Assembly (NCBI GenBank): GCA_021790455.1
Contig: JAJYDY010000002.1
Coordinates: forward strand, 1 to 47,930
Length of the DNA stretch: 47,930 nt
Direction of reading: 5' to 3'
Source: Microcaldota archaeon
GTDB lineage: Archaea > Micrarchaeota > Micrarchaeia > Micrarchaeales > Micrarchaeaceae
Under the pieces are notes generated by a model that was not told the DNA's origin, did not search any database, and saw only the letters and a program-made list of their open reading frames with translations. Every line of letters begins with the position of its first letter. The stretch's first letter is position 1. Positions 1-47,930 of this stretch are shown piece by piece. Made by a program: the position numbers and the translations under genes.

Positions 1-143
1 GTGCCTGTCTGTTGGCGTATGTGATAAAATATTCTTGAAATGTAATGTGGGAGTGAAACGTCAGGAACTTAAAAAGGTGATTAGACGATGCCGATATAAA
101 AGTCAACAGCCTACATGATATTAACGTATGGCTAAAGTATTTA

Positions 144-755
144 GTGCCTCCCTTTGAAAGAGTTCTGATTCCTATGCCAAGAAGGCACACGAGCAAGAGG
201 CTTTCTGAGAAGGTGTTCTTCACGTACAACGATGGAAAGTCGGTGCTGATCAAGGTAGTTGACAGCGTGGACGGCAAGAAGATAACGAAGATCTTTAGGA
301 GGGCAGGGGGCGAGTCTGTCAGCATAATCCCAGTCGTAGGGGACAAGGTGATCCTCATAAAGCAGTACAGGCCAGCGGTAAGGAAAAGCGAGTTCGGGGC
401 GAAAGAGGGCTGGCTTCTCGAGGTTCCAGGAGGCAAGGTGAATAAAGGTGAGAGCCTCGCAGCCGCGGCTGCGAGGGAACTGTCGGAGGAAACAGGCTAC
501 GGGGCTGGAAAGGTGAGATTCCTCTACAGAAGATTGCTCGCGCCCTACATGATAGATGCGGTAGACAGCGTTTTTGTTGCAGAGAACCCTGTAAAATCAA
601 AATCTCACGTGGATGCAGATGAGGCGATAGAGCTAGCTCCTACAAAAATAAGCAAAATCAAGGAGCTGATCGAGAAAGGAAGGCTGAGCGACATGGCGTC
701 AAGGGATGCACTGCTGCACTGGCTCTACTTCTCGCGCAGACGAAAAGGCATTTAA
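144..755 (+). CDS. NUDIX hydrolase (ADP-ribose pyrophosphatase-like)
   Basis: Nudix box GGKVNKGESLAAAAARELSEETGYG; exact start uncertain (GTG at 144 or a downstream ATG). Confidence 0.9.
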   Translation: MPPFERVLIPMPRRHTSKRLSEKVFFTYNDGKSVLIKVVDSVDGKKITKIFRRAGGESVSIIPVVGDKVILIKQYRPAVRKSEFGAKEGWLLEVPGGKVNKGESLAAAAARELSEETGYGAGKVRFLYRRLLAPYMIDAVDSVFVAENPVKSKSHVDADEAIELAPTKISKIKELIEKGRLSDMASRDALLHWLYFSRRRKGI

Positions 756-788
756 ATCCCTGATAAGCAATATATCAGTATCTAGGGT

Positions 789-1829
789 GTGGCAGTGGAT
801 TTAGTTGATAGCGCGCTGAGCCAGTCGACACCAGAAAGCGAAATGTTCCAGGTCAGGATCAGCGTTGTTGGATGCGGCGGCGGCGGATGCAACACGATCC
901 AGAGGCTTTCGAGGATGGGAATACGGGGCGCAAGGCTCATTGCAGTCAACACCGATGCCACGCACATAAGGACTCTCGACCCGTCAATCAACAGGATACT
1001 TATAGGGAGGGCGCTGACAAACGGGCAGGGAGCAGGCGGCTTCCCAGAGATGGGCGCGAAGGCAGCCCAGTACTCAAGAAGCGAGCTTGAGGATGCGCTC
1101 AGGGACTCGAACCTCGTCTTCCTCACGGCAGGAATGGGAGGAGGGACTGGAACAGGCTCTGCGCCGATAGTGGCGGAGATAGCTAAGAAGGCCGGTGCAA
1201 TTGTCATCGGGATAGTGACTTTCCCGTTCAAGCTTGAGAGAGTGAGGCTGCAGACTGCGCAAAAAGGAATCGAGGAGCTGAGGCAGCATGTCGACACCCT
1301 AATAGTGATCGACAACCAGAGGCTTTTCGAGCTCTATCCAAACCTTGCGATGGACCAGGCATTCAAGGTAGCAGACGAGGTCACGGCAAGGGCGGTGCGC
1401 GGGATAACGGAAACAATCAACACGCCAAGCCTTATCAACACAGATTATGCTGATATAAGAGCTATAATGCAGGGAGGCGGGCTTGCATTCATAAGCGTCG
1501 GCGAGGCGAGCGGCCAGAACAAGGTTGAGGACGTGGTTAGGGACACTTTCAAGAACAAGCTTCTTGATGTGGACTATGAGGGAGCTAACAGCGTGCTCCT
1601 TCATATAACTGGTGGGGACGACCTTACCTTGGGAGACGCGAACGAGATAGGGAGGAAGATCACCGACCTTACAGCACCGAACGCGAACGTTATCTGGGGG
1701 GCGAGGATAGACCCGAACATGACGGGCAAGCTCTCGGTCATCGCGATATTCACAGGGATAAAGAGCTCTTCGATAACAGGCGCATCGGAGAAGAAGGAAA
1801 GCGTGGACTTCGGGCTCGGAGAAATCTGA
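789..1829 (+). CDS. ftsZ: Cell division protein FtsZ
   Basis: Tubulin/FtsZ motifs GCGGGGCNT and GGGTGTGSAP; GTG start at 789 or 795. Confidence 0.97.
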   Translation: MAVDLVDSALSQSTPESEMFQVRISVVGCGGGGCNTIQRLSRMGIRGARLIAVNTDATHIRTLDPSINRILIGRALTNGQGAGGFPEMGAKAAQYSRSELEDALRDSNLVFLTAGMGGGTGTGSAPIVAEIAKKAGAIVIGIVTFPFKLERVRLQTAQKGIEELRQHVDTLIVIDNQRLFELYPNLAMDQAFKVADEVTARAVRGITETINTPSLINTDYADIRAIMQGGGLAFISVGEASGQNKVEDVVRDTFKNKLLDVDYEGANSVLLHITGGDDLTLGDANEIGRKITDLTAPNANVIWGARIDPNMTGKLSVIAIFTGIKSSSITGASEKKESVDFGLGEI

Positions 1830-1851
1830 ACCGATTAACTGGTTGTATCAT

Positions 1852-4152
1852 TCATGGTTGCGCTATAGTGGTTGGTGCATTCGTGCCTTTGTCCCTCTCT
1901 AGCGTGTACACCCTGGCGAGGGATATCTGCTTGAGGGCATCCTCGTGCGTTATTATGAATATCTGGTCTACTATGTTCGGCAGCTCATCGCCGAGGATCT
2001 CTATCATCTTCGATATGCCTGCGCTATCTATGTTGTGCGTCGGCTCGTCGAGAATCAGCCAGCGGAGGTTCGGCACGGTTACCATCGCAAGCGCAATCCT
2101 CATCGCGAGGCATCCTATGCTCCTCTCTCCCCCGCTCGCTGTTCCGTCAACTTGTATCCACTCGTCAGTTCCGTTCATGCCAGCATTTACTTCGAGAAGG
2201 TAGTCGTCCCTCTTTGCGTTTAGCCTGATCGACGTGTAGTCCCCATACGGGTAGAGCTGCGGCCACAGCCCCTGCATGAGGTTGTTTATCGACGTAACTA
2301 GCCTGTTCCTGAGCATGGCCCCGGTTTCAACAAGGGCGCCCTTGAACTTGTTGAGGTTCTGCACCTGCTTCTGGCGGGCGGCTATCGTCTTCACTGCGAT
2401 ATCTATGATCCTGACCTGCTTCTCCTTGTCCTTTTCCTGAGATTCCATCTGCGCCAGCATCTGCAGGTTGCTCTTGAGCCGTGCAGACAGATTGGAGTGT
2501 TCTGCGCTCTGTTTTGTCACTTTCTCCTGTGCGGAGTAGAGCATGTTGTCGTCGGCTGCTATCAACCTTAATTCATCGCTCTTTTTGTCCAGGATTTCCT
2601 TGGCTCTCATGAGTTCGGCTTCGAACTCCTTCCTCTTTTCAACCGACTGCAGGTCTGCCCTTATCCTGCTTAGCGGCTCGCGGAGCGCATCGTACTCCTT
2701 TGACAGCTTGTCCAGGGCGACGTTCTCGCTTCCAAGCTCTTCCGTCTCCTTGTCGTGCTCCGCTTTCTCCTTTTCCAGAAGCTTGTCTACATCCCTGTAG
2801 TCCTGCAGCTTTCCCTCTGCAGCCGCAAGCCTGTCCTGTAGCTCATTGAGCTGTCTTATGTGCTTGTATTTCTCCTCCGAGCTCTTTATCGCATCCCTTA
2901 TCTCCTTCCCCAGAGACTCTGCGAGGGAACTCTTGTCCGCGATGAGCTTCTTCTTTAGGTCCTCGTCAAGCGTCCTTTCGCAGAGCGGGCACTTGCTTAT
3001 ATGCTTGTTGAGCTCCTTCAGCCACTCGTTGAGCTCCTCCGCCCTGCTCTGCTTCGCGGCCACCTCGTCGGTGAGCACCTTCCATGCCCTGCTCTCCTGT
3101 TCCATCCTTTCCTTTGTCGACTTTAGGTCATGGCCCTTTATCTCAGCAGTTATCTTATCGCGCTTCGCCTGCTTTTCCTTGTTCGACTTTATGCTCTCTT
3201 CAAGAGCAGCCACCCTTCTTGTGAGGAGCGTTACCGCTTTCCTTTTGTCTTCTATTTTCTTTTTTAGGTCTGACTCCTTGCTTTCGAGCTCCCTCTTCTT
3301 TGCTGCGATTTCCTTTTCATCTATCTTCATCGCATCAAGTTTCTTTACTTCCTTTGCAATTGTTGTGCTCTTTCCCATCAACTGCGCAATCTCATCAGTG
3401 ATTTTCCTTTTCCTCTCGAGATCTTTCCTCAGGGATTCGAGGCGCGCCTGCGTCCTCTCCAGTTCTGTTTTTGCCTTCTTCTCATCGGCGAGCAGGCTCC
3501 CTTGCTCCTTCTGCAGCTGCTCCTTCTGCTCCTTTATCAATTCCAGCTCCTTCCTGAGTTCTTTTTCATCGATTCTGGAGAGGGCCTCCTCCTCAGCCTT
3601 AACTATATCTTTTATCCTGTTTATCAGTGATGTTGCATTCTCCTCAGCCAGGGCGAACGTGTCCAGGCCCAGCATGTGGTCTATCTCCTTCTTTCTTGGA
3701 CCCTTTGCCAGCCCGAGAAAGTAGTCGAGCTGGTTCTGCTCAGAGTACACGACCCTTGAGAATGTGTCGTAATCAACCTTCAGTATGTTTTCCACTTCCT
3801 CGGTGACTTTGGTGGGCTGCGACTGGATGTACTCGCCGTTCTTCTCCAGCTTCGCGCTGTTGCCTCTGTTCCCTATTATCCTTGTAACATTGTACTGGTC
3901 TTCCCCTACCGAGAAGGAGAGCTTTACCTCGGCCTCCGTCTCCTGCGAAGGCCTGCTCATGATGAGCTCTTCGAGCGAGACCCTTTTGCTGAGGAGAGCT
4001 GGGAAGGTGCCGAAAAGACCGAAGCAGATCGCATCCATAGCCGAGCTTTTCCCCGCTCCCATCACGCCGATGAGCACGTTGACGCCCTTCTGGAACTCCA
4101 GCCTGGTCTTCTTGTGAGTTTTCCAGTTGGTAATCTCAATTGAATCAATCAT
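1852..4152 (-). CDS. rad50: DNA double-strand break repair ATPase Rad50
   Basis: Walker A GVMGAGKSS, long coiled coil, CPLC zinc hook, C-terminal SGGERSIGCLAMRIAL signature and LILDEPT Walker B. Confidence 0.95.
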   Translation of the reverse strand: MIDSIEITNWKTHKKTRLEFQKGVNVLIGVMGAGKSSAMDAICFGLFGTFPALLSKRVSLEELIMSRPSQETEAEVKLSFSVGEDQYNVTRIIGNRGNSAKLEKNGEYIQSQPTKVTEEVENILKVDYDTFSRVVYSEQNQLDYFLGLAKGPRKKEIDHMLGLDTFALAEENATSLINRIKDIVKAEEEALSRIDEKELRKELELIKEQKEQLQKEQGSLLADEKKAKTELERTQARLESLRKDLERKRKITDEIAQLMGKSTTIAKEVKKLDAMKIDEKEIAAKKRELESKESDLKKKIEDKRKAVTLLTRRVAALEESIKSNKEKQAKRDKITAEIKGHDLKSTKERMEQESRAWKVLTDEVAAKQSRAEELNEWLKELNKHISKCPLCERTLDEDLKKKLIADKSSLAESLGKEIRDAIKSSEEKYKHIRQLNELQDRLAAAEGKLQDYRDVDKLLEKEKAEHDKETEELGSENVALDKLSKEYDALREPLSRIRADLQSVEKRKEFEAELMRAKEILDKKSDELRLIAADDNMLYSAQEKVTKQSAEHSNLSARLKSNLQMLAQMESQEKDKEKQVRIIDIAVKTIAARQKQVQNLNKFKGALVETGAMLRNRLVTSINNLMQGLWPQLYPYGDYTSIRLNAKRDDYLLEVNAGMNGTDEWIQVDGTASGGERSIGCLAMRIALAMVTVPNLRWLILDEPTHNIDSAGISKMIEILGDELPNIVDQIFIITHEDALKQISLARVYTLERDKGTNAPTTIAQP

Positions 4153-4221
4153 AAAATCAGATGATATTACTGCGCATTCAAATTATTTAAAGATTTACAT
4201 CGAAGCAATAGGGGTGCGTCT

Positions 4222-4512
4222 ATGTCGAATGCGGGTCAGGCTATACAGAATGCTTCCATCTCGTTTCAGAAGCAGGTGGCGGCGCAGGTCATCTCGACTT
4301 CTTTACCTTTCCTGGCAATTGGCGCAATAATCCTGGCTGCCGGACTTTTTCTTTATTCCAAAAACAAGAAGGAAAAGGGCTGGAAGAAAACGCTCTGGAT
4401 TTTGTTGCTGCTCGCAGGATTGGCGCTCTTCATCTATTGGGTTGTTGGCGTAATATTCGCATTGATTGCTCCTGCTGTGACAAACACAATAGCATCTGGC
4501 TCTGGCGTATAA
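4222..4512 (+). CDS. Small membrane protein of unknown function
   Basis: 96-aa ORF with two hydrophobic segments; fills the gap between genes. Confidence 0.65.
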   Translation: MSNAGQAIQNASISFQKQVAAQVISTSLPFLAIGAIILAAGLFLYSKNKKEKGWKKTLWILLLLAGLALFIYWVVGVIFALIAPAVTNTIASGSGV

Positions 4513-4525
4513 CAATGAGTCAAGG

Positions 4526-4771
4526 TTATAAGAGGCTCTCCTCGTAGACCTCCACTTCCCCGACCCCGGCCTGCTTCCTCAGCTCCTCTTCGAACTTCTG
4601 CGTTCCTCCTCCCTTATCCTCGAACTTGAAGAGCACCTTTAGTACCTTTATCCCAAAGCCTATCTCCTCTGCCTGCATGCCAGCCGGGTTCATCTTCTTG
4701 ACGCTGTCAACCATCTTGTCGAATTCCCCGTCCTTTGGGTAAACCTTGAAAACTACAGCTACCATTCCCAT
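4526..4771 (-). CDS. ef1b: Translation elongation factor aEF-1 beta
   Basis: Size and sequence (MGMVAVVFKVYPKDGEFDKM...EEIGFGIKVLKVLFKFED) match the archaeal EF-1 beta family. Confidence 0.93.
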   Translation of the reverse strand: MGMVAVVFKVYPKDGEFDKMVDSVKKMNPAGMQAEEIGFGIKVLKVLFKFEDKGGGTQKFEEELRKQAGVGEVEVYEESLL

Positions 4772-4942
4772 TTAAGGTCCCTCAAAACCGCACTCCTTGC
4801 ACCTGTAGGAGTTAGTTATCTCCCTGCAGTGGAGGCAGCGTATTATCTTGCCTTTCCCGCACTTCGGGCAGTCGAACTCAGTATACTGGTGCGTGAGCCT
4901 CCCGCATGAAACGCAGACCTTTCCCGGCATTACCTCTGTCAT
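4772..4942 (-). CDS. Short zinc-ribbon protein (DUF1610-like)
   Basis: Hand translation MTEVMPGKVCVSCGRLTHQYTEFDCPKCGKGKIIRCLHCREITNSYRCKECGFEGP*; four CxxC-type pairs; stop directly abuts the aEF-1 beta ATG; below the 60-aa cutoff of the ORF track. Confidence 0.88.
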   Translation of the reverse strand: MTEVMPGKVCVSCGRLTHQYTEFDCPKCGKGKIIRCLHCREITNSYRCKECGFEGP

Positions 4943-4995
4943 ATTATAACCTTAGATTGAGATTTCTATTATATCGTATAGGAATTTAATGCTAT

Positions 4996-6882
4996 CTATC
5001 TCTTCCTTCTCCTCTTTCCCTTCGCTTTTGAAGGCTGACGTGCAGCCTTCCCCGCAGCGGCTTGCGTCTTCGCCTCCGGCTGCGAAACAATCCTTATGAT
5101 GAAGTAGAGGATTATCGAGAACAATACTATTGCGATTCCTAGCCCTATTACAGCCGTCTCTACATCAGTCGCGGACAGAGCTGTGCTTGGCGTCGCGTTC
5201 CGCATTATAAGTTGCTGTGCACTTCCAGGAGTCAGGTTGCTGGCTATCAGCATCATGTCTGTGTTGAACTGCTGGGCCAGCAGGGCGGAAGTATACGCAT
5301 TCTGGGCATCGCCGAGGGCTTCCGAGCGGTTCGTTGCGGTGCGCGCCTGCGAGGCATAGAGCACCTCCTCGTTGGAGAACTGGGTCGCCCACAGCCCGAA
5401 TGTCGCATTTTGCGATATGCTTGCGGAGGCGTTCAGCAGCTGGGCTGTTGTCATGTTGGTGTCCGAAGCATTGGATATCGCATAGGCGTAGTCTGCCTGT
5501 AGTATCGCAAGCGGATAGTTGTTAACCGACATGGCCTCCTGCGCTGCAGTGTAATACATGCTGCTGCCGTAGGCTGCTGCTCTTGCAAGCCTTGCATCAG
5601 CGACAGACGAAAGGTGCGCTGATGAGATGACATCGTAGCCGCTTCCGGCGGATGCATTGTAGAGCATTGCCGAAGCCCTGCACCACGCGTACGCGCTCGC
5701 GGCAAGCCTCATCGCATACAGGACGTCATCGCTTGTCTCTATAGTGGAGTTGTATCCGCTGATGGTGGAGTTGAGCGTGTATTCTGCCCACTGCTGCCTT
5801 ATCTCCCCAGTCAGCACGTATTCGTAATTGCTGCTCGTCAGATTTGGTATGCTTATAGAGCTGCAGAAGCCGCTTATGTTCTTCAGCTTCGCGAGCCCCT
5901 GAGAGGTTGATGTGACATAGTTGTTGAAGTAGAATGCGTGCAGGTAGTCAAGGAATGCTATGTCCCCCGCCGGATAAAGATAGCCCTTCTGCACCAGCGC
6001 AGGGAGCTGGGACACAGATGCGCTCAGCGGCCTCTCGGCGTTGGAGAAGGTCGGCTGGCTTATCCTGCCTATCTCATTTCTCGACATCGCTATTGTTGCA
6101 TTGATTAGAGCCTCGAACGGAGCTGTGTTGCATCGGTTGCTACACCTGAATTCCGCATTCGGCACGGCGCTTAGGTTGAGCAGCGGGGCAAATGTGAAGT
6201 TGGTCTCGTGCAGCGTCGGGTTGCTAAGTCCGAATGCAAACTGGGATGCATTGCTCACGTTCGTAACCTGCACTATGGGTACCTTGAACAGGTCCTGCGC
6301 AAGGAAATAGAGCTCGTCATATATGCTGTCGGCAGGGACTGCAGGCACAAGTATGAAGGAGAGTCCTGCTGCCTTTGCGGCAGAGGTCTTGTCGTAAACT
6401 CCGCCGACAGGGCCTATCGACCCATTTGACGATATGGTGCCTGTCATCGTGAAGTTGCGCAGCAGCGGCCTTCCCGATAGCGCTGATATTGCTAGCATCG
6501 TCATCGCTGCTCCACCGCTCGGCCCGTCGACGCTCCCGCTCGTATTGAGTATTGAGTAATTGAAGTCGTAGCTTGAGAAGTTCTTGCCGAGGTATGCTGA
6601 GGCATAACGTGCTGCTATCTGCGCAGACTGGTTTGTAGACAATCCCACCTCGGAAGGGCCGAGTATGCGGACAGTCCCATTTCCGCCGCTGAACACTCCC
6701 AGGGTTATCGTTGTGAGGCTTCCCGTATTGTTCTCGACCAGCACTGCGGGAGCCTGTATGGATGCGGTTCCGATTAGGCTTCCTGCGCTCGCAATCGATG
6801 GAATGAGAAGTATGGCTAGCGCTACAAACGTAGCCATAATGGCCTTATTTGCCTTATCCGCATCCATCGACATCGAACACAC
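4996..6882 (-). CDS. Membrane-anchored, exported Lon-like serine protease (S16 family, archaeal COG1750-like)
   Basis: N-terminal signal/TM; GPSGGAAM Ser motif and GGVYDKTSAAKAAG Lys motif; C-terminal TM followed by basic tail. Confidence 0.82.
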   Translation of the reverse strand: MCSMSMDADKANKAIMATFVALAILLIPSIASAGSLIGTASIQAPAVLVENNTGSLTTITLGVFSGGNGTVRILGPSEVGLSTNQSAQIAARYASAYLGKNFSSYDFNYSILNTSGSVDGPSGGAAMTMLAISALSGRPLLRNFTMTGTISSNGSIGPVGGVYDKTSAAKAAGLSFILVPAVPADSIYDELYFLAQDLFKVPIVQVTNVSNASQFAFGLSNPTLHETNFTFAPLLNLSAVPNAEFRCSNRCNTAPFEALINATIAMSRNEIGRISQPTFSNAERPLSASVSQLPALVQKGYLYPAGDIAFLDYLHAFYFNNYVTSTSQGLAKLKNISGFCSSISIPNLTSSNYEYVLTGEIRQQWAEYTLNSTISGYNSTIETSDDVLYAMRLAASAYAWCRASAMLYNASAGSGYDVISSAHLSSVADARLARAAAYGSSMYYTAAQEAMSVNNYPLAILQADYAYAISNASDTNMTTAQLLNASASISQNATFGLWATQFSNEEVLYASQARTATNRSEALGDAQNAYTSALLAQQFNTDMMLIASNLTPGSAQQLIMRNATPSTALSATDVETAVIGLGIAIVLFSIILYFIIRIVSQPEAKTQAAAGKAARQPSKAKGKRRRKR

Positions 6883-6935
6883 ATGTTAGCTTAAATGAAG
6901 AAAAAAGAAAAGAAAAGAAAAAGGCTTGAGGTCAA

Positions 6936-7526
6936 TCAAGCCGTGGCGCCCTTCTTGCTGCCCTTTCCCTTCATCGCGTAAGCCACTATGGCGATTATCA
7001 CGATGATCACTATTATTATCCCGACAATCATGGTCGTGCTAAGCCCTCCAGAGCTTGGCGCTCCCCCGCCGCTGGTGCTGCTTATCGAGGTTGTTGGTGA
7101 TGTGCTGTTTGTGGAGCCTGGCGTCACTATTGAGGTCGTGCTGTTGATGACCGTCGTGTTGGTGCCGCATGGCTTTGCAGTCCCGCCTGTAGGTACAAGC
7201 GACACGTTGTGGAAGTACGCACCGTTGGTCTCATATGGTGTGTTGTAATAGCCGCTCTCGAAGCCAGCCTTTACGAAGCTGATAGACCAGTTTCCTGTTC
7301 CAAGCACAAGGTAGTAGTAACCATTGGAGTTGCTCATGTTGAACGCGTTGCCGTTGTATGCCGAGCTTACGTTGACACCAGCTAGCGGCTGGCATGTAGC
7401 AGCATTGAACACCGTTCCGTTAAGCACCCATCCGAGCCCCGATGCAAAGGATGCCTGTGGCGCAATCGCCATTAACATTAGGATCACTCCGAGTGTCCCG
7501 AATACTGTATTCCTCAAGCCGTTCAT
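6936..7526 (-). CDS. Secreted/surface protein with carboxypeptidase-regulatory-like beta-sandwich domain and C-terminal TM anchor
   Basis: Signal peptide, GTVFNAATCQPLAGVNVSSAYNG...GYYYLVLGTGNWSISFVKAGF repeat-type domain, Ser/Thr-rich linker, C-terminal TM; internal ATG at 7526 gives the better signal peptide. Confidence 0.72.
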   Translation of the reverse strand: MNGLRNTVFGTLGVILMLMAIAPQASFASGLGWVLNGTVFNAATCQPLAGVNVSSAYNGNAFNMSNSNGYYYLVLGTGNWSISFVKAGFESGYYNTPYETNGAYFHNVSLVPTGGTAKPCGTNTTVINSTTSIVTPGSTNSTSPTTSISSTSGGGAPSSGGLSTTMIVGIIIVIIVIIAIVAYAMKGKGSKKGATA

Positions 7527-7567
7527 AATATTACCTATAAAGTAGATTGAAAGCAAACTATTTTAAA

Positions 7568-8518
7568 CTATCTCAAAGACGCAGATTGAGGCAGGTGGAG
7601 CGGCTCGATGAACCTCCTGCGTGCACGGCCTGTCCCTTCCGATATTTTTACGTACTTGTGGAACTCGCACAGGCAGTTCTGCACGTTAGCAAGGGTCAGC
7701 AGGATTTCCTTCCCGCTCCCGTCCTTCAAGTATGGGAATTTCAGGCATAGTCTCTGGAACTCTTGCTTTTGGTTGCCACGCAGCCAGCGGACGACTTCCG
7801 CACCGTTGATTTCGGCTTCGCCATCGAGCATCATTGAAATTCCCCGCCTCGCGCCAGGGCCGGGGACCACAAAGTCATCGTTGCTGAATGGGAGAAGCGA
7901 CTTCCCTTCCATGCTCTTGATAGGATAAAGCAGGTCAACAAGGACTTGATATGAAAGGAAATCGCCGAATCCATCGATACCACGGATCACGGAATATGCC
8001 TCTTCGGCGCTTCCCGCCGATGAGAGGCGGTTCCAAGCGCCAGAAAATCCAGATGATATGCGCTTGAAGAGCGATGCTACATTGATTATCTTGTCGTTTG
8101 CGCCCTCATTTGAGTAGGGGGAGACGAGGTATGCGCCAGTGAAAACATGCTTGCCTGCTGAGCGCAGCGATTTCATCTTTGATATGACTGCAGCCGAATC
8201 AAAACTGTCCGGATTAAGGAAACCGACAGCTCGATGGGTTTCCTTCGCCCCGATTAGCCTGTAGAACATTATGTTGAACGCCTTTGACTTTGCTGTGTTG
8301 TCCGTCCCGAGTATCCCTTCCATTGCGTATCTTGTTCCAGGATCAAGCTCCCTGTAGACATTGGTGAACCTGTTGTGCCGCAGGATCAGGTCGTCAGTCC
8401 ATGGCGGGTCTCTTTTCTCAACGAAGCGACGATGCCACACCAGCTGGCGTTCGTTGACGAATCTCCAGAATAGATCCAGCTTATCAATTACGAAGCATTC
8501 TCTGCTCAGTGCATACAT
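7568..8518 (-). CDS. Alpha-glutamyl/putrescinyl-thymine pyrophosphorylase-like (5-hmdU-hypermodification helical/HhH fold) protein
   Basis: FWRFVNERQLVWHRR...PPWTDDLILRHNRFTNVYRELDPGTRY resembles the family signature; RGIDGFGDFLSYQVLVDL resembles a helix-hairpin-helix element. Confidence 0.7.
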   Translation of the reverse strand: MYALSRECFVIDKLDLFWRFVNERQLVWHRRFVEKRDPPWTDDLILRHNRFTNVYRELDPGTRYAMEGILGTDNTAKSKAFNIMFYRLIGAKETHRAVGFLNPDSFDSAAVISKMKSLRSAGKHVFTGAYLVSPYSNEGANDKIINVASLFKRISSGFSGAWNRLSSAGSAEEAYSVIRGIDGFGDFLSYQVLVDLLYPIKSMEGKSLLPFSNDDFVVPGPGARRGISMMLDGEAEINGAEVVRWLRGNQKQEFQRLCLKFPYLKDGSGKEILLTLANVQNCLCEFHKYVKISEGTGRARRRFIEPLHLPQSASLR

Positions 8519-8540
8519 AATATCAAATTAGAAGAGGAGT

Positions 8541-9527
8541 TTATACGGAAACTGCGATTATATAGACTCCGAGTGCCATGATTATGCCGAAGGCCAGTGC
8601 GGGAATCGCCGGGAGGAGCCTCCTGAACTTCTCCAGTATGTAGAAGTTGAGCAGCAGCCCGAAGACGGCACCGGTTGCGACGACCAAGCACGGAATGAAG
8701 CTCTCGCCGACCTGGTACGCGGCGACAGAAACTATGAGAGGTATTGCGAGATCGCCGTTGCCAAGCGCTCTCTGCCCTATGAGAGGCACCCTTTTCTCCT
8801 TCTCGAGTTCCTTTAGCAGTGGCTTGTGGTTTGCGAAGGCTGCCCTCTGCTTAGAGACGAGCTCCCTTTCATGGGGCTTCAGGCTCTCCTTCGGCACAGC
8901 CTCAACGTCAGTTACGCCGACAAGCAGTGCAAGGTTCATGCTCATAGCCGCATTCGCCATCGCTACCATATGCTTTGTGATGAACACAGCTATGAAGTCA
9001 TATGCGGCAAATATCAGGAGGAAGACCAGCGATGCGACAAAGCTTATCTGCAGACCTACGATCAGCCCGATCCCTACGCTGGCGATTATCGATGCGAAGT
9101 TCCTCATGCGCGGGATCTTCCACTTCGCAGCGATTATCAGGAACGCAATGACTGCCGAGGCGACGAACACAGACAGGATCGTGGTGTTCGGGAAGTAGAG
9201 AAAGAGCAGGCTCACCACAGCCTGCGCGGACTGACCTGCCAGCGCGCCGATCGCAATTATGAGAGTGAAGAAAGATCCGGCGAATATCGCTATCGCCTCC
9301 ATGAGCAGGAAGAAGAGCCTGCTCGATTTGGTCCTCATTATTATTATGATTATGAGCGCGAATAGCACAATCGCAAACGCATAGAATAGTACGAAGCTTG
9401 AAGGGGCAACCACCTGGTAGATCTGTATGATGAACGATGGCTGGTTGTTGTACACCTGCGTTGCAAGGAGCAGGCCTAGAAACTGGACTATCAGGAAGAT
9501 GACGAGTATCTTGATGTCCTGCCTCAT
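8541..9527 (-). CDS. Presenilin/signal-peptide-peptidase-like A22 intramembrane aspartyl protease
   Basis: Polytopic membrane protein with YD (AAYDFIAVF), GxGD (ALGNGDLAIPL) and PAL (AIPALAFG) motifs. Confidence 0.9.
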   Translation of the reverse strand: MRQDIKILVIFLIVQFLGLLLATQVYNNQPSFIIQIYQVVAPSSFVLFYAFAIVLFALIIIIIMRTKSSRLFFLLMEAIAIFAGSFFTLIIAIGALAGQSAQAVVSLLFLYFPNTTILSVFVASAVIAFLIIAAKWKIPRMRNFASIIASVGIGLIVGLQISFVASLVFLLIFAAYDFIAVFITKHMVAMANAAMSMNLALLVGVTDVEAVPKESLKPHERELVSKQRAAFANHKPLLKELEKEKRVPLIGQRALGNGDLAIPLIVSVAAYQVGESFIPCLVVATGAVFGLLLNFYILEKFRRLLPAIPALAFGIIMALGVYIIAVSV

Positions 9528-9605
9528 CGTGAGCGGTCTTACATCCAGAGAAACACCAATTAGATAAAAGTGCAGAAACTATTTATAGTGTGGGTTTGCC
9601 TCTGG

Positions 9606-12359
9606 TCAGATTGACCAGTATTTCTTGTTCTTTATGAAGGTCTTCTGCGCCTCTATCAGGTCTGTGAAGAAGAGGTGCTCCTGCCGCCTCAGCATCATGA
9701 GTATCCTGGCTGCGCTGGTCGGACCAACTCCATAAGTGGAAAGCGCGAGCGCTGCCCTTCCTCCATACGAGTCGAAAAGGCTAGCCTGCTTCATTATCTC
9801 CCTGAACTCCTTCCGCTCCGCCGCTGTGAGCCTCCTCCCTTCTAACCTCTTCTTTATTACTGTGTTGTACTCTTCGCTGAACGGCGCTATCATCGGACTG
9901 GCACAGTTGGGGCACTTTATCTCCTTCTCGTCTTTTATCTCGTTGAGCTTTCGCGAGAAGTGCATACCGCAATAGGTGCAGAGCAGCTTGATGTTCTTTG
10001 AAAGCAGGTACTTTGAGAAAGATGCGATGAGCTCGTTGCTCGGCAGCAGGGGCATCACCAGCTCCTTCGTGTAGTAGGCTGAGTTGAGTATCATCTTTGC
10101 GATCGGCGACAGCATCCCCGCCGCTACCGTCATGATCTTCATCCTTCCGCCGCTAATCGCACCAAAGAACTCGGAGAGCGTCGCAGTATCGAAGTAGTTC
10201 TGCATCAGTTCCCTTGACGTCTCTGCGTATACGGGGCTGTCCTGCAGAACCTTCATTACCTTCCTGGTTATTGACTTCGATACTGGAGTCTCCTTGTCTA
10301 TGATACCAAATAGCTTTGCAATCGTTATGAACTTGTACCTGAACAACTCCGTCTCCTGCATTGTATTCGCGAGCATCTTTTCAACGTCGTGCTCCGCTGT
10401 CTCCCTGAGGACAGGCTCGATCCTGATGCTCGAGGGCAGCTCGAAGAATATCATGTATGGGGACGACTTCATGTTAACGCTCCTTCCCGCCTTCGCGGTC
10501 AGCCTGAATGCAAGAAGCCGCGACAGCGCCTCGTTCGCGAGCGTGCCAAGCCCTGTGTGCAGGATAACGTACTCATCGCCCTGTTCTATAATTAGCTTGT
10601 CCGCGCTCGGAAGGCCAATCTTCGCCTGCGCCGCTATGAACTCATTTATCTCCTCCTTTGTCTTCTGGTCAGCTTTCGAAACGATTTCCGGATTGCCGAA
10701 TATCTCGAATACCTTCTCCGTTACCTTCCTGCTGACCGGGATGTCCTCCCCGTTCCAGTCGGGTATTGCGGCATCTAGGTCAGAGCTAGGCTCAACTGTT
10801 ATGACATTCTCGTCTATGCTGATGACTTTCCACGGAAGCCCCTTCGTTATGAAGACGGAGTTCTCGTCGACTGCGCTGACAACGAACCCCTCGTCAAGGC
10901 TGGATATTATCCTGTTGTCCGCAACGTTCTTAACTAGGAAGCGCTTTGAATCAGGGATAACGCTGAGGTGCTCATAATAGTACATCCTTGTCCTTGGCCC
11001 GGAGGATATGCTCCTGCCGTCGAAACCGACCATCCTGTGCTTGTTCATGAATTCGAGGAGCCATGACAGCTTCTCCCTTGGAAAGTCTTTGTAGATATAT
11101 GAGCGCTTTATTATCGAATCCAACTGATCTATGCTGCACTCGTTCTTGTCGATGGCGATCCCGCATATCTGGTTTGCAAGGACGTCGAGCGCATTGCTCT
11201 GCGGCTTATATCTCTCCAGCGTGCCGGCGGCGACATTGTCGAATATTGCAGTAGTCTCTATTGCATCCATTGTATTGGTGGCAAGTACGATGCCCTTCGC
11301 GGCTCCTTTCTCCGTATGCCCGCTCCTCCCCACTCTCTGAATCAGCCGAAGAGCCTGGCGCGGAGAGCCGTACTGTATTACGAGATCTACGTTGCCTATG
11401 TCTATGCCGAGCTCGAGAGAGCTCGTCGCGATTATGCTCTTCAGGGTGCCATCCTTGAACTCGTTCTCGATCTTTATCCTCTCCATCCTGTCGAGGGAGC
11501 TGTGGTGTACGCCTATTCCCCCGAACGGCTCGATGCTGTTGAGATAGAGGAGCCTGCTCCCCAGCGCCTCTACAACCTGCCGCGTGTTCGCGAATATTAT
11601 CGTCGACTTCGAATCCCTGACATTGGTCGCAATCGCGTTGAGCCTTCCGAGCGCATCGCCGTCAAGGCCGAACCTGTTCGCAAGATCAGCTAGGTGCTTC
11701 GCATGCGTCCTTGGGAGCTCCACCTTTAGCGACATCTCCTTCTTGTGCTGCACCTGCGCTGCCCTGCACTGCCTGTCATTGCAGAGGTACTTGCCGATCT
11801 GCTCCGGATCTCCGATAGTGGCGCTTATCCCTATTCTCTGGAAGCCGGGGGACAATTCCTCCAGCCTTTCGAGAGCGACAGAAAGCTGCGCTCCCCTCTT
11901 GTTGAAGTAGAGCTCGTGTATCTCGTCGATAACTACAGCCTTCACGTTCTTCAATGAGGGGCCTATGCTCTTAGTTGGCAGCACGCTCTGGAGAGTCTCT
12001 GGGGTTGTGATAAGCACCTGCGGTGCGCGCCTGGCCTGCTTCCCCCTTTCGCTCTGCGTCGTGTCGCCGTGCCTGACCGCGATCGTGATTCCGATCTCTG
12101 CGCACATCCGCTCCAGCCTTTTAATCATGTCCCTGTTGAGCGCTCGGAGCGGGGTGATGTAGAGCAGCTTTATCCCCGACTTGTCTTGGTCTTTCGCAAT
12201 CCTGTCGAATATCGGGAGGACTGCCGCTTCGGTCTTCCCGGATCCTGTAGGCGCTATGATTATGCAGTTCTCGCGCTTCTCCACTATCGGCAGCGCTAGC
12301 TTCTGTATGTCGGTGTATGTTTTGTATCTTTTGAGGAATATATCTTGGATGCTGGTTAT
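9606..12359 (-). CDS. Lhr-type DEAD/DEAH-box helicase, probable AUA start
   Basis: Motifs APTGSGKT, DEIH, SATIGDP, QRVGRSGH; C-terminal zinc motif. The track start (GTG 12284) cuts off Q-motif sequence FLKRYKTYTDIQKLALPIVEKREN, which is open upstream to the stop at 12375-12377; AUA at 12357-12359 follows GTGAT by 3 nt. Confidence 0.92.
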   Translation of the reverse strand: MTSIQDIFLKRYKTYTDIQKLALPIVEKRENCIIIAPTGSGKTEAAVLPIFDRIAKDQDKSGIKLLYITPLRALNRDMIKRLERMCAEIGITIAVRHGDTTQSERGKQARRAPQVLITTPETLQSVLPTKSIGPSLKNVKAVVIDEIHELYFNKRGAQLSVALERLEELSPGFQRIGISATIGDPEQIGKYLCNDRQCRAAQVQHKKEMSLKVELPRTHAKHLADLANRFGLDGDALGRLNAIATNVRDSKSTIIFANTRQVVEALGSRLLYLNSIEPFGGIGVHHSSLDRMERIKIENEFKDGTLKSIIATSSLELGIDIGNVDLVIQYGSPRQALRLIQRVGRSGHTEKGAAKGIVLATNTMDAIETTAIFDNVAAGTLERYKPQSNALDVLANQICGIAIDKNECSIDQLDSIIKRSYIYKDFPREKLSWLLEFMNKHRMVGFDGRSISSGPRTRMYYYEHLSVIPDSKRFLVKNVADNRIISSLDEGFVVSAVDENSVFITKGLPWKVISIDENVITVEPSSDLDAAIPDWNGEDIPVSRKVTEKVFEIFGNPEIVSKADQKTKEEINEFIAAQAKIGLPSADKLIIEQGDEYVILHTGLGTLANEALSRLLAFRLTAKAGRSVNMKSSPYMIFFELPSSIRIEPVLRETAEHDVEKMLANTMQETELFRYKFITIAKLFGIIDKETPVSKSITRKVMKVLQDSPVYAETSRELMQNYFDTATLSEFFGAISGGRMKIMTVAAGMLSPIAKMILNSAYYTKELVMPLLPSNELIASFSKYLLSKNIKLLCTYCGMHFSRKLNEIKDEKEIKCPNCASPMIAPFSEEYNTVIKKRLEGRRLTAAERKEFREIMKQASLFDSYGGRAALALSTYGVGPTSAARILMMLRRQEHLFFTDLIEAQKTFIKNKKYWSI

Positions 12360-12374
12360 GCAATCACTTGTGGC

Positions 12375-13160
12375 TTATATCTTAACATAATCCATGCCGA
12401 GTTCGTCAAGCTTCTTCATCGCAGCCTCGCGCTCCGGTGCGGTTATGCTCTTCCAGTCGATGACAGCGACCTCCGGCCTGGGCAGCGACCTCTCTATCGC
12501 CTGCTGCAGCATGTCGACGCTCCCCGTATGGTGCTTCGACATCATATGCCCGAATGCATACTCCCCATCGAGCGCCCTCTTTGCGAACCTGTCCTCGTAA
12601 TGGAGGCCGCCTATCCCGAGCGCAATCCTCTTGTAAGAAGCCTCTCTGTCGAGGGATTCGAACACCGATTCGGCAAGGAAGCGCGCCGCCTCTTTGCTGG
12701 TCTTGGTCTGCTCGTCACCGCCTATCTCAGCATAGAACGCTGGTGTCATGAGCAGCGGCCCGTGATGGGTCGCCTCATATGTGACTGGTATCTGCATCTT
12801 GTTCCTGCCCTTCATTGCAGCCAGGCAGTTCAGCATTCCGATCGGCGCTGCAGTCGCAAGCTGCTTCGGCTTCCCTCCCAGCTTCGCCTCGCCGTTCCAG
12901 TTGCCCATAGGATGCACCGTAAAGGAGGGCTGCCCCTTCGAGCTGCTGTGCCTGCTCAATATTATTATCAGGTCTGTATGTAGCTCATCCAGGAAATCCG
13001 CCTGGAGATGGGTCTCCTCCAACTCCAGAAGGCTTGCCTTCTCGCACCTGAAGTGCCTCATTCCTTTGAACTGGCTCTCCTCTTCAAAGCCGACAGCCTC
13101 CTTCAGGGCGGCTGCTATTGCCGTCGAGACTGGATCAGCTAGAGAATAGACGATGTACAT
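12375..13160 (-). CDS. dtdA: D-aminoacyl-tRNA deacylase (archaeal DTD2/GEK1 type)
   Basis: HPMGNWNGEAKLGGKPKQLATAAP, YEATHHGP, GIGGLHYEDRF motifs; GTGAA-CGC-ATG start context. Confidence 0.93.
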   Translation of the reverse strand: MYIVYSLADPVSTAIAAALKEAVGFEEESQFKGMRHFRCEKASLLELEETHLQADFLDELHTDLIIILSRHSSSKGQPSFTVHPMGNWNGEAKLGGKPKQLATAAPIGMLNCLAAMKGRNKMQIPVTYEATHHGPLLMTPAFYAEIGGDEQTKTSKEAARFLAESVFESLDREASYKRIALGIGGLHYEDRFAKRALDGEYAFGHMMSKHHTGSVDMLQQAIERSLPRPEVAVIDWKSITAPEREAAMKKLDELGMDYVKI

Positions 13161-13201
13161 GCGTTCACGTCAAAAATAAAAAGGTGGGCTTTCTAAGCTA
13201 T

Positions 13202-13582
13202 ATGATGTACCTAGATTATTACGACTACATAGCTCTTATAGTTTTTGTGCTCTTCGCTATCTTCATCCCTGCCTCATTCCTGCTCACATCAAAACTGTTG
13301 AGGAAAAACCCTCCCGGGAACAGGGTGAAGGGGACAAGCTATGAGAGCGCTGAGCAGCCGGTCGGAGGCATTCGCGACATAGACAACGAGTACCTTCCAT
13401 TCTTCGCCATCTTCCTTCCTTTCGAGATCATCACGATGGTGCTGATACTCTGGGCACTGGCAGCCAGGATTGTGGGAGCAGGCACCAACCTATTGGTTGT
13501 CGGCCTTGCAATAGTTTCAATGGTGCTTGCGATAATCGGCTACAAATACACAAGTGATAAACATGTCGGGACAAGCGATTGA
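13202..13582 (+). CDS. nuoA: NADH-quinone oxidoreductase (complex I-like) subunit A
   Basis: Three TMs, GTSYESAEQPVGGIRDIDNEYLPFFAIFLPFE motif; the ORF extends to 13118 but ATG 13202 fits NuoA N-termini. Confidence 0.88.
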   Translation: MMYLDYYDYIALIVFVLFAIFIPASFLLTSKLLRKNPPGNRVKGTSYESAEQPVGGIRDIDNEYLPFFAIFLPFEIITMVLILWALAARIVGAGTNLLVVGLAIVSMVLAIIGYKYTSDKHVGTSD

Positions 13583-14201
13583 CGAAAGCCCATTTTCAGG
13601 GGAGCAGTTCATGAATGCCGAGAAGAAGATGAACCTGCTCGTAGAGCAGTCGATCAGGAACTACAAGCAGCCGCAGCCTGCGGTCTTCACGAAGCTCAGC
13701 GAAGTGACGAAGGGGATGGCTAGCGGGATAATAAAATGGGGACGGACGAATTCGATGTGGCCCCTGCAGTTCGGCCTTGCCTGCTGCGCTATCGAGCTTA
13801 TGGATTTCGGCGCCTCCAGGATAGACGCAGAGAGGAAGGGATACCTTCTCTTCAGGGCGACTCCGCGCCAATGCGATGTCATGCTTGTAGCCGGATGGGT
13901 GACAAAGTCGATGATTCCGAGGATAAAGCGCCTCTACGAGCAGATGGCAGCGCCACGCTATGTGATTGCATATGGGGAATGCGCTACATGCGGGGGACCG
14001 TGGTGGGAGAGCTACAACATAATAAAAGGCATAGACCAGATCATTCCTGTTGATGTTTATGTAGCCGGGTGCCCGCCGCGCCCGGAGAACCTGTTCACGG
14101 CTCTGATGAAGCTGCAGGACAAAGTGAGTGGTAAAATTGCGGGAAATACCGAAAGAAACCTTAGTGAGACAAATAGAAGGGCTAAAGGCAAAGGGCTTTG
14201 A
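13563..14201 (+). CDS. nuoB: NADH-quinone oxidoreductase subunit B
   Basis: ACCAIEL, ECATCGGPWWESYNIIKGIDQIIPVDVYVAGCPPRPE Fe-S motifs; SD GTGAT precedes ATG 13563 (the track uses the GTG of the SD). Confidence 0.96.
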   Translation: MSGQAIDESPFSGEQFMNAEKKMNLLVEQSIRNYKQPQPAVFTKLSEVTKGMASGIIKWGRTNSMWPLQFGLACCAIELMDFGASRIDAERKGYLLFRATPRQCDVMLVAGWVTKSMIPRIKRLYEQMAAPRYVIAYGECATCGGPWWESYNIIKGIDQIIPVDVYVAGCPPRPENLFTALMKLQDKVSGKIAGNTERNLSETNRRAKGKGL

Positions 14202-14508
14202 CTACCTCAAGAAGATAACCGCTGTGGATTATGTTGACCGCATAGAGGTCATATATATAATCTACAACACGGAAAGCAAGAAAGAGGAGGTGGTCAAAGT
14301 GGAGCTTGACCTGAACAGCCCATCGATAGCGTCAGTGATGCACATCTATAGGGCAGCCGACTGGTATGAAAGAGAACTGCAGGAGATGTTCGGGATTAAG
14401 ATAGAAGGGAGGGATGCGAAGAGGCTGCTCCTTGAAGAGTGGAACGGCACCGACGCGCCGCTCAGGAAGAGCTTCGTCTGGGGCAGAGACTACAAGAGGA
14501 TGGAATAA
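14128..14508 (+). CDS. nuoC: NADH-quinone oxidoreductase subunit C (30 kDa)
   Basis: ADWYERELQEMFGIKIEGRDAKRLLLEEWNGTDAPLRKSF motif; overlaps nuoB. Confidence 0.94.
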   Translation: MVKLREIPKETLVRQIEGLKAKGFDYLKKITAVDYVDRIEVIYIIYNTESKKEEVVKVELDLNSPSIASVMHIYRAADWYERELQEMFGIKIEGRDAKRLLLEEWNGTDAPLRKSFVWGRDYKRME

Positions 14509-15602
14509 TGGCGGTGATGAGGATAAACGTTGGGCCTATACATCCGAGCACGCACGGAGTGCTGCGGCTGGTGGTCGATGTTGACGGCGATAGTATTGTC
14601 AACGTAGAACCGCACATCGGATTCCTGCACAGGGGAGTGGAGAAGCTCTGCGAAACCAGGATGTACATGCAGAATCCCTCATATTTCGAGAAGCTTGACT
14701 ATATATCTCCGATGAGCTGGGACGACCTCTATGTCGCAGCGGTTGAGGAGGCGATGGGCGCGGAGGTGAAGGAACCTGCGCAATACGCAAGGGTCGTTCT
14801 TATAGAATTCCAGAGGATAGCGAACCACCTCCTCTGGATAGGCACGCTCTGCAACGACATAGGGCAGATGTTCACTGTGTTCATGTGGTGCTTCAGGGAG
14901 AGGGCGAAGGTGCTGAAACTTCTCGAGAATGTGACAGGCGGCAGGATGTTCTACAACTACATGAGGGTCGGAGGGCTGCAGAGGCCGCTTCCTCCAGACT
15001 TCAAGGAAAGAGCGCTCGAACTAACCGCCTATCTCAGGGCAAAAGTATCTGAATACAAGGATGTACTCGACGCGAACGAGGTATTCATGGAGCGGCTGAA
15101 AGGAGTAGGCGTGCTGAGCAGGAAGGACGCGATAAACTATGGCGTTACCGGCCCTGTCCTTCGCGCATCCGGCGTTGACGAAGACGCCAGGAAGTCGCAT
15201 CCCTACTATGTCTATGACAAGCTGGATTTCAACGTAGTCACGATGAGCGGGGAGGATTCTTATTCGAGATACAAGGTAAGGTACGATGAGATATTCCAGA
15301 GCATAAGGATAATAGAGCAGGCCATTGACAAGATGCCGGAAGGTGACATGGTCGGGCAGCCGATAAAGCTCATAGGCGCTCCGGCAAAGCAAGACACGGT
15401 CATAACGAGAAGGGAGCTGCCGAAGGGCGAGGGACTAATCTACATGGTGCCTGACAAGCAGAAGCCATTCCGCCTCTCGATAAGGGCGCCCGGGTTCGTG
15501 AACCTTGCTGCCCTCCCAAAGATGTGCGAAGGCGCGAAGTTCGCAGACCTGTTCGCGATCCTGGGCAGCCTAGACATAATATTCGGGGAGACAGACCGTT
15601 AG
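14508..15602 (+). CDS. nuoD: NADH-quinone oxidoreductase subunit D (49 kDa)
   Basis: INVGPIHPSTHGVLRL...EPHIGFLHRGVEKL; ATG overlaps the nuoC stop (TAATG). Confidence 0.96.
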   Translation: MAVMRINVGPIHPSTHGVLRLVVDVDGDSIVNVEPHIGFLHRGVEKLCETRMYMQNPSYFEKLDYISPMSWDDLYVAAVEEAMGAEVKEPAQYARVVLIEFQRIANHLLWIGTLCNDIGQMFTVFMWCFRERAKVLKLLENVTGGRMFYNYMRVGGLQRPLPPDFKERALELTAYLRAKVSEYKDVLDANEVFMERLKGVGVLSRKDAINYGVTGPVLRASGVDEDARKSHPYYVYDKLDFNVVTMSGEDSYSRYKVRYDEIFQSIRIIEQAIDKMPEGDMVGQPIKLIGAPAKQDTVITRRELPKGEGLIYMVPDKQKPFRLSIRAPGFVNLAALPKMCEGAKFADLFAILGSLDIIFGETDR

Positions 15603-15608
15603 TGCCGG

Positions 15609-16409
15609 CTACTGAGTAAGCAGTTTTGCGATGGCGCTCCTTAGCTCATCGTCTTTTAGCGTGCTTATGTAGAGGAAGGCATAGAAGAACTTAGAGAACG
15701 CGTCTCCCCTTATCGACTTCGCAAGAAGCATCAGTATCGCCTTTGCCTCCTTCGCCTCGATGGCTAGCTTGAACAGCCATGAAAGCTCATCGTTGTCCCT
15801 CATCGCCTTCCTGAACACTTTTATGGTCCTCGGATTCCATGCTGCGACTGCGCCAACTATGTCGTCCTCGCCATTGAATCTCTTATAATCGCCGGTTTCA
15901 GCTACAGCTCTCAGACCTGCAAGCGCATCTAGCTCCACAGATATCTTCCTGAGAGGTTCGTAGACCCGCCTTCTGGCAAGATTAGGGTAAACAAGAAGAG
16001 AAGGGACCTGTTTTGGGTCCTTCGGCAGGTCTATATGAAGAAGGCCGCTCCTCGCCATCTCGCCGGTGAGCCTTAGGTACGCCAAGGATATCGCTTCCTG
16101 CACTTCTGGATAATGTGAGAACTTAAGCTTGTTGTTTATGGTTTTCAGCTTTCTCCTTTTGTATATCTCGGAAAACCTGTCAGTGACAGGCCAGACTGCC
16201 CTTTCCCATTCAACCTTCCGGGAATGCGCTGCTGCCGTAACCCTGAGGTTCCAGAGCCCTACGACGAAACGAGTATAGAGCTGCATTGGCTTTTCGGTTG
16301 AATTTACAACAGAAAGCGGAGTGTCAACGCGCAGCATTACCGATAGCGGGCTTTCCCGCCTTCCTGCAACAGAGATGGTGGCTGATCCCTGTGTAGTTTC
16401 TTGCAGCAT
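15609..16409 (-). CDS. Hypothetical protein
   Basis: 266-aa ORF filling the gap; no family recognised. Confidence 0.7.
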   Translation of the reverse strand: MLQETTQGSATISVAGRRESPLSVMLRVDTPLSVVNSTEKPMQLYTRFVVGLWNLRVTAAAHSRKVEWERAVWPVTDRFSEIYKRRKLKTINNKLKFSHYPEVQEAISLAYLRLTGEMARSGLLHIDLPKDPKQVPSLLVYPNLARRRVYEPLRKISVELDALAGLRAVAETGDYKRFNGEDDIVGAVAAWNPRTIKVFRKAMRDNDELSWLFKLAIEAKEAKAILMLLAKSIRGDAFSKFFYAFLYISTLKDDELRSAIAKLLTQ

Positions 16410-16599
16410 ATTAACCCTATTATCACAAGAAATATTTATTTTTGTTGTATGCGGCCTAGTTTAGTGCATTTGCGGCCTCGGGCGAGGGAAGGTTGGCTGA
16501 GGAACTGAGCGCGAGCACGCGCTGGAGATTTGGGCTTAGGATGGACGTATCAATCCACTCCGGAGAGAAAGGGAACGAATCCAAATAATGCATGCTCTC

Positions 16600-17298
16600 T
16601 TACACGACTCTGAAGTGCGTTATCGCAGTTTGGTTCCACTCGTCTCCGGCGACTATGGTGTATGTGCCTGGAGTGAAGTTGTGGAATGCGAAGTTCGAGC
16701 CTATCCAGTACCCTATAGCATTGAAGCCGTATGAGGCAGATATATTGTACACCGCCTCTTCTACTCCCGTGTGATATGTCACATTGCTGCCCAGCGTTCC
16801 AGAATAGGGGATATCAGTTACGACTTTGGCGCCGGAGCTCAGTGGAGCAAAGATGTAACCGAGATAAGTGCGCGGGAAGAATATTGGACATAGCGAAACA
16901 ACTCCCTCATTAGGCGTGTTTGTCAAGTCAAGAGGCGGGCCTGCTGAGCTGATGTTTGCAAGCGAGTAGTCGCCCTTGAACATCGCGATCTGCATTGGAT
17001 AAATTGTTGCTCCTCCGCAGGCATAGAAATTTCCAGGATAGCCTAACCCTGTTATATCCGGCCAGTTGTTTTCCACAGGGACATAGATGCTATAGTCTAG
17101 CTCGTTCGTCAGCGCAACCTCGAAACCTATGCTGCCATTGCTTGCTATCGCCGTGGTGTTTGTGGAGATGGCAAGGTTCAGCGACCCATACGATGTCGGC
17201 CCTGACGAGACCAGATAGATCACAGATAGAGCCCCTATAATTCCGAGGAGCGCTACAAATACTACTAGGCTCTCCATATACTTCAGATATACTTCCAA
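16600..17298 (-). CDS. Membrane-anchored surface protein of unknown function
   Basis: N-terminal TM (MESLVVFVALLGIIGALSVIYLV) and extracellular beta-rich, N-glycosylation-site-rich domain; start 17298 or 17277. Confidence 0.72.
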   Translation of the reverse strand: MEVYLKYMESLVVFVALLGIIGALSVIYLVSSGPTSYGSLNLAISTNTTAIASNGSIGFEVALTNELDYSIYVPVENNWPDITGLGYPGNFYACGGATIYPMQIAMFKGDYSLANISSAGPPLDLTNTPNEGVVSLCPIFFPRTYLGYIFAPLSSGAKVVTDIPYSGTLGSNVTYHTGVEEAVYNISASYGFNAIGYWIGSNFAFHNFTPGTYTIVAGDEWNQTAITHFRVV

Positions 17299-17352
17299 GC
17301 AAAGTAATAAAATTCTTTAATCCAGAAGGTTAATGCTAATTAGTGTGATTCT

Positions 17353-17691
17353 ATGGAAAGACAGGAACTTGAAAAGCTTACAAGGGACTATCAACTGCTG
17401 CAGGAGCAGCTGCAGGCTCTTGCGGTGCAGAAGGAGCAGTTTACGCTTCAGAAGGAGGAGCATAAGGAAGCGCTCGCAGAGGTAGAGAAGGCTGGCGGAA
17501 AGATATTCCTGACGATCGGGGGCGCGATAGTGGAAATGCCGAAGGACGAGGCTGTGAAGAAGCTAAAGGAGAGGCAGGAAGCTATCGAGATGAGGCTTGG
17601 CCTTGTCAGCAAGCAGTACGAGGAGTTCTCCAAGAGGGAGAAGTCTATGCGGGAAGAGATAACCAATGCGCTCAAGATGGAAAAACAATAA
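17353..17691 (+). CDS. pfdB: Prefoldin subunit beta
   Basis: Coiled-coil/beta-hairpin prefoldin pattern with GGKIFLTIGGAIVEMPKDEAVKKL; GTGAT-TCT-ATG start. Confidence 0.92.
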   Translation: MERQELEKLTRDYQLLQEQLQALAVQKEQFTLQKEEHKEALAEVEKAGGKIFLTIGGAIVEMPKDEAVKKLKERQEAIEMRLGLVSKQYEEFSKREKSMREEITNALKMEKQ

Positions 17692-17700
17692 CTTGGTTGT

Positions 17701-18705
17701 ATGGAGAAAATAGGTATTGACGCGCTTTCTTTTCTTATAAAGGAGAACAAGGACAGGCGAGTGCTTATTACCTTCCATTCAATAGGCGATACAGATTCCG
17801 TAACATCTGCTGTGTCGCTCTCAAAGTATTTCGCCAATGCTAGAGTGGCGACTCCTGACATAATCACAGCGAATGCATCTAGGATACTGAAGCGGATGGG
17901 GTTCGAGTCGCTCAGCATAGGGAACAACTTCGACCCTGACGCAGAGCTCATCGTGCTCACTGACGTGAACAACTTCGAAGACTGCGGCGAGTTCCGGTTC
18001 CAGCTGGAGGGTTTCAGGGGGAAGACTATAATTATAGACCATCATTCACCGAAGGAGATACAGAAGGAGAACGTCTTTGTGTTCAACGATGAGAGCTACA
18101 ACTCAGCAGCGAGCATTGTGTTCGCGCTTCTCAAGAAGCTTGACCAGCGGCTTGATGAGAAAACAGCTATGCTCCTCCTCGCCGGGATAATATCCGATTC
18201 CGCAGACCTCAGGAATTCCACGCCGAGCACGTTCATGCAGATAGGCGAACTCCTCGGGATTGCGCGCACCGAATATCCAGAGGTATTGGAAAAGATGGAG
18301 CATGTCGCGGATGCAGCCGCGAGGGCAAGGACGATGACAGACATCACCAAGGCAAAGGTTGACCTAGTCGAGGGTCTCCTCTATGTGCACGGAAAGGCGC
18401 ACGCCCATGCGAACATAGCCGCAGATGCTGCGATAAACATAGGTGCAGACGTCGCCCTCTTCACTGCAGAGGATGCGAAGGAGGTCTCCTTTTCGGCAAG
18501 GCTGAGGGCTCCTCTCGACAGGAGGCTCGGCATACACCTGGGGATGATAATGAAGTCGCTGGCAGGCGTGATAAACGGGAATGGAGGAGGGCATCCGTGC
18601 GCCGCAGGAGCGTACGGCCAGCTCAGCACCAATGCTGATGAATTCGAGAAGAGGTTCCTTGAGGAGATTGCAAAGAGGGCAAGGGGAAAGGCTAAAGTTG
18701 CTTGA
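17701..18705 (+). CDS. DHH-family phosphoesterase (RecJ/NrnA-like)
   Basis: DHHSP motif, LTDVNNFED, C-terminal GNGGGHPCAAGA DHHA1 motif. Confidence 0.88.
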   Translation: MEKIGIDALSFLIKENKDRRVLITFHSIGDTDSVTSAVSLSKYFANARVATPDIITANASRILKRMGFESLSIGNNFDPDAELIVLTDVNNFEDCGEFRFQLEGFRGKTIIIDHHSPKEIQKENVFVFNDESYNSAASIVFALLKKLDQRLDEKTAMLLLAGIISDSADLRNSTPSTFMQIGELLGIARTEYPEVLEKMEHVADAAARARTMTDITKAKVDLVEGLLYVHGKAHAHANIAADAAINIGADVALFTAEDAKEVSFSARLRAPLDRRLGIHLGMIMKSLAGVINGNGGGHPCAAGAYGQLSTNADEFEKRFLEEIAKRARGKAKVA

Positions 18706-18735
18706 TTAGATGATTAGATAGGTAGTTGGTATTCC

Positions 18736-19944
18736 ATGAAACTCGCAATTGTTTCTGATTTGCATATCGGCTACGAGCGCTTCGCAGAGGATGCATTCAG
18801 GCAGGCGAAAGAGGCTCTCGAAAAAGCCAGCACGATGGCGGATGCAATCCTGATTCCAGGGGATGTGTTCGACAAAAGGGCTCCAAAGCCAGAGGTGATA
18901 GCACAGGCGATAAACATATTCAGGGAGCTGTCGCGGAAGGAGTGGAAAGCCCGTGTCGTGGAATTCGAGAGCAAGGACCCTTCCAGCAGGATGTACACCA
19001 CTGTCCCTATCATCGCCATTCCGGGTACTCACGAAAGGACCTCAGAGGGAAAGGAGAACGTGCTTGAGCTCCTCGCGCTGGCAGGTCTAATCGTTGATGC
19101 AAGTGAAGCTCGTGTAATCATCGAGAGCGGCGGCGATAAGGTCGCCGTATTCGGCCTCGGCGGAATATCCGAAGACAGAGTAAGGGAGGTCCTCCAAAGG
19201 ATAAATCCGACCCCATTGCCAGGAATGTTCAACGTGTTCATGATGCATCAGTCCACATTCGAGCTTCTTCCCTTCGACGATAACGTAATAAGGTTCGATG
19301 ACCTTCCGAAGGGGTTTGACCTCTATGTTGATGGGCACATCCACGGCAGGTATGAAGGAGTTGTCCATGGCAAGAAATTCCTGATCCCGGGAAGCACAGT
19401 ACTAACCCAGCTTAAGGACGGGGAGCAGGGGAACAAGGGATTCATAGTCTTCGACACCTCCGACTCGTCGCACAGGTTCATCGAGATAGACTCCAGGCCC
19501 TTCTTCTCCGTCAATCTGGAGTTCGAAGATGCTACGCCGAAGGCGGTTCTCGAAAGGAGCGACGCTGAAATCGAGAAGGTCCTCTCTTCAGGCAGTGACA
19601 GACCTATACTCAGGTTGCATCTCGAGGGCACGATAGCAAGCGGTTTCACGAACACGGATATGCCTCTGAGGAGCCTGATTTCGAAGTACTCGCAGAAGCT
19701 CGTCCTCGAGATTGATTCCTCTAAGCTGAAGAGCCCAGATGCTGAGAAGGAGATTGAGCAGATAAGGGAGGGGAACATAGGCGGCGTCTCGGTAAAGGAA
19801 TTGGGAATGGGAATATTCATTTCAAAACTGAAGGAGCAGAAGTTCGATGAAGATATAAGCGCATCGAAGCTGTTCGAGATACTCAGCAGCGGGAACACCA
19901 AGGAAAAGGTCCTGAAAGAGGCTGATGAGCTTCTTTCCTCTTAG
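18736..19944 (+). CDS. mre11: Mre11-like DNA repair exonuclease
   Basis: SDLHIGYERF, GDVFDKRAP, IPGTHERT, MHQST, DGHIHGR calcineurin-like phosphoesterase motifs. Confidence 0.92.
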   Translation: MKLAIVSDLHIGYERFAEDAFRQAKEALEKASTMADAILIPGDVFDKRAPKPEVIAQAINIFRELSRKEWKARVVEFESKDPSSRMYTTVPIIAIPGTHERTSEGKENVLELLALAGLIVDASEARVIIESGGDKVAVFGLGGISEDRVREVLQRINPTPLPGMFNVFMMHQSTFELLPFDDNVIRFDDLPKGFDLYVDGHIHGRYEGVVHGKKFLIPGSTVLTQLKDGEQGNKGFIVFDTSDSSHRFIEIDSRPFFSVNLEFEDATPKAVLERSDAEIEKVLSSGSDRPILRLHLEGTIASGFTNTDMPLRSLISKYSQKLVLEIDSSKLKSPDAEKEIEQIREGNIGGVSVKELGMGIFISKLKEQKFDEDISASKLFEILSSGNTKEKVLKEADELLSS

Positions 19945-20153
19945 GCTTTCTGCCCACCCTTAGCCTTCCTCGCGATTATCGAGAATATCGCTCCGAGCGG
20001 AGGCACCAGTATCGCCTGCATCCCTACCCACGCAAGGTACTGATTAAAGTCTACTTTAACTATGAATATCATGTAGAGGCTGAGCGTAGCGGTGAAAAAT
20101 ACGAACGCGAGCACGGCATCTATCAGGAACTGCTTTATGAATCCTTTTCTCAC
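19941..20153 (-). CDS. Small membrane protein
   Basis: 70-aa ORF with two predicted TMs in the ribosomal-protein cluster. Confidence 0.6.
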   Translation of the reverse strand: MRKGFIKQFLIDAVLAFVFFTATLSLYMIFIVKVDFNQYLAWVGMQAILVPPLGAIFSIIARKAKGGQKA

Positions 20154-20162
20154 GATTTAGGA

Positions 20163-20426
20163 TTATGCCCTTGTCTTTTTAACTTCTTTCGCAACCGCGG
20201 GTGGAGCCTTCTCCTTTATTCCCAGGGTCTTGTTGACAAGCTCCTTGTTCTTCACGTCGATTACCTCGTTGAGGAATTCAAGGTGAGATGGATTGCACTT
20301 TCTCTCCTTCGGCCTGTCTGCGCTGATTATCTTCACCATGTTCTTGTCGACTGCAGTCACTACTGCCCTGCTTCCTGCGTCCCTTCCGTACTTCTTTATG
20401 CAAACTCTTCCTACTTCTAGCAACAT
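20163..20426 (-). CDS. rpl14e: Ribosomal protein L14e
   Basis: LLEVGRVCIKKYGRDAGSRAVVTAVDKNMVKI; conserved neighbourhood. Confidence 0.93.
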   Translation of the reverse strand: MLLEVGRVCIKKYGRDAGSRAVVTAVDKNMVKIISADRPKERKCNPSHLEFLNEVIDVKNKELVNKTLGIKEKAPPAVAKEVKKTRA

Positions 20427-20457
20427 GTTATCACTTCTTTAGCATAATCCTGTTTTC

Positions 20458-20976
20458 TTATTCGAATCTCTTCTTGTCCCTCATAAGCGCGAGCATCGAT
20501 ATTATCGACACCGCTTCCTTCATCGACATGTGCTCTGTATTGAGCGATATGTCGAACACGTCGAAGTCCATTGCTTTTCCGTAAGCCCTTTTGTACTGCT
20601 CCATCGTGGACTTGTCTCTTGCCCTCACGTACTTTGTCATGTACGCGATGCTCTTCCCTTTTTCCTTAGCCTTCCTTCTTATTCTTTCTTTTTCGCTGAC
20701 GGCCAGCCATACCCTGAGTGTCGCGTCATTTATTATCCATGGCCCGTACCACGTGCTTATGACGCAATTCTTTCCTTTAGCCTTTTCGAATATCTCCCTG
20801 TCAAATTTCTTTATGAACGCTGGTGAAGTGCTCTTTGTCATTTTTATGAGCTCGCTGTCGCCCTTTGCGTGCTTCTTGTATGTCTGTTGCACATGCGCAA
20901 TCTTCAGCTCCCTCGCAATCGTCCTTGCAAGGGTTGTCTTCCCTGAAGCGCTAAGGCCAGCTATGCATATTTTCAT
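20458..20976 (-). CDS. cmk: Cytidylate kinase (archaeal type)
   Basis: P-loop GLSASGKTT; position between L14e and L34e as in other archaea. Confidence 0.88.
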   Translation of the reverse strand: MKICIAGLSASGKTTLARTIARELKIAHVQQTYKKHAKGDSELIKMTKSTSPAFIKKFDREIFEKAKGKNCVISTWYGPWIINDATLRVWLAVSEKERIRRKAKEKGKSIAYMTKYVRARDKSTMEQYKRAYGKAMDFDVFDISLNTEHMSMKEAVSIISMLALMRDKKRFE

Positions 20977-21003
20977 GGATAGATATGGCTGCTGGTCTTT
21001 AAA

Positions 21004-21321
21004 TCAATGCGCCATCAGCTGGAGGACATATGCCCTCTGTCTTATGCCTATGTCATTGAGCTTCATTGCGCCGTGCTCTACCCTGCTGCCAAGCTTCACT
21101 ACCTCGGCCGTGCAGTTGGCGCAGAGAACTCCGCCGAAGAGCCTGCTGTTTGTCCTCCTCGATTTCCCGCCATTCGTGCTTATGCCATTGAGTTCGGCCC
21201 TGCATATCGCGCAGTGCGGCATGCCGGACTTTGCCCTCCTGTAGCGGATTACGGTCCTCTTGCTCGCCGTGACTCGAGTGAACTTCTTGAAGCTTGTAGA
21301 CCTATGCATTGGTTTCGGCAT
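21004..21321 (-). CDS. rpl34e: Ribosomal protein L34e
   Basis: C-x2-C zinc pairs (CAICRAEL, CANC), RRAKSGMPHCAIC motif. Confidence 0.93.
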   Translation of the reverse strand: MPKPMHRSTSFKKFTRVTASKRTVIRYRRAKSGMPHCAICRAELNGISTNGGKSRRTNSRLFGGVLCANCTAEVVKLGSRVEHGAMKLNDIGIRQRAYVLQLMAH

Positions 21322-21375
21322 TTGATCACAAAATACGCAGAAATATTATATTGCAAAGCTATTTAGACCTTAGAC

Positions 21376-21888
21376 TCAGACCTTGACCGCGCCCGTCGTG
21401 AGCGCCATCCTCTCTTTTGCCCTCTTCCTGTCTCTGCTCATGAGCACTCCGCTCATGATCACTCCTGCTATCAGTGCAGACCAGAAGAAGATTGCAAGAT
21501 ATCCCATAGGGACTATGAAGTTTATCACGTATGCTGTGCTTCCTGCGAATGCAGTTGGCAGCAGCACGAAATAGACAATAAGAGAGAGCGGCATGACCAC
21601 GAACATGCTCTTCATCTGCATCTTCGTCGATTCTTTCATATGCGGCATTATCTCCTTCTGCTTAGCCATCGCAAGCTCCTTGTTCCCGTTCTTCAGGTGC
21701 TGCCTGACCTCTGCGGAGACTGCGTTTATCTTAAGCTGCAGCTCTGCGATCCTTGCGGGGTTCGTGAGAAACCTTCTCTGAAGCAGGGTTATCAGCGAGA
21801 TGTAGCCGATTCCGAGCGCTACCATCAATATGGCCAGAGTTACCGGCATGGGTTGTGTAGCCACGGCTGTTAGCAAAAACAGGTTCAT
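21376..21888 (-). CDS. DUF106/EMC3-like (YidC/Oxa1 superfamily) membrane insertase
   Basis: Three-TM topology with coiled-coil segment; conserved position between adkA and L34e. Confidence 0.88.
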   Translation of the reverse strand: MNLFLLTAVATQPMPVTLAILMVALGIGYISLITLLQRRFLTNPARIAELQLKINAVSAEVRQHLKNGNKELAMAKQKEIMPHMKESTKMQMKSMFVVMPLSLIVYFVLLPTAFAGSTAYVINFIVPMGYLAIFFWSALIAGVIMSGVLMSRDRKRAKERMALTTGAVKV

Positions 21889-22463
21889 TACTTTTCACCA
21901 AATGCATCTTTGAGCTTGCCCTTGAAATCCTTTATTGAGCGGAGTAGCTTTCCGTCCTCGTTAACTATTAGGTATAAGGGAATATTTAAATATGTCGAAT
22001 AGTATGAGACGATTGCCAGATTTATGTCGCGCTGCGTGTTGATGAGCCATTCCGGCTCTATCTCCCTGTGCCTGCTCTTGTCCGCTTTCCTCCTCCTTAT
22101 TATGTGCTCGGTGAGCGCGTCCACGTAGAAGATCGCAACAGTATGTTTGAGGTGGGTCATCATGTAGAAGGAGAGACCTGGGAAGAACCTTCCGTGCTGC
22201 TCTACAGTAGCATGCGTGTCGAGTATGACGTTCCCTCCCTCCCTGGAGACCGTCGCAACAGCCTTCGTGCGCAGCTCCTCCTGCTTTTCCACTGGAAGAT
22301 ACCTGAGCTTGTCCCTACTCTTAACATATTTTTCCTTCACTGCGATGTCCTGCATGACGTCACCGAGGTTTATGACCTTGTATCTCTTGTCATTCTTCAC
22401 AGAATCGACTAGCGAGGTCTTTCCAGAGCTTGGAGTCCCTATTACGACTGCTAGTTTCTTCAT
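21888..22463 (-). CDS. adkA: Adenylate kinase, archaeal AdkA type
   Basis: VIGTPSSGKTSLVDSV, NLGDVM, DTHATV motifs. Confidence 0.92.
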   Translation of the reverse strand: MKKLAVVIGTPSSGKTSLVDSVKNDKRYKVINLGDVMQDIAVKEKYVKSRDKLRYLPVEKQEELRTKAVATVSREGGNVILDTHATVEQHGRFFPGLSFYMMTHLKHTVAIFYVDALTEHIIRRRKADKSRHREIEPEWLINTQRDINLAIVSYYSTYLNIPLYLIVNEDGKLLRSIKDFKGKLKDAFGEK

Positions 22464-22576
22464 CCAAATCGTTAGTAACTGTGATAATATAAAAAGCTTT
22501 CATAGGGTTCCGCGCCTTTGGACTTTGTCCAATAAATAGGTCAGGTCGCAATCCTGGAGAACCCGCCTTTGCCAAC

Positions 22577-22589
22577 TTTTAAATATCAG
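22577..22589 (+). promoter_or_regulatory. TATA-like core promoter TTTTAAATATCAG
   Basis: Same 13-mer as at 43396-43408 upstream of mcm; about 35 nt before ATG 22624. Confidence 0.6.
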
Positions 22590-22623
22590 GACGTGAGACT
22601 ATCCCCCATCACGACGTGAAATT

Positions 22624-23199
22624 ATGAAAAATATTGACAATCCAAGCCCAAGGCGCGTAGATGGAGCGGCTACAGGGAAGCCGGATGGAAAAGAGCTCGA
22701 TATCAATCTGGAAACCAGAGGGCGCAACATAGGGATTGAAGGGAAGGACTGGATAGAGGTGGATAGAATTCAGTATTTGCAGAGCATCGGCCTGCTGAGA
22801 TTTAGGGCTGCAAAGCTCAGGGAGCTCAGGCGCGGCCCTGTTAGGCTTTTCATAAGAGGCGTAAACCCTAGCGGAATGCCCGGATGCTTCATGGAAGACA
22901 CGGCTGAGAAGGACCAAACCTGCATAACGCATCCAAAAGCGCTTATGCTAAGGGGTTCGTACGCTGCAAAGAACTCAAGGCTACAGGAAGGCTGTGTGAT
23001 AGGAGCCGGCGCATTCATAGGTCCAGAGGTAGTCATAGGCGAATACGTTAAGGTAGAACCCGGTGTAAGTGTAAAAGAATCAATAAGGTGCAGCACTAAT
23101 GTGAGGCAGAGACTGCAACGCCAGCAATCGCTGCTGGAGGATGTCGCAGGCGCTGCGCTCAGGGGAGAGAAGGTTGTTTTCCCTTACGATAGGCGTTAG
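22624..23199 (+). CDS. Hypothetical protein with short left-handed beta-helix (hexapeptide-like) segment
   Basis: GCVIGAGAFIGPEVVIGEYVKVEPGVSV; TATA element and GTGAA-ATT-ATG start. Confidence 0.72.
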   Translation: MKNIDNPSPRRVDGAATGKPDGKELDINLETRGRNIGIEGKDWIEVDRIQYLQSIGLLRFRAAKLRELRRGPVRLFIRGVNPSGMPGCFMEDTAEKDQTCITHPKALMLRGSYAAKNSRLQEGCVIGAGAFIGPEVVIGEYVKVEPGVSVKESIRCSTNVRQRLQRQQSLLEDVAGAALRGEKVVFPYDRR

Positions 23200-23267
23200 G
23201 AAGTGGAAAGAGGGAGAAATAGAAAACAGAAATGGAAAACAGAAATAAAAAAGAAAGAATGGAGTGA

Positions 23268-24941
23268 TTACTCCATCTCGTGCCCGTGTCCGCCCATTCC
23301 ACCCATTCCAGGAGGACCTCCTGCAGGTGCTCTTCCTCTCGAGCTTATCATGTCATCTATCCTCAAGATTATCTCTGCCGCTTCGCTTGCGCTCGAAATG
23401 GCCTGCTTCTTAACCTTGAGCGGCTCGTATACTCCCAGGGAGTTCATGTTGCCGAGCTCGTTCTTGAAGATATTGACGCCGTAGACGCTGCCGTCCTTCG
23501 TCCTGTGCTTGTTTCTAAGCTGCACAAGAACGTCGATTGCGTCCATTCCCGCACTCTCCGCAAGCGTCTTCGGGATTACCTCCACTGCATCGGCGAACTT
23601 TTGTATGGCGAGCTGCTCCCTTCCGCCTATTTCGTTTGCGTATGCGCGCAGACCTGTGGCGACGTCTATCTCTATTGCACCGCCCCCGAGAACGTACCAA
23701 CCGGTCTCTATGGCGCTCGAAACCGCGCCGATTACGTCTCTTATCGAACGCTCTGCCTCGTCGATGACCTGCTGCGTCCCTCCCTTTATGAATATGGTGA
23801 CGCTCTTCGGGTCCTTGCACTTCTCTACGAAGACCATCTGTTCTCCACTGATCTTTCTTTCTTCAACGAGTCCGGCTGCACCGAGGTCCCCTTCGTTCAG
23901 GTCGTCAAGACTTGTTATTATCTTGCCGCCTGTCGCGCGCGAGAGCTTCTCCATGTCGCTCTTCTTGACCCGCCTGACTGCGATTATTCCGGCCTTTGCC
24001 AGATAGTGCTGTGCCACGTCGTCGATTCCCTTCTGGGTTATGACAACGGTGGCCCTGCTCTTCTTTATCTTTTCGACCATATTTTTGAGCATGTTCTCCT
24101 CTTGCTGCAGGAACGCCTGCATCTGCTCTGGCGATGTTATCTCTATCTTCGCCTCTGTCTCGGTCTTCTCTATCTCAAGCGCTACGTCGAGGAGCGCTAT
24201 CCTTGCGTCCTTCATCGACTTCGGCATGCCAGGATGCGCAATCTCCTTGTCGATCAGAACTCCCTGTATGAAGTCTGTATCGGCAATGCTCTTTCCCGGC
24301 TTCTTCTCCAGCTTTATGAATTCGTGGTCTATGATTACCTTGCCGGAAGCATCCTTGCCCATGACCTGCTTTATCGCCTTTATCACTAACTTGCACAGGT
24401 GCGCCTTCGTGGCGTCGTCACCCACATTCTTTGACCCCATAGACACCATTGCTATCTTCTGCAGCGTCGCATCGTCTTCTACTTTTACATCATGCGACTT
24501 TTCCTGCAGAATATCTGATGCCTTATCCGCCGCTATCTTGTAGCCCTTGATTATCGTTGTCGGATGTATTCCCTGCTCTATCAGGTCTCCTGCACCGTTA
24601 AGGAGCTCTCCTGCCATTATCACCACGCTTGTCGTGCCATCGCCTACCTCCTTATCCTGGGTCTTTGCGATGTCGACCATTATCTTCGCGACCGGGTGCT
24701 CTGCATTCATTTCCTCTAGAATCGTTGCACCGTCATTCGTTATCGTTATGTCTCCCATCTCGCTGACAAGCATCTTGTCCATTCCTTTAGGACCAAGTGT
24801 CGTCTTTATCGCATGCGCAACTGCGCGGGCGACCGCTATGTTTGTGCGCTGCGCGTCTCTTCCCAGCAATCTTGACGATCCTTCCGGAAGGTACAGTACC
24901 TGTTGTCCTCCACCTAATTGACTATCTGCCATAGTTTTCAC
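23268..24941 (-). CDS. Thermosome (group II chaperonin) subunit
   Basis: [35 protein letters not shown]-terminal [11 protein letters not shown] tail. Confidence 0.98.
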
Positions 24942-25076
24942 CTATTTTAATTATCACATAATTAGACGTTCTATCGCTGCGCATGCTCTCCCGCATATGC
25001 AAACATAAGAAATCCGCTGTTTTTTATCTTATAAGTATTAAAGTATAAATACCTTACTTTCAGGCGCCTGTAGCGG

Positions 25077-26075
25077 TCAAACGCCCACAGTTGCTCTGGC
25101 TCCGGCTGACTCAAGATAACTTGAAACCTCATCAATAACATAATCCTCAAGCAACTTGAGCTGCTTTGCTCTTTTTGACGAGCCGTTCTCTATGCTGCTA
25201 AGTACAAGCATCAACCTCTTATGCCCCTCTTCTTGATGATTAGCACTTATTTCTCTTGCAATCTGTGCTCCCTTAAGGTTGCCTACTATCTCTGATTCGT
25301 TTTCATAGCGCCCGCCATTCATCATTACAATCTGCATCTTGAAGATATTTTCCACTGCTGCAACAGCGTCAACCACCAATACTGTAGAAGCTTTGACATC
25401 CATAGCCTGTATAGCGACAGCTATAGAATCCCTTATGCCGGGAAGTGCTGCGATCAATTTTCGGTCTCCTTCTATTAGTATTGATGATGCATCGGATGCA
25501 AATCGTTCGAATTTTCTCTCTATTTTGTCGGTTTCCCTGATATAGTTGTCTGCTGCCTTATTCAACTCGCTCTCTACCCAAGAAGAAAGCGCTTTTTTGC
25601 TCTTTCCAATTTCGTATCCCACGGGTATTTCGGCCCTTGTTTGATCGGGGCTTTTCTGGACAGGAGCATATTGTTCAACTGCATCGCCGCTTGGAGCGCT
25701 ATTCTGCTTCTCGACAGTCTTACCGCTAATACTAAGCAGGTATGGGGCATAATCCAACCCCTTCTGTTGCACCATCTTGGTTTTAACTAATGACTTGTTG
25801 CGTTCCATACTGTGTGACGTTGCATCTTCAATCAATGAGACTGCGCCGTGTACCTCTATCGACTCTAGCTCAGAAAGTTCATTTTTCGATACTGCATTAG
25901 CCAGCCTGAAGAATGACGCTATGCTCCTGTTTATTCCGCCTAGTCTATCGCTCTCTGAAGATCCAATGCTTTCAATAGACTGTGCTATCCGCACTGACTT
26001 TACTTTTAGGTAGGATAGTGTTGGGTTTGTATCGCTACTAGATAAATAGTCTGGTCCGCCTCCTCGCGCTGACAT
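25077..26075 (-). CDS. Hypothetical soluble helical protein
   Basis: Long ORF; ATG 26075 (MSARGGGPDYL) is more plausible than the upstream start at 26225. Confidence 0.72.
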   Translation of the reverse strand: MSARGGGPDYLSSSDTNPTLSYLKVKSVRIAQSIESIGSSESDRLGGINRSIASFFRLANAVSKNELSELESIEVHGAVSLIEDATSHSMERNKSLVKTKMVQQKGLDYAPYLLSISGKTVEKQNSAPSGDAVEQYAPVQKSPDQTRAEIPVGYEIGKSKKALSSWVESELNKAADNYIRETDKIERKFERFASDASSILIEGDRKLIAALPGIRDSIAVAIQAMDVKASTVLVVDAVAAVENIFKMQIVMMNGGRYENESEIVGNLKGAQIAREISANHQEEGHKRLMLVLSSIENGSSKRAKQLKLLEDYVIDEVSSYLESAGARATVGV

Positions 26076-26106
26076 GATGATATAGCGTCGTATTTGATAT
26101 TTAATC

Positions 26107-26757
26107 CTATTGATGGCTGATTTGCAAAGTTCTCTCTGCGTAGTGTACTTCCTCCTGGTCTTCTGATACAATCGAGCCATAAAGCTCGAACGCCTCTTTA
26201 AGCGAAAATCTATTGTCGAGTACAAGAACGAGCTCCATTCCTATCTCATAGCTGTCCGGATATTTTGCAATTTCAAGAGCGACTTCCCTGACTGTAGTGA
26301 ATGTTGCTGCTTCTTTCTTGAGGAATTCGCCGAGCTCTGATGCTGCGTCTTTTATTATTTTATCGAATTCTTTGGTGAGTAAATGATGCGTTCCGTATTT
26401 TTGATTTTGTTCCTCCCTGGCATCTATTCCCTCCTGCTGTAGCGGCGTCATTTTAGGCCATACAAGCTTTCTGCTTTCCTTATCCCACACCTTATCCGGC
26501 GTTTTAGGAAGCGTCGCACGTATATTCTGACTCGTTGTTACTAGTCGTTCGCTGACGCAGATATCTAATTCAATGAAACTGCGTTTCTTCAGTTGCTCCG
26601 GATCATCTGGGAGGTATACCAACTCACCAAGCTTTATCTTGAGAGGTGCGAGCTTCTCGCCTGCGCTTCTGAGCACCTCCGCTGCTTTCGCCTTCGCAGA
26701 GCTGACAAAGGTGCTTCCGCCGGCAAGGTCGTCCCTTGGTACAGTAACCATGCGCAT
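26107..26757 (-). CDS. Hypothetical protein
   Basis: 216-aa ORF in the same orientation as the previous orphan. Confidence 0.72.
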   Translation of the reverse strand: MRMVTVPRDDLAGGSTFVSSAKAKAAEVLRSAGEKLAPLKIKLGELVYLPDDPEQLKKRSFIELDICVSERLVTTSQNIRATLPKTPDKVWDKESRKLVWPKMTPLQQEGIDAREEQNQKYGTHHLLTKEFDKIIKDAASELGEFLKKEAATFTTVREVALEIAKYPDSYEIGMELVLVLDNRFSLKEAFELYGSIVSEDQEEVHYAERTLQISHQ

Positions 26758-26911
26758 ACCCTTTCCTATATTCCCTCATTACTGCCTCGCTTTTCCACAT
26801 ATTTATGCCTTGTCAAAGGCAAAAATCTATGCCATTTTCTTTATGATTTTGGACCATTGCACCAAGGTATAAAAACCTTGGAACCCCCTTCCTACCCTGA
26901 AGGTCAGGCCT

Positions 26912-27343
26912 TTGAGAAAGGGGGATATAAGGAAAGCCTCTGTTATAGTGGGAGAGAATTGGTCTAAAAGGTACCAGAGGACATCTGCGGTCGAGATGAA
27001 AGCTGAGTTCGCCAACAAGGTCTACCCGCCAAAGTATGTGGTTGCTGAGGAGGGAGGAGAGGTAGTCGGTTTGGGCGGCTACATCCAGAGCTGGATGGAC
27101 TACCATGTCTACAATATATTCTGGATCGCAGTTGAGCCACGGCAGCAGGGAAGAGGGATAGGCACCAAAATAGTCAGAAAGATAATATCGGATATAAAGA
27201 AGAAGATAGGAGAGAGCAGCGCACATATGGTGCTGCTTACCACAGACAAGCCAAGATTCTACTCTAAGAAATTCGGATTCAGAATCCTGGCCAGCTTCGG
27301 CGACATGGAGCACAAGCTTATGGGACTGAAGCTTAATAAATAA
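26912..27343 (+). CDS. GNAT-family N-acetyltransferase
   Basis: IAVEPRQQGRGIGTKIVRKII acetyl-CoA binding motif, FYSKKFGF; TTG start. Confidence 0.88.
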   Translation: MRKGDIRKASVIVGENWSKRYQRTSAVEMKAEFANKVYPPKYVVAEEGGEVVGLGGYIQSWMDYHVYNIFWIAVEPRQQGRGIGTKIVRKIISDIKKKIGESSAHMVLLTTDKPRFYSKKFGFRILASFGDMEHKLMGLKLNK

Positions 27344-27346
27344 TCA

Positions 27347-28000
27347 TTAAGAAAATGCGTTCGGTTCACGGGTCTCTGCTGATGGCGCCTCGACGAATTC
27401 CACCGCGCTCAAGAGCAGCTCTCTCTTGGTGTAGTCGATTAGCGTTATGCTGCAGTTAGGTGTCGGATGCTCCCTTAGGAACTGTGGCTCGTCTTTCCTT
27501 CCGAGAACGTCCGCCATCGCAGCGACTATAACGTCCCTGTGCGTCACAGCTATGTTGAAGCCCTGTGGTAGACCATTTGCGAACCTGCGCGTGCGCTCCT
27601 TGAGCTCCTCGAACTCCTCAACGCCGTACTTTTTCGGTTCCTCCTTCCAGCTCTTTGACACATCATGGGAGGTCTTGCCATTCAGCTTGCCGAGGCTGCG
27701 CTCCCTAAGAAGCTCGGACACTGACAGCTGACCGCCAATATGCCTGGCGATTATCACTGCCGTTTCGTCTGATCTGTAATAGCCACTGGTCTGGAAGCTT
27801 GCCGGTGAATCAATACCAGCGCGCCTCATAAGGATCTCCAGCTGAACCCCTGCACACTCTGACTGCTCCCTGCCGAGCTCTGTCAGGTGGTGCGGCGATT
27901 CGGGATTGTCGTCATACAGATAAGTAAGGTTCAGTTCTGCCTCACCGTGCCTTATGTATGCCAGAACCTTCGATGATTCTGGTATAGTAACAACAGTCAT
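27347..28000 (-). CDS. Histidine phosphatase superfamily (phosphoglycerate mutase-like)
   Basis: AYIRHGEAELN, LTELGREQSE, AVTHRDV. Confidence 0.88.
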   Translation of the reverse strand: MTVVTIPESSKVLAYIRHGEAELNLTYLYDDNPESPHHLTELGREQSECAGVQLEILMRRAGIDSPASFQTSGYYRSDETAVIIARHIGGQLSVSELLRERSLGKLNGKTSHDVSKSWKEEPKKYGVEEFEELKERTRRFANGLPQGFNIAVTHRDVIVAAMADVLGRKDEPQFLREHPTPNCSITLIDYTKRELLLSAVEFVEAPSAETREPNAFS

Positions 28001-28004
28001 AACA

Positions 28005-28832
28005 TCACGGATGCTCTGTCAAATTATCTATGATTGTGTCGAACTCCTTCTGCGCAACAGCGTCTTCAGCGATATGTATCTTCCCTTTGTCCGTAAACTC
28101 TGCGAACTCCTTCCTCCTTCCGACGGCCCCGAGCAGCTCCGTACCGAGCGTTTTCACCGTTTCTTCAGTGGCCTTGCTCGGCTTCCCGTCAGACATGTTC
28201 TCCACGACGCCGAGGACTGCAACCCCAAGTCGCTTCGCCATGAGGCCCGACCGCATGGAGTTGATCCCTGAGACCCGTTCCGGATTTGTGACTATTATGA
28301 ACCCGTCAAGATCGAGGACCTGCATTATCGTAAGCGGTCCGTCGCTCGTGCCTGGGCTAAGGTCTGCAATCAGGTAATCGAGTTCCCCCCATTCTGTGTT
28401 CTCGAAGAAGTCGCCGAGCATCTTAGTGACGATTGGCCCTCTCCATATTATCGGCCTCTTCATTTCGTCGACAAGCATCGCTGTTGATGCGATCTTTATC
28501 CCGTTGTACGCTATCGGCTTCAACGGAAGCACAGGCTCCATCTTCTTGTCCTCTATCCCGAGAAACATCGTTATGTTTGGACAGTCTATATCCGCATCAA
28601 GAAGGCCGACCTTGTATCCCCTCTTCGCAAGCGCATAAGCCAAGTTTATCGCAACCGTTGTCTTCCCTACGCCGCCCTTCGCGCTATAAACTCCTATCTT
28701 GTGTTTTATCCCGGAGAGTTTCTGCTTCACTCTCTTCTTCTGCTCCAGCACTCTCAAGAATGAGGGATGCATGCCTGGAGGATACTGATGCGTATGTTCG
28801 TGGCGGTGCTGGTGCTGTTCTTCTTCTGCCAT
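28005..28832 (-). CDS. Mrp/NBP35-family ATP-binding protein (Fe-S carrier)
   Basis: SAKGGVGKTTVAINLA deviant Walker A, GLLDADIDCPNI; His-rich N-terminus EEEQHQHRHEHTHQY; ATG 28832 preceded by GTGAT. Confidence 0.92.
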   Translation of the reverse strand: MAEEEQHQHRHEHTHQYPPGMHPSFLRVLEQKKRVKQKLSGIKHKIGVYSAKGGVGKTTVAINLAYALAKRGYKVGLLDADIDCPNITMFLGIEDKKMEPVLPLKPIAYNGIKIASTAMLVDEMKRPIIWRGPIVTKMLGDFFENTEWGELDYLIADLSPGTSDGPLTIMQVLDLDGFIIVTNPERVSGINSMRSGLMAKRLGVAVLGVVENMSDGKPSKATEETVKTLGTELLGAVGRRKEFAEFTDKGKIHIAEDAVAQKEFDTIIDNLTEHP

Positions 28833-28991
28833 TGATATCACTCTGTTGCAACAGATATAAATAGAGTAGCGGAAGCGTCAGTAAACCTTAAAATAACTTC
28901 TTATTCATAATAGAAGTGCAAATCCAGAATTTCCAAGGACGCGCTTATTTTGGCAAATCAAGGAAATTAGGAAAAACAAAAACGTGAGAAA

Positions 28992-29354
28992 ATGAAAATA
29001 TCAGAGCTAAAGGCAGGAACGAGCAATGTTTCTGTAGTAGGAACAGTGGCCAGCAAGGATGAGCCACGCGAAGTCGTAACGAAGTATGGAAAGAGGCTGC
29101 AGGTCGCAAACATAGTTCTCAAGGACGAAAGCGGGCAGATAGCGATGTCGCTCTGGGGAGCAGACATAAACGCGGTCAACGCAGGCGACAAGGTAGAGAT
29201 AACGAACGGCTTTGTAAACGAGTTCAGGGGCAACCCACAGCTTTCGACAGGGAAGTTCGGGAAGATAAAAGTCCTGGAGAAGGGAGCGGGCGGAGGCAGC
29301 GCAGAGGCATCGGAAGATGAGGCAGCGCCAGCAGAAGACTTCGATGAGATGTAA
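28992..29354 (+). CDS. OB-fold single-stranded DNA-binding protein (RPA/SSB-like) with acidic tail
   Basis: ISELKAGTSNVSVVGTVASKDEPREVVTKYGKRLQVANIVLKDESGQIAMSLWG; tail EASEDEAAPAEDFDEM. Confidence 0.87.
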   Translation: MKISELKAGTSNVSVVGTVASKDEPREVVTKYGKRLQVANIVLKDESGQIAMSLWGADINAVNAGDKVEITNGFVNEFRGNPQLSTGKFGKIKVLEKGAGGGSAEASEDEAAPAEDFDEM

Positions 29355-29414
29355 TCGCATCTCATTTCTTTTTCTTTTACTTTTTCCTCTATTCCTCTAA
29401 AGGGTTTAGTTATC

Positions 29415-29424
29415 TTTAAATATC
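29415..29424 (+). promoter_or_regulatory. TATA-like element TTTAAATATC
   Basis: 30 nt upstream of ATG 29454; shares TTTAAATATC with the two elements above. Confidence 0.5.
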
Positions 29425-29453
29425 TAGTTGATTAGGGTAGTTCTGTGATAAAT

Positions 29454-30536
29454 ATGCAGTCTATCGCTAATCGAGACTCTACCAGCACTGAACCTGAGGG
29501 ATTGGGAAGGAAACCGCACTTCATGATGCCTGATAACTTCAGTTCATTTTCCCAACCGCTTTCGTTTAGGAGGGTGGATGACACTGGTGGAGTGGTCCTA
29601 GACAGCCTTGAACAGGTAAGGGAGGCTCTTCTTGCATATGAAAAGGGCAAGATAGAGGGAGCATCTGCAACACAAGATAGGTTGATCTCTGATGCGGGGG
29701 CTGAGAACCCAGCAGCCGGTGGTTTGATTGCAATGTTCAATAAGGTAGCTTACGATCCGGAAAAGGCCCCGGTCACTGAATTGATAATGTCACAATTGAA
29801 GGCCGGCGGAGACAAGCACGATGTGCTGGGATATCTTGCTGCGGTGTGTTATGATTATTGGCCGCCGTCGCAGAACTTCTTCAAGACTGGAGTGTATGTA
29901 GAACAGGTTGACAACAAGTATGTTTTGACAATAAGCCAGGCATATAGGGGCAGTGATGTTTGCGAGGACCTGGCAAAGATGATGCATTCGTTCACTCAAC
30001 TGCATGACAGCGCAGTCGTGCTGACTTATTCGCTTGTTGATGGCCCGTGGTTCAATGTAGACCTTGCTCCGATAGCAAGAGCCATCGGCATTCCGGAAAG
30101 CGAGCTTGACGCAAGCGCCACAAATGGTGAGGGCAGAGATGGAAGGCCACTGATCGAGATCGCAGAACGGGGCTTATCGTTCAGGAAAACTACGCCGGAG
30201 GGGGATGTATGGTTTACGTTCAGGGTTGCATCGCACAGCTGGAAATTCAAGCTGCCGGATTGCATTGACAAAAACGACGACACTAGCTATTTCAGGGCAT
30301 CGAAAAGCCAGGTAAGTGGATTGGACATGGATAACAATGGCAGCCCGCAACAAATCCAGATAAAGGTGGCTGTATCCAACCTGTACTCAGATATCTTTAG
30401 AGAGAAGGAAAAGCAAAAATTAGATACGAATCCAGAGCGCTGCGCCCTGCTTAGAGAAGAGATGGAAACCTTCCTCTCAAACTTCGAGAAGGAAACCGGC
30501 GTAAAGCTTAGAGAGGAGAAAATTAGCTTACGCTAA
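29454..30536 (+). CDS. Hypothetical protein
   Basis: Long ORF with TATA-like TTTAAATATC at 29415 and SD GTGAT before ATG 29454; no family recognised. Confidence 0.77.
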   Translation: MQSIANRDSTSTEPEGLGRKPHFMMPDNFSSFSQPLSFRRVDDTGGVVLDSLEQVREALLAYEKGKIEGASATQDRLISDAGAENPAAGGLIAMFNKVAYDPEKAPVTELIMSQLKAGGDKHDVLGYLAAVCYDYWPPSQNFFKTGVYVEQVDNKYVLTISQAYRGSDVCEDLAKMMHSFTQLHDSAVVLTYSLVDGPWFNVDLAPIARAIGIPESELDASATNGEGRDGRPLIEIAERGLSFRKTTPEGDVWFTFRVASHSWKFKLPDCIDKNDDTSYFRASKSQVSGLDMDNNGSPQQIQIKVAVSNLYSDIFREKEKQKLDTNPERCALLREEMETFLSNFEKETGVKLREEKISLR

Positions 30537-31591
30537 GTAACACTAATCCATCTCTCTCCCACCCTGAGCTTCCAGAACCGCAGCGTGTAGAGCAGGAATA
30601 CGCCTCCAAGCACAAGCCCGAACCACAATGTGGCTATCCTTGTCATTATCGTGACTGCGGAGCTTGCTGGGCTCGACAAATGAAGTATTCCCTGCAGCAT
30701 CGCGACCATAGCTCCGTCCGTCACACCGACGTTCCCCGGCAGCCCGGTCATGGTTCCTATTATGTTGGATGAGTAATAGATCAGGACAGAACCGCTGGCC
30801 GACGCCCCTGCACCTACCGCAAGAAGCGTGAAGTACAGCGCCATAGCATAGAGTATTGCCGATGGAATCGTAAACGCCATTGCTGTCAGATACACGCTTG
30901 GTCTATGGAGCTTGCGCTGCGCCCTGAAATACTGGTTTCCGAAGAGATTCATAGCAGGGATGTATTTTGTCCTCTTCAGCAGCTTCTTAAGCAGCTTGAA
31001 GAACCAATCGTTGAGCACAAATAGCGTTGGCAGCACGGATATTGTTGCGCCTATCAGCACGATAATCACGAATTTGTTGAAGTAGACTGCGCCCATCACG
31101 GCAACGACAGCTGTCCCGAAGAAGTCTGTGACAAGGTCCATGGTCACTATCGGCGCCACCCTCATTATCGGTATTTTCGTTATCCTGTGCAGCGTATAAG
31201 CGCAGATGACCCTTCCTATCCTTCCGGGTGTCAGCTCCATGGAGTACATCGACATGTACACCGCGAAGTTCTTTAGGAGGGGGACCTTTATGTTCAGCTT
31301 CTTCATGAAGAATGTCCACTTGCCGAAGCTCACAATATAACCAAAGAACACGAAAAGGAATGCGAGCCCATACAGCTCAAGGTTGGAATGCTCCATTATG
31401 CTTATCACGTTCGTTATTCCGCCGAGGACTGCTATCGCCAGGAATACTGCAGCGCTCACCGCGAAAACCAGCAGGACGATCGTGATTACCTTGTCCACGC
31501 TCTTCTTGTAATCTTCAGGTGACACAGTCTTCCTATGCACTGCAGTGTACCAGAAGCTCTCCTTCGGGTCCTTTTTCTTGAATAAAGCCAT
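30533..31591 (-). CDS. Lysylphosphatidylglycerol synthase-TM/UPF0104-like membrane protein
   Basis: Polytopic; MYSMELTPGRIGRVICAYTLHRITKIPIMRVAPIVTMDLVTDFFG and GLPGNVGVTDGAMVAML motifs. Confidence 0.82.
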   Translation of the reverse strand: MALFKKKDPKESFWYTAVHRKTVSPEDYKKSVDKVITIVLLVFAVSAAVFLAIAVLGGITNVISIMEHSNLELYGLAFLFVFFGYIVSFGKWTFFMKKLNIKVPLLKNFAVYMSMYSMELTPGRIGRVICAYTLHRITKIPIMRVAPIVTMDLVTDFFGTAVVAVMGAVYFNKFVIIVLIGATISVLPTLFVLNDWFFKLLKKLLKRTKYIPAMNLFGNQYFRAQRKLHRPSVYLTAMAFTIPSAILYAMALYFTLLAVGAGASASGSVLIYYSSNIIGTMTGLPGNVGVTDGAMVAMLQGILHLSSPASSAVTIMTRIATLWFGLVLGGVFLLYTLRFWKLRVGERWISVT

Positions 31592-31689
31592 CGAACCAGT
31601 CGAAATGATTATTAAACGAAACTATATAAAATTAAGTCATCGAGTCTTACTCAATGCAGCGAAGGCGACGGACCCGCCGTATTGATACG

Positions 31690-32391
31690 ATGCCGAAGAT
31701 AAGCGTAATCATACCTACGATGAACGAGGAGAAGTACTTAAGGTACCCCATAGAGGGTCTCAAGAAGCAGAGCTTCAAGGACTTCGAGGTGATATTCGTA
31801 GACCACAACAGTACCGACAGAACAAGGCAGATCGCAAGGAAATACGGAAGGGTGCTAATAGAGGGAAGGGCAGGCATAGGCGTGGCGAGGAACACCGGCG
31901 CACGCGTAGCGAAGGGAAGGATAATGGTGTTTCTCGACGCTGATACAAAGCCGTCAAGGGACCTCTTGAAGTCTTATTACAATGCGTTCAACGAAAATAT
32001 AGTCGCAGCGACGGGCCCGATCCTGCCGCTTGAAAGGACCACGAAGAGGGTCAAGATTGGGTTCAGGCTTGTCTCTGTCACGATGCCGAAGGTCGCGTCA
32101 AGGGTCGGCGGAAGGATAAATGTGGTGGGATCGAACTTTGCAGTCGACAAGAAAGCATTTGATGGAGTGCGAGGTTTTAACGAGAAGCTCAAGACCTATG
32201 AGGATTGGGACCTCTCAAAGAGGCTCAGGAAATGCGGGAAGATAACGTTCATCAAGAAGGCTGTCGTTAGGACGAGCACGAGGAGGGTTGAGGCGTGGGG
32301 AATGAGGAAATACTTCGTATACCATGCCGGGAACGTAGTAAGGTACAACCTTCTCAAGAAGCCGAAGGAGCAGTATGCTCCAATAAGGTAA
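31690..32391 (+). CDS. Family 2 glycosyltransferase
   Basis: ISVIIPTMNEEKYL, FVDHNSTDRT, GIGVARNTGA, FLDADTKPS. Confidence 0.93.
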   Translation: MPKISVIIPTMNEEKYLRYPIEGLKKQSFKDFEVIFVDHNSTDRTRQIARKYGRVLIEGRAGIGVARNTGARVAKGRIMVFLDADTKPSRDLLKSYYNAFNENIVAATGPILPLERTTKRVKIGFRLVSVTMPKVASRVGGRINVVGSNFAVDKKAFDGVRGFNEKLKTYEDWDLSKRLRKCGKITFIKKAVVRTSTRRVEAWGMRKYFVYHAGNVVRYNLLKKPKEQYAPIR

Positions 32392-32396
32392 TGTAT

Positions 32397-33185
32397 TCAT
32401 CCTACCGAAAGTATGCTCTTAATATATGGCGCACTGCACACGCTGGCTGGCGTAAAGTTGTCGATGTTGCAGATCTGCGCCGTGAAGACATCTGCGCTGC
32501 CGATCACTGACTGCGACAGCGTCGTACTCGGATTGCCTATCTGCGATATTATGTACTGCCAGTTGTGGTTGTCGAGGAGTCCCGGAGGGAAGTTCGCGCC
32601 GCTCTGCGCTGACCTGTTCCCGAAGTCTATGAATGGAATCCCTCCCGTGTCATACGCATTCTCCGCGGCGGTCTCCCATGCAGCTGGCGTCTGTAGGGGC
32701 TGGTAAGTGTTCGTCAGCGTTTCAACCTCTGCGAAGCCGATGTAGCTGCTCTGGTAGGTCGTGTTCGTAAAAGTGAATGTAGGCGTCGACGGATAAACGT
32801 CGCTTGTTGATGATGTCATGTAATCCAGGCCGGAGATGCTGCCGAACCTCATTAACGCGATCGCAAGGCCCCACCTTCCCGCTGCGCAGTAGGGGCAGTA
32901 GTCCGCGCCTATGTACAGGACGGCGGGCTTTCCATCTATCGTGAGGTTCTTTCCGTGTATCTTTGCCGGATATGTGGCGACAGCACCGGTGCCAATCTGG
33001 TCAGCGAGCGTCATGTTGCTCGCTATGCTCTCAAGGTTGGCGAGATCTGTGCTGGAAACCGGGACGTTATCATATTTTATCAGGCTGCTGTTGCCTCCGC
33101 TTGAACTCCAGTCATACCAAAGCAGCGCGGCTACTATCACGATTACAAGCACCGCCGTACCTATCTTCATGTTTTTTGATACCAT
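32397..33185 (-). CDS. DUF929-like membrane-anchored thioredoxin-fold protein
   Basis: N-terminal [32 protein letters not shown]. Confidence 0.78.
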
Positions 33186-33797
33186 TTAACTGCCTGTTTG
33201 CTGTTTCTGCTTTGGAGTAAGTATGTCAAGCCTGAGCCTCTGCGCAAGAGAATAGACCCTGCTCCTGTAGTGATATATGACATAACCAATTATAAGGCTT
33301 ATTATTGCTCCTGCTATCACGTCAGTAAGATAGTGCTGACCGAGATACACCCTTCCGAAGAGCATTATGACAAGCCATACTACGTAAAGCACCTGCAGTA
33401 TCCTATACCTCCTAAGGAAGAGCACCAAGCCCGTCAGTGTTATAGCATGATTGCTCGGGAATGCGAATCCGCTTTCGCATACCGGATGGTTTATCCACGA
33501 CAGGGAGGGGAGGGAGCAGGGCCTTGCTTCCTGAAATATATACTTCAGCACTTCGCCCAGCGCGAACAGCACTACCGCAGCAATGACGAAGGAGTACACG
33601 TCATTGTCCTTCTTCCATATCAGATACAGGACTAGGAATGGCAGTACTATGAAAAAGCTTTCTGCGAAGGGTACCATTATCGCATTCAATGCAGGGCTTG
33701 CTATGCTATTCACTGCCTGGAACGCCCAGATGTTTATCCCTGTCTGCGAGGGATTGAACAGCATTAATATTAAAGTTGCCAACATGAGTAAGACCAC
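33186..33797 (-). CDS. PAP2-family membrane phosphatase
   Basis: KYIFQEARP, FAFPSNHA, GRVYLGQHYLTDV. Confidence 0.92.
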   Translation of the reverse strand: MVLLMLATLILMLFNPSQTGINIWAFQAVNSIASPALNAIMVPFAESFFIVLPFLVLYLIWKKDNDVYSFVIAAVVLFALGEVLKYIFQEARPCSLPSLSWINHPVCESGFAFPSNHAITLTGLVLFLRRYRILQVLYVVWLVIMLFGRVYLGQHYLTDVIAGAIISLIIGYVIYHYRSRVYSLAQRLRLDILTPKQKQQTGS

Positions 33798-33861
33798 TCC
33801 TTTAGCACAGATAAGAGTTAAATATATTTATAGCTCTGCTCTATAACATATGTACCTGCTT

Positions 33862-34004
33862 GGGGTTGTAGCGTAACCTGGCAGCGCGGCTGGCTCCAGA
33901 TTTTATAAATTGCAGATGAGCGCTCCGGCGCGATGATGAGAATCTGGAATTATGATTATAAATGAAGAAACCAGCAAATCCGGGTTCAAATCCCGGCGGC
34001 CCCA
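33862..34004 (+). tRNA. tRNA-Trp (CCA anticodon) with a 70-nt intron (about 33900-33969) after position 37
   Basis: Hand-folded cloverleaf: acceptor GGGGTTG/CGGCCCC, D-stem GCGT/GCGC, anticodon stem GCTGG/CCAGC, anticodon CCA at 33896-33898, T-arm CCGGG-TTCAAAT-CCCGG, discriminator A. Confidence 0.93.
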
Positions 34005-34142
34005 AATCACTTATTGAATGACAGCATACGTGGATGTTAAACCGCCAATATGGAGGCATCCCTGAAGAAGTTGTGCATATGGGCCTGCCTGCTTGAAATC
34101 GCAACGAAATTAAAGGTTTGCAGGCAAACTTAGCTGAGTGGA

Positions 34143-35453
34143 ATGTTAGAAGTTGCGCTGGTATTCATATTCTTCGCGGCAGTCGCCTTCCTCGGATTCA
34201 TAATCAACGCGCTGTTCTACAAGTTCAAGGTAAGCAAAGTACTTCCGCTCATGCTCATAGGAATCCTCGTCGGTCCCCTATTCCATTTCATAAACACCGG
34301 ACCCGGCAGCCTTGCCTCCCTACTAACCCCGTATATCGCAGCGATAGCCATAGCATTCATACTTTTTGACGTGGGGCTGAACATGGAGGCCGGGAAATTG
34401 AGAAGCGTGTTCGCAAGGGCCACCCTGTTCACCATAGCGCTAGAGACAGCCACGGGAATAGGCGCTGCGGTATTCGCATATTACATATTCGGCTGGACGC
34501 TCCTTGAAGCGTTCATCTTCGGTTTTGCAGTTGCGGGCCCGAGTAGCATAGTGGTTCCGAGCCTTATGAGCGTGGTCAGGGCGAAGGTCGACTTGAAGAC
34601 GGTGCTGACGTATGAAAGCGTTGCATCAGACCTTCTCCAGCTTATAGTGCCTCTTATTCTGATAGGACTGATACTCAACCCGATAACCAACCTCTCCGAG
34701 GTGGCGTACTTCACCTTTACCGTAATCTTCGGATCTATACTTCTTGCCGTGGCATCGGCGCTTTTCTGGCTCTATATAATGAACAGGTACAGGCAGCAGA
34801 GCAGGCTCTACAGCTGGATGCTCACTGTGACTATGATAGTCGCAACGTACGGCATAGCAGAGGCGCTCGACCTTGAGGGCGCAATAACCGTTTTCGTATT
34901 CGGCTTGGCATTCGCCACGATAGGCGGGGTTGACCATACCGATAAGGGCAGCATGCTCAACGCAAATGTGTTCAAGAAATTCGCCCTGCTTGGAGGCGTC
35001 AAGCACATAAAGAACTACCAGAGGGAGATAGTTTTTGTAACGAACACGTTCTTCTTCGTTTATATAGGGATGCTGCTCAACCTGAGCGGGATAACTCTTT
35101 ATCTATTGCTTGCCGCGATTGCGATAACCGCGGGCATGGTGCTGCTGAGGTTTGCCTTCTCTCCGATGGTCAGGAAGTATTACGACAGCGACCTCCCTTT
35201 GAAAAAGGCAGAATCCCTGCTGGTCTATTTTGACGTTGCAAGGGGCATATCCCCGATCATCATTGCTGTTGTCCTTATAACCGACGGCATAAATATACCG
35301 GGCCTGCTGACCATGATATTCCTCGTCGTGCTGTTCACCAACATAGTTTCAACGATCGGGATATGGATTGCATACATGGGCGGGGGTGGTCTTGGTGACA
35401 CGATGGGAGCAACAGCCCAAAAAGGCCAGGAAAGGCTGGCGGCAAAGGGCTAA
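34143..35453 (+). CDS. CPA2-type cation/proton antiporter (KefB/NhaS-like)
   Basis: About 12 TMs; FGFAVAGPSSIVVPSLMSV and VLPLMLIGILVGPLF motifs. Confidence 0.88.
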   Translation: MLEVALVFIFFAAVAFLGFIINALFYKFKVSKVLPLMLIGILVGPLFHFINTGPGSLASLLTPYIAAIAIAFILFDVGLNMEAGKLRSVFARATLFTIALETATGIGAAVFAYYIFGWTLLEAFIFGFAVAGPSSIVVPSLMSVVRAKVDLKTVLTYESVASDLLQLIVPLILIGLILNPITNLSEVAYFTFTVIFGSILLAVASALFWLYIMNRYRQQSRLYSWMLTVTMIVATYGIAEALDLEGAITVFVFGLAFATIGGVDHTDKGSMLNANVFKKFALLGGVKHIKNYQREIVFVTNTFFFVYIGMLLNLSGITLYLLLAAIAITAGMVLLRFAFSPMVRKYYDSDLPLKKAESLLVYFDVARGISPIIIAVVLITDGINIPGLLTMIFLVVLFTNIVSTIGIWIAYMGGGGLGDTMGATAQKGQERLAAKG

Positions 35454-35486
35454 ATATTATTTCCGATACTATCGTTTTCTGGTTAT

Positions 35487-36053
35487 ATGACAGAAATAGG
35501 CCTTGACCAGAGAAAGGTTGGCGATGCTGTTGCTGCTGCAAAGGGGAACGGTGGGTCTTTTTCCGCTTGGGAATTTACTAGCGCAGAGAAAGCGCTGATG
35601 CTCAATGCGCAGGTCCTCAGTTTTGTCGCCAATGCGCCGGTAGACAGGGCATCTGCATTTCCAATTAAGGAGGATGAGCTACGCGGCCTGCTTTCCGATC
35701 TGCTCCAGAGAGATTTCATCAGACTACTCAAGGAGAGCGGGCTTTCCCAGTTCTCGAAAACAAGGCCGATGCATGTAGGCAAGCAGAGCGTAACAGGTGG
35801 AAAGACGGCATTCAACGTTGAGCTTGTCGATTTCTCCGTGAAAGTCTTGGAAGGGCTGCGGGAGTTCAGGGCCAAGGTAAACATGAGGCTCGGGGAGAAC
35901 CCGGGCAATATGCACCTTTACGAGCTGCAGTATGATTTGAGCCTGCTTTCTGAAGCTGCCGAGTGCGCGATAAAGGCGCTGCAGGAGGGGGCCTTCTGGA
36001 AATCGAACGATCCAATAAAGCCCCTGTTCATCCCGCTTGTGGAGCTACAGTGA
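35487..36053 (+). CDS. Hypothetical protein
   Basis: 188-aa ORF; 9-bp convergent overlap with carbamate kinase. Confidence 0.7.
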   Translation: MTEIGLDQRKVGDAVAAAKGNGGSFSAWEFTSAEKALMLNAQVLSFVANAPVDRASAFPIKEDELRGLLSDLLQRDFIRLLKESGLSQFSKTRPMHVGKQSVTGGKTAFNVELVDFSVKVLEGLREFRAKVNMRLGENPGNMHLYELQYDLSLLSEAAECAIKALQEGAFWKSNDPIKPLFIPLVELQ

Positions 36054-36974
36054 CCCAATCCTTGTCCCGCTACGCATTTTCATTACTCCTTCGAACTTCT
36101 CTAGGTTACCTATCTGGGCGGTGCGCCCTCCGTTCTTGATGAATTCAAGGCATGCCTCAAGCTTAGGCTTCATCGTTCCCTCTTCGAAGGAGTCTATACT
36201 CTTTGCCAGCTCCTCCGCAGATATCTTCACTATCCTTCCATTCATCCTTTCATGGTCCGTGTAAACATAATCCACGTTCGTGAGTATCACCATCCTCTTC
36301 GCCTTGATCGAGTTAGAGAGCAGCTGCGTCGTGCTGTCCTTATCTATGACTGCCTCCGCGCCCATGTGCGCTTTCCCTGAATTAAAAACAGGTATTCCTC
36401 CTCCGCCGCAGCATATCACGATGTCACCCCTTCGCGCGAGAGCTTCTATCTCATTTATCTCCAGTATCTCAAGCGGCCTCGGCGATGGGACGACCCTCCT
36501 ATATGCCCCTCCCATCTTTGCGTAATGGAATTTCTCCTCATTAAGTTCATTTTCGAGATGCGCCTTTGTGTAGAAGGGCCCTATCGGCTTCGTCGGCTTC
36601 TCGAAAGCAGGATCTTTCCTGCTCACCAGGACATGGGTGATTATTGTGCTCACTCTTTTCCTGGAACCAAGCCTTTTCAGCTCGTTGCTGAGCTCGAGCT
36701 CCAGCATCGAGCCGATCATCGCCTGCGTCTCAGCATTTAGTATATGCAGAGGAAGCTTTGGTATCTTGTCCTTCGCAAAGAAGTTCCTGAGGAACTCGTC
36801 TCCCACCTGTGGTCCGTTTCCGTGGGTTATGATAAAGCCGTGCCTGCTCCTAACCATAACCTTTGCAAGTCGCCATGCAGTCCCAGAGATGTTCTTCATC
36901 TGCAGATGGAACGACGGCTTCTCGCCCTTCTGCAGCAGGGCATTCCCGCCGAGCGCGACAACAATCACATCCAT
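36045..36974 (-). CDS. arcC: Carbamate kinase
   Basis: VVALGGNALLQKGE, THGNGPQVG, VPSPRPLEILE, VICCGGGGIPV. Confidence 0.95.
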   Translation of the reverse strand: MDVIVVALGGNALLQKGEKPSFHLQMKNISGTAWRLAKVMVRSRHGFIITHGNGPQVGDEFLRNFFAKDKIPKLPLHILNAETQAMIGSMLELELSNELKRLGSRKRVSTIITHVLVSRKDPAFEKPTKPIGPFYTKAHLENELNEEKFHYAKMGGAYRRVVPSPRPLEILEINEIEALARRGDIVICCGGGGIPVFNSGKAHMGAEAVIDKDSTTQLLSNSIKAKRMVILTNVDYVYTDHERMNGRIVKISAEELAKSIDSFEEGTMKPKLEACLEFIKNGGRTAQIGNLEKFEGVMKMRSGTRIGSL

Positions 36975-37097
36975 GAGAAGGTCTCATATCGCAGCCTTTT
37001 ATACGTTGCCTGCGCACTCCTGCACAATTGTCAAACTGCCGGGAAATCCGTAAATATCCCCTAAATGCGTAAGTATTTCCTATGCTGCTGATATATC

Positions 37098-37574
37098 ATG
37101 GCGATGCGATCACAGGTCCTTTCACCGGACTGGAGTGCGGGAGACGCGAGATACTCTGCATTGAAGGCGATCATCGACGAGATAACGAACTGCTCCGACT
37201 CTTACATGTCGATGGCGCTCGGGGTTCTCATGCAAAGGCCGGAGATAAGGAAACATATCGATGGCGGAGTAATGCCATATCTGTATGCCGCTGGCCTGCT
37301 CAGCTTTGCAGGGAGGGAGATAACGGACGAGAGCCTATCGAAGCTCCTCAAGGTTATAGGAGTAAAGCCGGACCGGAAGCTTCTCGATATAATAATGGAG
37401 AGCGGAGTGAAGAGCCATCTTGTTTACATTTATTCCTTCTACTTCCTCCTCGCTAGCAACATAAATCCAAGCGCCGACAGTATCATGGAGACGGTTTCTG
37501 CCCTCGGGCTGAGGCCGGACAGGGAGAGAGCGGAGGAGACGCGGGCTCTCTGCCTTAAGTCGCTGAACAGGTAA
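37098..37574 (+). CDS. Hypothetical protein
   Basis: 158-aa ORF filling the gap; no family recognised. Confidence 0.6.
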   Translation: MAMRSQVLSPDWSAGDARYSALKAIIDEITNCSDSYMSMALGVLMQRPEIRKHIDGGVMPYLYAAGLLSFAGREITDESLSKLLKVIGVKPDRKLLDIIMESGVKSHLVYIYSFYFLLASNINPSADSIMETVSALGLRPDRERAEETRALCLKSLNR

Positions 37575-37662
37575 TCGGAAGGATAGGAGTTGCGTCCATA
37601 CGACATCGCAATCAGCTATAAATAGTTTCATTCCCATTTCTCTTTCTCTGCGCTGCCAGGGG

Positions 37663-39168
37663 ATGACTTTCTTGAAGAGAGGATGCTTTTTCTTTGAAGA
37701 GGCTAAGGAGCACTGCGGTGTCGCAGCCATATCCATAAACACAGAACATGCGACTGGCGCCATCTACAATAGCCTGCTCGCGCTCCAGCACAGGGGGCAG
37801 GACTCTGCAGGCATCGCTATGCTGATAGACCGCGATGGCACGCAATCTAAGCTTGAAGGAATTGGATCGTCCGGCGAAGAGAACATGCACGAAATCAGGA
37901 TAAAGCTGGTCAAGGGGCTTGTCTCAAACTTCAGGGAGAGTTGGCTTGGGGACATGAAGAGCAGGGTGGGTATAGGGCACGTAAGGTACTGCACCGCTGG
38001 TTCTCCAGGCCTTGATGACGCGCAGCCTGTCCTGATCAACTGCGACAACTTAAGGATTGCACTCGCATTCAACGGCAATGTGGCAAATGTGAAGGAGCTG
38101 AGGAAGATACTGGAAGCGGACCACGATTTCATTGGTGATGGAGATGGCGAGATACTCGCCGCGCTGTTCGCTGTGCAGATGAAAAAAGAGAAGAGCATTG
38201 AGAAGGCTTTCACCGCTATACATGAAAAGGTCGATGGCGCATACTCGATAGCTGTCGTAACTTCTGATGGCGATCTCGCCGCATATAGGGACCAGTATGG
38301 AATAAGGCCGCTCAGCATAGGCATCAGCGATGAGGGAGTGATGTTCGCATCCGAGAGTGTCGCGCTCAGGGTCAATGGATTCGACGCTGTAAGGAGCCTT
38401 AAGCCGGGAGAGCTCGTAATAGTTAAGGACGGGAGCGTGGAGTCGAGGCAGATAGCAAGCCTTCCATCTGCAAGTCACTGCATGTTCGAATACGTTTACT
38501 TCAGCAGGCCTGACAGCATATTGGACGGCGTGCCTGTCTCTGATGTAAGGTACAGGCTTGGCATGGCACTTGCAAGGAGGAACGTGGCTGACGTTGACGT
38601 GATAGTCCCAGTGCCGGACACGTCTAGGTCGGCTGCGGAGGGAATAGGCGCAGTCACCGGAATCCCGGTCAGGGAGGGCCTGATAAAGAACAGGTATATA
38701 GGAAGGACTTTCATAATGCCTACGCAGGAGCAGAGAGAAAGGGCTGTCAGGATCAAGCTCAATCCGGTCGCATCTGTGCTTGATGGGAAGAGAGTGCTGC
38801 TCGTTGATGACAGCCTTGTCAGGGGCACAACGTTAAGGAACATAGTTGCAGAGGTGCGAAGTGCAGGGGCGAAGAGCGTTGATGTCTGGATAACTTGCCC
38901 TCCGATAATATCGCCGTGCTTCTATGGGGTGGACATGTCGAACCACAAGCAGCTGGCCGCCGCAAACATGGGTGTGGAGGAGATAAGGAGGAGTATAGGT
39001 GCAGACCACCTTGTTTACCAGAGGATTGAGGAGCTTAAGGAGGCGATAGGCCTCGGCGAAAACATCTGCGCTGGCTGCCTCACTGGAAAATATCCAACGC
39101 CATTGGCACAGAGGCTGTCTGAGAAATCGAAGAGTATGCCTCTGGTGGGAAGGTACACGGAGCTGTGA
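37663..39168 (+). CDS. purF: Amidophosphoribosyltransferase
   Basis: EHCGVAAI N-terminal nucleophile Cys context, LQHRGQDSAGIA, VLLVDDSLVRGTT PRTase motif. Confidence 0.97.
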   Translation: MTFLKRGCFFFEEAKEHCGVAAISINTEHATGAIYNSLLALQHRGQDSAGIAMLIDRDGTQSKLEGIGSSGEENMHEIRIKLVKGLVSNFRESWLGDMKSRVGIGHVRYCTAGSPGLDDAQPVLINCDNLRIALAFNGNVANVKELRKILEADHDFIGDGDGEILAALFAVQMKKEKSIEKAFTAIHEKVDGAYSIAVVTSDGDLAAYRDQYGIRPLSIGISDEGVMFASESVALRVNGFDAVRSLKPGELVIVKDGSVESRQIASLPSASHCMFEYVYFSRPDSILDGVPVSDVRYRLGMALARRNVADVDVIVPVPDTSRSAAEGIGAVTGIPVREGLIKNRYIGRTFIMPTQEQRERAVRIKLNPVASVLDGKRVLLVDDSLVRGTTLRNIVAEVRSAGAKSVDVWITCPPIISPCFYGVDMSNHKQLAAANMGVEEIRRSIGADHLVYQRIEELKEAIGLGENICAGCLTGKYPTPLAQRLSEKSKSMPLVGRYTEL

Positions 39169-39216
39169 CTGCCTCGCTCTTTTATATTTTTCCTGACACT
39201 AGCTAATGGCGGTTCG

Positions 39217-47930: not shown

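Follow-up and report, generated by a model that had tools for sequence, protein, structure and literature searches.

Non-canonical start codons have been described in bacteria, where infC (encoding IF3) starts on AUU or AUA and pcnB on AUU. In Staphylococcus aureus, infC and ccpN start on AUA and cvfC1 on AUU, and the Shine-Dalgarno (SD) sequences of infC and ccpN are extended. Starts of the infC, pcnB and ccpN type attenuate translation (PMC13009471). For archaea, the only start codons named in the passages found in a review of initiation are AUG, GUG and UUG (PMC7531240), and in Sulfolobus the discrimination against non-canonical codons has been attributed to aIF1 (PMC6237735). The literature that we searched, with most subscription papers outside it, contained no AUA, ACG or near-cognate start in archaea or Micrarchaeota. 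The gene considered here, a micrarchaeal lhr, probably starts on AUA.

The window, 47,930 nt in length, belongs as contig C4 to a Micrarchaeota MAG of 782 kb and 84% completeness (G000; G-numbers designate genomes and L-numbers sampled stretches or loci). All features located in it below lie on the reverse strand. The lhr frame (12374..9606) opens directly after the TAA stop (12375..12377) of dtdA, which encodes the D-aminoacyl-tRNA deacylase DTD2 (PF04414, 1.2e-57) and is here in the same frame. An earlier note had reported no ATG, GTG or TTG in the 90 nt between this stop and a GTG at 12284-12282, and inspection of the frame confirmed it: 30 codons without a canonical start follow the stop, and the GTG is preceded by codons for ATSDCITSIQDIFLKRYKTYTDIQKLALPI. 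The same note had placed an AUA (12357..12359) 3 nt behind AGTGAT, and indeed only TGC separates this codon from the SD element at 12363..12368. From the AUA, the frame encodes 917 residues of an Lhr-type DEAD/H helicase plus the stop codon (9606..12359), with Pfam matches to DEAD (PF00270, 7.2e-38), Helicase_C (PF00271, 2.6e-21), WH_Lhr (PF19306, 1.5e-12) and the DEAD/H-associated domain (PF08494, 4e-29).

The context of start codons was analysed in 276 kb of the 782 kb of G000 together with stretches of six congeners, and later in G006, G020 and G039 (400 kb per genome). The gene set came from an ORF/codon-usage caller, and the related sequences are not independent. Since only sampled stretches, one third of the genome, were used, start-codon frequencies are estimates. 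An SD profile learned by EM from ATG, GTG and TTG starts only contains one sharp element, GGTGAT at -9..-4, that is, 3 nt ahead of the start codon; a simple count of SD words with no fixed spacing gave no clear signal, so that the EM profile was needed. The AGTGAT of lhr differs from this consensus by one base and stands at the genome's own optimum spacing. With a score of 3.7, the lhr ATA ranks first among 576 in-frame near-start ATAs in about 700 kb. The consensus pairs with the 16S tail GATCACCTC found in G020, G039 and Micrarchaeum harzensis A_DKE. In L280-L283 the tail of the 16S gene is GGATAGATCACCTC, with A/G-rich sequence after it and the usual CCTCCT end absent, and G020 has a second 16S fragment besides its 16S gene. 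We rejected the idea that AUA serves generally as a start codon in this genome: the excess of SD-led ATAs near starts is modest over all genes (genus set, 19 seen and 9.8 expected; G020, 13 and 4.2), and most of the other high-scoring ATAs adjoin an ATG.

Orthologues of lhr were found in nearly all of 60 relatives (54% identity in M. harzensis A_DKE), and the SD-backed ATG starts of two of them map exactly onto the ATA at 12359. At this column many relatives have ATG or TTG, while ATA occurs in G000, G009, G027, G032 and G015, ATT in G005, G003 and G030, ATC in G008 and ACG in G007. These non-canonical codons are typically preceded by an SD 3-4 nt upstream, and in five genomes (G000, G007, G027, G032, G015) there is no ATG, GTG or TTG near the start. 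In G009, G005 and G003 a GTG, in principle a possible start, lies three codons upstream, within the SD. The start is non-canonical, with a variable codon, in about one third of family f1, the remainder having ATG or TTG; the sister family f2 adds two more possible cases, ATT in G059 and CTG in G049. The AUA start proposed in the earlier note, SD-spaced and located at the orthologous start column, is thus the best reading. We estimate a probability of roughly 0.84 that translation of lhr begins at this AUA, and that an SD at a fixed 3-nt spacing allows the ordinary initiator Met-tRNA(CAU) to start on near-cognate codons.

A second gene of the window, metG (methionyl-tRNA synthetase; PF09334, 3e-131), has a perfect SD GGTGAT (43036..43041) ahead of a putative AUA start (43030..43032; SD score 5.1). 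This ATA is the first codon after a TGA, in the context GGTGATTGA followed by ATA. The metG orthologues start on TTG or ATG, with ATA in G030 and ACG in G029 and G017; the SD-spaced codon is apparently GTA in G037 and TTC in G010 and G028. The two genes bear on the alternative that survives best, itself improbable, by which an assembly indel or a recent mutation, namely a 1-nt deletion, has put an in-frame GTG (GTGATT..) out of frame, lhr being then an artefact or a decaying gene. In G009 the sequence is in frame, GTG ATT TGT ATA at lhr and GTG ATT GGA ATA at metG, and between SD and ATA the window is 1 nt shorter than G009 in both genes. However, lhr and metG show the same 3-nt optimum spacing, the in-frame GTGs share bases with the SD and are themselves poorly scored for an SD, and the lhr frame is otherwise intact across its 917 codons. 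Moreover, an assembly error is unlikely because ATA, ATT, ATC and ACG occupy the lhr column in several independent assemblies. This also disfavours the indel considered in the earlier note, which would restore the frame of an upstream ATG.

Initiation at the GTG (12282..12284), giving an Lhr that lacks the Q-motif stretch, is still less probable. It is the first canonical in-frame codon, and a gene finder restricted to ATG, GTG and TTG would select it. We rejected it as the start, however: its SD score is -2.5, its Val is Ile in the 91%-identical orthologue of G009, and Lhr orthologues conserve the 25 residues ahead of it. The predicted stretch ahead of the GTG includes ITSIQDIFLKRYKTYTDIQK, and the Q-motif-like YTDIQ upstream of it is kept in the orthologues seen, in support of the earlier remark that a GTG start costs the protein its Q-motif. 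Because standard gene finders allow only ATG, GTG and TTG, such N-termini would be cut off in the annotation. Production of Lhr as a DTD2-Lhr readthrough fusion over the TAA at 12375, also raised in the earlier note, or by frameshifting from the ATG at 12388, would suit the adjacency of dtdA and lhr in one frame in the window, but it is very unlikely because dtdA and lhr do not share a frame in several relatives (for example L010, L012, L015), other genes precede lhr elsewhere, and the 10-codon ORF of that ATG is missing in G009. For this out-of-frame ATG, which is unusable and unconserved, the peptide previously given (MLRYKPQVIA, then a stop) was right and the position, 12387, one base off; it lies at 12388-12386.

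Beyond these genes, we mapped the SD-backed starts of orthologues onto all sampled genes. In 26 genes no ATG, GTG or TTG lies close to the mapped position, and in seven of these the SD score reaches 2.9 or more exactly at the mapped column, with about 0.1 expected; 0.3% of internal codons reach this score (P ~1e-11, with no correction for two genes that are each counted twice). Near-cognates make up six of the seven codons, compared with 21% near-cognate usage inside genes. The seven are the lhr ATA of the window and the lhr ACG of G007, the metG ATA of the window, the CTG of a presenilin/SPP-type protease in both the window and G009, the ACG of a G039 protein read as ribosomal protein uS4, and the GCG of an AlaX-like ORF of G003. 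In the window the protease gene (PF06550, 2e-13) has an SD-like GGTGTT at 9552..9557 and the proposed CTG at 9546..9548; five orthologues carry TTG at this column, and the ATG at 9527 is ATA in G009. Its start thus seems to be CTG 9548 and not ATG 9527. Where the SD score at a mapped column is 1.9 or higher, the codons comprise 197 ATG, 34 TTG, 13 GTG, 13 near-cognates and 15 others, nearly all of these 15 beside an ATG, GTG or TTG. From these counts, a few per cent of the SD-led starts in these genomes would be near-cognate. A few cases (GCG, GTA, TTC) fall outside the near-cognates, so that either the rules for the codon are not yet settled or part of the cases arise in another way.

Other ORFs deserve mention. 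GCG-ACA occupies the SD-spaced position in an RNase HI-like ORF of G000 (contig C28; L104, about 12026, reverse strand) and in the AlaX-like ORF (G003, contig C11). The two ORFs are unrelated and without a well-placed canonical start, and initiation on GCG would be stranger than on near-cognates. An ORF that looks CYTH-like by eye, with no Pfam hit (L098:9048-9740; G000, contig C9), has no canonical start and an SD-spaced ATC with a score of 4.0-4.2.

The clearest case concerns the TATA-binding protein (TBP). The TBP gene of G000 begins with ATCGGTGATTGA followed by ACG GCG AAA AAG. About 26 of the 33 TBP genes of f1 have an SD-spaced ACG and one has ATA; the SD is GGTGAT, GGTGGT or GGTGTT plus 3 nt, and most of these genes are devoid of canonical codons from -12 to +14. 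The cultured M. harzensis A_DKE, placed in f1 by similarity, has TGCGGTGGTTCA followed by ACG in its complete genome (NZ_CP060530.1:155962). Its first canonical codon falls inside the TBP repeat, and the predicted sequence upstream includes SDTKPAGTQTGSLESPK; in the G009 frame the first canonical codon comes only after part of the sole repeat. Because f2 and the other families of the class use ATG, GTG or TTG, the ACG would be a derived trait kept in f1. As in infC-type attenuation, a weak start codon is conserved across species, here behind a strong SD. Drift is hard to invoke for such conservation, which therefore suggests that the ACG has been kept family-wide by selection for attenuated or regulated initiation. 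In these genomes TBP is half-size, with one TBP repeat in 105-140 aa and usually two paralogous genes per genome (in G000, L106:3301-3705 on contig C22, and C16:32557-32841); a normal two-repeat ORF of about 195-218 aa occurs in part of the other families of the class. The half-TBPs possibly form a heterodimer.

Could normal AUG pairing be restored at these codons? All initiator-type tRNAs found, in 32 genomes, carry CAU, and none with another anticodon was found among them; that of G000 itself was not found among its sequences, which may reflect incompleteness. We rejected a changed initiator tRNA as the cause on these grounds. ACG is conserved in TBP, and ACG-to-AUG editing is known in plastids, but a special initiator tRNA or C-to-U editing is a most improbable explanation, given the uniform CAU and the fact that editing of C could not explain AUA, AUU or AUC. 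Isoleucine AUA codons are read by a tRNA-Ile with a UAU anticodon, present in G000. Several G000 tRNA genes with introns are missed by ARAGORN at default settings (L059, L062, L064, L068-L070, L076). Loss of aIF1 was rejected too: aIF1 is present in 58 of 60 genomes. Its SUI1 scores are somewhat lower in f1, and the f1 proteins inspected appear unremarkable.

Since the initiator tRNA is ordinary and aIF1 is present, SD-positioned initiation on a mismatched codon is the likeliest explanation. The 16S tail would pair with a GGTGAT that precedes the start codon by exactly 3 nt, a duplex that would fix the initiation site so tightly that one codon-anticodon mismatch is tolerated. The ordinary Met-tRNA(CAU) could then start on AUA, AUU, AUC, ACG and CUG, with methionine presumably inserted at a lower efficiency. 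In some genes, such as lhr, the start codon would drift, and in TBP the ACG would be retained across the whole family. We infer from sequence the initiation itself, methionine as the first residue, the reduced efficiency and the regulatory role. More tentatively, and with the odds somewhat against it, we propose that f1 fixed the TBP ACG as a translational governor, by which the supply of TBP would depend on start-codon stringency (aIF1/aIF2 activity) as an archaeal counterpart of infC; lhr, metG and others would share the relaxed, SD-dictated near-cognate initiation.

Non-canonical starts appear to be a lineage-wide phenomenon of Micrarchaeota, TBP included. If translated as proposed, these genes would represent the first regular AUA, ACG and CUG initiation in archaea, as far as the literature searched shows. 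With an ACG so deeply conserved in a general transcription factor, gene regulation by start-codon stringency would become testable in archaea. A cultured member, M. harzensis, exists, and for its strain A_DKE there is a transcriptome (PMC8975820). The Lhr of the window shares all four domains of its helicase family, and only its start codon is unusual. Compared with archaeal initiation as described in the passages found in the review (PMC7531240), the micrarchaeal genes are likewise SD-led and served by an archaeal-type initiator tRNA, but would start on AUA, AUU, AUC, ACG and CUG, where those passages name AUG, GUG and UUG. With the infC and ccpN type they would share a non-canonical codon, conserved in TBP, behind a strong SD and a proposed attenuation. 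The infC and ccpN starts are bacterial, IF3-discriminated and experimentally shown, whereas the micrarchaeal ones are archaeal and predicted from sequence, belong to genes for TBP, Lhr, MetRS and an SPP protease, and would also use ACG and CUG. SD-directed non-canonical starts are thus already known in bacteria; what would be new is their presence in an archaeal lineage, in several genes, with ACG in a general transcription factor.
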